NCBI GenBank assembly: GCA_900498215.1
Contig: LR026962.1
Coordinates: 2,841,348 to 2,900,872 of the forward strand
Direction: 5' to 3'
Source: an uncultured Paludibacter sp.
GTDB taxonomy: Bacteria > Bacteroidota > Bacteroidia > Bacteroidales > Paludibacteraceae
Length of the DNA stretch: 59,525 nucleotides
Translations under genes and position numbers: made by a program
Notes under the pieces: model-generated
Databases searched by the model: none
The model's input: only the letters and a program-made list of their open reading frames with translations
Told to the model about the DNA's origin: nothing
In this document: positions 1 to 59,525 of the stretch, piece by piece
How the letters are laid out: each line of letters opens with the position of its first letter
Position numbering within the stretch: position 1 is the first letter of the stretch

Positions 1-446
1 TCGTACACTTGAATGATTAATGTGGCTAAATTTGTTGCCGTTTCTTGCGGCTGGCATTGCGAACTGCATAAATTTATCAATTGTATCGTATTTTCTTGTG
101 CATTTTTAATAGTTTCCCACACGTCATCACTAATGTAAATTTGTTGGGAGTAATTGTGCTCCAATTCTTTTCGTATATCGTTCAGTAAAACGTTTTGCAA
201 TTCCAATGCCGTCATATTTGGCTCTACTTTATTGAGCAGCATATTGTGAGGCGTAATTCGCTCTAAAAAAAGAATCAAACGTTCGTAAGCTCTTAATTTA
301 ATAGGGGTTACTATTGGCTGATTTTGTTTTTTTATTTCAAAATTTCGTCGGGCTTCTTCGTTTTTGAGCAGTTTATCTATGAGCAAATAAGCTGTAACAA
401 GTACTAACAAAGCCGGAATAAAGTATTGTAAAATAGTTGTCCACAT
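1..446 (-). CDS. DUF7935-like conserved membrane-anchored protein (partial)
   Basis: The reading frame starts at an ATG whose first base is 446 and runs off the left edge, so only about 148 residues are visible and the C-terminus is missing. The N-terminus (MWTTILQYFIPALLVLVTAY) is one hydrophobic helix, followed by a charged, probably cytoplasmic helical part rich in Glu, Lys and Gln with the stretch LRAYERLILFLERI. This resembles the small Bacteroidota family I know as DUF7935, which has no known function. It lies 12 bases after the DUF190 gene and is probably the last gene of the same operon. The family name is recalled from sequence pattern, not from a search. Confidence 0.6.
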   Translation of the reverse strand, partial: MWTTILQYFIPALLVLVTAYLLIDKLLKNEEARRNFEIKKQNQPIVTPIKLRAYERLILFLERITPHNMLLNKVEPNMTALELQNVLLNDIRKELEHNYSQQIYISDDVWETIKNAQENTIQLINLCSSQCQPQETATNLATLIIQVY

Positions 447-458
447 AAAATAAACTAA

Positions 459-806
459 TTATTTTTTCCCTGACTGATGTAATAAAACGTTTATAGGAAT
501 CATATAAACCAAGCAACCTTTGCCAAGCGCTTTTAATTCATTTTCAATGGTTTTATAGAATGACTGTAAAACTTCAGTTTTATCTATTATTTCTACAACC
601 ACAGGTAGTTTCTCTGAAATTTCCCAAAATCGGGCAGATACGATTTTATCACTGCTGAGTCCGTAACCCATCACTCCCTTATAAACAGTAGCTCCCGAAA
701 TGCCTTGTTTATGTGCTTTTTGCACAATATATTCATATACTGTATCTAATCCGATTTTATCGGTATTGCTTACATATAAACGCAAAACGCTATAAATTTC
801 TTCCAT
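459..806 (-). CDS. DUF190 family PII-like protein
   Basis: This 115-residue cytosolic protein has the pattern of DUF190: an N-terminal strand-helix (VLRLYVSNTDK), the Gly-rich turn KGVMGYGLSS, and the strand KLPVVVEIIDK. DUF190 proteins have a PII-like ferredoxin fold and are often encoded next to the fluoride exporter CrcB, as here. The gene starts 6 bases after the crcB stop, so the two are almost certainly co-transcribed. A role in sensing or tuning fluoride export is inference from the pairing; no biochemical function is established that I know of. There is no signal peptide or membrane segment. Confidence 0.85.
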   Translation of the reverse strand: MEEIYSVLRLYVSNTDKIGLDTVYEYIVQKAHKQGISGATVYKGVMGYGLSSDKIVSARFWEISEKLPVVVEIIDKTEVLQSFYKTIENELKALGKGCLVYMIPINVLLHQSGKK

Positions 807-812
807 TGCTTT

Positions 813-1187
813 TTAAAATAGATTAGTGATTAAATAACCTAAATAAACAAAAAAGATTCCGAGGATAATACTTCCAATTATATATAACAGTGCTGTAAGA
901 TATTGTCCGTTTTGCAAAAGCATAAAATTTTCATTGGTAAATGATGAGAACGTTGTAAAACCGCCGCAAAAGCCAACTACAAGCAATAGTTTTAAATTCT
1001 CAAAAGGAGCTTCACTTTTTAGAAAAACTCCCAAAAATATGCCTATTATAAAACTTCCAAGTAAATTTACGGTAAGCGTTCCCATTGGAATATCGTGAAA
1101 CGACCACGTAATATTTAGTTTTGAAACCAAATATCGCGCAATGCTTCCAAAAAAACCGCCGATGCCTACTAAGAGAATCTGTTTCAT
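813..1187 (-). CDS. crcB: Fluoride channel CrcB/Fluc
   Basis: This 124-residue protein has four predicted transmembrane helices, the normal size of a Fluc subunit. It contains the family signatures GGFFGSIARYLVS at the N-terminus, GTLTVNLLGSFIIG in helix 2 and GFCGGFTTFSSFTNE around the helix 3 break, where the Phe and Thr/Ser residues line the fluoride path. Fluc channels are dual-topology dimers in the inner membrane that let fluoride leak out of the cytoplasm. It follows a GT2 gene and precedes a DUF190 gene in one transcription unit. No fluoride riboswitch is apparent upstream; the gap instead holds a strong dyad at 1199-1232. Confidence 0.95.
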   Translation of the reverse strand: MKQILLVGIGGFFGSIARYLVSKLNITWSFHDIPMGTLTVNLLGSFIIGIFLGVFLKSEAPFENLKLLLVVGFCGGFTTFSSFTNENFMLLQNGQYLTALLYIIGSIILGIFFVYLGYLITNLF

Positions 1188-1198
1188 ATTTTATGGTT

Positions 1199-1232
1199 TT
1201 CGTAAAGGCGATGTGCACATCGTTTTTACGAA
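1199..1232 (-). repeat. Intergenic dyad (hairpin) between GT2 gene and crcB
   Basis: Arms TTCGTAAA (1199-1206) and TTTACGAA (1225-1232) flank a perfect 14-base palindrome CGATGTGCACATCG (1209-1222), separated by a GG/TT mismatch pair. The dyad begins directly after the GT2 stop codon and ends 11 bases before the crcB start. It has no T-tract, so it is not a standard terminator; an mRNA processing or stability structure, or a protein-binding dyad, is possible. Confidence 0.7.
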
Positions 1233-2186
1233 TCAAATTTCTTTTTCAATATTATAATTATTCCGTTCCGGTGCATTTCTGGTAATAATTTCAGCCAAAA
1301 ATCCGGTAACAAAAAGTAATGTCCCTAAAATCATCGCTACCAAAGCTAGGTAAAAATACGGATTTTCGGTTACCAATGGCGCTCTTGTGTGTGAATATAA
1401 CGCTAAAAGCTTATTTGCACCTACTGCTATTACCGAGATTAATCCCAATAAAAACATCAATGTGCCGATTAAACCAAAAAAGTGCATCGGTTTTTTACCG
1501 AATTTTGACATAAACCACAAAGTAATTAAGTCCAAATAACCATTCACAAAACGGCTTAATCCAAATTTAGAATTTCCAAATTCACGTTTACGGTGTTCCA
1601 CTATTTTTTCTCCAATGGAAGTAAATCCTGCGTTTTTTGCCAAATATGGAATATAACGGTGCATTTCTCCGTATACTTCAATGTTCTTTACTACGTCTTT
1701 GCGGTATGCTTTCAGTCCGCAATTCATGTCGTGCAGTTTCAGTCCTGTAACTTTGCGTGCGGTGGCATTGTAGAGTTTTGACGGAAGATTTTTGGTCAAT
1801 TTTGAATCATACCGTTTCTTTTTCCATCCCGAAACTAAATCATAATCTTCTTTCATTATCATCGAATACAGTTCCGGAATTTCATCAGGGCTGTCTTGTA
1901 AATCGGCATCCATTGTAATTACCACATCGCCTTCTGCTGCTTGGAAACCGCAAAACAACGCAGGAGATTTTCCATAATTGTGCCGAAATTTTATACCGCG
2001 AACATTTTTCGGAGCTTCTTTTTGAAGTCCTTCAATCACTTTCCAAGAATTATCGGTACTTCCATCATTAATAAAAATCACTTCGTAGGTGAAATTGTTT
2101 TCTTTCATCACCTTTTCAATCCATTCGTAAAGCTTGGGAAGTGATTCTTCTTCGTTGTATAACGGAACTATAACTGAAATATCCAT
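1233..2186 (-). CDS. GT2 family glycosyltransferase, DPM1/GtrB type
   Basis: This 317-residue membrane glycosyltransferase has an N-terminal GT-A domain. It starts ISVIVPLYNEEESLP, has INDGSTDNS near residues 39-47 and the metal-binding motif DADLQD at 93-98. A C-terminal part holds two hydrophobic helices (about 238-260 and 276-298). This is the layout of polyisoprenyl-phosphate sugar transferases such as GtrB, ArnC and DPM1, which load a sugar from a nucleotide donor onto a lipid carrier at the inner membrane. The donor sugar cannot be read from the sequence. It lies 42 bases after a DUF4199 gene, an association I recall as common in Bacteroidales. Confidence 0.9.
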   Translation of the reverse strand: MDISVIVPLYNEEESLPKLYEWIEKVMKENNFTYEVIFINDGSTDNSWKVIEGLQKEAPKNVRGIKFRHNYGKSPALFCGFQAAEGDVVITMDADLQDSPDEIPELYSMIMKEDYDLVSGWKKKRYDSKLTKNLPSKLYNATARKVTGLKLHDMNCGLKAYRKDVVKNIEVYGEMHRYIPYLAKNAGFTSIGEKIVEHRKREFGNSKFGLSRFVNGYLDLITLWFMSKFGKKPMHFFGLIGTLMFLLGLISVIAVGANKLLALYSHTRAPLVTENPYFYLALVAMILGTLLFVTGFLAEIITRNAPERNNYNIEKEI

Positions 2187-2228
2187 ATTTTTGAATTACA
2201 AAATTTGATTTTACAAATTATTTTTTCA

Positions 2229-2744
2229 TTAAGAGTTATGAGCGTTTTTTTTGACAAAAACAGCAAGTACCAATCCAACTATAACTCCTAAAAATGTATT
2301 TCCCCAAATATATTGCAGAGCATAAGTTGTAGGCGAAAGGAGTAAATTTAAACTTTCTTCAACCTGTTTTTCTGAAATACCCATCATTGAAGTTACAATA
2401 GAAATAGATTTTTGCATATTCGGATCTTCCATCATGGACAACAAATATGCAGGATTTACAAATTTACAATAAATTAATACCACCGCTCCTGCAATAATGG
2501 ATGCAAAGAAATAAAGCAATAAGATATATAAAAATGCATATCCGTAACTTATAGCTCCATTGTTTTCTATATCCCGATATCTAACCGTAAAACGATAAGT
2601 ATAAACAATGGAAAGAATTAAAATTAAATTACTTAAAAGAATCAAAAAAGAGTTTTGTGAAACGGCAAAAAGAAAATTTAAAGAAAAAAAGGCACCTAAA
2701 ATCAACGCGTATTTCATTGCCGAAGAAATTATTCTTGATTGCAT
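2229..2744 (-). CDS. DUF4199 family membrane protein
   Basis: With the start at MQSRIISSAMKYALILG this is a 171-residue protein with four predicted transmembrane helices: two near the N-terminus, one around YGYAFLYILLLYFFASI and one at the C-terminus (FLGVIVGLVLAVFV). It fits DUF4199, an uncharacterized Bacteroidota inner-membrane family usually found upstream of a GT2 gene. An upstream in-frame ATG at 2834 would add 30 Cys- and Phe-rich residues. I reject it because a promoter-like TATTTTTG lies inside that extension (2767-2774). It is probably the first gene of the operon leading to crcB. Confidence 0.75.
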   Translation of the reverse strand: MQSRIISSAMKYALILGAFFSLNFLFAVSQNSFLILLSNLILILSIVYTYRFTVRYRDIENNGAISYGYAFLYILLLYFFASIIAGAVVLIYCKFVNPAYLLSMMEDPNMQKSISIVTSMMGISEKQVEESLNLLLSPTTYALQYIWGNTFLGVIVGLVLAVFVKKNAHNS

Positions 2745-2766
2745 ATCTGTACAATTTATTAAACTA

Positions 2767-2774
2767 CAAAAATA
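2767..2774 (-). promoter_or_regulatory. Putative -7 element for the DUF4199-GT2-crcB operon
   Basis: On the minus strand the sequence is TATTTTTG, matching the Bacteroidota -7 consensus TAnnTTTG, 22 bases before the ATG at 2744. No clear TTTG -33 element is seen at the right spacing. Confidence 0.45.
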
Positions 2775-2937
2775 CACAAAATTTAGATAAATGGAAAGTT
2801 TTAAAATTATGAGGCAATAAAAGAAAAGCTTCAATTACTATCTTTTTCCATTATAGGAATTTTTTATGCAGAATTTATGTGTTTTTTATTCATTTCAAAC
2901 GTTTTCTAGGTTAAAATATACTTTTCTAGCATTATTA

Positions 2938-2969
2938 TTTAATAAAAATTATGGTTATATCTAACTTTG
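2938..2969 (+). promoter_or_regulatory. Putative promoter of the alpha-amylase gene
   Basis: TTTA (2938-2941), a 20-base spacer and TAACTTTG (2962-2969) fit the Bacteroidota -33/-7 pattern, the -33 box imperfectly. The expected start of transcription near 2976 lies downstream of the ATG at 2951, which supports the ATG at 3014 as the real start codon. Confidence 0.55.
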
Positions 2970-3013
2970 AGGCGCAAAACACTTACATAAATACTTATTT
3001 TAATTTAATAATC

Positions 3014-5101
3014 ATGAAAAAAACATTTATTACTCTATTTGCACTTTTTCTATTTTTCTATCCAACCTTTATTAAAGCACAAGCCCCGGCACAAGCTACC
3101 GACGTAATGTTGCAGGCATTTTATTGGGATTCTTATTCCGATTCAAAATGGACTACGTTGAATTCTCAGGCAAGTGAACTGGCACAAAGTTTCACTATGC
3201 TTTGGCTTCCTCCCAGCGGTGATGCAAACTCACCTTACAGTAACACAATGGGCTATACAGATGTTTACTGGTTCAAACAAAACAGCAGTTTTGGTACTCA
3301 AACCGAACTACAAACATTGATTTCCAATCTTAAATCGCAAGGAACGCGTTGTATTGCCGATATAGTAATTAACCACCGGAATGGTGTAACAAGCTGGACA
3401 GATTTTCCTTCGGAAACTTACAACGGTGTAACTTATACGTGGGGAAGTTGGGCAATTTGCAATAGTGATGAATGCGTTGCTGCAGGTTATGCCGCTACCG
3501 GAGCGCCTGAAGGATACAAGCCCGATGGTACCAGATGTGACGATTTCGGAGGAGCGCGAGATTTAGACCATTCAAATGTAACGGTTCAAAATACAATAAA
3601 AGCATATCTTCAGTTTATGAAAAATGATATGGGATATGATGGTTGGCGTTATGATATGACCAAAGGTTATCCCGCGAATTATACAGCAATGTATAATGAT
3701 GCCGCCGGAGCTTATTATTCCGTAGGAGAATATTGGGACGGAGCTTATGATCCACAAGTTGCATGGATTGATGCTACAAGTAAAAAATCAACTACTTTTG
3801 ATTGGTCTTTCAAATATGCACTAAATAATGCATCAGGCGGTGACCTTACAAAACTCGTATGGACATACAACGGTGCAAATCAACCTGCCGGAATAATTCA
3901 TAATCCTAATTATAGAAGATACGCTACCACATTTATCGATAATCATGACACATATAGAGATTCAAATAAATTTACCGGCGATGTGTTAATGGCAAATGCT
4001 TTTATGATTTGTTCTCCCGGAATTCCTTGTGTGTTTTTACCTCACTGGAAACAATACAAATCTCAAATTCAAGCGATGATTGCAGCTCGTAGAGCAGTTC
4101 AAGTTCACAGCGAAAGCGCTGTTACCGTAAATCAATCGGCTTCAAATTTATATGTGGCTACTGTTACAGGAAAAACAGGAAGTTTAATTGTAAAATTGGG
4201 TAGTGGAAGTTATTCGGCTCCATCTGATTATACTTTGGCAACTTCGGGAAATGATTATGCAATTTGGACTAAAGGTGGAAGTGTATTGCCAATTCTTACG
4301 GTAACTCCTGCTTCCGGAACTTATATAACAGGACAAACAGTAACAATGACAGCTACGGGAAGCGCGGATATATATTACACCAGCGATGGAACGACACCCA
4401 CTTCAAGTTCCACAAAATATACTTCACCAATTACTCTTCCTGTAGGTCCTACTACAGTAAAAGCAATTGCAATTAATGCAAATGGTTCTTCTTCGGTAAC
4501 TTCAAATAGTTATACAATTGTTGATAAAAAAACAAGCATAACTGTTCGTTTCAAAGCTCCAACAACCTGGACAAGTGTAGACGTTTATGTTTGGGAAGTT
4601 ATTAACGGAACAGCAAGTGAACTTTTAGGAAAATGGCCAGGAACAGCGGTTACAAAAGATGCTGCCGGATATTATACATATACTGTAACAAATTTTACTC
4701 AACCAACTATTAATGTAATATTCAACAATGCAAATAAAGGAGAGCAAACCGTTGATTTGTCGACAACAGATAATATTTGCTGGAATGTTGGAAGTGTTGC
4801 TGCAACCAGTCCGAATGTGAAATATAATGCAGATGTAGATGCAAGTTGTGTTACGGCGGTGGAAAAAATTCCTGCAGATAATTGGAAGATTTATCCAAAT
4901 CCTACATCAGGAATCCTTCATCTTGATTTGCCTGAAACGGTAAATAAAGTAGTTATATCTTCTGTTTTAGGAGCTAAAATAAAAGAATTGGAAGTAATGT
5001 CAAAGCAAATTGATATATCTTCTTACCCTTCCGGGATGTATTTTATCACTATTTCTGATAATAACGGAGCGGTATCGACAAAACCTATTATGAAAAAATA
5101 G
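3014..5101 (+). CDS. Secreted GH13 alpha-amylase with CBM26-like and T9SS domains
   Basis: This 695-residue secreted enzyme should hydrolyse alpha-1,4-glucans (starch, glycogen) outside the cell. After a signal peptide the GH13 barrel shows all four conserved regions: DIVINH, GWRYDMTKGY with nucleophile Asp214, VGEYWDG with acid Glu239, and FIDNHD with Asp312. The barrel is followed by a chitobiase-like Ig domain (about 445-510), a CBM26-like starch-binding module (about 515-625) and a type A T9SS sorting domain (IYPNPTSG onward). The start at 3014 is preferred over 2951, which would precede the promoter. It stands alone, with no SusCD neighbours, and ends in a strong terminator. Confidence 0.93.
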   Translation: MKKTFITLFALFLFFYPTFIKAQAPAQATDVMLQAFYWDSYSDSKWTTLNSQASELAQSFTMLWLPPSGDANSPYSNTMGYTDVYWFKQNSSFGTQTELQTLISNLKSQGTRCIADIVINHRNGVTSWTDFPSETYNGVTYTWGSWAICNSDECVAAGYAATGAPEGYKPDGTRCDDFGGARDLDHSNVTVQNTIKAYLQFMKNDMGYDGWRYDMTKGYPANYTAMYNDAAGAYYSVGEYWDGAYDPQVAWIDATSKKSTTFDWSFKYALNNASGGDLTKLVWTYNGANQPAGIIHNPNYRRYATTFIDNHDTYRDSNKFTGDVLMANAFMICSPGIPCVFLPHWKQYKSQIQAMIAARRAVQVHSESAVTVNQSASNLYVATVTGKTGSLIVKLGSGSYSAPSDYTLATSGNDYAIWTKGGSVLPILTVTPASGTYITGQTVTMTATGSADIYYTSDGTTPTSSSTKYTSPITLPVGPTTVKAIAINANGSSSVTSNSYTIVDKKTSITVRFKAPTTWTSVDVYVWEVINGTASELLGKWPGTAVTKDAAGYYTYTVTNFTQPTINVIFNNANKGEQTVDLSTTDNICWNVGSVAATSPNVKYNADVDASCVTAVEKIPADNWKIYPNPTSGILHLDLPETVNKVVISSVLGAKIKELEVMSKQIDISSYPSGMYFITISDNNGAVSTKPIMKK

Positions 5102-5131
5102 TGTTTGTGTTTAATTGATTAAAGTAGATGT

Positions 5132-5170
5132 AAATAAAGGTTGTCTTTTTTAGGCAACCTTTATTTTTTA
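5132..5170. terminator. Bidirectional terminator between amylase and nth
   Basis: A perfect 12-bp stem, AAATAAAGGTTG (5132-5143) with CAACCTTTATTT (5155-5166), is followed by T-runs on both strands and lies between two convergent genes. Confidence 0.85.
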
Positions 5171-5174
5171 AAAA

Positions 5175-5819
5175 TTAAATTTTCACATTTTTCTCATAAT
5201 ACCTGCACCACACTTTTAATCCGCACTCTTCACATTTCGGTTTGCGCGCAATGCAAACGTAGCGTCCGTGTAAAATAAGCCAATGATGCGCTTTGGGAAG
5301 TAATTCGGCAGGAATGTGTTTCACTAATTCTTTTTCGGTTTGAAGCGGATTTTTAGAGTTGGTAGTTAATCCCAAACGTTCCGAAACACGAAACACGTGC
5401 GTATCCACCGCCATTGCAGGAAGATTAAAAACAACGGAAGCAATTACATTGGCAGTTTTTCTTCCTACGCCGGGAAGTTTTTGGAGATTTTCTACAGTAT
5501 CGGGAACAACTCCACCGAATTCACTGACCAGCGTTTTTGCCATTCCTACCAAGTGTTTTGCCTTGTTATTGGGATAAGAACACGATTTTATATATTCAAA
5601 AACCACTTCGGAAGTAGTTTCTGCCATTACTTCAGGTGTTGGAAAAGCTTCCAGCAGTTTGGGAGTAATCATATTTACGCGCTTGTCGGTACACTGTGCA
5701 GAAAGTATTACAGCCACAAGAAGTCCAAAGGCATCTTTGTATTCCAATTCCGTTTCGGCAATCGGACGATTTTCCTGAAACCACGCAATAATGTGATTAT
5801 ATCTTTCTCTTTTTGTCAT
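5175..5819 (-). CDS. nth: Endonuclease III (DNA glycosylase / AP lyase)
   Basis: This 214-residue enzyme removes oxidised pyrimidines in base excision repair. The helix-hairpin-helix LPGVGRKTANV carries catalytic Lys121 and VDTHVFRVSERLGL carries catalytic Asp139, matching Lys120 and Asp138 of the E. coli enzyme. The C-terminal [4Fe-4S] cysteines keep the C-X6-C-X2-C-X5-C spacing (Cys189, 196, 199, 205). I chose the ATG at 5819 (MTKRERYNHI), which gives the usual family length; the ATG at 5897 would add 26 unrelated residues. It is convergent with the amylase gene and divergent from ftsK. Confidence 0.95.
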   Translation of the reverse strand: MTKRERYNHIIAWFQENRPIAETELEYKDAFGLLVAVILSAQCTDKRVNMITPKLLEAFPTPEVMAETTSEVVFEYIKSCSYPNNKAKHLVGMAKTLVSEFGGVVPDTVENLQKLPGVGRKTANVIASVVFNLPAMAVDTHVFRVSERLGLTTNSKNPLQTEKELVKHIPAELLPKAHHWLILHGRYVCIARKPKCEECGLKVWCRYYEKNVKI

Positions 5820-5935
5820 AAATCTATTTTTAAGTTTCTCTTCTTCGGAAGAGTCCCAATAGTTATCGGGATAAAGTGAAGTGAAAAATATTTGCAAAAA
5901 TAAAACAATCCGTTTATATTGCCGTTCATTTTTAT

Positions 5936-5943
5936 TATTTTTG
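5936..5943 (+). promoter_or_regulatory. Putative -7 element for ftsK
   Basis: TATTTTTG matches TAnnTTTG about 73 bases before the ftsK start. An imperfect -33 (GTTTA, 5912-5916) lies about 20 bases upstream. Confidence 0.45.
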
Positions 5944-5979
5944 TGGAATTAAATAACTCCGCTGCTTAACACATTTTTA

Positions 5980-6014
5980 ACTGCAGACTATAAACTATTG
6001 ACTACAAACTAAAA
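5980..6014 (+). repeat. Degenerate 7-bp tandem repeat before ftsK
   Basis: Five consecutive 7-base units all begin with ACT: ACTGCAG, ACTATAA, ACTATTG, ACTACAA, ACTAAAA. The tract ends two bases before the ftsK ATG, so it occupies the translation initiation region. Two more heptad tracts follow in the next two gene gaps. Confidence 0.7.
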
Positions 6015-6015
6015 A

Positions 6016-8454
6016 ATGGCTCCTAAAAAACCAATAAAAAATCAGCCGTCAAGCAACAAAGGCACAAAGGCATCTCCTTCACGTCATAAAGAAGAAAGTT
6101 CTTTTTCGCAAATCGTTAAATTTTTGAAAGATGAAAGAACCCATTATATTTTAGGGCTTTTTATTGCTGTGATTGTAATATTTCTGTTGCTTTCTTTTGT
6201 TTCTTATTTCTTTACGGGAGCAGCAGATAAAAGTGTATTCGATAATATTGGTTTTAGGGAATCAATACAAATACGCAGTTCTGTAAAGAATTGGACTTCG
6301 GTGTTAGGCGCTTTTTTCTCGGAAACATTGATAGATAACTGGTTTGGAATATCAGCGTTTGCTATTTTATTTTTCTTGATAGCCGCAGCTCTTAAATTAA
6401 TGAAAGTAAAATTCATTTCGGTTTGGAAAGCTTTTTTCCATTCGTTTTTCTGGTTGATTTGGTTGTCTGTATTTCTTGGTTTTATTACTCGTCTTGTTCC
6501 TTATATACAACCCACGTTTTTTTCACTCGGGGGGAAACACGGTGAATTTATTTCCGAAGAACTCAACTCTTTTATAGGCGTTCCGGGAACAGGTTTAGCA
6601 TTGCTCGCAGCATTAATTATTTATTTTATTTTTACGTGGAACGGAACCATTCATTTTTTAAATCGTGTATTATTCAAGAAGAATAAAAACACTTTTTTTG
6701 ATGAGGAAGAAGAGCGTCAGGTGGCTGTTGGAACCGAAATTGTACCCGAAGAATGGATGACACGCAATAATTCAAAAACTTCACAAGATTTACTTGACGA
6801 AGAAGATGAAGAATTGGAAGAATTGGTTGAGAAAGTAAGTTTTGAAGTAACAAAAGCTCCTAAAACAGAGGAAGAAGACGTAGTGGAAGAATATGCGGAA
6901 GAAGAAAACGATGATCCAAATTATAACATTGGCAGGTTAGGAAAATATGATCCGACGCTTGATCTATCTTCATACAAACCGCCCACACTTGATTTGCTTA
7001 AGGTTTATGGCAATGAAGATGAAACACAAGTGGATATGGCGGAACAAAATGCTAATAAAAACCGTATTATAAGCACGTTAAAGAATTTCGGAATAGAAAT
7101 TGACAGCATAAAAGCCACTGTTGGACCTACAATTACGCTCTATGAAATTGTTCCGAAATCAGGAATCAGAATTTCTAAAATACGAAATTTGGAATCGGAT
7201 ATTATGTTGAGTTTGGCTGCTACCGGAATTCGTATTATTGCGCCCATTCCGGGAAAAGGAACCATCGGTATTGAAGTCCCAAACCAAGACCCACAGGTGG
7301 TTTCAATGCACTCGGTGATTGCATCCAAAAAATTTCAAGAAGCAAAATTCGACTTGCCCGTTGTTTTTGGAAAAACCATTACAAACGAAGTTTTTATGGT
7401 AGATTTAACCAAAATGCCTCACTTGCTTGTGGCGGGTGCAACAGGACAAGGAAAATCCGTCGGTTTGAATGCCATTATAACTTCTTTATTGTACAAAAAA
7501 CACCCGTCGCAGTTAAAATTTGTGTTGGTCGATCCTAAAAAAGTAGAATTTAATATTTACGCCGCTATCGAAAAACATTTTCTTGCCAAACTTCCCGACG
7601 GTGAAGACGCTATTATTACCGATACAAGCAAAGTGGTGCAAACGCTCAATTCGCTTTGTATAGAAATGGACGATAGATATGATTTATTGAAAAAAGCGCA
7701 CGTGCGAAATATTAAAGAATACAACGAGAAATTCTTCAACCGTCAATTAAACCCGGAAAAAGGACATCGTTTCTTGCCTTACATTGTGGTAATTGTTGAT
7801 GAGTTTGGCGATTTAATTATGACCGCCGGAAAAGAAGTGGAAATGCCAATTGCACGTATCGCACAATTGGCGCGGGCTGTGGGAATTCATATGATTATTG
7901 CTACACAGCGTCCTTCGGTAAATATCATCACCGGTGTAATTAAAGCCAACTTCCCTGCTCGCGTTGCATTTCGTGTTTCTTCTATGATTGACTCTCGTAC
8001 TATTTTGGATGCTCCCGGTGCAAATCAATTGGTAGGGCGAGGCGATATGTTATTCTCGCAAGGAAGCGATTTAATTCGTGTGCAGTGCGCATTTGTTGAT
8101 ACTCCCGAAGTAGAAGATATTGCGCTTTACATCGGACAACAAAGAGGTTATCCTACTGCATTTTATCTTCCTGAATATGTTGGCCCGGAAGGAGAAGGAA
8201 TTGATGTTGCTTCTGTGGATATGACTAAACGTGACCCGATGTTTGAAGAAGCTGCTCGTTTGATGGTTGCTTCTCAGGTGGGTTCAACATCCAATATCCA
8301 GCGTAAATTCTCCATTGGCTACAACCGCGCCGGACGCATTATGGATCAATTGGAAGTGGCAGGAATTGTGGGACCAAGCGAAGGAAGCAAAGCCCGCCAG
8401 GTGCTGGTGCAAACCGAATACGAATTGGAACATATTCTGAAACATTTGGGATAA
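6016..8454 (+). CDS. ftsK: DNA translocase FtsK/SpoIIIE
   Basis: This 812-residue septal motor pumps DNA to finish chromosome segregation and dimer resolution. The N-terminal third has four to five transmembrane helices (about 45-215), then a short acidic Glu/Asp-rich linker (about 225-305). The motor carries Walker A GATGQGKS with Lys480 and Walker B IVVIVDEFGD with Asp595/Glu596. The C-terminal winged-helix gamma domain reads LMVASQVGSTSNIQRKFSIG, the part that in FtsK reads KOPS DNA sites and contacts XerD. The length is normal for Bacteroidota FtsK. lolA follows after 112 bases with its own sigma-54-like promoter. Confidence 0.97.
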   Translation: MAPKKPIKNQPSSNKGTKASPSRHKEESSFSQIVKFLKDERTHYILGLFIAVIVIFLLLSFVSYFFTGAADKSVFDNIGFRESIQIRSSVKNWTSVLGAFFSETLIDNWFGISAFAILFFLIAAALKLMKVKFISVWKAFFHSFFWLIWLSVFLGFITRLVPYIQPTFFSLGGKHGEFISEELNSFIGVPGTGLALLAALIIYFIFTWNGTIHFLNRVLFKKNKNTFFDEEEERQVAVGTEIVPEEWMTRNNSKTSQDLLDEEDEELEELVEKVSFEVTKAPKTEEEDVVEEYAEEENDDPNYNIGRLGKYDPTLDLSSYKPPTLDLLKVYGNEDETQVDMAEQNANKNRIISTLKNFGIEIDSIKATVGPTITLYEIVPKSGIRISKIRNLESDIMLSLAATGIRIIAPIPGKGTIGIEVPNQDPQVVSMHSVIASKKFQEAKFDLPVVFGKTITNEVFMVDLTKMPHLLVAGATGQGKSVGLNAIITSLLYKKHPSQLKFVLVDPKKVEFNIYAAIEKHFLAKLPDGEDAIITDTSKVVQTLNSLCIEMDDRYDLLKKAHVRNIKEYNEKFFNRQLNPEKGHRFLPYIVVIVDEFGDLIMTAGKEVEMPIARIAQLARAVGIHMIIATQRPSVNIITGVIKANFPARVAFRVSSMIDSRTILDAPGANQLVGRGDMLFSQGSDLIRVQCAFVDTPEVEDIALYIGQQRGYPTAFYLPEYVGPEGEGIDVASVDMTKRDPMFEEAARLMVASQVGSTSNIQRKFSIGYNRAGRIMDQLEVAGIVGPSEGSKARQVLVQTEYELEHILKHLG

Positions 8455-8481
8455 AATCTATTTGTTGAAAGTGAATTTATT

Positions 8482-8516
8482 CTCGCAACTCGCAACTCAC
8501 AGCTCATTGCTATATT
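8482..8516 (+). repeat. Degenerate 7-bp tandem repeat between ftsK and lolA
   Basis: Five 7-base units: CTCGCAA, CTCGCAA, CTCACAG, CTCATTG, CTATATT. The tract is 35 bases long, the same length as the one before ftsK, and it ends just before the sigma-54-type promoter. Confidence 0.7.
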
Positions 8517-8517
8517 C

Positions 8518-8533
8518 TGGCACGCAAATTGCA
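8518..8533 (+). promoter_or_regulatory. Sigma-54 (RpoN) type promoter of lolA
   Basis: TGGCACGCAAATTGCA matches the -24/-12 consensus TGGCACG-N4-TTGCA, with GG and GC exactly 10 bases apart. Transcription would start near 8544, about 23 bases before the lolA ATG at 8567. No TAnnTTTG element is seen in the gap. No enhancer-binding protein is encoded nearby. Confidence 0.75.
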
Positions 8534-8566
8534 TTTTAACATTTAAACGATTAAAATTTTAAAACG

Positions 8567-9199
8567 ATGAAAAAAGTTACTTTTATAGCAAGTTTGTTGA
8601 TGGCGTTTACAATGTTTACCGCAAATGCACAAAGCGATGCCAAAGCTGTTGGTATAATTGAAAAAATATTGAATTTATCTAAAACCAACGCAGTTAAAAC
8701 AAATTTTACATTGACGGTTAAATCCGTTTCAGCAGAAAATCAAACCGTGAAGGGCGATATTACGATGAAAGGGAATAAATTTGTGCTGAATACCAACGAT
8801 ATGAACGTATTTTTCGATGGAAAAACACAATGGGCTTACCGTGAAGATTTGAACGAAGTTTCAATAACCAATCCTACTGAAAAAGAATTGGCAGAAACTA
8901 ATCCGATAGCGATTTTAGCGGCTTATAAAGCAAAATCGGTAATGAAAATAGCAAAAAAAACCGCTTCTATGTACGTCATACAACTCACTCCGAAAGATGC
9001 AAAATCGGATGTGAAAAAAATCCTTGTAAACGTAAACAAAACCAATAATTATCCGTTATCTTTGCAACTGACGGATAAAAAAGGAACGGTTTCAACGCTT
9101 ACACTTACACAATTCAAATCAAACCTGAAAGTTGCGGATAGTGAATTTGTATTTAATAAAAACAAATACAAAGATGTGGAAGTGAATGATTTAAGATAA
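8567..9199 (+). CDS. lolA: LolA-like outer-membrane lipoprotein carrier
   Basis: This 210-residue periplasmic protein has a cleavable signal peptide (MKKVTFIASLLMAFTMFTANAQ). Its beta-rich body resembles LolA-like proteins: FTLTVKSVSAENQTVKGDITMKG near the N-terminus, the repeating strand pattern NKFVLNTNDMNVFFDGKTQW, and an aromatic TQWAYREDLNEV stretch. LolA ferries lipoproteins from the inner to the outer membrane. The family diverges strongly in Bacteroidota, but an lolA-like gene directly after ftsK is a common arrangement there, which supports the call. A sigma-54-type promoter precedes the gene, and heptad repeats flank it on both sides. Confidence 0.8.
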   Translation: MKKVTFIASLLMAFTMFTANAQSDAKAVGIIEKILNLSKTNAVKTNFTLTVKSVSAENQTVKGDITMKGNKFVLNTNDMNVFFDGKTQWAYREDLNEVSITNPTEKELAETNPIAILAAYKAKSVMKIAKKTASMYVIQLTPKDAKSDVKKILVNVNKTNNYPLSLQLTDKKGTVSTLTLTQFKSNLKVADSEFVFNKNKYKDVEVNDLR

Positions 9200-9202
9200 T
9201 TA

Positions 9203-9251
9203 AGTCAGAAATTAGAAGTCGGAAGACAAAAGACAGAAAACAGAAGAAAAA
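9203..9251 (+). repeat. Degenerate 7-bp tandem repeat between lolA and trxB
   Basis: Seven 7-base units with consensus AGWCAGA: AGTCAGA, AATTAGA, AGTCGGA, AGACAAA, AGACAGA, AAACAGA, AGAAAAA. The tract starts 3 bases after the lolA stop codon and precedes the terminator. Confidence 0.75.
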
Positions 9252-9302
9252 AGAATTTATATTTTGGCTTCTTCAATTTGATGTCTGATGTACAAAAATA
9301 AC

Positions 9303-9345
9303 AAAAGCGTTTCCTTTTTTCCTGAAATCGGAAGCGTTTTTTTTT
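9303..9345 (+). terminator. Rho-independent terminator after lolA
   Basis: A 12-bp stem with two G-T pairs forms between AAAAGCGTTTCC (9303-9314) and GGAAGCGTTTTT (9330-9341), followed by an unbroken T-tract. Confidence 0.75.
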
Positions 9346-9346
9346 A

Positions 9347-9378
9347 TTTGGTATTTTAAATAAAAAACCCTATTTTTG
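9347..9378 (+). promoter_or_regulatory. Promoter of trxB
   Basis: TTTG (9347-9350), a 20-base spacer and TATTTTTG (9371-9378) match the Bacteroidota housekeeping promoter exactly. The predicted transcript has a leader of about 33 bases before the ATG at 9418. Confidence 0.8.
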
Positions 9379-9417
9379 CAGAAAATTTTATATTAGAATA
9401 ATATCACTATATACATT

Positions 9418-10359
9418 ATGAATGAAAAAGTAAGATGCCTTATAATAGGTTCAGGACCTGCGGGTTACACAGCTGCAATTTATGCTGCCCGCGCCAATCT
9501 TTCCCCTGTGTTGTATGAAGGTTTACAACCGGGCGGACAATTAACAACTACCACTGAAGTAGAAAACTTTCCCGGTTATCCCGAAGGAATTACCGGACCC
9601 GAATTAATGGAAGATTTGAAAAAACAAGCCGAACGTTTTGGTACAGATGTTCGTTTTGGGATGGCTTCGGCTACCGATTTATCTTCCAAACCATATAAAG
9701 TTACCATTGACAGCGAAAAAGTTATTGAAACCGATGCTTTAATTATTGCTACAGGCGCTACTGCAAAATATCTCGGAATTCCCGACGAAACAAAATATGC
9801 GGGCGCAGGAGTTTCTGCCTGTGCTACTTGCGACGGTTTTTTCTATCGTAATTTAAATGTAGCTGTGGTTGGAGGTGGAGATACCGCAGCCGAAGAGGCG
9901 ACTTATCTCTCCAATATTGCAAAAAAAGTATATTTAATTATCCGAAAAGATTATATGCGCGCATCAAAAATTATGCAGGAACGCGTGCTGGCAAATCCAA
10001 AAATCGAAGTGCTTTTTGAGCACGAAACACTTGGTTTAACCGGCGATAAAGTTGTTCAGGGGGCGGATTTGGTAAAAAGACGCGGAAAACCCGATGAAGA
10101 AAAAGTGCATATTGATATTGACGGATTTTTTCTTGCTATCGGACACAAACCAAATTCCAATATTTTCAAACCTTGGATTGAAACAGACGAGGTTGGTTAT
10201 ATAAAAACCGTTCCGGGAACGCCAAAAACAAATCTCGAAGGTGTTTTTGCTTGCGGTGATGTTGCTGATCCTCATTATCGTCAGGCAATTACGGCAGCAG
10301 GAACAGGATGTCAGGCAGCTATGGAAACCGAAAGATATTTGAGCGAAAAAGGGTTGTAA
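9418..10359 (+). CDS. trxB: Thioredoxin reductase
   Basis: This 313-residue cytosolic flavoenzyme passes electrons from NADPH through FAD to thioredoxin. The FAD-binding motif GSGPAGYTAAIYAARA lies at the N-terminus, the redox-active pair is CATC (Cys135, Cys138), the NADPH-binding motif is VVGGGDTAAEEA, and the second FAD motif is GVFACGDVADP near the C-terminus. Length and motif order match bacterial low-molecular-weight TrxB. It has its own promoter and a terminator on each side, so it is probably monocistronic. Confidence 0.97.
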   Translation: MNEKVRCLIIGSGPAGYTAAIYAARANLSPVLYEGLQPGGQLTTTTEVENFPGYPEGITGPELMEDLKKQAERFGTDVRFGMASATDLSSKPYKVTIDSEKVIETDALIIATGATAKYLGIPDETKYAGAGVSACATCDGFFYRNLNVAVVGGGDTAAEEATYLSNIAKKVYLIIRKDYMRASKIMQERVLANPKIEVLFEHETLGLTGDKVVQGADLVKRRGKPDEEKVHIDIDGFFLAIGHKPNSNIFKPWIETDEVGYIKTVPGTPKTNLEGVFACGDVADPHYRQAITAAGTGCQAAMETERYLSEKGL

Positions 10360-10377
10360 TGAACAATTATCAAATAA

Positions 10378-10410
10378 AATAAGGGGGCGTTTTTGCGCCC
10401 TTTATTGTCT
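10378..10410. terminator. Bidirectional terminator between trxB and the next gene
   Basis: AATAAGGGGGCG (10378-10389) pairs with CGCCCTTTATT (10396-10406) with one bulged G. It lies between convergent genes, with a T-rich 3' side for trxB. Confidence 0.75.
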
Positions 10411-12972
10411 TTATTTATTCAATGTTCCGATTATTCCATTTTTTGTAACAGTTTCAGCATTTATGTTTATTGTTTTACAAGAACTGTTGTTGCTGAAAGT
10501 AATTACGGCGTTTCCGTTTGCGTCTGTTTTCGCATTTGGATTCCAATATAATGTACGCCGATGATCATATTCATTTGGAGTTGATGTGTTTGGAGGAATG
10601 TTGAAAAATTCTTTTACCGGAGAATATCCTTGAAAATGAGTATTTCTGATGCCTGTAACATTATTGCGAGATTTAAATTCTTGATTTGTATAAATAAAAA
10701 CTACTACTTCACTCCCAGTTAATGAGTCTATTTTTGAATTACTGTACAAAAAAGATGTGCCTTCCTGCTCGTTTATGGAAATGGTTTCTATTTGATCTAT
10801 TATTAAAGTTGATAATTCGTCGTACGTACACATTGGTTTATTATTTATAGAACTTATCCCGGCAAAAAGACTGTTATTATCCAAGCAAAAAATGACATTT
10901 TTATTTTTATATCTTCCTTGAAGATAATGATTGTTATCTATAATATCGTAGCTAAAGTAAGGATTTTGTTGTTGAATAAATTCAAGTATGTTATTCGACA
11001 GGTTTTTATCACTGTCAATCAAATTATCGGCATATTTCTCCACATTATATACTATGGAAGCATCTCTCAGTCCTTCTCCTTCTCTTTTCCATTTTTTATT
11101 TCCTTTTATGGTAACTTCGTTCAAAAGTTGGATTTTTTCGCTTAAGGATCTTTCTTTTATCAAACTATCTTCATTTACAATATCCGATTGAATTGACTTT
11201 TCAGAGATACTGTCTGTTAATGTGTCGCCGATTGTAATGTTATTTGTAGGAATTTTTTCTTCACAGTAATCATATATTTTTAAGGGCAGGCTGAACATTC
11301 TATCCAAAACAATATTATTCTCTTTACGTTTATTGTTCTCTTTGGTTTGAATGGTTAGATTTTGCCTTCCGTAAAAATCTGTAATAGAAAAATTAAATTT
11401 CCCATCTTCATCGGTAAGTGTGTTTCCGTGTTGTGAAGTAGTATCGTTTGTGAGAAACATAAGTACGCTGACGTTTGGTTTGGGTTTGTTACGAAAGAGG
11501 GACTTTACGGTTCCCTCAACATATAATCCTTTTTCCATTGGTTGACTCATTGTTCGAGGAGTTTCATTGGTCATTTCTTTCCAAATATATCGGCTCCAAC
11601 CTTGCGTGAGCATTAATAAATCAAGCGCTTGTAGATGTTTTTTATCATCGCTCTCAAAATAGTAATTAGGTTCTTCAATGTATCCTCTTAAATCTGACGA
11701 TAACAGCAAATCAGAGAGAATATTGTTTACATAAAAATTATTTGGACTTAAAGAAGCGTCTCTTACAGCCACAGAAAAGCTGGTGGAAATCGGTTGATTG
11801 TTTTTATCGGTTAAACTAAATGACAGATTTATATTTTCAAACGGCTGATAAGTTGGTTTCTCTTGAGTAACTTGCATCTGCATTTCGCTGTGGTGGTTAA
11901 TAAATATCATTCGTTCGCTTAAAACTTCTCCATTAGCATTAAAAAGAGTAATTTGTGAAACTCCCGAAGGAAATATGTTTTTAGGATATGTCAAATAAAC
12001 GGTATTATCATTATTCCAAACCACTTTTTCAAAAGCATACAAAAAACCTCTGCAAGCAATATTTATTCCTAATGTGTCTGACGACTGATTTTCACTTTTT
12101 TGTATGCAAATATTTACTTTGTCTTTTATATAATTATTTATACTCATTGCAAATCCTTTGGGCTTAATCTCGGGAAGTGAAAAAGTATAATTTTTATTTA
12201 GATAAGTAACTTTTGCCGTATATTTACCTGAATCAGGCATAAATGAAAATGCTCCCATTCCATTATGTGCAGTAGAAAATTCGGTTATTAACTCGTTGTT
12301 TTCATTATAAATTTCTCCTGAAACAGTTGCGTTTTCTCCTTTACTTCCGGTGGCTTTGAACGCCACCATCGAAGTGATTCTTTTTACTAAATTTCCTCCT
12401 TCAGGATAGAATGTAACGGAGAGTTTTTCTTTTTGGTTATATTCTTTTCTTATTTTTGGAATACGAGTAGAATATGGTCTTTCTGTGATAACAGATTTAT
12501 AATCTCCATCGGTTTTGGGATTGTCGCATACGGCAAAAACGCGTGAAAAATAATTGTCGCTTCCGAAATTAAGCATATAACGAGTATAAGCTCTTACCTC
12601 ATAATAACCTCCGTAGTTGTAGTTTTGTAAATCAAATTCCCCGTTACATTGTCCGTCTTCAATTTTTAGTTTTCTTGTATCAAGTATATTGCCTTCGGCA
12701 TTTAGAAGCTCTACATAAAGTATTTTACTCAATTCGCTGAGAGAGTTTCTGTTAGCTTGTACAACGTATGCTTTAAACCACATAGTTTCGCCCAGATAAT
12801 ATTCTGTATTATCAAAATGAAGGTAAACTTTTTCCTGAGGGAAGTTTTTTGAAAATGTTATAAAACGATTAGTTAAATACGATAAATTATGAGAAGTGTT
12901 TTGAGCGGATAAAGTAATATTTATACAAAAAAATAATCCCCAAAAAATGCGGTATATAATTCTGAGTTTCAT
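10411..12972 (-). CDS. Exported macroglobulin/plug-like protein without a beta-barrel
   Basis: This 853-residue exported protein starts at MKLRIIYRIFWGLFF, with a signal peptide ending near ITLSAQ. The N-terminal part resembles macroglobulin MG domains (KVYLHFDNTEYYLGETMWFK, then several Ig-like repeats). The middle has a carboxypeptidase-regulatory-like repeat (VEGTVKSLF to DEDGKFNFSI). The C-terminal third looks like a TonB-receptor plug (TLIIDQIETISINEQEG) and ends in a DANGNAVITF strand segment. No outer-membrane barrel follows. Similar Bacteroidota proteins are annotated only by domain; the function is unknown. The start at 12972 rather than 13038 is favoured by a -7 box inside the longer form. 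Confidence 0.6.
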   Translation of the reverse strand: MKLRIIYRIFWGLFFCINITLSAQNTSHNLSYLTNRFITFSKNFPQEKVYLHFDNTEYYLGETMWFKAYVVQANRNSLSELSKILYVELLNAEGNILDTRKLKIEDGQCNGEFDLQNYNYGGYYEVRAYTRYMLNFGSDNYFSRVFAVCDNPKTDGDYKSVITERPYSTRIPKIRKEYNQKEKLSVTFYPEGGNLVKRITSMVAFKATGSKGENATVSGEIYNENNELITEFSTAHNGMGAFSFMPDSGKYTAKVTYLNKNYTFSLPEIKPKGFAMSINNYIKDKVNICIQKSENQSSDTLGINIACRGFLYAFEKVVWNNDNTVYLTYPKNIFPSGVSQITLFNANGEVLSERMIFINHHSEMQMQVTQEKPTYQPFENINLSFSLTDKNNQPISTSFSVAVRDASLSPNNFYVNNILSDLLLSSDLRGYIEEPNYYFESDDKKHLQALDLLMLTQGWSRYIWKEMTNETPRTMSQPMEKGLYVEGTVKSLFRNKPKPNVSVLMFLTNDTTSQHGNTLTDEDGKFNFSITDFYGRQNLTIQTKENNKRKENNIVLDRMFSLPLKIYDYCEEKIPTNNITIGDTLTDSISEKSIQSDIVNEDSLIKERSLSEKIQLLNEVTIKGNKKWKREGEGLRDASIVYNVEKYADNLIDSDKNLSNNILEFIQQQNPYFSYDIIDNNHYLQGRYKNKNVIFCLDNNSLFAGISSINNKPMCTYDELSTLIIDQIETISINEQEGTSFLYSNSKIDSLTGSEVVVFIYTNQEFKSRNNVTGIRNTHFQGYSPVKEFFNIPPNTSTPNEYDHRRTLYWNPNAKTDANGNAVITFSNNSSCKTININAETVTKNGIIGTLNK

Positions 12973-12987
12973 GGCGTTTTTATGTTT

Positions 12988-12995
12988 CAAAGGTA
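12988..12995 (-). promoter_or_regulatory. Putative -7 element for the 853-residue protein gene
   Basis: TACCTTTG on the minus strand matches TAnnTTTG, 15 bases before the chosen ATG. No clear -33 box is seen. Confidence 0.4.
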
Positions 12996-13080
12996 TAAAA
13001 TAAAAATGAATTTGTAAGTCTTTGAGAAATATATACACTTATTTGACGTATTTTTATCTTAAAAGTAAATTGATAATTTC

Positions 13081-13088
13081 TATTTTTG
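13081..13088 (+). promoter_or_regulatory. Putative -7 element for the TIM-barrel hydrolase gene
   Basis: TATTTTTG matches TAnnTTTG about 90 bases before the ATG at 13179. The -33 box is not clear. Confidence 0.4.
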
Positions 13089-13178
13089 TAACTCCTAAGA
13101 AAATAGAATGGATTTTTTCCTTTCTTTGTGATTGCACTACATTAATTTATTGTCCTTTTTTGAATGATTCTCAACATT

Positions 13179-15956
13179 ATGAAAAATATTAAATTCCTCG
13201 TTGCGATAATATTGATATTTGGATTCGGAATTACACAATTATGCTCTCAAACTGTTGGCGCCAATAATAATCTCACAGCACAACCTATTCCGGATAGAAC
13301 ATTATATTTCAACTTGTCAGATTCCGGAGTGTCAAAACCTATTACATGGGGATTAGATTTAGCTTGGCTAAGCGAGACGAATATTCGAAGAGGAATCGCT
13401 TATATGGGATTGGACAAAATAGATATAGTACGATCATCATTTACTCCTACAGACTCATTAATTGACGGTGATCTTAAAACCGCAGAGCTCAACACACTCA
13501 ATGCCAGGTTGAAAATAATGGATTTGCTTGATTCACATACAGTTGTTATGTTAAACGATGATAATCCAACTGTTTCGTCCTGGTATAAAGGAAATGCTCA
13601 ACACTGGGCACAGTTGATGGATGTAACAACAAGACGAGTTCAGGAGCATGGACGCAAAGTAATTTCCATTGCCCCCTTTAATGAACCCGACAATACTTCT
13701 GCAGGACAAGGAACTATTACTGATTTTTATAATATATGCGGAGAATTAAGAAATAATCCGAGATTTGACAGTATCCGTATATCAGGAGGAAATACACTTA
13801 ATACTGATTATGCTTTAGCTTGGTACAATCCTTTAAAAAGTAGATTGAACGAAGGAAATACACATCAACTTGCTGGTAGTTTTGATAATTATGTCAATTT
13901 CTTCGAAACGGTAAGAACAAACGGTCATTATGCTACAAATGACGAATTGCATAACGTGATGGAGGCAATGGTAGGAGTGGAATACGGAATGCAAAACGGA
14001 ATATGGTGGGGAACAGCCGAACTTGCTCGTGGAGAATTCGTAAAAGCCAGTTATGGCAAGCGGCTTGGTTATGCCGAACACAGATCAAATTGGACAGCAG
14101 CGTCCGTTTATCGAAATCCGGAGGGAAAAATACAAGCTTTCGGTGGAACCTCGGAAAGACAAGCAGCAACAACAACTTATCGTTTTGTATCAAAAGATAG
14201 AGATGTGTTTTATGACGGATACGGGCCTCAGCGAGAATATACTATGATATTACCGGGAGGAACCGGGTATCAACAAGGACAGACGAATGCAGAAAAGGTA
14301 GTAAATATAACTTGGGGGGACGATATTCAGCCCGTTATTAATGGTAAATATACGATAATAAACAGAAATAGCGGCAAAGCAATTGAAGTAGCTTTCGGTT
14401 ATACAACAAATGGAACTAATATTTTTCAAAGAACATATAGTGGTAAAACCTATCAACAATGGAATGTTACTCCTGTAGATTCACGAGTGGGAGGTGATTT
14501 TAGTTATTTTACATTAACTGCTGTACACAGTGGTAAAACTGCTGATGTTAACAATTTTTCATTGGATAATGGAGCTAATGTGCAACAGTGGGATGATAAT
14601 AAAAGTTCTAATCAGCAATGGTATTTGGAATATGCCGGAGATGGTTGGTTTTATATTCGAAATCGTGAAAGTGCAAAATGCTTGGAAGTGGTAAATGGAA
14701 GTTTATCTGACGCTGCTAATATTCAGCAATGGGAAAAGGATGGAGGAACAAATCAACAATGGAGATTTTTACCTGTTGATGTAACCGTTGAATTTGTTGC
14801 TCCAAGCGCACCAACCGATTTGATTGCTACACCAAACGCAGAATCTATTCAATTAAATTGGACTGCAAGTCCTGAAAGCGATGTTACAGGATATACGATT
14901 TTTCGTTCAGAAACAGCTGGAGGACCTTATAATACAATTGCTCGAGACGTAAAATTAACATCATTTGTAGATAATACAGCTACTACAAGTGAACAACGTT
15001 TTTATGTTGTAAAAGCGATAGATAAATCCATGAATCGTTCGGCGTATTCTAATGAAGTATCTTCATCATCTACAGGAATAAATGATATTATTGTACACTA
15101 TGAATTTGAAAACGCTACCTCAGACAGTACTGTTAATTTAAATCATGGAGCTTCCTATGGCGGAATATCTTATGTTGATGGTAAAAATAGCTCAAAAGCA
15201 ATTTCGTTGAATGGAACGGATGCTTTCGTTCAAATGCCCTCGGATATAGCAAATCAGCAGGAAATAACGATTGCAACGTGGGTTTATTGGAAAGGCGCTG
15301 CCGGTTGGCAACGAATCTTTGATTTTGGTAATGACCAATCTCAATATATGTTTTTAACACCTAATACAGGAGCAGGTCAAATGCGTTTTGCAATTAAGAA
15401 TGGAGGAAATGAGCAACAATTAAATACAAATGCTTTAACGATTGGAAAATGGACACATATTGCGGTCACACTTAATGGAGCAGGTGCAAAATTATATATG
15501 GATGGAGAATTGATAACGGAATCAAGCAATATTACAATAAATCCTTTAAATTTTAAACCTATCTTAAATTACATTGGTCGAAGTCAATTTAGCGACCCAT
15601 TATTTAAGGGATATATTGATGATTTTAGGATATATAATTATGCTTTATCTGCGGAAGAAATCAAACAAATTTCCGGAATTTACAACAGTGTAAATGATAT
15701 AGATTCTGAGAATAATTTAACGCTTTGGCCTGTTCCGGCTGATAAAATATTAAATTTGATTTATTCATCAAATTACGAAAATCAAAAAAAACAAATTTCT
15801 ATTTATAATACTGAAGGAGCATTGATGTTAAACAAAGAGATTAATTCAGGAGACAATATCAAAATAGATACTTCAAATTTTTCTTCAGGTGTTTATATCA
15901 TTAAATTGACAGGAAGCACAAACGCAATAGTGAAAAAAATAATTGTAAATCATTAA
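13179..15956 (+). CDS. Secreted TIM-barrel glycoside hydrolase with ricin, FN3, LamG and T9SS domains
   Basis: This 925-residue secreted protein starts at MKNIKFLVAIILIFGFG and is led by a signal peptide. Residues about 30-375 look like a clan GH-A barrel: ISIAPFNEPD offers Glu169 as acid/base, and MVGVEYGMQNGIWW about 100 residues later offers Glu268 as a nucleophile candidate. Then come a ricin-type beta-trefoil with repeated QQW motifs (about 380-520), one FN3 domain (about 535-625), a LamG/concanavalin-like module (about 645-825) and a T9SS sorting domain. I cannot assign a GH family with confidence; a GH30-like or endo-glucanase-type family is possible. It is the only plus-strand gene of this region and converges with the SUMF1 gene. 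Confidence 0.7.
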   Translation: MKNIKFLVAIILIFGFGITQLCSQTVGANNNLTAQPIPDRTLYFNLSDSGVSKPITWGLDLAWLSETNIRRGIAYMGLDKIDIVRSSFTPTDSLIDGDLKTAELNTLNARLKIMDLLDSHTVVMLNDDNPTVSSWYKGNAQHWAQLMDVTTRRVQEHGRKVISIAPFNEPDNTSAGQGTITDFYNICGELRNNPRFDSIRISGGNTLNTDYALAWYNPLKSRLNEGNTHQLAGSFDNYVNFFETVRTNGHYATNDELHNVMEAMVGVEYGMQNGIWWGTAELARGEFVKASYGKRLGYAEHRSNWTAASVYRNPEGKIQAFGGTSERQAATTTYRFVSKDRDVFYDGYGPQREYTMILPGGTGYQQGQTNAEKVVNITWGDDIQPVINGKYTIINRNSGKAIEVAFGYTTNGTNIFQRTYSGKTYQQWNVTPVDSRVGGDFSYFTLTAVHSGKTADVNNFSLDNGANVQQWDDNKSSNQQWYLEYAGDGWFYIRNRESAKCLEVVNGSLSDAANIQQWEKDGGTNQQWRFLPVDVTVEFVAPSAPTDLIATPNAESIQLNWTASPESDVTGYTIFRSETAGGPYNTIARDVKLTSFVDNTATTSEQRFYVVKAIDKSMNRSAYSNEVSSSSTGINDIIVHYEFENATSDSTVNLNHGASYGGISYVDGKNSSKAISLNGTDAFVQMPSDIANQQEITIATWVYWKGAAGWQRIFDFGNDQSQYMFLTPNTGAGQMRFAIKNGGNEQQLNTNALTIGKWTHIAVTLNGAGAKLYMDGELITESSNITINPLNFKPILNYIGRSQFSDPLFKGYIDDFRIYNYALSAEEIKQISGIYNSVNDIDSENNLTLWPVPADKILNLIYSSNYENQKKQISIYNTEGALMLNKEINSGDNIKIDTSNFSSGVYIIKLTGSTNAIVKKIIVNH

Positions 15957-16009
15957 GAAAGAGACCACTTATTAATCCAAGAAAAACTTTCTCAGTGTAG
16001 GATATGATT

Positions 16010-17059
16010 TTATTTCTCTATCACTAATTTAGTAATATAATATTTGTTTGAATTGTTTTTCACCTTAATAATGTACGTTCCATTGGTTAGATTATTTACA
16101 GAAAGTACATGAACATTTCCGTTAGAAATTGAAACAACACTTCCCGCACTGTTAACAATTTCAATACTTTTAATGTCTTCTTTCGTTTGGATATTTATAT
16201 AATTCTTTGCCGGATTCGGATAAATTTTAATAGCATCGTTTTTTATTTGTTCTACCGGAGTTAAGGATGTTTTTACCAAACGGAATCCTACAAAATTATA
16301 ACATTCCTCGGGAGAAATACTTTCACGATGTGTGAGATGAAGGTCGGTAGAACCTAATGAACGATAACCGCCACGAATTACTTTTGAAACACCATTTTCA
16401 GGTCCGGCTGGGTCTGTTGTAGAGCTAAGAATATCGTTATAACGTCCAAACCAATCAGAACACCATTCATATACATTTCCACTCATATCAAATAAACCCA
16501 AACTGTTGGCTATCTTTGTTGCGACCGGATGATTTGTATGTCCTGAATTATCATAATACCACGCTACAGTGGATGCAGTGCTACTTCCGCTGTAAGTATA
16601 AGTATTTTTATTTATTCCCCCTTTTGCTGCATATTCCCACTCGGCTTCGGTAGGAAGTCGTCCTCCAGCCCATTTGCAGTAAGCATCTGCTCCATACCAA
16701 GTTACTTTTATTACGGGATAATTTTCATAACCCGCAGCCGCTTGATAAACGTCATTATTTTTGATTATTCCCCAAGAGTCTTCTTTGAATAACGGTTTTC
16801 CGGCATAATTACCATTCAAAACGACAGAACTGTTGTAAGCATTCAGAAAATCTGCGAATTGAGCATTCGTAATTACATTTTTACTCATATAAAAATTACT
16901 AATGGAAACATTTCTTATTGGAGTTTCTCTTGTATAGGAACTGTTTCCCATTGTAAAAGTACCTCCAACTATTTGAATCATATCAGCATCGGGAATTTGT
17001 GCTTTTATTTCAACAAATCCAATTAAAAGTAGCGCCGTGAGAATAATATATTTTTTCAT
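16010..17059 (-). CDS. SUMF1/FGE-fold protein with T9SS domain
   Basis: This 349-residue secreted protein has a signal peptide and then a formylglycine-generating-enzyme fold: IVGGTFTMGN, ISNFYMSKNVITNAQFADFL, GRLPTEAEWEYAAKGG, FDMSGNVYEWCSDWFG and a closing VGFRLV. It ends in a T9SS sorting domain (IYPNPAKN). True FGE uses a Cys pair shortly after the RGGS segment; here that segment reads VIRGGYRSLGSTDLHLTHRE and has none, so sulfatase activation is unlikely. Such SUMF1-fold proteins can act as binding or structural modules. It starts 23 bases after the 1671-residue protein gene and is probably translated from the same mRNA. Confidence 0.85.
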   Translation of the reverse strand: MKKYIILTALLLIGFVEIKAQIPDADMIQIVGGTFTMGNSSYTRETPIRNVSISNFYMSKNVITNAQFADFLNAYNSSVVLNGNYAGKPLFKEDSWGIIKNNDVYQAAAGYENYPVIKVTWYGADAYCKWAGGRLPTEAEWEYAAKGGINKNTYTYSGSSTASTVAWYYDNSGHTNHPVATKIANSLGLFDMSGNVYEWCSDWFGRYNDILSSTTDPAGPENGVSKVIRGGYRSLGSTDLHLTHRESISPEECYNFVGFRLVKTSLTPVEQIKNDAIKIYPNPAKNYINIQTKEDIKSIEIVNSAGSVVSISNGNVHVLSVNNLTNGTYIIKVKNNSNKYYITKLVIEK

Positions 17060-17082
17060 TTCTGTACTAATTTGAATGTTTT

Positions 17083-20000
17083 TTATTTCGGATATCCATA
17101 AACTTCAACCGAAGTAATTCCCACGTTATCTTTTCCGTAAGATGAGTTTACTTTAATTCTTATATAATTGGCTTCAGTTTCGGTGAAATTTACCGTTTGA
17201 GGTTCAATTGTATCTTGTAAATTAGCTGAAGTAACAGTTGTAAAACCGGAGCCGTCGGCTGATGTTTGAATTGTAATATCTTTTGGTCCTATTCCGGTTA
17301 CAGATTTTATAATTAATTTGTTGCAACCGTAATTTCCCATTAATTTAACAGTAATACTTTCGGGAACTGTTGATGTGGGAGATATAATTGACTGGTAATA
17401 AGTTGAATCTTCACCGTCAATCATAGCGAATGGAAAATGTTCCGGCAATTGATCATCGGCGACAATATGTTTTCCTTTTGAAATATTGTGATATCCGGCG
17501 GGGAAAGTTGCATTTTGTGAAATAATTGTGTTATTAGTTACTTCAAAATACAAACATTCATTGGCTTTTATTGTAACATCCATTGGCGCGTAACTTCCAT
17601 TATTCCATATATTTATTGTTGATGAGACATCAGATGTATTTTCGTTTTTCACATACATAGTGTATGGCGAATCTCCCTGAACAGCTTTTAAAGGCAATGT
17701 TGCTCCCAGAACAAAACAGTATAATTCTTGAGGCGATGAAGTATTTGTCATACAATTGAATGTGGCTGTTCCAATATTATTTGTAATAGTTGTAACTCTA
17801 TCGAAAACGGGAGCGCCTTCCGCAAAACTTAATGTTACATCTGAACTTGCCGAAGAACGGAAATTAGATATTAACAAATATCGTTTCCCATTTGGATCTT
17901 CGGCTGCAACCGCTTTCCATCCGTCTGCAACGGTAGGGTATTGTGCTTTTGCAGCGAGAGTTTGAGTGGCCTCACTGTTTATTCCCGGGTAAGCAATCAT
18001 TGAACGAGAGCTGAAAACATTCCCGGAAGTGAATGATTTTGAAGTTGTAGAATATGAACCGTATAATTTAGAAACATATACCGATGTAATCAATTCTTTT
18101 TCTCCAAACGCAATTCCGCTTCCTCCATTATAAACCAGTCCATATTGATTGTCAACATTTACCCAGTTCCCTGTTAAATTAGTTAAAGTAGTTCCGTCAG
18201 AAGTAACAAAACCCCCATCGTAATAAAGTGTCCGTTTCAATTTAGTCAAAATATCGGTGGTAATTCCCATAAGTAAACCGCCTTCTTTTGTAACGCTTCC
18301 CGATGTGTTTCCTACGTGTTCGTCTATATAAATCACAGCATTTCCCGGAGTAGAGTAGTAAGAAATATATTGTGTAGCGCTGCTATCGTCTATGTTTAAT
18401 TTTCCGGTGGTAGAAAAACTTTTTGGGGACATTGTGTAAGTACTTGCTACAAACGATGCGTTGCGAGATTTTCCCGAAATATCGGTGTAACCTGTAAAAT
18501 TACCTGTGTTAGAAACCTTTAAAGGGAAAATAATGTTGCTGGAATTTGCATTGTTAGGCGATGTCATTCCCATATACGATTTATAGCTTGAACCGTCCGC
18601 AGATTGGAACCACGAAAAAGTTACGTATCTGTCATCGTTATTACTGCGAATAATTCCACTGTAAGGAAGATATTTTGTCAATTCATGCTGTTTACTGTAA
18701 TCGCTCCATTTAGTTGCTGTCATATCAGAGGTAGAAAAGTAGTCGTGATAGAGATGTGCAAATACTAATCTGCGTCCCGTAACAGCCATACGACGTTCGG
18801 CTACATCAGGATTTAATAAAAATGCGCCATCGGAAGTGGTAGATTGACGGTATTTTGCATATTGAAGTACTAAACTTTCCATCATCAAAGCATCCGGATC
18901 TCGATAAATACAAGATAATGCGGAATATGTTCCCAATTCATCATAAATATACATTGACCAATCGTTGCCATTTGGCATCGCTAAAATTCCATCTGCCATA
19001 ATAAATTCCTTCAACATTGAGTCCCAAACATTTTTTACGTTGTGCTGTAATGTTTGAGGAATATTAAATGCCGGATTTGTCTGATTTTGAACAGCTTTGT
19101 AAGCCAATAAAGACTCTGACATCTCCTGAATAGGAATATTTAAATAAGAAGTATGGAAGAAATTGTGATTTTCCAATGCGTAATCGGGAAATAAATTTGC
19201 ACCAATATGCCAATCACGGACGTATTTTCCATCTTCAATATTGTAGTTGTATAAATCGGAAGCTACACTATATGTATTGGCAGCGTATTGTTTACAACGA
19301 TATGTCCATGCTTCAGCATTTTTTTCTTCGGGAAACATAGCCGATGCAATTGCTAAAATATTGGTATCCCAACCATTTTCTTCCGCTTTTGTATCGGAGT
19401 TTACTTGTGTGGGAATAGTTGTGGAAAGTTTATAATTAGCTTCCGCTGTTACCATTGCCTTTACTGCAGCTTTGTCGGCATCAGTTAAATCGTTCCACAT
19501 CATCCAAGCGGCATAAGCTGTTGAAGTACACCACATAGACGATTCCCAAACCAGCCCCCAATATTTATTATCGGTGCAATATTGGGCTTTGTTTGCCGTA
19601 TGTGTGTTGTATGAATATCTGATGGCATTCAGTGCATGTTGTTTGATGGTTTCAAAAGTTAAACCATTCGGCAAATTTTGATCTTGGCATTTTTTATAAA
19701 TAAATGCGTATATCAATGCGTAATCAGCATTAGTTCGAGCTCCATGTTCTACACTTTGTCCGTTTCCAAAATACCCCCCGGCTTTGAATTGTCCTTCGGC
19801 GTATGGAAGATGTTTTGTAAGCATTTCTCGAATGGTTGATTTTATTGTTGATTCCGGAATCTGATCGTTTGATATAATTACGTCCATTCCGGTTATTTCC
19901 CCTATTTCATACAATTCCCAATTATCGATAAATCCTGTTGTACCTGTTTTTTGATAATTATTGAAAAAAGTAAGTGCATCGGTTACAACTGCTCCGGTTT

Positions 20001-22098
20001 TGAATGTGAAATCTACCGCCTGCCATTCTTCTTGTGTGTCAATTACTTGGTTGATGTCTTGACTTGAACCATCGTAGTTTGCGATACCGAGTTGGAATGT
20101 TCCTCCAACGGTTTTCACCATTGCTCGCATTCTATATTTGGTGTATGGTTTCAGAGTTAAATTTTGATCAATTGAACCTGAAGTGGTTATTTCCCCTGAG
20201 TATTTTCCGCAGAAGGGAGTTATTGAATCCAATGATGTTGTTCCCCATCCGGAATAATTATTTAAACTGTTAAAAAACGGATCTTTTATCAGATTTGTTT
20301 TATCGGAATATAAAGGAGTAAAACAAGCTGCGTCACCCGTCATTGCTGTTACGGCAATACTTTTTGTAAGATCACCGCTACTGATAATAATTGATTTGTT
20401 TGAAATACTTGTTGTTTGATCAAAAGTAGCAGTAATCGTTATTCCGCACTGTGCTTCAGTGGCAGAAACAGATTCAGGACTGACAGTAATGCCCGTAGGA
20501 GCTGTTATTTCAACAGCATCCGTCAATTCGTTTCCACTTATTACAAATGTACGGGTTTTATTAATGTCGTCAAATGCCAGAGCGGTTTCTGAAATGCTGA
20601 GCGATTTAACGGTTTCTTTTTCTAAAGATAAATCGGCGATAGCACATAGTGCAGCAGTGTTTGCTCCAATAGTAAAATAATACACTCCTGTGGTAGGAGC
20701 ATTGAATGTGATGGTACCTTCTGTAAATAATTGTTTGGTTGAAGAACATACAAAATCTTTTGTAATAATTGGAGATGTTCCGTTTATATCAGAAGAAATA
20801 GTGGTAGATAATGTAGGAACAGTAGCATTATTTGCCCAAGAATATTTGAACTTCAAATTGTATGTTTGACATGCTTCAACTGCAAGAGGATAACTGAAAA
20901 TGGAAGAAGTTGTTGTTGCGCCTGCGCCATCCCAACGAACATATAAATCTCTTCCAGTCCAGCTGCTTCCGTTAAAAGTCCAACCTGAAGTAACGTCGTT
21001 AAAACGACAAGCAGTACCTGAAGAATTTGCCAAACTCCAACAAGAGGTAGTATTGGAGCAGTTCCATCCCCATAAATTAGGATACGAACGATTTCCGGTT
21101 ACTCCATTTCCATCCCAATAATCGAAAGTAGTAGGAGTAAAATCTACAGTGTAATTTTTAGTGGTTGTTCCATCGCTTGAAGTGCAAACCATTGTTACCG
21201 AAGGATTTGCTGTGCTTATATTAGAAGGATTGTTCGATATGGTTGCTGCTGATTGAGATGCTGTAGCGGTAACGGTAGTTGAGGCGTATGAAGGAGCAAC
21301 AAGTGCGTTATAATTTGTAATGGACGAGCTAAAATCTTTATCTAATACTCCTTTGGATAAAGTGATGGACGCAAGTGTAGCATCTTTTGCCGGTGATGTA
21401 ATATAGCTGAAACTTCCACTGTTTACGGTGGCGTTTTTGGCGTTTGCAGTTAGGTCGTTTGCATTTTGACTGTCAAAATTATAATATGCTACTAATCCCG
21501 ATTCATTACCGGTAAGAGTTAGGTTTTTTGTTGCTTCAATTTCTGCAGGAGTTCTTGCGATATTCCAAAAACGCACTTCGTCAAATAATCCGGCGACATT
21601 TCTTCCTGTGGTTGCAGGATCGCTCCCAATGTATGAGGTATTACTAAAAAAACTTGTATTCCACGAAGTTGAGGTATTTAATGCCTTGTAATATGTCCCG
21701 TTTAATTCTACAATAACCGAATCTGAACGGACAATAAAAGAAATATGATTCCAAACTCCAATTGAAGGAAATGCCGTAGTTAAAGATGAAATAAAACGTG
21801 CATTGGCATTAAAATCGCTTCTGAGATATCCTGTTGAAACGTTATCAAACTGAACGCTGTTTATATTTCCCGACCTATCCACAAAAAAACCACCGTAGGA
21901 AACCCAAGCTGTTGGTTTTACCCACAGTTCCACTGTAAAAGGATATTGATTGATAAATGAACTTAATGCAGGAATAGCTAAACTACTGGTAGAAGCGGCT
22001 CCGGTTCCGCCGGGTAAACTTAAGGCATATCCGCTTTGAGACCAGATTGTTTGAGAAAATAAGGTTGTAAATACAACCAAAAGTAAGATTTTTTTCAT
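17083..22098 (-). CDS. Large multidomain putative polysaccharide lyase/hydrolase, unclassified
   Basis: This 1671-residue exported protein has a signal peptide (to about SQTIWSQ) followed by, approximately: a LamG module (27-205), a cadherin-like Ig domain (236-318), a Cys- and Trp-rich jelly roll (322-490), an Ig module (492-585) and a carbohydrate-binding-like module (590-735). An all-helical region (736-1110) with many Trp, Tyr, His and Asn residues comes next (NADYALIYAFIYKKCQ, GLVWESSMWCTSTAYAAW, ALENHNFFHTSYLN). A large beta-sandwich (1115-1510) and a C-terminal F5/8C module (1530-1671) close it. A helical toroid followed by a beta super-sandwich is the architecture of PL8-type lyases, but I recognise no family signature. 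It has no T9SS sorting domain, unlike its neighbours. Confidence 0.6.
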   Translation of the reverse strand: MKKILLLVVFTTLFSQTIWSQSGYALSLPGGTGAASTSSLAIPALSSFINQYPFTVELWVKPTAWVSYGGFFVDRSGNINSVQFDNVSTGYLRSDFNANARFISSLTTAFPSIGVWNHISFIVRSDSVIVELNGTYYKALNTSTSWNTSFFSNTSYIGSDPATTGRNVAGLFDEVRFWNIARTPAEIEATKNLTLTGNESGLVAYYNFDSQNANDLTANAKNATVNSGSFSYITSPAKDATLASITLSKGVLDKDFSSSITNYNALVAPSYASTTVTATASQSAATISNNPSNISTANPSVTMVCTSSDGTTTKNYTVDFTPTTFDYWDGNGVTGNRSYPNLWGWNCSNTTSCWSLANSSGTACRFNDVTSGWTFNGSSWTGRDLYVRWDGAGATTTSSIFSYPLAVEACQTYNLKFKYSWANNATVPTLSTTISSDINGTSPIITKDFVCSSTKQLFTEGTITFNAPTTGVYYFTIGANTAALCAIADLSLEKETVKSLSISETALAFDDINKTRTFVISGNELTDAVEITAPTGITVSPESVSATEAQCGITITATFDQTTSISNKSIIISSGDLTKSIAVTAMTGDAACFTPLYSDKTNLIKDPFFNSLNNYSGWGTTSLDSITPFCGKYSGEITTSGSIDQNLTLKPYTKYRMRAMVKTVGGTFQLGIANYDGSSQDINQVIDTQEEWQAVDFTFKTGAVVTDALTFFNNYQKTGTTGFIDNWELYEIGEITGMDVIISNDQIPESTIKSTIREMLTKHLPYAEGQFKAGGYFGNGQSVEHGARTNADYALIYAFIYKKCQDQNLPNGLTFETIKQHALNAIRYSYNTHTANKAQYCTDNKYWGLVWESSMWCTSTAYAAWMMWNDLTDADKAAVKAMVTAEANYKLSTTIPTQVNSDTKAEENGWDTNILAIASAMFPEEKNAEAWTYRCKQYAANTYSVASDLYNYNIEDGKYVRDWHIGANLFPDYALENHNFFHTSYLNIPIQEMSESLLAYKAVQNQTNPAFNIPQTLQHNVKNVWDSMLKEFIMADGILAMPNGNDWSMYIYDELGTYSALSCIYRDPDALMMESLVLQYAKYRQSTTSDGAFLLNPDVAERRMAVTGRRLVFAHLYHDYFSTSDMTATKWSDYSKQHELTKYLPYSGIIRSNNDDRYVTFSWFQSADGSSYKSYMGMTSPNNANSSNIIFPLKVSNTGNFTGYTDISGKSRNASFVASTYTMSPKSFSTTGKLNIDDSSATQYISYYSTPGNAVIYIDEHVGNTSGSVTKEGGLLMGITTDILTKLKRTLYYDGGFVTSDGTTLTNLTGNWVNVDNQYGLVYNGGSGIAFGEKELITSVYVSKLYGSYSTTSKSFTSGNVFSSRSMIAYPGINSEATQTLAAKAQYPTVADGWKAVAAEDPNGKRYLLISNFRSSASSDVTLSFAEGAPVFDRVTTITNNIGTATFNCMTNTSSPQELYCFVLGATLPLKAVQGDSPYTMYVKNENTSDVSSTINIWNNGSYAPMDVTIKANECLYFEVTNNTIISQNATFPAGYHNISKGKHIVADDQLPEHFPFAMIDGEDSTYYQSIISPTSTVPESITVKLMGNYGCNKLIIKSVTGIGPKDITIQTSADGSGFTTVTSANLQDTIEPQTVNFTETEANYIRIKVNSSYGKDNVGITSVEVYGYPK

Positions 22099-22125
22099 GA
22101 TATGATTTGCATTTTATTTCAATAT

Positions 22126-22133
22126 CAAAAATA
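22126..22133 (-). promoter_or_regulatory. Putative -7 element of the 1671-residue protein / SUMF1 operon
   Basis: TATTTTTG on the minus strand matches TAnnTTTG, 27 bases before the ATG at 22098. No -33 box is clear, which would fit a promoter that depends on an activator. Confidence 0.45.
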
Positions 22134-22173
22134 CAATAATTATATTGAAAGATAAGTAGATAAAAAAGTCATT

Positions 22174-22190
22174 AAGGTGTAAATTTATTG
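22174..22190 (-). promoter_or_regulatory. Candidate regulator motif TACACCTTWAT, copy 1
   Basis: The minus strand contains TACACCTTAAT about 80 bases before the start of the 1671-residue protein gene. A near-identical copy in the same orientation lies before the gene starting at 30747. The rest of the gap (22099-22578) holds a relic sorting domain, a terminator and otherwise nothing I can identify. Confidence 0.3.
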
Positions 22191-22361
22191 GACATATATA
22201 ACAGAATTTTTACCATAACAAAACGTAAATAGACCTATATTTTATTGGGAATATGGATTTTTATAAAATATCTGATATTAGTCAAAATATTTATACAATG
22301 GTAAACGATACAAAATCAGGCAGAAGAAAAATCGGGATTGTTGATTGTAGAATAAAAAGTA

Positions 22362-22398
22362 AGAAGAGGATGACGTAATTTATCGAACATCCTCTTCT
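22362..22398 (-). terminator. Terminator behind the GH27 gene and relic sorting domain
   Basis: A perfect 11-bp stem, AGAAGAGGATG (22362-22372) with CATCCTCTTCT (22388-22398), is followed on the minus strand by a T-rich stretch. It lies one base beyond the stop codon of the relic frame rather than near the GH27 stop. Confidence 0.75.
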
Positions 22399-22399
22399 A

Positions 22400-22618
22400 T
22401 CACAACACAATCTTAAACATTTTATTACCAAATTCCAATTCAAATCGAATTATATCTATGATTGTAATATCTAGGTATTCCTGATATTCTCTGTTATTTG
22501 ATTTTTCACTGAAAATTTTTCTCCCAGATGAATCAAAAACAGTAAATGAGATTGCCAAGTTGATAATATCAGCTGATATTATATTGTTTTCATAGAAATT
22601 AATTTTCCTTCTGATTGC
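22400..22618 (-). pseudogene. Relic T9SS C-terminal sorting domain in a second frame
   Basis: Downstream of and overlapping the 3' end of the GH27 gene, another minus-strand frame stays open for over 70 codons to a TGA at 22400. Its translation reads like a type A sorting domain: KINFYENNIIS, then FTVFDSSGRKIFSEKS, then LDIT, ending FGNKMFKIVL. It has no start of its own and sits directly before a terminator. The GH27 protein already has a complete sorting domain in its own frame. I infer a leftover 3' end of an older or duplicated gene. Confidence 0.55.
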
Positions 22619-25416
22619 ACTGTGATTATAGCAGCTCCTTGATTGAGAACAGGTTCCATATCCGATGACGCTGTATATTCTGATATCAACTGACCTCCTA
22701 TATTATACACAGAAATCTGGTCTCCTCTCTTTGTCCCTTGTATGTATTTCCTATCATTAAATATTACAATTTTAATATCTGAGTTAGGTGAAGAGACAAG
22801 TTTAACATCTGTAGCGTCAATAACTTCAACGGTAACGGTATTTGAAAATGTTAAAGAATAGGTAGCGTTCCCGCTGTATTTTGCTTTAAATGTATGTGTT
22901 CCAACGGAAAGTTTATTTGCTTTGTACATAGCTTTGCCATTAATACTATCTATAGCTAAAATGCCCACAACAGTATCGTTTTTTATTATTTGAACTGAAC
23001 CGGATGGAATTGCTGAAGGATTTTTCGTATTTTGAACAGAAATATCAAATAATGCAGAATCTCCATAATTTATTTGATTTGACGAGGGCGAAAGCAGAAC
23101 TGTAATATCATCTAATCTGTTTGTTGCAGATATTTTGTATAATTTTGCTCCATGATGGTTGACATTGGACACAAAGTTTGTTGCTGTAAATGTTCCCAAT
23201 TCTGTATGTGTCCATAAGTCACGTATCTTACAACTGTCAATGTAGCCGAGTTTGGTAAGATCAACGGGAAAAGGAAGCGTAGTGTTCAATGCAGGATTTT
23301 GTGTAAATACCAAAAACTCAATAGTAACGCCATTAGGAGCACTAAGAACTTCGTCGTCAAAACCACAGAATGTTTTAAAAGTTGTATATCCTTCCGGAAG
23401 GTTAAACTCTATTGTTGAATAGGAATTTACTCCAAAACCATTTGCGTAGGTTTTTCCATTTACTTTCAGTGTGTTTCCGTTTAAACTTTTATTTGTTTTG
23501 ACTACATCCCATCCACTTGTTGCGCTTATCGGGGTTAATGTTGTTAATCGTAAAGAATCTCCATTTTCTTTATAAATCGTAGGATTAATCCAATCAGCGT
23601 GATCATAATTAAAGTTGTCGCCGGCATCAGTTACAATCAAGTATAGTTTTGTAGCATTTGCAATATTAGCAGTCAGATATTTGCCTTCGCGCTGAAAAGT
23701 TCTACTTATACGACCTGAATTAACAATGGCTTTGTTTACATCCACTTGTCTCATGGTGGGATCTTGATCTGATACAAAAAATTCTACGGTAGCGCCACCG
23801 GATTGGTCTGTTCCGCCTTTATCTAACCCGGCAAAGCATTTAAACCGATTATATCCTGCCGGAATTGAAAAGAGAATTACAGAACGTGAATGAGTTCCGA
23901 TTCCATTATTATAAACCGTTCCTTTAATATTTAACGCGTTTCCGGAAACACTTTTATTTTTAGTCACACTTCCCCAACCGGCTGTAGCAAATTCCCAATT
24001 GAGATTAGTAAGTTTTATTGAGTCTCCATTATTGTTGTAAAGTGTAGGATTAATCCAATCTGCATGATCGTTTGTATAGCCATCTCCACCGTCGTTTACA
24101 ATCAAGTAAAGTTCTTTGCTATCTTCAGGAAGAGTAATATCTATATTCGTTCCATATTCGTCGGTTAATCTGGATATAGTTCCACTACGATACAATATTT
24201 TTTTTGTATTTACAAAACCATCTCCTCCATTATTAAAAAGAGCAAGAAATTTATCTCCATTATTAGGGTCATCGGCTGTCCAAGCAATCATATCGTTTTC
24301 ATTCAACCATTGCCTACTGTTTACGCAACGTTTGTGCATATCCAACACTTCTTCGTTTGTAATTAATGAATCTGTAAAGGCATTATTATCAGGCAAATGT
24401 CCTCCAAACATTAAAGGTGACTTGAAAATAGACCAAAGAGTCATTAATGTATATTGTTCGTCTCGAGTAAAATTTGTTTGTCTGTCAACGCCTCTTTCGC
24501 CTCTTATAGCAATATGTCCTAATGGCAACATATCTGCATCTGCCCAACCTCCTGGAGAAACGTAAGGAGCCCAACTATTACAAACACCAAACGCATAATT
24601 CAATTGAGTCCAATTATCCCAAAAATCGTCCACCATTCTCCACATATTTGCATTGTTTTTTGCGTGTTCATATTTATCAATTGGTGTTGCACCGGGAGAC
24701 ATACTTAATACAATCGGACGTCCTGTTTTATCTATTGCTTTTCGTATTAGTTCTATTTCATCCTGATGATAGGGACGAGAAAGATCGTCTACTTTAATAA
24801 AATCTACACCCCATGAAGCATATAGCTCAAGAATGGAGTTATAATACTCTTGAGCGCCTTCATTAATTGCCGCTATTGTATAATTATCGTGAAGCCAAGT
24901 ACACTCATCTGTTGTAGAATAGATATCTGCAGCTGTTTTTCCGTTTCCATCTTTTATGGGAAGTCTATTGTTTACTGCAACTTTGGGTACGCCGCGCATA
25001 ATGTGAATTCCAAATTTCAACCCTTTGGAATGAACATAATCAGCAAGAGGTTTGAATCCTGCACCATTTACTGAGGAAGGAAAACGTTTAGGAGAAGGTA
25101 AATAACGCCCATATTGATCGTATACAAATTCTGAATTATCAAAAGCATTATAAGTTCCGCTCGTCTGATTATCCACATACCAACGAATATCTACCACAAT
25201 ATATTCCCATCCAAACTGTTTCAAATTAGCAGCCATATAATCAGCATTGGCTTTTACCTCCGACTCTACTACAGATGGTCCAAAACAATCCCAACTATTC
25301 CATCCCATAGGAGGTGTTAATGCCCACGTTTGAAAGGTTTTCTCAAAACCAGTTTGAGGAAATGCATACAAAAACAAGATAAAGTTTAGCAATAAAAAAG
25401 ATACTCGTTTATTCAT
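22579..25416 (-). CDS. GH27 alpha-galactosidase-type enzyme with two NPCBM, Ig and T9SS domains
   Basis: This 945-residue secreted enzyme has the GH27 opening TPPMGWNSWDCFG (residues 34-46), GVDFIKVDD with nucleophile Asp210, and MWRMVDDFWDNW with probable acid/base Asp263 by analogy to human alpha-galactosidase A. A conserved GGWADADMLPLG follows. Two NPCBM/NEW2-like galactose-binding modules follow the barrel (each with a GDSxxLTxL opening and a GxGxxS turn), then an Ig-like domain and a sorting domain ending EGKLISMKTI. It should release terminal alpha-linked galactose, though some GH27 members act on beta-L-arabinopyranose or N-acetylgalactosamine. A terminator-like hairpin separates it from the upstream gene, and no clear promoter lies in that 74-base gap. 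Confidence 0.9.
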   Translation of the reverse strand: MNKRVSFLLLNFILFLYAFPQTGFEKTFQTWALTPPMGWNSWDCFGPSVVESEVKANADYMAANLKQFGWEYIVVDIRWYVDNQTSGTYNAFDNSEFVYDQYGRYLPSPKRFPSSVNGAGFKPLADYVHSKGLKFGIHIMRGVPKVAVNNRLPIKDGNGKTAADIYSTTDECTWLHDNYTIAAINEGAQEYYNSILELYASWGVDFIKVDDLSRPYHQDEIELIRKAIDKTGRPIVLSMSPGATPIDKYEHAKNNANMWRMVDDFWDNWTQLNYAFGVCNSWAPYVSPGGWADADMLPLGHIAIRGERGVDRQTNFTRDEQYTLMTLWSIFKSPLMFGGHLPDNNAFTDSLITNEEVLDMHKRCVNSRQWLNENDMIAWTADDPNNGDKFLALFNNGGDGFVNTKKILYRSGTISRLTDEYGTNIDITLPEDSKELYLIVNDGGDGYTNDHADWINPTLYNNNGDSIKLTNLNWEFATAGWGSVTKNKSVSGNALNIKGTVYNNGIGTHSRSVILFSIPAGYNRFKCFAGLDKGGTDQSGGATVEFFVSDQDPTMRQVDVNKAIVNSGRISRTFQREGKYLTANIANATKLYLIVTDAGDNFNYDHADWINPTIYKENGDSLRLTTLTPISATSGWDVVKTNKSLNGNTLKVNGKTYANGFGVNSYSTIEFNLPEGYTTFKTFCGFDDEVLSAPNGVTIEFLVFTQNPALNTTLPFPVDLTKLGYIDSCKIRDLWTHTELGTFTATNFVSNVNHHGAKLYKISATNRLDDITVLLSPSSNQINYGDSALFDISVQNTKNPSAIPSGSVQIIKNDTVVGILAIDSINGKAMYKANKLSVGTHTFKAKYSGNATYSLTFSNTVTVEVIDATDVKLVSSPNSDIKIVIFNDRKYIQGTKRGDQISVYNIGGQLISEYTASSDMEPVLNQGAAIITVQSEGKLISMKTI

Positions 25417-25437
25417 AATATGTATAATGTAAAAAGA

Positions 25438-25473
25438 TTAATAAGCTGTCCCTTGAAAGAAACAGCTTATTAA
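25438..25473 (-). terminator. Terminator-like hairpin upstream of GH27
   Basis: A perfect 12-bp stem, TTAATAAGCTGT (25438-25449) with ACAGCTTATTAA (25462-25473), is followed on the minus strand by TCTTTTT. It lies between two co-directional genes. Confidence 0.8.
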
Positions 25474-25490
25474 TTTATTGAAAGGAAGGG

Positions 25491-28037
25491 TTATTTAATT
25501 ATTTTCTGAGTGGAAGATTTTCTGTCAATATTTATTTTAATCAAATAAACACCTTTGTTTAAATCTTTATTAATAATAAGCTTATGTTCTCCTGCATTTA
25601 GTTTTTCAGATTTTTCAGCTAATTTAACTCCATTCACAGTATATACAGCCATATTAACGAGCGCTGTTTCGTCTATATTGAATTCAGAAACAATATTGTT
25701 TCCTTGTATATATGTTTTAAGATTATTTGCTAAAAGTTGATTTACTCGTGTATCTGATATTACAGCTTTCATTGGAATTGTTACGCTCGTACCTCCTATG
25801 GCTACACGTTGCATTCCCGGAGCAGGAGAAGCCGGATTAGTAGAAGAAATAACCAAATTTGCTTCAGCAGATGCAGTTCCTTTAAATGTAACCATAACAG
25901 TTCCTCCGGTATTTGGCAATGTGCTGACGTCAGTTAAGAAGTTAGTGGGGTCGCTACTTGTGACATTAAATCCATTTGTAAATAATGTAGCAATAACAGG
26001 TACTTCTATTTGTTGATCGGATGCAGTAAATAAAACACTATCTTTTGGAGTATTATTACCTTCGGCTCTTAGTGTTGGTATTTCGTAAATTTGCCAGTTA
26101 TCAATATATCCAATATATCCAGTACTGTTGCCGCATCCATTAAAGAAACACAACCCATCACCAGCTCCTGCTCCAGTTGTAAACGTTTGATCAAATTCTT
26201 GCCATGTTCCGTTTGTAAGAGGAACTTCAAAATTTAAATCTCCATCCAATCCTACATTACTAACTCCAATATTCATAGTTCCAATATCGGTTCTTACCAT
26301 AGCATAAATTCGATAATTTGTATTTGGTTTCCATTTAATCGAAGCGTCTATGGAACCACTGTTAGGATAACATACTTCAGTGCCATTAATAAAACCAGAG
26401 CTGTTGCAATATGCATTAGCATCTGTTGCAATACTTTTATTTCCCCATCCGGCGTAAGTTGAAAGACTATTCATTAAAGGATCACTAATAAGATTTGTAT
26501 ATGTTCCTTCGGGATATAATCGCGTATAACAACCTTCAACAGCATTATATGCGTTAACAGCTATTGATGTAGATGTTGAACCGCTTGTAATATCTATTAT
26601 TCCGTCAGTAATAGGAACAGAGTTATCATATTCAGCTGTTACTTCTACTCCAGCATAGGCTTCAGCGGGTGAAATAGTTGTTATATCCAATGTAATTCCT
26701 GTCGGTGGTGTTAAGACAATGTCATCGACAAGATTTGTTCCCTTAACAGTAAATATTCTTACAGGATTAAGAGCATCAAAAACTAAGGATGTAGGATCTA
26801 CTGCAAGTGTAGGAGCATCAAATAATTCATACATTTCCCAGTTATCAATGTAACATTCCGTTGCTGTTTGTGTTTCACAACTATTTAAATACATATTTAT
26901 ACTTCCTAATGAAGCTTGTGTTGTAAATGCAAAATCCAATGCAATCCATTCACCTGCGGCAGTAGAAAAAGGTTCTGTAATATTTGAAGAAGTAGCACCG
27001 CTTATTCCAATTTTTCCTTCTCCGGTTCCATTTGTGCTAACCATTGCTTTTACCCTGTAATTTGTGTTCGGTTTTAATTTGCCTGTTAAACCATAGTCTA
27101 ACGAACCTCCACACGTTCCTGAAATTTTAATGCTGTTAGTACCACAATATACATAATCCGTAACAACATCGCGTGAACCCCATCCTGCATAGGTAGAAAG
27201 ACTGGTCATTAATGGGTCTTGAATAATGTTAGGTCTGTCAGTGTAAAGAGGAGTGAAGCATGCTGCATCAGCCGCAGAAGCATTAACTGTAATGTTTTGA
27301 GTCAAATCACCGCTTGCTATTAAGATTGTGCCATTAGTGATATTAGTTGCTTTGTCGAAAGTAGCAGTAATTTTTACTCCGGCGGCAGCTTCTGCAGGTG
27401 TTAAACTCGTTTTATCTAAAGTTATTCCTGCAGGAGGTGTTAAAAGCAGATTACTTGTGAGATTAACAGCCTTTACTTTGAATGTTTTGGTAACATTTAC
27501 AACATCAAAAGATAAATTTATAGTGCTGACCGTCATATAAGGTGTGCTACCTAAAGAGATAAGACGAAAATTATCAACTGCGACCCAATTACTAGATTTA
27601 ATTACAGCAAAACCGAGGTTTAACGTGTTATCTGTAATATCAACTATCACACTGTAATCATTTGTTTCAAAAACTTCAGTAGAATCATTATTTGCAAAAA
27701 TATATGTGCCACCGTAGTTTTGATTTGTAAAAGCAGCCGCTTTTAATTCATAATATCCGTTAGGAATACTTGAGATGGTTTGAGAAATTTTAAGGTTCGT
27801 AAGATTTCCTGAACTTTGCCATTTTTCAGCATACCAAGTACCTTCTTTTAGTGAGAAGGAAGAATTGTTTTGAGTTTGCATATTGCCAACATTCGTCCAT
27901 CCGTCAATAGTCGTACTTACTGATGTTGCCGATTCAAATCCGGGATTTGTGAGATAAGTGTTTGTTACGTCCGTTTGCGCAAAAGCGTTTGTTATAACTA
28001 AAACCGCTAAAGCTAGAAAAGTAGTTAATTTTCTCAT
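25491..28037 (-). CDS. Secreted multi-module binding protein with T9SS domain
   Basis: This 848-residue secreted protein has a signal peptide and no visible catalytic domain. In order it carries: a type A binding-like module (NPGFESATS to VAVDNFRL), an Ig module (TPPAGITLDKTSLTPAEA), a type B module (CFTPLYTD, STYAGWG, IDNWEMYEL), a second Ig module, a second type B module (CYTRLYPEG to IDNWQIYEI), a C-terminal Ig-like domain (NTGGTVMVTFKG) and a sorting domain (NKGVYLIKINI). The pairs resemble galactose-binding-like beta-sandwich modules, but glycan binding is inferred. Type B modules recur in the 1671-residue protein and type A in the next upstream gene. It probably captures glycans at the cell surface for the neighbouring enzymes. 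Confidence 0.7.
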   Translation of the reverse strand: MRKLTTFLALAVLVITNAFAQTDVTNTYLTNPGFESATSVSTTIDGWTNVGNMQTQNNSSFSLKEGTWYAEKWQSSGNLTNLKISQTISSIPNGYYELKAAAFTNQNYGGTYIFANNDSTEVFETNDYSVIVDITDNTLNLGFAVIKSSNWVAVDNFRLISLGSTPYMTVSTINLSFDVVNVTKTFKVKAVNLTSNLLLTPPAGITLDKTSLTPAEAAAGVKITATFDKATNITNGTILIASGDLTQNITVNASAADAACFTPLYTDRPNIIQDPLMTSLSTYAGWGSRDVVTDYVYCGTNSIKISGTCGGSLDYGLTGKLKPNTNYRVKAMVSTNGTGEGKIGISGATSSNITEPFSTAAGEWIALDFAFTTQASLGSINMYLNSCETQTATECYIDNWEMYELFDAPTLAVDPTSLVFDALNPVRIFTVKGTNLVDDIVLTPPTGITLDITTISPAEAYAGVEVTAEYDNSVPITDGIIDITSGSTSTSIAVNAYNAVEGCYTRLYPEGTYTNLISDPLMNSLSTYAGWGNKSIATDANAYCNSSGFINGTEVCYPNSGSIDASIKWKPNTNYRIYAMVRTDIGTMNIGVSNVGLDGDLNFEVPLTNGTWQEFDQTFTTGAGAGDGLCFFNGCGNSTGYIGYIDNWQIYEIPTLRAEGNNTPKDSVLFTASDQQIEVPVIATLFTNGFNVTSSDPTNFLTDVSTLPNTGGTVMVTFKGTASAEANLVISSTNPASPAPGMQRVAIGGTSVTIPMKAVISDTRVNQLLANNLKTYIQGNNIVSEFNIDETALVNMAVYTVNGVKLAEKSEKLNAGEHKLIINKDLNKGVYLIKINIDRKSSTQKIIK

Positions 28038-28083
28038 GATAAATAAATTTAAATTTTAAAAATTATTATATTAAAGACATCAT

Positions 28084-28115
28084 AAAGTGTAACTGGATTT
28101 TACCAGTTACACTTT
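28084..28115 (-). terminator. Terminator-like hairpin between the two module-repeat genes
   Basis: A perfect 13-bp stem, AAAGTGTAACTGG (28084-28096) with CCAGTTACACTTT (28103-28115), lies 13 bases after the stop codon of the gene at 28129, with only a short T-rich tail. The downstream gene in the same direction has no obvious promoter. Confidence 0.75.
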
Positions 28116-28128
28116 AATAAATTCTGAG

Positions 28129-30747
28129 TTATTTTATGACTTTTTTGGTAATTGTTTGACCGTTAGTTGTCATTTTTAGTAAGTAAATTCCTTTTGATAA
28201 TGTAACTTTTAAATCTTCCTGGAATGATCCGGTAGAAAATGATTTATTGGTTCTTGATATCAAAACCCCATTAGTGCTGTAAATGTTAAAGTCAACATCC
28301 GAAGGGGTTGTCAAATTGAATTTAATTCTTATTCCTTCATTTGTTGCAAATACATTCAATGATTCAGTTTCTAAAACGTTTGTGCCTGTAGCTACCAACG
28401 TAGCTTTCATAGGAATGGTAATACTTGTACCACCCACAACACGTTGCATTGGGGCCGGCGTTGAAGGACTAACTGATGAAATAGTTAAATTACCGGTAGC
28501 AGAAGTGTTTCCTGAAAAAGTGATTACAATATTTCCACCGGTATTCGGTAAAGTTGTATTATCAAGAGTAAATAATGCATTATCAGAATTGATGGTTATT
28601 CCGTTATCAAATAACAAGGTTGACACAGGAATAGTAATTTGTTGATTTTTAGTTGTAAATAAAATACTGTCGTTCGTTGCATTGTTTACGGTAGCCACCA
28701 AGGAAGGTAAAGCTGTCAATCTGAAATTATCTGCAGCTACCCAGTTTCCTGTGGTGTAAGAATTGAACCCGAGTTTTAATGTGCCATCAGTTACTTTTAC
28801 TTCTAAAGAATAATCATTTGGTGAGGTTACTTCAATAGAATCTTTATTTCCTACAATGTAGGCACCTCCAGGGTTGCTTCCGTCACTTTGTTGTATGGTT
28901 TGAGCTGACGCAGTGAGTGAGTATAATCCATTAGGAAGTCCGGAAATAATTTGTGTAACTCCACAATTTGCAAGAGGACCCGGAGCGCTTGTCCATTTTT
29001 CTATATAAGTATTTCCTGATTTATATGGATTAAAGGAAGTATTGGTTTGTGTTGCCATACCATTATTAGTCCAACTCGTGAAGCCTGATTCAAAATTTGG
29101 ATTAAGAATAGCGGTTGTGTAATCCGCTTTGGATGCATTTACTGTAATAGTTTTACTCAGCGAACCACTTTGTATAATAATTGTTTCTCCTGTAATATTC
29201 ACGGATTTATCGTAAGTAGCGGTAATTGTCGTACCTGCATCTGCTTCTGCAATAGTTATTGTTGATTTATCAAGACTTATACCGGTTGGAACACTCAATG
29301 TAGCATCAGTTGTCCATCCCTTTCCTGAAACAACGAAAGCCTTGCTGCTTGTAATAGCATCAAAATATAGCGATGATTGATCGGTATGTATATATGCGGT
29401 ACCCAAATATGTTAATCGGAAATTATCCACAGCTATATAGTTTCCACCGGCAACAATATTATAACCAATTTCTAAAGTGCCATCGGTTACTTCAACAATT
29501 ACAGAATAGTCACCTGGATTATATACGGGATCAGACATTTCGCTGTTTGCATAAATGTAAGCACCTCCAGTAGTTGTAGGATTATTCAAAGCATTAGCTG
29601 TGAGTTCATAGAATCCATTTGGCAAATTAGATAATGATTGATAGAGTTTTGCAACCCAAGAACCGGAACTTTGCCATTTCTCTGCATAATAAGTTCCGTC
29701 CTTATTTGGTAATGCAGTATTACTTTGAGTCCAAAAACCGTCAGGATTATTCCAACCTGTGAAATTTCCGGTCTCAAAACTAGGATTTATAATAGCAGTA
29801 GTTGCATTAGTTTCGTTTGTGTTATCCGCATTTACTGTAATACTCTGCGATACTGCACCAGTAGAAGAAATTGTAATGCTTTCACCTAAAATAGCAACAG
29901 ATTCATCATAAGTTGCTGTAATAGTGGTGCCGGCTTCTGCTTGTGCAATTGTCAAACTTGCAGGATTTAATGTTATCCCGGTCGGGGCGACCATTGTTAC
30001 ATCCGACGTAAGGTTGGATGCAGAAACATTGAATGTTTTTATGGAGTTAAACTTGTCAAAAGTAAAACTAGTTTTGTCAACTCCTATTAATGGAGTGGTT
30101 ACCTCAATCAGTTTTACATTGTCAATAAAAAGTATAGGACTATCACTACTTCCAACGTTATTTATCTTTTTGTATCCCATACGTATGGTAACGCTTTTGT
30201 CCGTAGAAATAGTAAAAGTCAGACTGTTATTATTCCAAGTGTTTTTTACAGATGGAAAAGTAGCATAGGTAGTAACGCCGTCTATTTCATATCCGCAAAC
30301 GCTGGATTGATTTCCTGCATTGTATGCATTTGTCATTGTAAAATAGGAATCCCATGTTAGTTTATATGTGCCTGCAGGCAAAGCTGAAGAAGTAGTCTGC
30401 GAAACACAAACAGAATCACCAGGATACCAATGTAATTTTACACCAAGAATTGCCGTATTTTCTGTTGTAACAGAACTCCCGTTTGCAGGAACTGTTCCTA
30501 AACCCGCTGTCGTTGCTCCATATAATACAGTCGCAAGTTTATAATAAGATACAGAGCCTGGAGATTGGTGTTCTATCCAGCCGGTAACGTCATAAATGGT
30601 GTTGTCTGTAGCATCACCTGTAACGTTTGTCTCAAAATCAGCATTCGTAAGATATGTGCTTGTTACATCGTTGTCAGCAAATACTGACAAATTCATAAAA
30701 AATAGAGCTGCAAATAAGCTCAAAAATTTTAGTAAGTAGTTTTTCAT
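28129..30747 (-). CDS. Secreted protein with three binding-like modules and T9SS domain
   Basis: This 872-residue secreted protein starts at MKNYLLKFLSLFAALFF and has no catalytic domain. Three type A modules begin LTNADFETN, INPSFETGN and LNPNFESGF and each ends in a (V/A)DNxxL motif. They alternate with Ig-like modules carrying GITLNPASLTIAQAEAG-type sequences. A C-terminal Ig domain (NTGGNIVITFSG) and a sorting domain (SKGIYLLKMTTNG) follow. Its Ig domain and sorting region closely match those of the 848-residue protein, so the two genes are paralogous by module shuffling. The ATG at 30816 is in frame but would add 23 residues ahead of the signal peptide. It is the first gene of the minus-strand series leading to GH27. 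Confidence 0.7.
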   Translation of the reverse strand: MKNYLLKFLSLFAALFFMNLSVFADNDVTSTYLTNADFETNVTGDATDNTIYDVTGWIEHQSPGSVSYYKLATVLYGATTAGLGTVPANGSSVTTENTAILGVKLHWYPGDSVCVSQTTSSALPAGTYKLTWDSYFTMTNAYNAGNQSSVCGYEIDGVTTYATFPSVKNTWNNNSLTFTISTDKSVTIRMGYKKINNVGSSDSPILFIDNVKLIEVTTPLIGVDKTSFTFDKFNSIKTFNVSASNLTSDVTMVAPTGITLNPASLTIAQAEAGTTITATYDESVAILGESITISSTGAVSQSITVNADNTNETNATTAIINPSFETGNFTGWNNPDGFWTQSNTALPNKDGTYYAEKWQSSGSWVAKLYQSLSNLPNGFYELTANALNNPTTTGGAYIYANSEMSDPVYNPGDYSVIVEVTDGTLEIGYNIVAGGNYIAVDNFRLTYLGTAYIHTDQSSLYFDAITSSKAFVVSGKGWTTDATLSVPTGISLDKSTITIAEADAGTTITATYDKSVNITGETIIIQSGSLSKTITVNASKADYTTAILNPNFESGFTSWTNNGMATQTNTSFNPYKSGNTYIEKWTSAPGPLANCGVTQIISGLPNGLYSLTASAQTIQQSDGSNPGGAYIVGNKDSIEVTSPNDYSLEVKVTDGTLKLGFNSYTTGNWVAADNFRLTALPSLVATVNNATNDSILFTTKNQQITIPVSTLLFDNGITINSDNALFTLDNTTLPNTGGNIVITFSGNTSATGNLTISSVSPSTPAPMQRVVGGTSITIPMKATLVATGTNVLETESLNVFATNEGIRIKFNLTTPSDVDFNIYSTNGVLISRTNKSFSTGSFQEDLKVTLSKGIYLLKMTTNGQTITKKVIK

Positions 30748-30779
30748 AATGTGTTTTTTAATAAATGATATTAGATAAT

Positions 30780-30787
30780 CAAAATTA
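30780..30787 (-). promoter_or_regulatory. Putative -7 element of the module-repeat / GH27 series
   Basis: TAATTTTG on the minus strand matches TAnnTTTG, 32 bases before the ATG at 30747. A second candidate, TATCTTTG, lies at 30819-30826. Neither has a good -33 box. Confidence 0.4.
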
Positions 30788-30844
30788 AACGTGTACTTTT
30801 TACACTTAAAAAGCACCTCAAAGATAAAACTAACAGTTTATATA

Positions 30845-30860
30845 AAGGTGTATTATTCTG
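30845..30860 (-). promoter_or_regulatory. Candidate regulator motif TACACCTTWAT, copy 2
   Basis: The minus strand contains TACACCTTTAT about 100 bases before the ATG at 30747, in the same orientation and at a similar distance as the copy at 22174-22190. It is a candidate site for the adjacent hybrid two-component regulator. Confidence 0.3.
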
Positions 30861-30920
30861 TCAAAAGAGAGGATAAAAGATGTTTTAGAGATTGAATAAT
30901 CTTAAAATATGGAAGAAAAC

Positions 30921-30960
30921 TTTTGACGGGATTGCTCTAAAAATGCTAATCCCGTTAAAA
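30921..30960 (-). terminator. Terminator of the hybrid two-component regulator gene
   Basis: TTTTGACGGGATT (30921-30933) pairs with AATCCCGTTAAAA (30948-30960), 13 bp with one G-T pair. It starts 40 bases beyond the stop codon at 31001 and ends in TTTT on the minus strand. Confidence 0.75.
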
Positions 30961-31000
30961 TAAATTGATTAATAGGTCAATATTTAGATTGTTGTTTTTA

Positions 31001-34000
31001 TTACTTTGTTTTTTTTGCTTCCTGATATTCTTTGGGTGTCATTCCAAACTCGTTTTTAAAACAGCGGCTAAAATATTTTGGGTCGTTAAAACCTACGGAA
31101 AATGCAATTTCTGAAATATTTCCCGTATTACTTTCTAGCATTTGGGTAGCATGTTTTAAACGAATATTTCGTATAAATTCAACAGGGGATAGTCCGGTTA
31201 ATGTTTTCAGTTTGCGGTGCAAGGTAGATTTTGCCACTGCCATGCTTGCAGCAAAATCATCGAAATTCAGTGTTTCGTCTGATAATCTGTTTTCTACCAC
31301 TTTCACAGCATTTGTTAAGAATTGTTCGTCCATAGAACTGTATTCCATTGATGAAATGTTAATGTCGTGAGCTTTTTGGAATCCTTCTGCTTTTTGTCTT
31401 CTCTTTCTTATAAGATTTTTTACTCGAGCATTTACTACATCAAATTCAAATGGTTTTGAAATATATGAATCTGCTCCTGCATTGTAACATTCTATTCTGT
31501 CTTGGGTAGAGTTTTTGGCTGTAAGTAAAAGTATGTTTATGTGGCTTGTTTTAATATTGTTTTTAATTGTTTTGCAAAATGTTAAGCCATCCATTTCCGG
31601 CATCATTACGTCACTTATTATTAAATCCAAATCTTGATTTTCAGTTAAAACTTCTAATCCTTTAGCTCCATTTTCGGCTGTTAGCACATTATATTCGTTA
31701 GAGAAGAATTCCATCATCAGGTTTCGAAGATCTGTATTATCCTCAATAATAAGAATTGTTAATTTCTCCGGCGTCAATTCTTGATTTTGTTCTTTAACTG
31801 TCGCTATGTTTTCTTGATATATTTTTTGAGTCGTTTTTACGCTTTCTTCGATGTCTTCATTTTGTTCGGGTGCCAGTTCTTCTTCTGTATAGGCATTTAT
31901 TGATACCGGAATCTCAACTGTAAAAACAGAACCTTCTCCCAATTGGCTTTTTACATTAATGCTTCCTTTGTGTAATTGAACAAGGTCATAGGTGAGCGCT
32001 AAACCAATTCCATGGCTTTTACTTTGATCAGCAGAACGACTAATGTAAAAACGTTTAAAAATATGTGGCAAGTCGTTTTCGTCAATACCTTCACCTGTGT
32101 CAGCTACAGATAAGCTCATAATAACCTCTTTTTCTCTATCAATAAAACTTATTTTTACGGCGATGTTTCCTTTCTTTGGCGTGTGTTTAAATGCGTTTGA
32201 AAGTATATTATATATTATTTTATCTAATTTATCTGCATCGAAATAAGCTATATAATGTTCATATTCCGAATCGAAGGTAAAATTGATTTCTTTTTCATTT
32301 ACCAACGGTCTGAAGTTTGATTGACAAATGTTATAAACGTATGCTACGATATCATCTTTTGAAACATTTAATTTCAAGTTCCCGCTTTCGGTTTTTCTAA
32401 AAACTAATATTTGTTTTATTAATCTATTTAACCTATTGACATTTTCTTTCATTATATCGTATTGTGAAGGATCTCCGCCAAATTTGTTTTGCATTTTTTC
32501 AATTTGAAGCATAATAATTGTCAGAGGAGTGAGTAACTCGTGGGTAATATTGGTAAAATACCGTAATTTAATTTGAGTTAACTCTTCGGATTTTTCTTTC
32601 TCTATACGTGAGATTCTTAAATCGTTTCGCAAACGGATACGATTTACAAATGTTCGGTATGTAAAATACGCAGTTATACCAAGTAGTAAAAGATAAAAAA
32701 GATATGCCCACCAAGTTCTGTAAAAGGGTGGCAACACCACTATTTTGAGTGTGGTAACTTTATCACTCCATTGTCCGTTTTCATCACTTGCTTTTACCAT
32801 AAAAGTATATTTCCCTACCGGAAGGTCAGCATAGTTTACGTATCTGCGGTTATTTCCTACATAATTCCACTCGTTGTTTATTCCCGATAATTTATAAGCA
32901 TATTGACTTTTACTTGCTGAAAGTTGGTTTAACGCAGCAAATTCTATACTCAAATTATTTTCGGAGTATTTCATTTCTATTTTGTTTTTTTGCGAAACAA
33001 AATGTTTGTTATCGGTATCGTCATATATTGATTTGTTTTCTATCAGAATATCTGTTAAAACTACGTTTGGCACAATCTTTTTAGATGAAATTTGATTGGT
33101 AGGATTGAATTCCACAATACCATTGTTTCCACCAAAAAGCAATTGCCCTGTTTTTAGTCTGATAAAGGAGTTTTTATAAAATGTGGTTACCGACACTCCA
33201 TTCTGAGAAGAATAATATGATGATGCATGAGTTAACGGATTGTATCTAATTATTTTTTTTGCGGTTGATATCCACAAATAGCCAAAATTATCTTCTACAA
33301 TATCTAATATTCTTTCGTCTGTAATTCCATATTGTCCGCTAATTTCAGTTGCCACTTGCGTTTTTTTATCATAATAAAATATGCCGCCTTCTTTGGTGCC
33401 GATGAAAATATCGCCGTTCCTTTTGCAGCAAATGCTTTGGATGCTTAAACTTTGATAGTTTTTGATGTTAAGATTTAGTTTTGATACGCTATAAGTAGTT
33501 TTATTTCCGGTTACTTTTGGTTTAAGTATAAAAAGTCCGTCTTTTTCGGTTCCAATCCAAATGTTTCTATCTAAATCCTGTTGTATAGCACTGACCGATT
33601 GTATTTTTGTTGATATTAACTGTACGGTTGAGTTATATGGTTTTTTGAAAAGAGCATCGCTGGTTCCAATCCATACATTGCCATCAAAATCTTCAAAAAA
33701 ATTGGTAATGGAAATATAAGGAATTTGGGTTAAACCTCTTACGGAATACTGATTAACTTGTGTTAATTCTTTGTTTTCCGCTTGTTTGAATACATATATT
33801 TTATCTTCTCCTTCATTTGCAATCCATATTTCGTTGGTTTTAGTAATATTATCGATATAAATGATGCTGTTAAACTTGTTAAAAACAGGATTTGATAATC
33901 TTTTTATTGTGCCCGATGAAAGATTAAAATCTATAAGTCCAAAGCGGTTGATTACTACATATAAATTTCCTGAACCGGCATCACACAATCGTGTAACAAA

Positions 34001-35110
34001 TGATTCTGTGTTTAATGACTGCCTTAAATTTCCCAATGTGTAATTTTGTATGGAAAGTTTATTGAAATCTAACATATACAAGCCTTCTCCTACACTTCCA
34101 AACCACAAATTTCCATGTCTGTCTTTATAAATATCATGAAATAATTGACTATGTGAACTGTTTAAAATATAATTATTATCTTCTAAAGAGTATGTTCTGT
34201 CTGCTTCCTTTTTTATTATGCGCAATCCTTTGAAAGTTACCATCCAAATATAGCCATATTTATCGTCTTGCAAAATGCTGTAAACAATGTTATCTACTTT
34301 TTCATCAGGATTATTGGAAAAAGAAACCGGAGTAAAATTAATTTTCATTTTTCCGTCCACAGTCATATTATAAATTCCATCCCCCCAAGTGCAAATCCAG
34401 TACATTCCATCTTTGTCTTCCATCATTCGGAACGGATTATCATTTGTGCCTATGGTAGGAGCGTAGTATATATTTGTTAAATTCTGATTAATGGCGCATA
34501 ATCCATCTTTCCATAAGGCAATCCAAATAGTACCGTCCTTATCTTCATAAATAAATTTTACATTGTTTCCTTTTAGCTTCAAACGGGAGTCTTTGTCTGT
34601 TGAAAAACGTTCGTATTCTCCGGAAACAGAATTTATACGCAATATTCCATTTCTGGATGTTCCTACCCAAATAAATCCTTTTGAATCTTTAAATATATAA
34701 TTTATGCGTTCCTTTTCGGTATATTTGTTTTTGAGAGGTTTAATAGAATAATTGTTTTTATCAAAAATATTTATTCCTTCATATGTGCCAATCCATATTT
34801 TGTTTTCATCATCTTCTTCGAGGCATTCTATTTCATTGTTAGTGAGTTTTTCCGGTGTTAACGCACTTGATCTAAATACTTTAATGTCGTATCCGTCATA
34901 CCGACATAATCCATCCTTTGTTCCCAACCACATATAACCCTCTTTATCATTGTAAATACGTGTTACTGAATTTGAAGGCAGTTTATCGTTTAATGGAAAT
35001 TTTTCCAAAACCAACGGAGACTCTGTAAGTGCTGAAACAAATTCTGCAACGAAAACAAGCGCAATAATTATTACACGAACCCTTTTTGACATAGACAGGA
35101 AGATTTTCAA
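31001..35110 (-). CDS. Hybrid two-component system regulator (HTCS)
   Basis: This 1369-residue one-protein signalling chain is typical of glycan-sensing PULs. The periplasmic part is a two-unit propeller of short repeats (WLGTKDGLCRYDG, WIGTYEGINIFD, WIALWKDGLCAIN), then a Y_Y_Y domain near 715-785. One transmembrane helix follows at about 803-825. The cytoplasmic part has a HisKA helix (NITHELLTPL, His857), an ATPase domain with NILSNAFKHTP and GIGLALTYDLV, a receiver domain (ISDVMMPEMDG, Asp1167; Lys in YISKPF) and a C-terminal AraC helix-turn-helix. It should sense an oligosaccharide in the periplasm and activate nearby genes, most likely the minus-strand GH27 series. MSKRVRV at 35092 is an alternative start. 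Confidence 0.95.
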   Translation of the reverse strand: MKIFLSMSKRVRVIIIALVFVAEFVSALTESPLVLEKFPLNDKLPSNSVTRIYNDKEGYMWLGTKDGLCRYDGYDIKVFRSSALTPEKLTNNEIECLEEDDENKIWIGTYEGINIFDKNNYSIKPLKNKYTEKERINYIFKDSKGFIWVGTSRNGILRINSVSGEYERFSTDKDSRLKLKGNNVKFIYEDKDGTIWIALWKDGLCAINQNLTNIYYAPTIGTNDNPFRMMEDKDGMYWICTWGDGIYNMTVDGKMKINFTPVSFSNNPDEKVDNIVYSILQDDKYGYIWMVTFKGLRIIKKEADRTYSLEDNNYILNSSHSQLFHDIYKDRHGNLWFGSVGEGLYMLDFNKLSIQNYTLGNLRQSLNTESFVTRLCDAGSGNLYVVINRFGLIDFNLSSGTIKRLSNPVFNKFNSIIYIDNITKTNEIWIANEGEDKIYVFKQAENKELTQVNQYSVRGLTQIPYISITNFFEDFDGNVWIGTSDALFKKPYNSTVQLISTKIQSVSAIQQDLDRNIWIGTEKDGLFILKPKVTGNKTTYSVSKLNLNIKNYQSLSIQSICCKRNGDIFIGTKEGGIFYYDKKTQVATEISGQYGITDERILDIVEDNFGYLWISTAKKIIRYNPLTHASSYYSSQNGVSVTTFYKNSFIRLKTGQLLFGGNNGIVEFNPTNQISSKKIVPNVVLTDILIENKSIYDDTDNKHFVSQKNKIEMKYSENNLSIEFAALNQLSASKSQYAYKLSGINNEWNYVGNNRRYVNYADLPVGKYTFMVKASDENGQWSDKVTTLKIVVLPPFYRTWWAYLFYLLLLGITAYFTYRTFVNRIRLRNDLRISRIEKEKSEELTQIKLRYFTNITHELLTPLTIIMLQIEKMQNKFGGDPSQYDIMKENVNRLNRLIKQILVFRKTESGNLKLNVSKDDIVAYVYNICQSNFRPLVNEKEINFTFDSEYEHYIAYFDADKLDKIIYNILSNAFKHTPKKGNIAVKISFIDREKEVIMSLSVADTGEGIDENDLPHIFKRFYISRSADQSKSHGIGLALTYDLVQLHKGSINVKSQLGEGSVFTVEIPVSINAYTEEELAPEQNEDIEESVKTTQKIYQENIATVKEQNQELTPEKLTILIIEDNTDLRNLMMEFFSNEYNVLTAENGAKGLEVLTENQDLDLIISDVMMPEMDGLTFCKTIKNNIKTSHINILLLTAKNSTQDRIECYNAGADSYISKPFEFDVVNARVKNLIRKRRQKAEGFQKAHDINISSMEYSSMDEQFLTNAVKVVENRLSDETLNFDDFAASMAVAKSTLHRKLKTLTGLSPVEFIRNIRLKHATQMLESNTGNISEIAFSVGFNDPKYFSRCFKNEFGMTPKEYQEAKKTK

Positions 35111-35129
35111 TATATTTTATAATACCTTA

Positions 35130-35137
35130 CAAAGATA
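35130..35137 (-). promoter_or_regulatory. Putative -7 element of the HTCS gene
   Basis: TATCTTTG on the minus strand matches TAnnTTTG, 19 bases before the ATG at 35110 and 37 before the ATG at 35092. Confidence 0.45.
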
Positions 35138-35205
35138 GGAAGATATTTTAAACGAATAAAATACCTTTTTTATATTGCAAAAGCTACTTATGATTGAAAT
35201 TTTAT

Positions 35206-35213
35206 TAATTTTG
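35206..35213 (+). promoter_or_regulatory. Putative -7 element of the tRNA-Ser gene
   Basis: TAATTTTG matches TAnnTTTG and lies 12 bases before the tRNA 5' end. No -33 box is clear. Confidence 0.5.
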
Positions 35214-35225
35214 CAGAGTAAAAAA

Positions 35226-35312
35226 GGAAAGTTGCCGGAGTGGTCGAACGGGACGGTCTCGAAAACCGTTGTACGGGCAACTGTACCCAGGGTTCGAATC
35301 CCTGACTTTCCG
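35226..35312 (+). tRNA. tRNA-Ser (anticodon CGA)
   Basis: The 87-base cloverleaf has acceptor arms GGAAAGT and ACTTTCC, a discriminator G, and an anticodon stem ACGGT/ACCGT around the loop CTCGAAA with CGA at 35260-35262. It also has the long variable arm typical of tRNA-Ser and a T-arm CAGGGTTCGAATCCCTG. It reads UCG codons. The CCA end is not encoded (CAA follows). It separates the GH27 region from the beta-glucan locus; no integrase or direct repeat marks it as an insertion site. Confidence 0.95.
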
Positions 35313-35517
35313 CAAATATTTTTAATTTTCTAAAAAGACGTCGTTTTTTTCTCTTTATTCATCTTCATGCCTTCCAAACTTTTGATTAAGGATAAGTTTT
35401 CATTTTGAAATAAATGATTAATTCGTATTTTGAGATTTAAAACCTGAATAAATGTTGTGTTGTTGTGTTTTTGTGAGTTCTTTTCTTTTATAAATTGAGT
35501 TTTATTGAAATGATTTA

Positions 35518-35549
35518 TTTGGGATTTTTTAGGTGGTATCTTATTTTTG
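35518..35549 (+). promoter_or_regulatory. Promoter of the GH3 gene
   Basis: TTTG (35518-35521), a 20-base spacer and TATTTTTG (35542-35549) match the consensus exactly. It excludes a TTG start at 35547 and fixes the ATG at 35565. Upstream, TTGTGTTTTTGTG (35463-35475) resembles a sequence before susC. Confidence 0.8.
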
Positions 35550-35564
35550 CAAATAAAAAATACC

Positions 35565-37796
35565 ATGAAATCAATTACTCAAAAAGCTTACTCTGTACTT
35601 ATTACTTTTCTTATCTCAGTATCCTTATTTTCCCAATCTGATGAATCTAAAATTGAAGTGTTAATTTCTAAAATGACTCTTCAGGAAAAGATTGGTCAAG
35701 TAAATCAACTTAACACCAGCGGATTATCGGACGATATGAAGGGATTATTACGCGCCGGTAAAGTTGGTTCCATATTGAATGAAGTTGATCCAAAAACAGT
35801 TAATGAATTGCAAAAAATAGCTGTAAAGGAATCTCGACTTGGTATTCCATTAATTTTTGCCAGAGATGTTATTCATGGGTTTAGAACTGTTTTTCCTATT
35901 CCTTTGGGGCAAGCAGCTACTTGGAATCCTCAGATAATTGAAGATGGAGCAAGAATTGCCGCTATTGAATCCTCAGCTTGTGGCATTCGATGGACTTTTG
36001 CTCCCATGATAGATGTATCGCGCGACCCACGGTGGGGAAGAATTGCAGAATCATTGGGTGAAGATCCTTATTTAACTTCTGTTCTGGGGAGTGCTATGAT
36101 AAAAGGATTTCAGGGAGATAATCTATCAAATTCCAATAGTGTTGCTGCATGTGCTAAACATTTTGCAGGATATGGCGCTACAGAATCGGGTAAAGATTAT
36201 AATACTACTTGGATACCTGAAAATCAATTACGAGATACATATTTACCTCCATTTCAAGCCGCAGCAAAAGCAGGAGTTGCTACTTTTATGTGTTCTTTCA
36301 ATGACATAAACGGTGTACCTTCATCTGAAAATAAACATTTAAATATAGATATATTACGCAAAGAATGGAATTTTGATGGAATTTTGGTAAGTGATTGGGG
36401 CTCTATTGAACAATTAATTAATCATGGTGTCTGCAAAGATTTAAAAGAAGCAGCAGAAAAAGCGATGAACGCAGGCGTAGGAATGGATATGATGGGCTAT
36501 GCGTATGTGAATCATTTGGAAGAGTTAATTAAATCCGGAAAAGTTTCTGAAAAACTATTAGATGATGCAGTACGCAATGTTTTAAGAATAAAATTCAGAT
36601 TAGGATTATTTGAAAATCCCTATGTGAAAATTCCTAAAACTATGCCTTTTTATACTGAAGAAGCGCTTGAAAAAGCAAAAAAATCAGCCATAGAAAGTGT
36701 CGTGTTGTTGAAAAATAAAAATAATATTCTACCTCTTTCACAAAATGTGAAAACAGTGGCGGTGATTGGTCCTCTATCTGATGCTCCGAAAGATCAAATA
36801 GGAACTTGGTGTTTTGACGCGGAAGCGGAACGTTCCGAAACTCCGCTTATGGCTATTCAGAAATATTACGGAAATCAAGTAACAGTTATTGCGAAAAAAG
36901 GATTAACATACAGTAGAGACAAAAGCAAAGACAATATTCAAAAAGCATTAAATGCGGCTCAAAAAGCAGATGTGGTATTGTTCTTTGCCGGAGAAGAAGC
37001 AATATTATCCGGTGAAGCTAAATGTAGAGCGGATATTAATTTACCGGGCGCACAATCTGAATTACTCGAAGCATTAAAAAATACAGGTAAACCTGTTGTT
37101 TTGATTGTAATGGCAGGACGTCCATTGACCATAGGGAAGGAAATAAAAGAAGCTGATGCCGTTATGTTTGCATTCCATGGAGGCACAATGGCTGGTCCTG
37201 CATTAGCAGATTTGATTTTTGGAAAAGAAACACCTTCGGGTAAGCTTCCGGTTACTTTCCCTAAAATGGTAGGTCAAATTCCTATTTATTACGCTCATAA
37301 AAATACAGGTCGTCCTGCAAGTAATATAACATTAATAGACGATATTCCTGTTGGTGCAGAACAATTTTCAATCGGTTCTACAAGTTATTTTCTTGATGCT
37401 GGGACAGAACCTTTGTTCCCGTTTGGATATGGACTTTCTTATACTACTTTTAAATACTCCGATGTTCAATTATCAAATACGGAATTGACGTCAGGAAGTA
37501 GTATAAAAGCTACTTGTAGTGTAACCAACACGGGTACAAAAAGTGGAGCTGAAATAGTACAACTTTATATTCGGGATAAAGTGGCAAGTTTAGCACGTCC
37601 GGTACGCGAATTGAAAGGTTTCCAAAAGGTGTATTTAAAAGCAGGAGAAAGTACTACTGTAAGTTTCACCATTACACCTGAACAATTGAAATTTTACAAT
37701 TTGGAATCACAAAAAGTTATAGAACCGGGAGAATTTCAGGTTTGGATTTCCAAAGATAGTGCAAGCGGAAGTCCGGTCTCATTTCAATACAAGTAA
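35565..37796 (+). CDS. GH3 beta-glucosidase (BglX type)
   Basis: This 743-residue exported enzyme should release glucose from the non-reducing end of beta-glucan oligosaccharides. After a signal peptide (MKSITQKAYSVLITF) the (beta/alpha)8 domain carries the substrate motif KHFAGYGATESGKDYN and LVSDWGS with nucleophile Asp277. The alpha/beta sandwich domain and a C-terminal FN3-like domain (GYGLSYTTFKYSDVQ onward) complete the usual GH3 layout. It has neither a T9SS domain nor a lipobox, so a periplasmic location is likely, fitting the last step after SusCD import. It has its own exact promoter and is transcribed toward the beta-1,3-glucan locus. Confidence 0.93.
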   Translation: MKSITQKAYSVLITFLISVSLFSQSDESKIEVLISKMTLQEKIGQVNQLNTSGLSDDMKGLLRAGKVGSILNEVDPKTVNELQKIAVKESRLGIPLIFARDVIHGFRTVFPIPLGQAATWNPQIIEDGARIAAIESSACGIRWTFAPMIDVSRDPRWGRIAESLGEDPYLTSVLGSAMIKGFQGDNLSNSNSVAACAKHFAGYGATESGKDYNTTWIPENQLRDTYLPPFQAAAKAGVATFMCSFNDINGVPSSENKHLNIDILRKEWNFDGILVSDWGSIEQLINHGVCKDLKEAAEKAMNAGVGMDMMGYAYVNHLEELIKSGKVSEKLLDDAVRNVLRIKFRLGLFENPYVKIPKTMPFYTEEALEKAKKSAIESVVLLKNKNNILPLSQNVKTVAVIGPLSDAPKDQIGTWCFDAEAERSETPLMAIQKYYGNQVTVIAKKGLTYSRDKSKDNIQKALNAAQKADVVLFFAGEEAILSGEAKCRADINLPGAQSELLEALKNTGKPVVLIVMAGRPLTIGKEIKEADAVMFAFHGGTMAGPALADLIFGKETPSGKLPVTFPKMVGQIPIYYAHKNTGRPASNITLIDDIPVGAEQFSIGSTSYFLDAGTEPLFPFGYGLSYTTFKYSDVQLSNTELTSGSSIKATCSVTNTGTKSGAEIVQLYIRDKVASLARPVRELKGFQKVYLKAGESTTVSFTITPEQLKFYNLESQKVIEPGEFQVWISKDSASGSPVSFQYK

Positions 37797-37945
37797 TTTT
37801 ATCTTGTTTTTTCTTTACTGATTTTTAAGAGATTCGTTTTTTTTAATCATTTTAATAATCCAACGATATTCATACACTACATAAAAATAATTGCTACTTA
37901 CATAAAAGGTTTTTAAATGTTTTATTAACTATTAATTTTAAATTT

Positions 37946-39286
37946 ATGAAAAACTTAAAACTTTTTTTATTCTTGCCATCTTTATTAGGTATTACAATGT
38001 TGGCTTATGGTCAAAAGTACACGGGATTAACCGCAACATCTTCTTCGGGTAACGCAAGCGTTGCTGTGGATGGAGATATGGGAACACGTTGGGAAAGTGA
38101 TTGGTCTGATCCTCAATGGTTAGTTGTGGATTTAGGTGAAATCAAAAATGTTGGTGCTATTAAAATTTATTGGGAAGCTGCTAATGCAAAGGATTATACC
38201 ATTAGCTTTTCAACAGATGGAGTTAATTATTCGGGCGATTTAACTTATACAGGAATGGCTGAGGGAAGCCGTACCGATAATATAACTGAAATAAATGTGG
38301 ATTGTCAATACATTAAAATGAATGGTACAGCACGTAATCTTGTATATGGTTATTCTATTTGGGAATTTGAAGTTTATCCACAAGTTGCGCCCGTTTTAAC
38401 TTCAATTGTGGTTTTGCCCGAAAAACCGTCTATTGTATTGGGGAACACACAACAATTTACAGCTGAGGGACGAGATCAACTGAATAATCCGTATACTTTA
38501 AGTGGAACAACCACTTGGAACGTAGATGGGAGTGGAACTTCCATTACTTCAGATGGATTGTTTTCATCAACCCAAAAAGGACTTTTTACAGTAACGGCAA
38601 CTAATTCAAGTATATCAGGCAGTACAACAATTGAGGTTTTACCAACAAATCCAAATTTGTCTCCTTCTGCAACGGCTACAGCTTCAAGTGGAGATGGAAC
38701 ATTGGCGATTGATAATAATGGAGGAAGCCGCTGGGAAAGCGAACAAGGGGTTGATCCACAATGGATTTTGGTTGACTTGGGAGCAAAAATGAGTATAACG
38801 GATATCATTATTGACTGGGAAACGGCAAATGCAAAAAATTATATTATTGAATATTCGAATGATAATTTAAATTGGAATACGTACCAATCACCAACAGATA
38901 TGCCCGAAGGACCTAGAACTGACCGTTTTTATAACGCCAATTTTCAGGCACGTTATGTGCGTATTACCGGCACTGAGCGCAATACGGTTTACGGATATTC
39001 TATTTGGGAATTAAAAATTTATGGAACAGATACGGTAGCAACAGTACTTTCAAATGCAAATAATGATAAGATTAGTATTTATCCTAATCCGGCAACAGAC
39101 AAATTATTTGTTTCAGGAAGTTTAAATGTGGATATTTCTATTTATACATTGGAAGGTAAATTTGTCAAACAAAAAGAAAATACAAAACAAATAAATGTAT
39201 CGGACATTTCGTCAGGAGTTTATATTGTCAAGGTGAAGAATAAGCTTAATGGAATAGATAAATCTATTAAGGTTAAGGTAAAATAA
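37946..39286 (+). CDS. Secreted F5/8C (discoidin-like) protein with T9SS domain
   Basis: This 446-residue secreted protein has a signal peptide and two F5/8 type C domains of the CBM32-like fold. One begins LTATSSSGNASVAVDGD with DMGTRWESDW, the other SATATASSGDGTLAIDNN with GSRWESEQG. Both contain the shared segment VYGYSIWE. Between them is a bacterial Ig-like domain (VLPEKPSIVLGNTQQF), and a sorting domain (IYPNPATDKLF) ends the protein. No catalytic residues are visible. It is presumably a secreted glucan-binding protein. It follows GH3 by about 150 bases, without a clear promoter between, and ends in a terminator. Confidence 0.85.
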   Translation: MKNLKLFLFLPSLLGITMLAYGQKYTGLTATSSSGNASVAVDGDMGTRWESDWSDPQWLVVDLGEIKNVGAIKIYWEAANAKDYTISFSTDGVNYSGDLTYTGMAEGSRTDNITEINVDCQYIKMNGTARNLVYGYSIWEFEVYPQVAPVLTSIVVLPEKPSIVLGNTQQFTAEGRDQLNNPYTLSGTTTWNVDGSGTSITSDGLFSSTQKGLFTVTATNSSISGSTTIEVLPTNPNLSPSATATASSGDGTLAIDNNGGSRWESEQGVDPQWILVDLGAKMSITDIIIDWETANAKNYIIEYSNDNLNWNTYQSPTDMPEGPRTDRFYNANFQARYVRITGTERNTVYGYSIWELKIYGTDTVATVLSNANNDKISIYPNPATDKLFVSGSLNVDISIYTLEGKFVKQKENTKQINVSDISSGVYIVKVKNKLNGIDKSIKVKVK

Positions 39287-39301
39287 AAAGTGTGTTGTGA
39301 A

Positions 39302-39333
39302 AAAAACGAGATGCAAAACCGCATCTCGTTTTT
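39302..39333. terminator. Bidirectional terminator between the F5/8C gene and the regulator
   Basis: A 13-bp stem, AAAAACGAGATGC (39302-39314) with GCATCTCGTTTTT (39321-39333), has T-runs on both strands between convergent genes. Confidence 0.85.
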
Positions 39334-39337
39334 GTTT

Positions 39338-42223
39338 TTAAAATCGTTGCAAATACTCGGCTAAGTTTGTGTCTCTATCCAGATTCATTTTTTGCCTTAT
39401 TCGGTATCGGTTCATTTCAATGCTTCTCACTGTCATATTCAACAATGGCGCCATATCTTTTGAACTTAAATTCATTTTCAAATAAGCGCATATTTTTCTA
39501 TCGGTTCCCGAGAGATTCGGATATTTTTCACAAAGTCGTTTCAGATAATTATCGTACACGATATCAAAATTTTCTTGAAAAACTCTCCAATCATTATCAT
39601 GTTTTATGTTTTCTTTAATGTGTTTTTGCATTCCATTGAGTTTTTTGTTTATTTCTTCAAAATCTTTGGACCCGACAGCTTGATTCAATTTTTCTATTTC
39701 ATTATTTAACTCCAGAAGCATTTCATTTTTACGAATCAAATTCATAGTAGAATTGGCTAATTCTTGAGATTTATGACGAAGTTCATATTGGAGTTTCTGA
39801 TTTTTAAGTTCCGTTATTTCTTTTTTCTTGGCATTGGTATCTTCTTCAAATCTTTTTTCTTGTTCTTTCATCTCCAATTCTTTTTTCTGTTCCATTTCCT
39901 TAGCACCCTCTTCCGATTTGTTTTTTACAAATTTAATTAACCACAATAAGGCTGCTATAGCAAGTAGAAAATAAATTATGGTTGCAAATGTACTTTCGTA
40001 CCAGGCGGGAAGTATTGTAAAAGAATATTCTGCCGTAGCGACATTAGGTTCAATTAAATTTTTAGCGCGAACTTTAAAAATATAATTTCCTTTTGGCAGT
40101 TGTGTGTATTCTTTAATTGTTCCGTCGGAAAAATTAGACCAACTTTTATCATAATTCTCAAGTATATAACTATACTGCACTAATCCTTCTTTTCGGTATT
40201 CCGGAGAAATAAACTCAAAACGTAGTGAATTTAATTTATGAGCAATTTTAAAGGGATTATTTGATACTTGTTTAAAAACCCTTCCGCTTATAAGTGAATC
40301 TTTTTGACCGGTAGCAATAACGTTTTTAATAATAACATTGAATAATTTCTCGTCATCAGGCGTAGTTTTGTTTGTGTTAATTAATGAAAAACCATCTTCG
40401 GTGCTTACAATCACATCTTTATCTGATACAAAATTAAAATTTTCGAACCCGACAATTAATTTTGGTTGAAGCATACGAAAAGAGAAAGAGTCCACTTTAT
40501 AAGATCCGTTTTTTTTGGAAGCCAAACCTAAAAAACTTCCCGATGCACACCACAGTTCATCGTTTCTTCCTTGATGAAAGCGTATGGAATTTGGAGGAGA
40601 GATAAATAAATCATTCCACTTTTTTGCCGATTCCATTCGTTTTTCCTGTCGGTTAAACTGATAAAAACCATACACGGAAGAAAACAAAAGCTCATTTTGA
40701 ATTATATAAACAATATTATTTTGATTTGTTGGAAATCCTTTATCTGTTCCGAACAATTCTACTTGGGTAATACTGTCGGCGTTATTATTGAGCGTCAATC
40801 GAAATAAGCCTTTTTGCCAATGACTGAACCAAATACTTCCGTCGATGTCTTCTTCGAACATTCCACTTGATTCTTTGAAATCTCCTTTTATAAAATGGGA
40901 AAAATTCCATTTTCCGCTTGTTTTCTTTAATATAAATAATCCCTGATACGAACAACCTAAAATCATGTCGGGATGTTTTTTTAGAGTTTTGAAAGCCCAA
41001 GTTCCTTGTAATGAGGGCAATTGTTCGACAGCTCCCGAAGGACTAACGATAAAAGTACCTCTATCTGCACCGCAAAAAAGAGTGTTGTCAATTTCATTCA
41101 AACACCAAATTTGTCCTTCCAATCCTTTAATTATTTCCAATTGTAATGGATTTTGACTGCTTGTTAATGGGTACGATGTTTTGTACAAACCCTGATTTGT
41201 GCCTAAAAAAAGCGTATTCCCTTTCAAGAAAGACGTGTAACCTGCTCCATATAAATTATTAGCATCGAAAATTTCTAAAAAGGGGCTATTTAGAAGTACA
41301 TAATCAATTCCTTTATCTAAACCAAGCCACAAATTTTGATAAGAATCAAAAGCCATACTTAAAATTGTATTGTTTTGTAATCCGGAATAAGTGTTCAAAA
41401 ACATAGTCGTTTTTGTATGAATATCTTGAATTGCTATTCCTTTCTGTACTGTGCCGTAAATAATTTGCTTTCCGTTTGAAAGTGCGCAAAAAACCTGATT
41501 ATTTTTAAGAAAATCATCAATTCCGGTATTAAAAACCGAAATAGTTGATCCGTTAAAAAGATAAACGCCATTGTAACGCGTTACAATTAATAATTCTCCA
41601 TTTTGATAAGGCAAAATGGAACAAACTTTTTTCCCTGCAAGAATTTCAACATTCGGAAGACGCACGGACATATTTCCGTTAAGCATAAACACGCCCTTCG
41701 AATTTGCTACTAATAATACATTATTTACATATGCGGAAACATCAATTTTTTCATCAAACGGCAATGCAATAATTGTATCTCCATTATATTTAAAGATAAA
41801 TCTATCTGCTTGAAAATAAATGTCTTTTCCTGTAGAATGAATGTTCCAAATTTCATTGAAATTAGTATATCTTTTATCCAGCTTATTTAATAAGGAGTAA
41901 TATTGCAATTCTCCTGTGCTGCTTGGAGTATAATAACCGAATTCGTTAAAAGCTCCTGCGTATATTTTACCGTCGGGTGTGTAAAGTACAGAACGAACAT
42001 TTGTATAATTTCTAATAGGTATAGTATTCCAATTTTTACCGTCAAACTCCAATAAACCACTATTGTTTGCGAAATACATTAATTTGGAATCCGATTGAGT
42101 TATATCCCAATTTTGTGTTCCCGATTTGTAATTGGTTCTTGAAAAATTTCTTACTAATGGGTGAAGAGAAAACATTGGAAAACATAATGTTGAAAATAAA
42201 AAGAATAAAATTAGTTTTTTCAT
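39338..42223 (-). CDS. Membrane-spanning propeller regulator with LuxR-type HTH
   Basis: This 961-residue one-component sensor has a signal peptide, then a periplasmic propeller of short repeats (GLLEFDGKNW, IWFSHWQKGLFRLT) and a Y_Y_Y domain around 660-735. One transmembrane helix lies near 745-768 (ATIIYFLLAIAALLWLIKFV), followed by a long charged coiled coil (about 770-880). A C-terminal LuxR-type helix-turn-helix has YPNLSGTDRKICAYLKMNLS and VRSIEMNRYRIRQKMNL. There is no kinase or receiver, so ligand binding must be passed directly to the DNA-binding domain. It is divergent from susC by 280 bases and is the probable activator of the beta-glucan locus. Confidence 0.9.
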   Translation of the reverse strand: MKKLILFFLFSTLCFPMFSLHPLVRNFSRTNYKSGTQNWDITQSDSKLMYFANNSGLLEFDGKNWNTIPIRNYTNVRSVLYTPDGKIYAGAFNEFGYYTPSSTGELQYYSLLNKLDKRYTNFNEIWNIHSTGKDIYFQADRFIFKYNGDTIIALPFDEKIDVSAYVNNVLLVANSKGVFMLNGNMSVRLPNVEILAGKKVCSILPYQNGELLIVTRYNGVYLFNGSTISVFNTGIDDFLKNNQVFCALSNGKQIIYGTVQKGIAIQDIHTKTTMFLNTYSGLQNNTILSMAFDSYQNLWLGLDKGIDYVLLNSPFLEIFDANNLYGAGYTSFLKGNTLFLGTNQGLYKTSYPLTSSQNPLQLEIIKGLEGQIWCLNEIDNTLFCGADRGTFIVSPSGAVEQLPSLQGTWAFKTLKKHPDMILGCSYQGLFILKKTSGKWNFSHFIKGDFKESSGMFEEDIDGSIWFSHWQKGLFRLTLNNNADSITQVELFGTDKGFPTNQNNIVYIIQNELLFSSVYGFYQFNRQEKRMESAKKWNDLFISPPNSIRFHQGRNDELWCASGSFLGLASKKNGSYKVDSFSFRMLQPKLIVGFENFNFVSDKDVIVSTEDGFSLINTNKTTPDDEKLFNVIIKNVIATGQKDSLISGRVFKQVSNNPFKIAHKLNSLRFEFISPEYRKEGLVQYSYILENYDKSWSNFSDGTIKEYTQLPKGNYIFKVRAKNLIEPNVATAEYSFTILPAWYESTFATIIYFLLAIAALLWLIKFVKNKSEEGAKEMEQKKELEMKEQEKRFEEDTNAKKKEITELKNQKLQYELRHKSQELANSTMNLIRKNEMLLELNNEIEKLNQAVGSKDFEEINKKLNGMQKHIKENIKHDNDWRVFQENFDIVYDNYLKRLCEKYPNLSGTDRKICAYLKMNLSSKDMAPLLNMTVRSIEMNRYRIRQKMNLDRDTNLAEYLQRF

Positions 42224-42371
42224 GATAGATTAAATTTATTCAGTTTTCAGAATGTAAGGTAATTATTTTGATAAAATTTTCTTCAATAATAATATTTTTT
42301 TTTGATTGAATAATTAATTGAAATATATTTTATTGTTTTTTATTTTTTAAATTAATTATAACCAATTATTT

Positions 42372-42397
42372 ACAATATTTTTTTGTTGTAATATTGT
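42372..42397 (+). promoter_or_regulatory. Inverted repeat, candidate operator upstream of susC
   Basis: ACAATATT (42372-42379) and AATATTGT (42390-42397) form a perfect 8-bp inverted repeat with a 10-base spacer, 43 bases upstream of the susC -33 box. It lies in the gap shared with the LuxR-type regulator and is a reasonable activator site. The AT-rich background lowers certainty. Confidence 0.45.
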
Positions 42398-42440
42398 GAA
42401 GTAAAAATATGCAACTTGTGAGTTTTTGTGTGGTTAATAA

Positions 42441-42472
42441 TTTGTATTTAGTTGCAATGAACTTTATATTTG
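42441..42472 (+). promoter_or_regulatory. Promoter of the susC operon
   Basis: TTTG (42441-42444), a 20-base spacer and TATATTTG (42465-42472) match the Bacteroidota consensus. Transcription should start near 42479, about 25 bases before the ATG. Confidence 0.8.
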
Positions 42473-42503
42473 CATTGTTCAAAAAACTTTAATTTAATTC
42501 CTA

Positions 42504-45500
42504 ATGAAAAAGACAATTTTATTTTTACTTCTTCAGTTTTCTACACTTCTACTCTTTGCTCAAGAGATTAATGTCAGTGGAAATGTTACGGCTTCCGATG
42601 ATGGCTCATTGCTTACAGGAGTAAATGTTATTGTAACAGGTACCGGAAAAGGAGCTATTACTAATATTAATGGAAGTTATTCTATTTCTGTTCCACAAGG
42701 TAAAACCCTAACATTTTCTTACGTTGGGTATCAATCACAAACATTGAAGGTGACAGGTAATATTTTAAATGTAATACTGGAACCAAATACTCAAATGCTT
42801 AATGAAGTAGTCGCTATCGGTTATGGTACAATGCGAAAAAGCGATGTGACAGGCGCTATTTCATCAGTAAAAGGCGATGATATTAAAAAAGTACAAGCAG
42901 CCGATCCTTTAATGGGACTTCAAGGAAAAGCTACCGGTGTAACGATAGTTTCAAATAATGGGCAACCCGGTTCATCTCCTTCCGTTTTTATTCGAGGTAT
43001 AGGCACTATTGGAGATAATTCTCCAATTTATGTAGTGGATGGGCTTATTGTAAGTGATATCAAATTTTTGAGTAGCAATGACATTGAATCTATAGAGGTA
43101 TTGAAGGATGCTTCTTCCACAGCGATATATGGATCGCGAGGCGCAAACGGAGTGGTTTTAGTCAGCACAAAAAAGGGGAAGGCAGGTTCTGCCAAAATAA
43201 ATTTTGATTCGTATTTTGGAGTGCAAAACCGATGGAAAAAATTAGACGTAATGAAAAGCAAAGAATTTGCAGAAACAATGATCAAAATAGGAAACATTGG
43301 ATCTGAAATGAATTTTTACAATACGTATGGCTTTAACAAGTGGTTGGCTGCATATCGATTAGGAAAATCTCCATATTATCCTGTACTAAAAAGTGACTTA
43401 AATCCGGATGGATTCGATTATTCTGCAGTAGAAACAGATTGGCAAGATGAGGTCTTTAAGAAAAATGCAACGATACAAAATTATTATATTTCGGTAAATG
43501 GAGGTACAGAAAAAGATAAATACAGTCTTAGCGCCAGTTGGTTCGACCAGCAAGGAACAATTATTGGTTCTTATTATAATAGACTTACACTCAGATTAAA
43601 CAGTAGTCACCAGCTTAGAAACTGGATAACATTAGGCGAAGATATAAGTTATGTAACTTCCACCGGACGAAATGCGATGAACAATAATGCAAGTCCTGGA
43701 GCTTCTATTCTTTCAGCTGCTCTTGCAATGGCGCCGTGGGATCCAACTCATTATCCTGATGGAACACAAAATATCAATGGAAAAGATTTAAGTGGACAAA
43801 TTGCCGCCTCTTCTAACTTCCGAAATGTTACCAATCCTTTTTCTATGGTAGAAAATAGTCATCCGAAAGATGTTAATAATAATTGGATAGGAAATATTTA
43901 CATAGAATTAACCCCAATTAAGAAATTAAGCATACGTTCTGCACTTAATTTTAATTTCGCAAACAATAGCAGTTTATTGTATAAAGATGGACCTTATACT
44001 TATTCAGATTATGATAAAGCGACTACAAACTACCTTTCGAGTTCACTTACCAATACAAAATACTATATACTTGAAAATACTGCGACATATAAAGATAAAA
44101 TAGGGAAACATGATTTTTCTATTATGGGGGGACAAACCACAGAACAATATTCTTATTACACAATTGGCGGATCTGGAGCCACTATATATAATGCTACTTC
44201 AGAAAATTGGTTACTAAGTAAAACAACGACTGATCGCACTTTTGCAGGGGACGGAATTGATAGAAATCGAATGTTTTCGCTGTTAGGTAGAATATTTTAC
44301 TCTTACGATAATAAATATCTTATAACCTCAAACTTTCGTGCGGATGCTTCCAGTAAATTCCCTCAACATTTGTGGGGATATTTTCCTTCGTTTGCATTGG
44401 GCTGGAGAATAAGTGAAGAACCTTGGATGAAAAACAACGGCATTTTCGACCAATTAAAACTGAGAGCGGGTTGGGGAAGGATTGGAAATCAATCCATATC
44501 TTCCAATTTATTTGTAACAACGATGTTTAATTCAGGTCCAACCTTTGTAGATTATGTATTTGGTAAAGACCAGCAATTGGCTTCGGGCGCTACTGTATTA
44601 ACCTATGCTAATGAAGATGGTAAATGGGAAGTAACCGAACAAACCGATTTAGGAATTGATTTTAGCATCCTTAACAATACATTAAGTGGTACGATTGATT
44701 TATTTAATCGCGATACTAAAGATATGTTACTGTATGTAAGTACGCCTGCTAACGTAGGAAATAGATATCTTCCTATGGCAAATGTGGGTACGGTAAGGAA
44801 TAAAGGAATTGAGTTCGCATTAAATTACCGAAATAACATAGGAAAAGTAAATTACAATGTTAGCGGTAATATTAGTTTTATAAATAATAAATTAATGAAA
44901 CTAAACGGAGGAGACCGTATTTACGATGGTTATTCTATTATTGATGAAGGATATTCATTGTGGACTTTCTGGGGTTACAAATATGAAGGAATATATAAGG
45001 ATGATGCATCTGCAGCATATTTTACAAATATTAATTTTAAAGCCGGCGATGCTATATATGCAGATTCATATAAAGATAATAAATTGGATGATAAAGACAA
45101 AACGGATTTGGGCAATCCATTTCCAAAATTCACTTACGGTTTAAATTTAGCGTGTGAATATCTCGGTTTTGATGTTACCGCAATGTTTCAAGGTACCCAG
45201 GGAAATAAAGCATATAATGATGGCAAAAGACGTTTGGAAGGAACCGGATATGAATTTACTCTTGGCACCCAGATGAGAGATGTGTGGACATCTTCAAATC
45301 CGAATGGAAGCATACCTAATCCAAATAACAGCAGTAATAGTTTTGTTTCCTCCAGATTTATTGAAGATGCTTCTTATCTCAGATTGAAAAATCTTCAGAT
45401 AGGATATACATTACCCTCTAATGTAGCTCGACAAATTTTTATGGAGCGTTGTCGTTTTTATCTTACAGCAACAAATCTTCTTACATTTACCAAATATAGT

Positions 45501-45596
45501 GGTTACGATCCTGAAATTGGTTCTCGAGGAGTGGATTATCTTAATTACCCAACAGCACGTGTTGTAACATTAGGTGTAAATTTTGACATTAAATAA
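42504..45596 (+). CDS. SusC-like TonB-dependent transporter
   Basis: This 1030-residue outer-membrane transporter imports oligosaccharides with its SusD partner, powered by TonB. A signal peptide is followed by a carboxypeptidase-regulatory-like domain (INVSGNVTASDDGSLLTGVN) and the SusC signature EVVAIGYGTMRKSDVTGAIS. A plug follows (IYVVDGLIVSD, STAIYGSRGANGVVLVSTKK), then a long beta-barrel ending in the aromatic-rich LNYPTARVVTLGVNFDIK. It is the first gene of a series with susD, a binding lipoprotein and beta-1,3-glucanases, so the cargo is very probably beta-1,3-glucan oligosaccharides. Confidence 0.97.
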   Translation: MKKTILFLLLQFSTLLLFAQEINVSGNVTASDDGSLLTGVNVIVTGTGKGAITNINGSYSISVPQGKTLTFSYVGYQSQTLKVTGNILNVILEPNTQMLNEVVAIGYGTMRKSDVTGAISSVKGDDIKKVQAADPLMGLQGKATGVTIVSNNGQPGSSPSVFIRGIGTIGDNSPIYVVDGLIVSDIKFLSSNDIESIEVLKDASSTAIYGSRGANGVVLVSTKKGKAGSAKINFDSYFGVQNRWKKLDVMKSKEFAETMIKIGNIGSEMNFYNTYGFNKWLAAYRLGKSPYYPVLKSDLNPDGFDYSAVETDWQDEVFKKNATIQNYYISVNGGTEKDKYSLSASWFDQQGTIIGSYYNRLTLRLNSSHQLRNWITLGEDISYVTSTGRNAMNNNASPGASILSAALAMAPWDPTHYPDGTQNINGKDLSGQIAASSNFRNVTNPFSMVENSHPKDVNNNWIGNIYIELTPIKKLSIRSALNFNFANNSSLLYKDGPYTYSDYDKATTNYLSSSLTNTKYYILENTATYKDKIGKHDFSIMGGQTTEQYSYYTIGGSGATIYNATSENWLLSKTTTDRTFAGDGIDRNRMFSLLGRIFYSYDNKYLITSNFRADASSKFPQHLWGYFPSFALGWRISEEPWMKNNGIFDQLKLRAGWGRIGNQSISSNLFVTTMFNSGPTFVDYVFGKDQQLASGATVLTYANEDGKWEVTEQTDLGIDFSILNNTLSGTIDLFNRDTKDMLLYVSTPANVGNRYLPMANVGTVRNKGIEFALNYRNNIGKVNYNVSGNISFINNKLMKLNGGDRIYDGYSIIDEGYSLWTFWGYKYEGIYKDDASAAYFTNINFKAGDAIYADSYKDNKLDDKDKTDLGNPFPKFTYGLNLACEYLGFDVTAMFQGTQGNKAYNDGKRRLEGTGYEFTLGTQMRDVWTSSNPNGSIPNPNNSSNSFVSSRFIEDASYLRLKNLQIGYTLPSNVARQIFMERCRFYLTATNLLTFTKYSGYDPEIGSRGVDYLNYPTARVVTLGVNFDIK

Positions 45597-45606
45597 TTAT
45601 CTAACT

Positions 45607-47163
45607 ATGAAAAAAAATATATATATAACATTGATGGCGTTAATATCCTTTACCTCATGTAATGATTGGTTATTGGAACCGGCGCCGGGAAGAACAAAAT
45701 TAGAAGACTTTTTCACTTCAGGTGGAACAGCCATTCAGGCAGTAAATGCAGCTTACGTCCCATTAATGTGGGAATTTAACAATACTTATTTTCCTGAGTG
45801 GTTTATTGGAGACGTTGTGTCCGACGATGCTCTCAAAGGAGGTCAGTCGCTTACGGATATGGCAAGCGTGTATGATATGGAAAATTTCAAAACCAATGCT
45901 AACAATGATTTTCTTTTAGAATTTTATAGAGCACAATGGCAAGGAATAGAGAGATGTAATCTGGCTTTGGAAAATATCCCGCCTTTAGCTACGGATAGTA
46001 CTATGTCAGAAAGTGTAAAACAACGTTTATTGGGTGAGGCAAGATTTCTTCGGGCGCTTTATTATTTCCGTTTGGTTCGCGTCTTCGGAGGAGTTCCAAA
46101 AGTAGAGAAAACGCTCATGCTTGCTTCAGAATGGAAACAACCGAGAGCTACTGCGGATGAAATTTACGAGTTAATAATAAATGACTTGCAAGAAGCTAAT
46201 AAAGGATTATGGAAAAAAAGCGCTTATCCCGCAGAAGAACTCGGAAGAGTAACAAAAGGCGCTGCGCAGGCAATGCTTTTGAAAGCAAATTTGTATACTC
46301 ATAATTATTCGGAAGCAAAACGATGGGGCGATTCCATCATGATTTCCAATGAATATAGTTTGTGTCCTAATTATGCCGATAATTTTACATTGGCTGGCGA
46401 AAACGGACCAGAATCTGTATTTGAAATTCAATACATGGAAGATCCTACAAGTGATTATGGAGAAGGTAACGGATATTCAAGAGGAACATTCACGGTTATT
46501 CTTACACGTTCGCGCTCCTCAAAACTCGGAGGCGGCTGGGGATTTAATAAACCAACTCAAAACCTTTATAATGAATATGAAACAGGCGATCCGAGGAGGG
46601 ATGTAACCATTTTTAATCCAAGTGATGCGCAAATCGAAACTCCATCGCAGGAAATATATCTTGGAAGTCGTTATTTGAACAGAAAATATATGATAATGAA
46701 CGCAGATGGTTCACTTTATCCTCTTACACATCCGAGCCGGGGACCAATTAATAATAAAGTTATTCGATATGCTGACGTACTTCTTATGTATGCTGAAGCA
46801 TGTTGCGAAACTAACAATTTAATACCGGCTAAAAATGCACTGGAACAAGTTCGTTCACGCGTAAGAGGTACTTCAGCCATTTTGCCTGCTTTCCCTTATG
46901 GAACGTATGGAGATAATCAAGATGATTTAAGAAAAGCAATTCGTCACGAACGCCGTGTGGAACTTGCCATGGAAGGACACCGTTGGTTTGATCTTTGTCG
47001 ATGGGGTGTGGCAAAACAAGTGATGGACGCTTACAAAGCAACAGAAACAACTGAAGCTAAAAACGAAATGGATACGTTTGTTGCCGGAAAGCACGAATTA
47101 ATGCCAATCCCAAGTAAAGAGAGAGATTTAAATCCACTGATGGATCAAAATCCGGAATATTAA
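45607..47163 (+). CDS. SusD-like surface glycan-binding lipoprotein
   Basis: This 518-residue lipoprotein starts at MKKNIYITLMALISFTSC with its lipobox Cys at residue 18 (about), followed by DWLLEPAPGRT, the usual SusD N-terminus. TPR-like helices carry LLGEARFLRALYYFRLVRVFGG and the C-terminal part has RHERRVELAMEGHRWFDLCRWG, both family signatures. It ends in LMPIPSKERDLNP. SusD caps the SusC channel and delivers bound glycan. The ATG at 45583 overlaps the susC end and would place extra residues before the lipoprotein signal, so I use 45607. The gap to susC is 10 bases. Confidence 0.96.
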   Translation: MKKNIYITLMALISFTSCNDWLLEPAPGRTKLEDFFTSGGTAIQAVNAAYVPLMWEFNNTYFPEWFIGDVVSDDALKGGQSLTDMASVYDMENFKTNANNDFLLEFYRAQWQGIERCNLALENIPPLATDSTMSESVKQRLLGEARFLRALYYFRLVRVFGGVPKVEKTLMLASEWKQPRATADEIYELIINDLQEANKGLWKKSAYPAEELGRVTKGAAQAMLLKANLYTHNYSEAKRWGDSIMISNEYSLCPNYADNFTLAGENGPESVFEIQYMEDPTSDYGEGNGYSRGTFTVILTRSRSSKLGGGWGFNKPTQNLYNEYETGDPRRDVTIFNPSDAQIETPSQEIYLGSRYLNRKYMIMNADGSLYPLTHPSRGPINNKVIRYADVLLMYAEACCETNNLIPAKNALEQVRSRVRGTSAILPAFPYGTYGDNQDDLRKAIRHERRVELAMEGHRWFDLCRWGVAKQVMDAYKATETTEAKNEMDTFVAGKHELMPIPSKERDLNPLMDQNPEY

Positions 47164-47204
47164 CTAAAACAAATTATTAATTCAATAACTTAATTAACAC
47201 AACT

Positions 47205-48146
47205 ATGAAAACAAGAAATTTTTTATTTTTATTAATGAGCGTTGCAATTCTTTTTACAGCGTGTAAAAGTAACGACCCTGAAGTAAAACCTACAGGTATT
47301 ACATTAAACAAAACTACATTAACATTAGTACAAAAAAAGACAGAAACCTTGATAGCTACTTTAACTCCAACAGACGCTACCGGTACCATTACTTGGACCT
47401 CTTCAAATACAGCAGTAGCTACAGTCGATAATAATGGATTGGTAACCGCTGTAGCCGCTGGTACGGCAACTGTAACAGCAAGCGTTAATTCTTTAACAGC
47501 TACTTGTGAAGTAACGGTAGAGTCAGATGGAAGTTATGACCCTGCTGCATCTTTAACAGGTTCTGCGTATTATCCTATAATTTTGGATGCTGCCAGTTCT
47601 GCAAAAGTTCAGAGTAAAATTGTAGCAGATTTACGTCCGGATGAAGCAACTAAATTTTTATATGTGTGGGAAAATACATATACTGCCGGAACTGCTACCG
47701 GTCCTAATTTTTACGGAGAAGTAGAAGGATGGGTAAGTTTAGTTGTAGGTAGCGTAGGATGGTCGGGAGCTGGCTTTAATGTTCAAGATGCAACAACAAT
47801 TGATAAATTAGCAGACATTACTGCTAATCCTACTGGTTATTATCTTCATATTGGAATAAAAAGTAAAGATAATGCTGTTCACGTAATCGGTTTGGATGGA
47901 CAATCAAATGTGAAATTTGCGCTTGGTGCAACAGCATTTAACGATAATGGAACTCTTATTGAACCACTTGCAGACTTTAAGCGTGATGGTGAATGGCATG
48001 AAATAGAAATTCCAATGACTACTCTGAAAACTAACGGATTACTTTACGCCTCTGGTATGGGAACAAAAAATGTGTTTTGGTTCTTAAGTGGCGGTGTTGC
48101 CGGTACCACACTTGATTTGGACGCCGTATTTATCTATAAAAAATAA
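47205..48146 (+). CDS. Putative surface glycan-binding lipoprotein (SusE/SGBP position)
   Basis: This 313-residue lipoprotein has lipobox ILFTAC and an Asp-containing tether (KSNDPEVKP). A Big_2 Ig-like domain follows (GITLNKTTLTLVQKK to CEVTVES, about 30-105). The C-terminal domain has many aromatic residues (FLYVWENTYTAG, YGEVEGWVSLVVG, DGEWHEIEIPM) and ends DLDAVFIYKK. It resembles no enzyme family. Its place directly after susD matches surface glycan-binding proteins of laminarin PULs, which hold the glucan at the cell surface. The specificity is inferred from context only. Confidence 0.8.
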   Translation: MKTRNFLFLLMSVAILFTACKSNDPEVKPTGITLNKTTLTLVQKKTETLIATLTPTDATGTITWTSSNTAVATVDNNGLVTAVAAGTATVTASVNSLTATCEVTVESDGSYDPAASLTGSAYYPIILDAASSAKVQSKIVADLRPDEATKFLYVWENTYTAGTATGPNFYGEVEGWVSLVVGSVGWSGAGFNVQDATTIDKLADITANPTGYYLHIGIKSKDNAVHVIGLDGQSNVKFALGATAFNDNGTLIEPLADFKRDGEWHEIEIPMTTLKTNGLLYASGMGTKNVFWFLSGGVAGTTLDLDAVFIYKK

Positions 48147-48162
48147 TCTGTAAAAGATTTCA

Positions 48163-48194
48163 AGTATAGCAGGGTTGAATGTCTCTGCTATGCT
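48163..48194 (+). other. Intercistronic stem-loop between SGBP and GH16 genes
   Basis: AGTATAGCAG (48163-48172) pairs with CTGCTATGCT (48185-48194), 10 bp with one G-T pair and a 12-base loop. It is not followed by a T-tract, so it is unlikely to terminate; it could protect or process the upstream susCD-SGBP mRNA. Confidence 0.5.
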
Positions 48195-48246
48195 ACAAAT
48201 AAAAAAATCATTCCTAATATTTATACATAGAATTTTCTTTACTGTA

Positions 48247-49317
48247 ATGATGAAAAATAAATTGAAAATATTGTATTATCTGATTGTATTACTATTATTA
48301 AATGCATGTACAAAAGAACCGGATATAATGCCCAAAACTCAAAGCTTGGCATTATCTCCTACATCCGGTGAAATAAAAGAAGGTGATTCTTTAAAATTAA
48401 CGCCTCAAATAAATCCCTCAAACGCACAACCGATTATTGCTTGGACTTCTTCTAATGAAAAAGTAGCTACTGTTTCCCAAAACGGAATGGTGAAAGCCCT
48501 TGCAAGAGGTAGCGTTACCATTACTGCCATTGCAGACGATTCCATAGAAGCAAATGCATCTCTTACAATAACAAGAGAAGATTTACCTTATCAACTCGTA
48601 TGGTCTGATGAATTTGATGGAAATGCATTGGATTTAAGTAAATGGAATATTGAAACAGGCGGAGGCGGCTGGGGTAATCAGGAAAAACAGTATTATACCG
48701 GGCGTTCTCAAAACTTGAGGGTAGAAAACGGAAATCTGGTGATAGAAGCTTTGAAAGAAGCGTATGAAAACAACGCTTACACTTCGGCTCGTATTACTAC
48801 CAAGAATAAAGCGATGTTTACTTATGGTAAAATGGAAGCCCGTATAAGTCTTCCGGCAGGGAAGGGAACTTGGCCCGCATTCTGGATGTTGGGAACGTAT
48901 GGAAGTTGGCCCTTGTGTGGAGAAGTGGATATAATGGAACATATCGGTTCACAACCCACAATGATTTCACATGCGGTGCACACCTACGAGAAAAACGGAA
49001 GTCGTGGAAATAACTGGTATAACAGACAATACCGTGATGGCATTGAAAATAATTTTCATACTTATGCCATTGAGTGGGAGAAAAAATATAGTGAAGGACA
49101 AGATTGTATTAATTTCTATATTGACGGAGTAAAAAGTGCAACTATTTGGGAACAACTTTCACTTTCAGACCAAAAAACTTGGCCATTTAATAAAGATTTT
49201 TTCCTGATACTCAATGTAGCAATTGGAGGAACAATGGGAGGAACGATAGATGATGCGATTTTCAATAATCCGGTAATGATGAAAGTAGATTATGTGCGTG
49301 TCTATCAAAGAGAATGA
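48247..49317 (+). CDS. GH16 endo-beta-1,3-glucanase lipoprotein with Big_2 domain
   Basis: This 356-residue surface lipoprotein (Cys after LLLLNA) should cut beta-1,3-glucan chains internally. A Big_2 domain (about 30-110; ALSPTSGEIKEGDSL) precedes a GH16 jelly roll (about 118-356) starting QLVWSDEFDGNALDLSKW. The catalytic motif GEVDIMEHIG has nucleophile Glu226, Asp228 and acid/base Glu231, the beta-bulge form typical of laminarinases. I chose the start at 48247 because the longer form from 48175 hides the lipoprotein signal. It lies within the susCD transcription unit after a stem-loop. Confidence 0.93.
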   Translation: MMKNKLKILYYLIVLLLLNACTKEPDIMPKTQSLALSPTSGEIKEGDSLKLTPQINPSNAQPIIAWTSSNEKVATVSQNGMVKALARGSVTITAIADDSIEANASLTITREDLPYQLVWSDEFDGNALDLSKWNIETGGGGWGNQEKQYYTGRSQNLRVENGNLVIEALKEAYENNAYTSARITTKNKAMFTYGKMEARISLPAGKGTWPAFWMLGTYGSWPLCGEVDIMEHIGSQPTMISHAVHTYEKNGSRGNNWYNRQYRDGIENNFHTYAIEWEKKYSEGQDCINFYIDGVKSATIWEQLSLSDQKTWPFNKDFFLILNVAIGGTMGGTIDDAIFNNPVMMKVDYVRVYQRE

Positions 49318-49362
49318 TTTGATAACTAAAATACATTTAATAACAATTCTAAATTTACAACC

Positions 49363-50679
49363 ATGAAGAAAACTACTTTTTTAAAACGTTTAAGTTTCAT
49401 ATTTTTAGCACTTTCGTTAAGTTGCTTTACTTTTATATCAGCAACCGACTATTGTCATTCATCAATTACATCCAATAGAGGAGCTACGGCTTATGTAACG
49501 ATGAAATCGTTAGGTGATGGTCTCTACCAATTTATATTTGAGTCTGAGAATGATATTGTAAGCTGGAATGCCGGAGGATCAAATTTTTATGCCGAAGTTG
49601 ATGGAATTGGCGGTTATCAGGTTTCTGACCATCTTACTCAAGACGATGCTAAAACATTGAGTGTAACTATTAATTCTAACCCAAAACCCAACATTTACGT
49701 AGGAACTTTCTATGTGAATTACGCTGATGGCGAACACGCGTTCAATATCCCTACCGATGAAGATTTTGATGCCGTATGTGCTACCTTAGACAATATTCCT
49801 CCATCTATGGTTTCAGCAAGTGTGGTCGGGACGCCAACATTCAATTCCGTTAATTTACAATTATCAGCAACAGACGATGTAACTTCTCCCGTAACTCAAT
49901 TTATAATTAACGATTCGGGTAATGGAATTACAAATAGAATAGTAGCAGCTGATGGAACGGGCAATGCTGTAGTCTCTGGATTATCTGCTTCGACCACTTA
50001 TAATTTTGTTATTAAAGCTAAAGATGGTGCAGGAAACATTTCTGCTAATTCACAAACTGTTTCATTTACAACTGCAGCCAGTAGCAATACGCAGTGCTCG
50101 GGAACTGATAATCAAACAGATCCTGCTTATCAATCCTTATCAAATGGATATACTTATAATTTTACAACCAGTGGCAGTGATGTTACTATTACCTTCGAGT
50201 TACTTGATGCTAAAACAGGTTTAGTTGCGTATTTGTGGGATAAAACATCCGGTTTTACGGAAACACAAATGACGAATACGACTGGACAAATATTTACTAC
50301 CACATTAACGGGCTTAACAGCAAATTCTGATATTACAGTAGCTGTAAAATTTGCATACGCTGGAGGTCTGTCTGTAACGAAAGATTTTGTATATACTGTT
50401 GGAAATACCTGCGGAAACACTTCTACTTCCAATAATCACGTATCAAATCCAAAATTATCGGTATATCCCAATCCGGTTAAGGACTATTTAAAGATAGCTT
50501 GCGACGAAGAAATAAATCAAGTTAGTGTTAAAAATCTATTAGGTCAAACGGTGAAATCCTTTGTGTTGAACAGTTTTGAAAAAACGATAGATTTAAAGGA
50601 TATTTCTACGGGAAATTATTTGATATTTATAAAAATGTCAAATGGTCAATCTATTTCTCAAAAATTTGTGAAATTATAA
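49363..50679 (+). CDS. Secreted non-catalytic protein with FN3, shared YLW module and T9SS domain
   Basis: This 438-residue secreted protein has a signal peptide and an N-terminal beta-sandwich of unknown family (YCHSSITSNRGATAYVTMKS to FDAVC, about 28-145). An FN3 domain follows (about 150-240), then a module of about 90 residues (YNFTTSGSDVTITFELLD, VAYLWDKT, AYAGGLSVTK) and a sorting domain (VYPNPVKDYL). The third module recurs in the GH81 protein encoded next. No catalytic residues are apparent. It is probably an exported glucan-binding helper. A terminator-like hairpin follows. Confidence 0.75.
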   Translation: MKKTTFLKRLSFIFLALSLSCFTFISATDYCHSSITSNRGATAYVTMKSLGDGLYQFIFESENDIVSWNAGGSNFYAEVDGIGGYQVSDHLTQDDAKTLSVTINSNPKPNIYVGTFYVNYADGEHAFNIPTDEDFDAVCATLDNIPPSMVSASVVGTPTFNSVNLQLSATDDVTSPVTQFIINDSGNGITNRIVAADGTGNAVVSGLSASTTYNFVIKAKDGAGNISANSQTVSFTTAASSNTQCSGTDNQTDPAYQSLSNGYTYNFTTSGSDVTITFELLDAKTGLVAYLWDKTSGFTETQMTNTTGQIFTTTLTGLTANSDITVAVKFAYAGGLSVTKDFVYTVGNTCGNTSTSNNHVSNPKLSVYPNPVKDYLKIACDEEINQVSVKNLLGQTVKSFVLNSFEKTIDLKDISTGNYLIFIKMSNGQSISQKFVKL

Positions 50680-50685
50680 CCTTAT

Positions 50686-50722
50686 AAGGGTTTGCAGAGG
50701 TTTTGCCTCTGTAAACCTTTTT
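50686..50722 (+). terminator. Terminator-like hairpin inside the beta-glucan operon
   Basis: AAGGGTTTGCAGAGG (50686-50700) pairs with CCTCTGTAAACCTT (50706-50719) with one mismatch, followed by TTTTT. The next gene starts 20 bases later in the same direction with no promoter in between, so partial read-through or attenuation is likely. Confidence 0.7.
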
Positions 50723-50741
50723 CATAATTACTTAGGAATAC

Positions 50742-53700
50742 ATGAAAAATCCCTATTGCATATTTATTCTTTTTGCCTTCTTTACAATTAGTATTCAAGC
50801 ACAAATAATATCTGTAGGTGACGGAAGTTACACTACTATTTTTCCGGGAGTTGATGAGGCGGGAAGAAATTCTTATCCGGCAGGTACGCCCTTATTGAGT
50901 GGAAATGCAGCAGGGAAACCGGTTCCTACGAATGATTGGTGGTCAAAGAAAATACAACAAAATCATGTCGATAATTTATTCAATTATCCTTTCACATTAA
51001 AAACAGTTAACGAAGGTTTAGTGGTAAGTTATATTCCAAATGGAGTTATAGATGATTTACTTCCTGTAACTGTAGGTTTAGCGGGGTTAAACGCTGATAA
51101 AGCAACCGTTTCAAATTATTCCGACTGGACTGTAACAATGAATTGGGATGATCAGATACACAGTTTTGATGTGACCACAGGAATGGGAATGCCTTTTTTA
51201 TATTTTACAAAAAAAAATGTATCTGATGTAGTTAAAATAGCCGTAACATCAGGGAATGTAACCATTAATAATGAAGTATTAATTATAACCAATGCAAAAA
51301 ATGGTGCCGATTTTGCGTTATATGCTCCTACCGGGAGTACATGGATAAAAAACGGCGGAATTTATACCTCAACATTGAACGGGAAAAATTATTGGTCGTT
51401 AGCCTTTATTCCGTTAACAGCGGAAAATATTACGTCCGTTGCGAATGAATATAAAAAGTACGCTTACGTTTTTCCCGTAAATACCACTGTGAATTGGAGT
51501 TATGATGAAATAGCATCCGTTGTCCGAACTGATTTTAATATACAAACGGAGACCAAAGAAGGAGTGGAAAAAAATATGCTTATTGGTTTGCTTCCCCATC
51601 AATGGGCGAATTTAGCTTCCAACTCTCCAAAGCCTAATGGATACAGTTATTCAACCATTCGGGGTGAAATGAAAACAATGGATGGTAATAATTTCAGTGT
51701 GGAAAATACCTTTCACGGGATATTGCCAACATTGCCGTATGTGGATATCTATAGTGAAGGTTTTCAACCTTCTGAATTAGCAAATAAAATTTCTTCAATT
51801 CAAAACGATGCTTTAGATACTTGGACTGATACGTACAACGAAGGTCAGATGATGAACAGGCTGATACAAACAGGACGTATAGCAGATTTGATGGGAAACA
51901 TTGAAGCAAGGGATAAAATAGTAAATACCATAAAAAGCAGATTGGAAGATTGGTTAAAGGCGGACAATGGAGAAATTGCTTTTCTGTTTTATTATAATTC
52001 AACTTGGAGTTCATTGCTCGGTTATCCCGCGGGGCACGGACAAGACAGTAATTTAAATGATCATCATTTCCATTGGGGATATTTTATTCACGCGGCAGCT
52101 TTTGTAGAACAATATCAACCGGGTTGGGCAGCCAAGTGGGGTGAAATGGTAAATATGTTGATCCGTGATGCCGCGGATACCAGTCGTAATGATTCTATGT
52201 TTCCTTTTATGCGAAACTTCAATCCTTATGCAGGACATTGCTGGGCAAATGGTTTTGCTACATTCCCTCAGGGAAACGATCAAGAATCTACCTCCGAAAG
52301 TATGCAATTTAATTCTTCTTTGATTCATTGGGGAATGGTTACAAATAATAAAGCAATCCGTGATTTGGGAATTTATCTATATACCACTGAACAAACAGCA
52401 ATTGAAGAATATTGGATGGACATTCATAACCGTAATTTTCCTTCCACTCAAAAATACAGTATTGTTTCCCGTATTTGGGGGAACTCTTTTGATAACGGAA
52501 CTTTCTGGACCGGAGATATCGCAGCTTCATACGGAATCGAATTGTATCCGATGCACGGAGGATCTTTGTATTTAGGACAACATTGGGATTATGTAAACAA
52601 ACTTTGGAATGAAATTAAAACTAATACGGGAATATTGAATAATGAAGTAAACCCTAATCTTTGGCATGATGTGATGTGGGAATTTGCCTCCTTTATTGAT
52701 CCGGGAAAAGCAATTGAACTTTATAATTCCAACCCAAATCGTTCACTTAAATTTGGAATTTCGGATGCTCAAACATATCATTGGCTTCATTCAATGAATG
52801 CTTTAGGAAAAGTCGATGCAAATATTACAGCAGATTATCCAATGGCAGCTGCCTTTAATCAAAATGGAGAAATAACCTACGTTGCTTATAATTATTCAAA
52901 TGCTCCTATTGTCGTTCAATTTTCAACAGGCTATCAGTTAACCGTTCCTGCAAAGGAAATGGCTACAAGTAAAGATAGTAAATTATCAGGTACATTGACC
53001 TCATCTTTCGGTGAAACATATACCGGAGGCAGTGTACAACTTTCTGCCAATATTGAAGGAGGTACTCCTGCAAAAGTTGAATTTGTGGATGGATCTAATG
53101 TTATAGGAACCATAACTAATTTGCCATATACATGGAATGCCACGAATTTAACCCTCGGTATGCATTCATTTTACGCAAGGGTTTATGAGAGTGATGTTAA
53201 ATATACAGTTACTAACACAGTGGAAGTACAAGTGGGTAATCAGTTGCCATTTGGAGGTGCAACTTGGAATATTCCGGGAACGATAGAATCGGGCAAATTT
53301 GATGTTTTTGAAGGCGGCAAAGGTCAAAATATAGCTTATTTTGATAACACATTGGCAAATCAAGGAGATTATAGATTGGATGAAGCCGTAGATGCTGGTA
53401 ATTCTGTTGCAGAAGGCGCAACAGTCGGCTGGATTACAGCCGACGAATGGCTTGAATATACCATAAATGTTTTAGAAACAGGGATGTATGCTATGGATTT
53501 CCGATACGCCTCAGCAAATACTACTAGCAGGGGACCGTTTCACTTGGAATTGGATGGACGAATAATTTCTTCTGATATTACCGTACCTGTTACGAGTGCT
53601 TGGGATGCATGGGCTACTAAAACTGTTAACAATATTCCACTTGTAAAAGGAAAACATATTTTACGTGTGGCTTTCACATACGGTGAATTTAATTTGGGGA

Positions 53701-54866
53701 AAATGACTTTTATCCGGACAGGAAATATCCCTTATAATTACCCTGTTGCTAACGCAGGAGAAGATATTAAAGTAATTTTACCTCAAAGTTCAGCAATGCT
53801 TGACGGATCGGCGAGTTTGGAATCGGGAGGGAAGTTGTTAACTTATAAATGGATTCAGATATATGGACCAAATACTATTCAGTTTTCAAATAATACAGTA
53901 GCAAAACCAAATATCAATAATTTGATTGAAGGAATTTATAAATTCAAATTAATTGTGACAAATCCGGATGGACGTGAGGCTGAGGATGATGTGTTTGTTA
54001 TTGTAAGTAATTCCGGAAATATTGCTCCGACAGTTTCATTTGTCACTCCGGTAAATAATTCAACTTACACAGAGGGTAAAGAAATAGCAATTTCAGTAAA
54101 TGCAAATGATTTTGACGGGCAGATATCGAAAGTAGATTTTTACCAGAATAATAAATTCATTTCTTCCGTAAATCAATCTCCTTATACCATTAGTTGGACA
54201 CCTCCCGCGGGAGATTATGTTTTAACGGCAATTGCCACCGATAATAATGGAACTGCAACAACCTCGGTGCCTGTAAACGTTGCGGTTAAAGCCGCCATTA
54301 TCTGTTCAGGAATGTCTATAGAGGCTTCACAAGGTTCTTTTACAAACGGTTACAAATATTCATTTGAAACGGTGGGAAATAATGTAAACATCACATTTGA
54401 ACTTTTAGACAACAAAACAGCGGTGGTAGCTTACCTCTGGAAACAAACTCCATTTGGTGAAACAAGTATGAATCAGATAAGTGATAAAGTATTTACAGCC
54501 ACATTGAATAATTTGGAAGCAGGATCTACTATTACGTATGCGTGTAAATTTGCGTTTGCAGGAGGAATGTCGGTCACAAAATATTTATCTTATACCGTAG
54601 GCACAAATTGTTCAAATACAGGAGTGAACGATGTTGTTGATAATCATAATTTTTTTAGTCCAAATCCTGTGGAAAGCGAATTAAATATAACCTTAGAAAA
54701 AGAAAATAATCATTTATTGATTTATAATGTAAATGGAAAAAAAGTATATGATAAGATTATACCTTCCACCTATAAATTAGATATGCGAAATTTTCATCCG
54801 GGAATTTATTTCTTAAAAGTAGATTCGGAAAATAAAACTTTAAGCACAAAAATAATAAAGAAATAA
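50742..54866 (+). CDS. Secreted GH81 endo-beta-1,3-glucanase with CBM6, Ig, YLW and T9SS modules
   Basis: This 1374-residue secreted enzyme carries a GH81 domain over roughly residues 20-735, opening with PVPTNDWWSKK. The segment NDHHFHWGYF supplies the probable acid Asp440, and NDQESTSESMQFN the probable base Glu515 (Glu519 close by). After the catalytic domain come an Ig-like domain (about 745-825), a CBM6 (about 835-990; TADEWLEYTINV), a PKD-like domain (about 1000-1085), another Ig-like domain (about 1090-1180), the YLW module shared with the preceding gene (about 1190-1290) and a sorting domain (FFSPNPVESELN). GH81 enzymes cleave long or triple-helical beta-1,3-glucan. Its stop is immediately followed by the GH128 start. 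Confidence 0.94.
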   Translation: MKNPYCIFILFAFFTISIQAQIISVGDGSYTTIFPGVDEAGRNSYPAGTPLLSGNAAGKPVPTNDWWSKKIQQNHVDNLFNYPFTLKTVNEGLVVSYIPNGVIDDLLPVTVGLAGLNADKATVSNYSDWTVTMNWDDQIHSFDVTTGMGMPFLYFTKKNVSDVVKIAVTSGNVTINNEVLIITNAKNGADFALYAPTGSTWIKNGGIYTSTLNGKNYWSLAFIPLTAENITSVANEYKKYAYVFPVNTTVNWSYDEIASVVRTDFNIQTETKEGVEKNMLIGLLPHQWANLASNSPKPNGYSYSTIRGEMKTMDGNNFSVENTFHGILPTLPYVDIYSEGFQPSELANKISSIQNDALDTWTDTYNEGQMMNRLIQTGRIADLMGNIEARDKIVNTIKSRLEDWLKADNGEIAFLFYYNSTWSSLLGYPAGHGQDSNLNDHHFHWGYFIHAAAFVEQYQPGWAAKWGEMVNMLIRDAADTSRNDSMFPFMRNFNPYAGHCWANGFATFPQGNDQESTSESMQFNSSLIHWGMVTNNKAIRDLGIYLYTTEQTAIEEYWMDIHNRNFPSTQKYSIVSRIWGNSFDNGTFWTGDIAASYGIELYPMHGGSLYLGQHWDYVNKLWNEIKTNTGILNNEVNPNLWHDVMWEFASFIDPGKAIELYNSNPNRSLKFGISDAQTYHWLHSMNALGKVDANITADYPMAAAFNQNGEITYVAYNYSNAPIVVQFSTGYQLTVPAKEMATSKDSKLSGTLTSSFGETYTGGSVQLSANIEGGTPAKVEFVDGSNVIGTITNLPYTWNATNLTLGMHSFYARVYESDVKYTVTNTVEVQVGNQLPFGGATWNIPGTIESGKFDVFEGGKGQNIAYFDNTLANQGDYRLDEAVDAGNSVAEGATVGWITADEWLEYTINVLETGMYAMDFRYASANTTSRGPFHLELDGRIISSDITVPVTSAWDAWATKTVNNIPLVKGKHILRVAFTYGEFNLGKMTFIRTGNIPYNYPVANAGEDIKVILPQSSAMLDGSASLESGGKLLTYKWIQIYGPNTIQFSNNTVAKPNINNLIEGIYKFKLIVTNPDGREAEDDVFVIVSNSGNIAPTVSFVTPVNNSTYTEGKEIAISVNANDFDGQISKVDFYQNNKFISSVNQSPYTISWTPPAGDYVLTAIATDNNGTATTSVPVNVAVKAAIICSGMSIEASQGSFTNGYKYSFETVGNNVNITFELLDNKTAVVAYLWKQTPFGETSMNQISDKVFTATLNNLEAGSTITYACKFAFAGGMSVTKYLSYTVGTNCSNTGVNDVVDNHNFFSPNPVESELNITLEKENNHLLIYNVNGKKVYDKIIPSTYKLDMRNFHPGIYFLKVDSENKTLSTKIIKK

Positions 54867-56177
54867 ATGAAGTATAAAATGAACACAATCGGGAAAATAA
54901 AATTAATACCTCTTTTACTGCTGATTATATTTATTTATAGCTGTAAATCGGAGAATGATATAACTCTTGAAGAACAAACTCAAAGTCGCAGTATAAAGCG
55001 TGGTGTTTCTTACGGTTTTCAATTACCAGATATTGACACAGAATTATTATCCCCCGGAGTGTCTTGGTTTTACAATTGGGCTCCGGATGTTAGTAGCTCG
55101 TTGGATGCAGCAGCTTCGAACGAGAAGTTGGATTTTTACCCTATGGCGTGGAATGGAAATTTTGATGCCAACAAAATACGCGCTTATAAGCAACTTCATC
55201 CGGAATGCATGTACATTTTAGCTTTTAATGAACCTAATTTGACTGATCAAGCGAATATGACTCCGCAACAAGCAGCATCTGCGTGGGTTTCTTTAAAAGC
55301 GTTGGCAGATGAGTTGCAAATGAAATTGATTTCTCCGGCTATGAATTACGGAACTCTTTCGGGTTATGGCGACCCTATTGTCTGGTTAGATGAGTTTTTT
55401 AAACTCGTTCCTCTTTCTGATGTGGATGGAATTGCTATTCACTGTTATATGAGCAGTCCGGGAGCTATGGCTTCTTATGTAAGAAGATTTAAAAAATACG
55501 GAAAACCTATTTGGATGACTGAATTTTGTGCTTGGGAAAAAAATGTTACCAGCGTAAAAGTGCAAATGAATTATATGAGCGATGCGGTTAATTTTTTGGA
55601 ATGCAATAAAGATGTTGCGCGCTATGCGTGGTTTATTCCACGTTCGAGCGGAGCTTTGGAAAGTTATCCCTATATGCAACTTTTAACCAAAACGCAACCG
55701 TATGACTTAAGTGATTTGGGAAAAGTATATATAAATATGTCTACTTTGGATAAAAACATTTATTATGCGGAAAATCAGGTAATCCAAGCCGAACATTATA
55801 CTTCCTTAAATATGGAAGAGGCGGTGAATAACGGTGGTTTTGAAAACAGTATTCACCTTCGTCCCACAACCGATGCAGATGGTGTATTGGATGTATGTGA
55901 TTTTTACATTAATCTCTGGCTTGAGTATCAGATAGAAGTGACTAAAACGCAGCAATACAACCTCGCACTTCGATATGCGTCACAGTTCGATACGAAATGC
56001 GAAATAAGCATTGACGGGAACGTTATTCAAACTGTAGATATCCCGAATACAGATTCAGAATCAAATTGGCAAACTTCTTACACAAAACTTAATATTAATA
56101 AAGGAAAACATACATTAAAATTAAAAATAACTGATGGTGGTATTGCACTTAATTGGCTAAAAATCAGTAAAAATTAG
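54867..56177 (+). CDS. GH128-type endo-beta-1,3-glucanase lipoprotein with CBM-like domain
   Basis: This 436-residue lipoprotein (Cys in FIYSC) has a small TIM barrel over about 40-290 matching the glycosyl-hydrolase catalytic core of GH128. It begins KRGVSYGF and has ILAFNEPNLTDQ with acid/base Glu122 and IWMTEFCAWE with nucleophile Glu219, plus GIAIHCYM between them. The C-terminal 140 residues form a CBM6-like beta-sandwich (VIQAEHYTSLNMEEA to GIALNWLKISK). GH128 members act on beta-1,3-glucan, consistent with the neighbours. The ATG follows the GH81 stop codon with no gap, so translation is probably coupled; an ATG at 54879 is a possible alternative. Confidence 0.88.
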   Translation: MKYKMNTIGKIKLIPLLLLIIFIYSCKSENDITLEEQTQSRSIKRGVSYGFQLPDIDTELLSPGVSWFYNWAPDVSSSLDAAASNEKLDFYPMAWNGNFDANKIRAYKQLHPECMYILAFNEPNLTDQANMTPQQAASAWVSLKALADELQMKLISPAMNYGTLSGYGDPIVWLDEFFKLVPLSDVDGIAIHCYMSSPGAMASYVRRFKKYGKPIWMTEFCAWEKNVTSVKVQMNYMSDAVNFLECNKDVARYAWFIPRSSGALESYPYMQLLTKTQPYDLSDLGKVYINMSTLDKNIYYAENQVIQAEHYTSLNMEEAVNNGGFENSIHLRPTTDADGVLDVCDFYINLWLEYQIEVTKTQQYNLALRYASQFDTKCEISIDGNVIQTVDIPNTDSESNWQTSYTKLNINKGKHTLKLKITDGGIALNWLKISKN

Positions 56178-56210
56178 AAATACCAACATTTTATGAGAAA
56201 TTACTTTACA

Positions 56211-57167
56211 ATGAAAACAAACATGACGACATTACTATTATTTTTTACTATTTTACTTAATTATGGTTGTAAAAGTGCAACCGATAAAGTTGCACCACCC
56301 GAAGAAGAACCTGTAGTTTCAACAGAAGTTGGCACAGGAGAAACCGATGGGTATAAATTAGTGTGGGAAGATTTATTTAATGACAATGAACTGAATAGTA
56401 AATACTGGACACCTGAAGTAAATGGAAACGGCGGCGGAAATAATGAATTACAATATTATCGCAGTGAAAATATTTCAGTAGGAAAAGATCCGAATAGCGA
56501 TGCAAATTGTCTCATCATTACAGGAAAAAAAGAAAGTTATTTGAATAAAGCCTGTACTTCGGGCAGATTAATTACCAAAGATAAAGTTAATTTTAAATAT
56601 GGAAAACTTGAAGCGAGAATAAAACTTCCCAAAACTGCCGACGGACTTTGGCCCGCTTTCTGGATGATGGGAAATGATATTTCTACTGTCGGCTGGCCTC
56701 GTTGCGGCGAAACTGATGTTTTGGAAATGGGCAACTCTAATGGAATTAAAAATGGAACTCAAGACAGATACTTTAATGGCGCTTGTCATTGGGGAGAATC
56801 TTGGGAAAATCATCCTATGTCAGCCAAAGCCAGCACAAATAGTTACAGCCTGCAAGACGATTTTCACCTGTATACTTTAATTTGGAATGCAGATTCCATT
56901 AAAATGTACTTGGATAAAGATAAATATCCTGATGTTACACCTTATTTTACCTTGGATATAAAAAACGAAAACCTCAATAAACCCGGACATTATTTTAAAA
57001 AGCCGAATTTTATTCTTTTCAATCTTGCCATTGGTGGTGATTTTACAGGAATTTGGGATATAAATAAAGTTACGGCATTAAATAATGGCGATGTGTATAT
57101 GTATGTTGATTTTGTTAAAATCTATCAGAAAGAAGATGAAGGACAAGAATTCAAATTATACCAATAA
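56211..57167 (+). CDS. GH16 beta-glucanase lipoprotein
   Basis: This 318-residue lipoprotein has a lipobox ending NYGC and a proline- and glutamate-rich linker (APPEEEP). The GH16 jelly roll begins YKLVWEDLFNDNELNSKYW, and its catalytic motif CGETDVLEMG holds Glu167, Asp169 and Glu172. Conserved GKLEARIKLP and WPAFWMMG segments support the family. Loops around NENLNKPGHYFKK are longer than in the first GH16 of the locus, suggesting a different preference such as mixed-linkage or branched glucan; this is inference. The ATG at 56193 adds six residues and cannot be excluded. Confidence 0.92.
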   Translation: MKTNMTTLLLFFTILLNYGCKSATDKVAPPEEEPVVSTEVGTGETDGYKLVWEDLFNDNELNSKYWTPEVNGNGGGNNELQYYRSENISVGKDPNSDANCLIITGKKESYLNKACTSGRLITKDKVNFKYGKLEARIKLPKTADGLWPAFWMMGNDISTVGWPRCGETDVLEMGNSNGIKNGTQDRYFNGACHWGESWENHPMSAKASTNSYSLQDDFHLYTLIWNADSIKMYLDKDKYPDVTPYFTLDIKNENLNKPGHYFKKPNFILFNLAIGGDFTGIWDINKVTALNNGDVYMYVDFVKIYQKEDEGQEFKLYQ

Positions 57168-57207
57168 AACCAATTTATTAATCAATTAACAATTTAAAAT
57201 TATTATT

Positions 57208-58749
57208 ATGAAAAAACTATTACCAATGTTTGTACTCGTGTTTTTAGGAGTACAGTTATGGGCTCAACCTTCCACTTCAGCTCCAACCCCTCCGGCAAGA
57301 ACTCAAGGAAAGGTTATTTCAATTCTCAGTGATGCTTACACAAATGTTGCAGGTACGGACTTTAATCCATGGTGGGGACAAACTACAGTGGTTTCAACAC
57401 AACAGTTTGTAAGCGGCGATAATGTATTGGTTTATTCCAATTTAAATTATCAAGGAACTCAAATTAATGGAACGCTCAATGCGCTTCCAATGACACATTT
57501 GCATATTGATATTTGGACAGCCGACGAAACTTCTTTTCAGATTACGCCGATTAGTTCCAATCCTACAATGGAGTTTTTAGTTGCTTGTAGTCCGTTGAAT
57601 TTGAATACTTGGAATAGTTTTGATATTCCATTGTCTTCGTTCACCGGAGTTGATTTTTCAAAGATTTTCCAATTTAAAGTAGTAGGTTCAGGAGGTAAAA
57701 CCGTTTATATAGATAATTTATATTTTTACGATAGTTCAGTTACTGTAGACACAGAAGCGCCAACTGCTTTTACGGCTACTACAGGAACAATAGCTTCTGA
57801 CGCGATAACTCTTTTGCTAAATGCAACAGATAATTCCGGAGCTGTTGATTATACTATTACTTATGGTACCACAACTATTCAAACTCAAGGAGGAGTTTCC
57901 GGGCAACAAATGTCATATACAATTAATGGATTAACTCCTTCTACTGCTTATACATTTCAGGTGTCAGTAAAAGATCCGACAGGAAATGGAGCTGCAAATA
58001 ACCCTATAACGGTGAATGCAACTACAGCATCTGCACTTCCGGCAGCGCCTGTTCCAACTGTTGATGCTTCAAAAGTAATATCTGTTTACAGTAATTCTTA
58101 TACAAATCAACCTGCAAACTTTTATCCTAATTGGGGGCAATCAACGGTTGCTTCTGAAGTTGATTTGGGTGGAAATAATGCAATGAAATATTCTAATTTC
58201 AATTATCAGGGAATCGAACTTGGAAGCCACGTAGATGCAAGCGCTATGAATATGTTACATATCGATATTTATCCCACTACTGAAACCTCTGTACGAATTA
58301 CTCCGATAAGCCCGGGAAATGAACTTCCAACTTCACTTGGAACTCTTGTTGCTGACCAATGGAATAGTTTCGATGTACCATTGAGCACTTATTCAAATGT
58401 AGATTTCTCCGATTTATTCCAATTTAAATTAGATGGAGGCACAGGAGGTGTATTTTATATGGATAATCTTTATTTATATAATAATGTGGGTACAAATAAT
58501 GGAATAATATCTGTTTCGGCAAAGCAAATCAAATGTTATCCTAATCCGGTAGTGAATACGCTTTTCGTTGAAACAAATGAGGAAATAAAAGAAATTTTAA
58601 TTCAAAATATCACAGGTCAAACAATTAAAAGAATAAATACGTATTCCAATAAAGGTATTGATGTTCAGGATATTAAAACAGGAAATTATTTTCTTGTTAT
58701 AAAAGGTTCAGATAATCAACAATATGTAGCTAAATTTATAAAAATGTAA
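57208..58749 (+). CDS. Secreted protein with duplicated binding-like module, FN3 and T9SS domain
   Basis: This 513-residue secreted protein has a signal peptide. Two copies of a module of about 145 residues are separated by an FN3 domain (about 190-275). Copy 1 begins GKVISILSDAYTNVAGTDF (about 33-175) and copy 2 KVISVYSNSYTNQPANFY (about 290-430). Each copy holds NWGQ/WWGQ, YSNxNYQG, LHIDI(W/Y), ITPIS, WNSFD(I/V)PLS and a closing DNLY(F/L)Y. A sorting domain (CYPNPVVNTLF) ends the protein. No catalytic signature is visible. It is the last gene of the locus before a strong terminator and probably binds beta-1,3-glucan. Confidence 0.8.
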   Translation: MKKLLPMFVLVFLGVQLWAQPSTSAPTPPARTQGKVISILSDAYTNVAGTDFNPWWGQTTVVSTQQFVSGDNVLVYSNLNYQGTQINGTLNALPMTHLHIDIWTADETSFQITPISSNPTMEFLVACSPLNLNTWNSFDIPLSSFTGVDFSKIFQFKVVGSGGKTVYIDNLYFYDSSVTVDTEAPTAFTATTGTIASDAITLLLNATDNSGAVDYTITYGTTTIQTQGGVSGQQMSYTINGLTPSTAYTFQVSVKDPTGNGAANNPITVNATTASALPAAPVPTVDASKVISVYSNSYTNQPANFYPNWGQSTVASEVDLGGNNAMKYSNFNYQGIELGSHVDASAMNMLHIDIYPTTETSVRITPISPGNELPTSLGTLVADQWNSFDVPLSTYSNVDFSDLFQFKLDGGTGGVFYMDNLYLYNNVGTNNGIISVSAKQIKCYPNPVVNTLFVETNEEIKEILIQNITGQTIKRINTYSNKGIDVQDIKTGNYFLVIKGSDNQQYVAKFIKM

Positions 58750-58809
58750 ATTTTAAGTAGTTATATAAATAGAAAGATTTATTGTTTTACATAGATAATT
58801 TTCTTTCTC

Positions 58810-58837
58810 AAAACCGCCTGTGAAGGCGGTTTTTTTA
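58810..58837 (+). terminator. Terminator of the beta-glucan operon
   Basis: A 9-bp stem, AAAACCGCC (58810-58818) with GGCGGTTTT (58825-58833), runs directly into a T-tract. Confidence 0.9.
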
Positions 58838-58943
58838 GTTAATATAAAAACGCAGAAACTATATAAAAAGACATTATATTCTTAAAAAAAATGAGCAGTT
58901 ATCTTAAAAAGAAACGAGTGCTCTTAATAGCATTTCCCTATCT

Positions 58944-59525
58944 TTATTCTTCTGTTTCAATTCTGTGTTTTTCTGCATATTCTTTGGGCGAAATCCCATA
59001 AAAGTCTTTGAACGAGTTTGAAAAATGAGAAAGATTTGAAAATCCCAAAGCGTACGCTACTTCCGATATATTTATTTTTTTGCCGGAAAAAAGTTCCGCT
59101 GCTTTTCTCATCCGTATTGTTTTAATAAAATCGTGAGTAGATTGATTAGTGAGCTGTTTTATTTTTCTATACATGTGTACTCTGCTCATTCCTATGTTGT
59201 TTGATAAGAATTCCACATTCAAATCGCTGTTTGAGATGTTTTCATTAATTAATTTCAACACTTTTTCCAGTAAAATCTGATCGGAAGATTTAAGTGGTAG
59301 CGGAGTTATAAGTGCTTTATTTGATTCTTCTTCCAAAGGTTTAACATCTACCCGCTGTCTATTTTTAATCAAACCGATTATTTGTGTAATTAATAAATCA
59401 ATGTTGAATGGTTTAACAACATACGCATCGGCGCCCGATTCAAAACCTTCGGTTTTATCTATATCGGTACTTTTTGCAGTTAAAAGAATTACCGGTATAT
59501 GATTTACGTTTGAATTGGATTTTAT
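58944..59525 (-). CDS. Hybrid two-component regulator, C-terminal part (partial)
   Basis: The gene enters from the right edge; 193 residues are visible. They begin inside a receiver domain (HIPVILLTAKSTD, then ESGADAYVVKPFN with the conserved Lys). A linker and a complete AraC-type helix-turn-helix follow (LSNNIGMSRVHMYRKIKQLT, ISEVAYALGFSNLSHFSNSF, YGISPKEYAEKHR). This is the standard C-terminal end of an HTCS regulator. The phospho-acceptor Asp, kinase and sensor parts lie outside the window. Its target may be this beta-glucan locus or another locus to the right. Confidence 0.88.
   Translation of the reverse strand: MKSNSNVNHIPVILLTAKSTDIDKTEGFESGADAYVVKPFNIDLLITQIIGLIKNRQRVDVKPLEEESNKALITPLPLKSSDQILLEKVLKLINENISNSDLNVEFLSNNIGMSRVHMYRKIKQLTNQSTHDFIKTIRMRKAAELFSGKKINISEVAYALGFSNLSHFSNSFKDFYGISPKEYAEKHRIETEE

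What the first reader, a model, noticed from the sequence alone, without database searches (positions are those of the whole stretch)
17083..22098. 1671-residue exported protein: candidate new polysaccharide lyase or hydrolase family
The centre (about 736-1510) looks like a helical toroid followed by a large beta super-sandwich, the architecture of PL8-type lyases, but no CAZy signature is recognisable. It is framed by at least five binding-like modules (LamG, jelly roll, Ig-type B pair, F5/8C), lies in a GH27 region under an HTCS, and is co-transcribed with a SUMF1-fold gene. Conserved-looking Asn, His, Tyr and Trp clusters (ENHNFFHTSY, WESSMWC) could form an active site.
Basis: partly seen in the sequence, partly recalled or inferred. 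Interest (0 to 1): 0.7.

Follow-up and report, generated by a model that had tools for sequence, protein, structure and literature searches.

The report
Unclassified toroid-fold polysaccharide lyase family
A secreted bacterial protein contains an enzyme domain of a widespread family that the protein-family libraries searched here do not describe; its predicted shape and fully conserved Asn-His-Tyr residues mark it as a probable enzyme that cuts uronic-acid-containing polysaccharides, although what it cuts is not known.

Summary
Residues 736-1524 give a confident AlphaFold model (pLDDT 93.6, pTM 0.91): a helical toroid followed by a large beta super-sandwich. The best PDB matches are PL8 lyases (E down to 2e-13, TM 0.44-0.50, about 10% identity), then other toroid lyase families. 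No Pfam, NCBIfam or PDB sequence match exists, even with profiles. The core is not a one-off: one scan found 497 coding stretches, and 120 of 399 species of one Bacteroidales family carry it, mostly once; relatives occur in a Clostridia MAG and a haloarchaeal plasmid. Across 112 homologues N977, H978 and Y985 never vary; N908 is 111/111. A weak but collinear profile alignment puts H978/Y985 on the PL8 catalytic His/Tyr; no His is conserved in the beta domain, unlike PL12/15/17/21/35/40. Best reading: a new family of PL8-like beta-eliminating lyases. The substrate is unknown; the genome has no S1 sulfatase, so an unsulfated GlcA-type glycan is more likely. The SUMF1-fold neighbour is the conserved partner; GH27 is not. 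CAZy's own models (e.g. PL29, PL30, PL37) could not be run.

The parts
17083..22098 (-). Whole gene, 1671-residue exported multimodular protein (P0001)
22039..22098 (-). Signal-peptide-like N-terminus, residues 1-20
   Evidence: sequence; inference, no signal-peptide program was run
21538..21990 (-). LamG-like (Laminin_G_3) module, residues 37-187
   Evidence: Pfam PF13385, E 6e-18
21139..21372 (-). Cadherin-like beta-sandwich module, residues 243-320 (below the Pfam cut-off)
   Evidence: Pfam PF12733, E 0.007
20614..21126 (-). Putative jelly-roll binding module, residues 325-495
   Evidence: conserved in relatives; model only partly confident
20314..20604 (-). Ig-like module, residues 499-595; with the next module forms a unit repeated in genes 25491-28037 and 28129-30816
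19894..20301 (-). CBM99/CBM16-like module, residues 600-735
   Evidence: PDB 8xmz porphyran-binding CBM, E 5e-11 by sequence, TMt 0.85 by fold
18679..19893 (-). Catalytic core, helical toroid, residues 736-1140
   Evidence: AlphaFold model pLDDT 93.6; Foldseek PL8
19528..19548 (-). WESSMWC motif, residues 851-857 (W856 invariant)
19375..19377 (-). N908 of E-E-N-x-W, candidate carboxylate-neutralising Asn
   Evidence: 111/111 homologues; role inferred
19144..19173 (-). ENHNFFHTSY motif, residues 976-985: N977, H978, Y985 candidate catalytic residues
   Evidence: 112/112 homologues; H978/Y985 align with PL8 His/Tyr
17527..18678 (-). Catalytic core, beta super-sandwich and small C-terminal beta unit, residues 1141-1524
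   Evidence: AlphaFold model
17086..17481 (-). F5/8C-type (galactose-binding-like) module, residues 1540-1671
   Evidence: Pfam PF22633 at 1559-1648, E 3e-6
16010..17059 (-). SUMF1-fold protein with T9SS sorting tail, 23 bp downstream; conserved partner in 5/5 close relatives

Best explanation
The centre of the protein (736-1524) is the catalytic module of an uncatalogued polysaccharide lyase family, distantly related to PL8. A uronic acid residue at subsite +1 would bind in the cleft where toroid and super-sandwich meet; N908 (and N977) would neutralise its carboxylate; H978 and/or Y985 would take the C5 proton; Y985 would give a proton to the C4-O glycosidic bond, releasing a 4,5-unsaturated uronide (beta-elimination). 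LamG, CBM16/99-like and F5/8C modules would hold the enzyme on its substrate. Shown here: the fold prediction, the invariance of the residues, the family's extent, and absence from the sequence libraries searched. Inferred: that it is an active lyase, the role of each residue, and the substrate. My substrate guess (about 0.3) is an unsulfated plant or microbial glycan with 4-substituted glucuronic acid, for example the Rha-alpha-1,4-GlcA linkage of arabinogalactan-protein type glycans.
For: AlphaFold model pLDDT 93.6, pTM 0.91 with toroid then super-sandwich. Foldseek: the top seven PDB hits are PL8 hyaluronate/chondroitin lyases (E 2e-13 to 1e-12), xanthan lyase is rank 9, then PL39, PL17, PL12, PL35, PL15, PL33; viral hits are mostly ODV-E66 (PL23 by prior knowledge). 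N977/H978/Y985 112/112 and N908, R788, E906, E907, W910, D1046 111/111 across homologues including a haloarchaeon. The H978/Y985 region aligns with PL8 D210-x5-H216-x8-Y225 (15/15 in the PL8 set); H216/Y225 match His233/Tyr242 of PDB 1RWA by their spacing of nine (PMC12088678). No conserved His in the beta domain, so the PL8-type all-in-toroid set fits best. The genome has four GH88/GH105-type genes able to process unsaturated uronides and no S1 sulfatase.
Against: No activity is known. The profile match to PL8 is weak (probability 6.8%, E 0.005; nil with smaller profiles). The PL8 arginine about 54 residues after the Tyr has no clear counterpart. TM-scores of 0.44-0.50 reflect a shared superfamily fold that also includes an epimerase (6hzn). 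In Prevotella-type genomes the gene sits beside housekeeping genes rather than in a PUL, unusual for a lyase. The GH88/105 genes are elsewhere in the genome.
Confidence: 0.78

Rival explanations
1. The core already belongs to a CAZy PL family that has no solved structure and no Pfam/NCBIfam model (PL37, PL29, PL30 or an unclassified PL0 entry), so the family is known although unseen by the libraries used here.
For: dbCAN/CAZy models were not available. PL37 and PL29 occur in Bacteroides. CAZy has 44 PL families (PMC12088678).
Against: No Pfam, NCBIfam or PDB match even with profiles. The PL37-type enzyme P29_PDnc lost activity on Asp, Arg and Lys mutations while its Tyr306 was dispensable (PMC8511951), unlike an invariant His/Tyr pair. 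The family is concentrated in Prevotella-type genomes, whereas PL29 and PL37 are described from Bacteroides GAG loci (PMC9067506).
Confidence: 0.2
2. It is a uronyl C5-epimerase or an oligosaccharide dehydratase using the same fold and C5-proton chemistry, not a chain-cleaving lyase.
For: Human dermatan sulfate epimerase is among the fold hits (6hzn, TM 0.47, rmsd 7.7). A carbohydrate dehydratase annotated under PL37 is known (PMC8511951).
Against: Higher-ranked hits are all lyases. From general knowledge the epimerase uses a His from the beta domain, and none is conserved here. Attached binding modules and secretion fit polymer degradation.
Confidence: 0.08
3. It is a glycoside hydrolase built on an alpha/alpha toroid.
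For: Toroids also occur in GH families; several carboxylates (E886, E906, E907, D1046) are invariant.
Against: No glycoside hydrolase is among the best 45 PDB fold matches; the conserved set and domain order are those of toroid lyases.
Confidence: 0.07
4. It is a catalytically dead, binding-only relative of toroid lyases.
For: Many accessory modules; no demonstrated activity.
Against: The candidate catalytic residues are invariant in 112 homologues, some of them only 23-29% identical.
Confidence: 0.04

Closest known systems
PL8 lyases (hyaluronate, chondroitin AC, xanthan lyases)
   Same: Toroid then super-sandwich; best Foldseek hits; same D-x5-H then Tyr layout in the toroid; all candidate catalytic residues in the toroid
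   Different: About 10% identity; no Lyase_8 HMM match; His-Tyr spacing 7 instead of 9, Asn-His 70 instead of 50; no clear counterpart of the PL8 Arg/Glu
PL12/PL15/PL17/PL21/PL35/PL39/PL40 toroid lyases
   Same: Same overall two-domain fold and Asn/His/Tyr chemistry
   Different: In those with published residues the base His comes from the beta domain (e.g. His401 in PL35, His485 in PL40); no beta-domain His is conserved here
PL23 (baculovirus ODV-E66) and PL33
   Same: Fold matches
   Different: About 10% identity; no sequence relationship detected
PL37 (P29_PDnc-type)
   Same: Occurs in Bacteroidota, acts on uronic-acid glycans
   Different: Essential residues reported there (Asp, Arg, Lys; Tyr dispensable) do not match; not testable by HMM here
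CBM99 porphyran-binding module (8xmz; the family number is from memory) / CBM16
   Same: Residues 600-735 match 8xmz by sequence (5e-11) and fold (TM 0.85)
   Different: 25% identity; ligand of this module unknown
Formylglycine-generating enzyme (SUMF1)
   Same: Downstream neighbour has the FGE-sulfatase fold (E 2e-52)
   Different: Carries a T9SS tail, lacks Cys in the 'RGGYRSLGSTDLHLTHRES' stretch where FGE has its pair, and the genome has no S1 sulfatase

Membership tests
PL8 | (alpha/alpha) toroid plus antiparallel beta super-sandwich | tested here: met
   Model and Foldseek ranks 1-7 and 9
PL8 | Sequence match to Lyase_8 / Lyase_8_N / Lyase_8_C models | tested here: not met
   No Pfam hit at E up to 10
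PL8 | Profile-level homology to PL8 sequences | tested here: inconclusive
   No match with 9 vs 7 sequences; weak collinear match with 112 vs 15 (prob 6.8%, E 0.005)
PL8 | Asn, His, Tyr, Arg catalytic set in the toroid | tested here: inconclusive
   Asn, His and Tyr invariant, with His/Tyr aligned to PL8; Arg counterpart unclear; no coordinates to superpose
PL8 | Cleavage of HA/CS/xanthan/alginate by beta-elimination | not testable with these tools
   Needs enzyme assay
PL12/15/17/21/35/39/40 group | Catalytic His contributed by the beta domain | tested here: not met
   No His above 90% conservation from residue 1142 onward; comparison residues from PMC12088678 and PMC12915356
PL12/15/17/21/33/35/39 | Sequence similarity to solved members | tested here: not met
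   hmmsearch of PDB with A2 and A3: no lyase hit at E up to 10
PL37, PL29, PL30, PL0 | CAZy/dbCAN family HMM | not testable with these tools
   CAZy models not held; PL37 essential residues differ by report
FGE (SUMF1 enzyme), neighbour gene | Active-site Cys pair and a sulfatase client | tested here: not met
   No Cys in the RGG...RES stretch in 5 homologues; no PF00884 in the genome; location of the FGE Cys pair from general knowledge

The most novel reading that the evidence does not exclude
The core founds a new polysaccharide lyase family of the PL8-like clan, present as a usually single-copy secreted enzyme in about 30% of species of one large gut/rumen Bacteroidales family and acting on an uncharacterised uronic-acid linkage that no catalogued lyase handles.
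Probability: 0.5. Interest if true: 0.75.

Novelty: new variant of a known kind. Interest (0 to 1): 0.6.

Why it matters
A secreted enzyme family this common in gut and rumen Bacteroidales (120 of 399 species sampled in one family) but absent from Pfam and NCBIfam is a blind spot in predicting which polysaccharides these bacteria degrade. If active, it would extend the PL8-like clan and point to a glycan shared by rumen Prevotella, Paludibacter, a Clostridia MAG and a salt-loving archaeon. The invariant residues and a compact, confidently folded core make it directly testable.

Tried and rejected
1) Pfam, NCBIfam and PDB sequence searches of the core, alone and as profiles: nothing. 2) Direct PL8 membership by HMM or small profiles: not met. 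3) Substrate from the GH27 neighbour: rejected, GH27 is not beside the gene in the four close relatives. 4) Substrate from the beta-1,3-glucan locus at 35.5-58.7 kb: rejected, mostly on the other strand, and beta-1,3-glucan has no uronic acid. 5) Sulfated GAG or ulvan as this organism's substrate: made unlikely by absence of S1 sulfatases in the genome, although sulfatases flank the haloarchaeal relative and an apparent one lies beside L155 (read by eye). 6) Substrate from Prevotella neighbours: mostly housekeeping genes; one clade has GH43, DUF6055, GH97 (and GH95 in one locus), another locus has GH2, GH141, GH31, suggestive of complex plant glycans but not conclusive. 7) Search for a second catalytic domain in 1500-1900-residue homologues: only binding modules, and one PI-PLC-like domain plus dockerin. 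8) Literature searches found no description of the family.

Full report
Observation. The ORF at 17083-22098 is real, 1671 aa, but encoded on the minus strand. Pfam recognises only a LamG module (37-187), a weak cadherin-like stretch (243-320) and an F5/8C module (1559-1648); the middle of the protein has no Pfam match at E up to 10, no NCBIfam match and no PDB sequence match. By sequence and fold residues 600-735 are a CBM16/CBM99-like module related to the porphyran-binding module 8xmz, preceded by an Ig-like domain (499-595). This two-domain unit recurs in the neighbouring genes 25491-28037 and 28129-30816, which suggests that these proteins address the same surface.

Fold. With 48 homologues aligned, AlphaFold2 gave a model of 736-1524 at pLDDT 93.6 and pTM 0.91: helices up to about residue 1137, then an all-beta domain. 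Foldseek against the PDB ranks PL8 lyases first (8fyg, 8fnx, 2wda, 1rw9; 1x1h at rank 9 and 1n7q at rank 14), then PL39, PL17, dermatan sulfate epimerase, PL12, PL35, PL15 and PL33, all at 8-12% identity and TM about 0.36-0.50. The viral library gives mostly ODV-E66, the PL23 chondroitin lyase (PL23 assignment from general knowledge).

Extent of the family. In 393 genomes of the order, 8 have a match. A genome scan found 562 candidate stretches, of which 497 encode a relative; the 80 kept are mostly Paraprevotella, Prevotella-type and rumen Bacteroidales, plus Paludibacter-like close relatives at 72-79% and a Clostridia MAG at 44%. Within the taxonomic family that holds Paraprevotella, 120 of 399 species genomes match, generally once; a handful of those are partial or toroid-only. 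A four-genome genus has it in 4 of 4. A haloarchaeal plasmid (Halocatena marina) carries a 27.5%-identical copy among GH78, sulfatases, a xylanase and L-rhamnose mutarotase. Toroid-only relatives match the toroid at 99.8% hhalign probability; one of them is fused to what looks like an acetylesterase (my reading of the sequence; Pfam was scanned only over its toroid part). In an even sample of 396 genomes of the phylum only 4 match, so the family is concentrated, not universal.

Active site. Among 112 distinct homologues N977, H978 and Y985 are invariant, H982 is 111/112, and R788, W847, W856, E886, E906, E907, N908, W910 and D1046 are invariant in the 111 that cover them. Comparing a 112-sequence profile with 15 PL8 sequences collected here (L110-L124) gave a weak but collinear alignment (probability 6.8%, E 0.005; the stretch shown here lies in its low-confidence extension) that places D972, H978 and Y985 on PL8 D210, H216 and Y225, each 15/15 in the PL8 set. 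H216 and Y225 match the published His233/Tyr242 of 1RWA by their spacing of nine (PMC12088678 Table 4). The D-x5-H spacing is identical; the His-Tyr spacing is 7 instead of 9. In the toroid lyases whose base His comes from the beta domain (PL12, PL15, PL17, PL21, PL35: PMC12088678; PL40: PMC12915356) that His is a hallmark; no His is conserved in the beta domain here. The PL8-type, all-in-toroid arrangement is therefore the better analogy. This is inference from alignment; I had no coordinates to superpose.

Context. The gene is followed after 23 bp by a SUMF1-fold protein with a T9SS tail. This pair is kept in all five close loci (window, L026, L027, L029, L036), and the HTCS sits nearby in three of them; GH27 is not next to it in the relatives. 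The SUMF1-fold protein lacks Cys where formylglycine-generating enzymes carry their pair (position of that pair from general knowledge), and the genome has no S1 sulfatase at all, so it is not a sulfatase activator; a secreted accessory or binding role is my guess. The genome has four GH88/GH105-type genes, so it can process unsaturated uronides, but none lies in the window. In Prevotella-type genomes the homologue sits beside housekeeping genes or, in one clade, next to GH43, DUF6055 and GH97.

Interpretation. Most likely this is a beta-eliminating polysaccharide lyase of an uncatalogued family in the PL8-like clan. Absence of sulfatases argues against sulfated GAG or ulvan as this organism's main target; a 4-substituted glucuronic acid in an unsulfated glycan is my best guess, held at about 0.3. 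The most serious rival is that CAZy already holds it under a family without structure or Pfam model (PL29, PL30, PL37 or PL0), because CAZy models could not be run. For PL37, the reported essential residues (Asp, Arg, Lys, with Tyr306 dispensable; PMC8511951) do not look like this family's.

Verdict. By fold it works like a PL8 lyase; by sequence it is not a PL8 member.

Noticed in passing
window 35547-58749: A separate locus with GH3, F5/8C, SusC/SusD, GH16, GH81, GH128-type (Glyco_hydro_cc) and CBM6 genes, consistent with beta-1,3-glucan use.
   Followed up: partly
window 25491-30816: Two large T9SS-tailed proteins repeat the Ig-like plus CBM99/CBM16-like unit of the lyase-like protein (two copies in 25491-28037, at least one in 28129-30816); probably surface glycan-binding proteins of the same system.
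   Followed up: partly
window 16010-17059: SUMF1-fold protein with T9SS tail and no FGE-type Cys pair, conserved beside the lyase-like gene in five loci; the window's genome has no S1 sulfatase; function unknown.
   Followed up: partly
L025 1-17331 (Halocatena marina plasmid): Haloarchaeal plasmid cluster with GH78, several sulfatases, a xylanase and L-rhamnose mutarotase around the lyase-like gene; looks like an ulvan-type degradation locus in an archaeon.
   Followed up: no
L108 721-2853, L022 982-2496, L109 1375-2637: Toroid-only relatives (about 400 aa, one fused to an apparent acetylesterase); the two scanned (L021/L108 and L022) also lack meaningful Pfam, NCBIfam and PDB matches; possibly another uncatalogued lyase family.
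   Followed up: partly
L075 9257-14131: A Prevotella-type homologue fused to a dockerin and a PI-PLC X-like domain, an odd combination for a secreted carbohydrate enzyme.
   Followed up: no
L139-L145: Conserved cluster of two-domain GH43, HAD phosphatase, short lyase-like protein, DUF6055 and GH97 in one clade of Bacteroidales; a possible guide to the substrate.
   Followed up: partly
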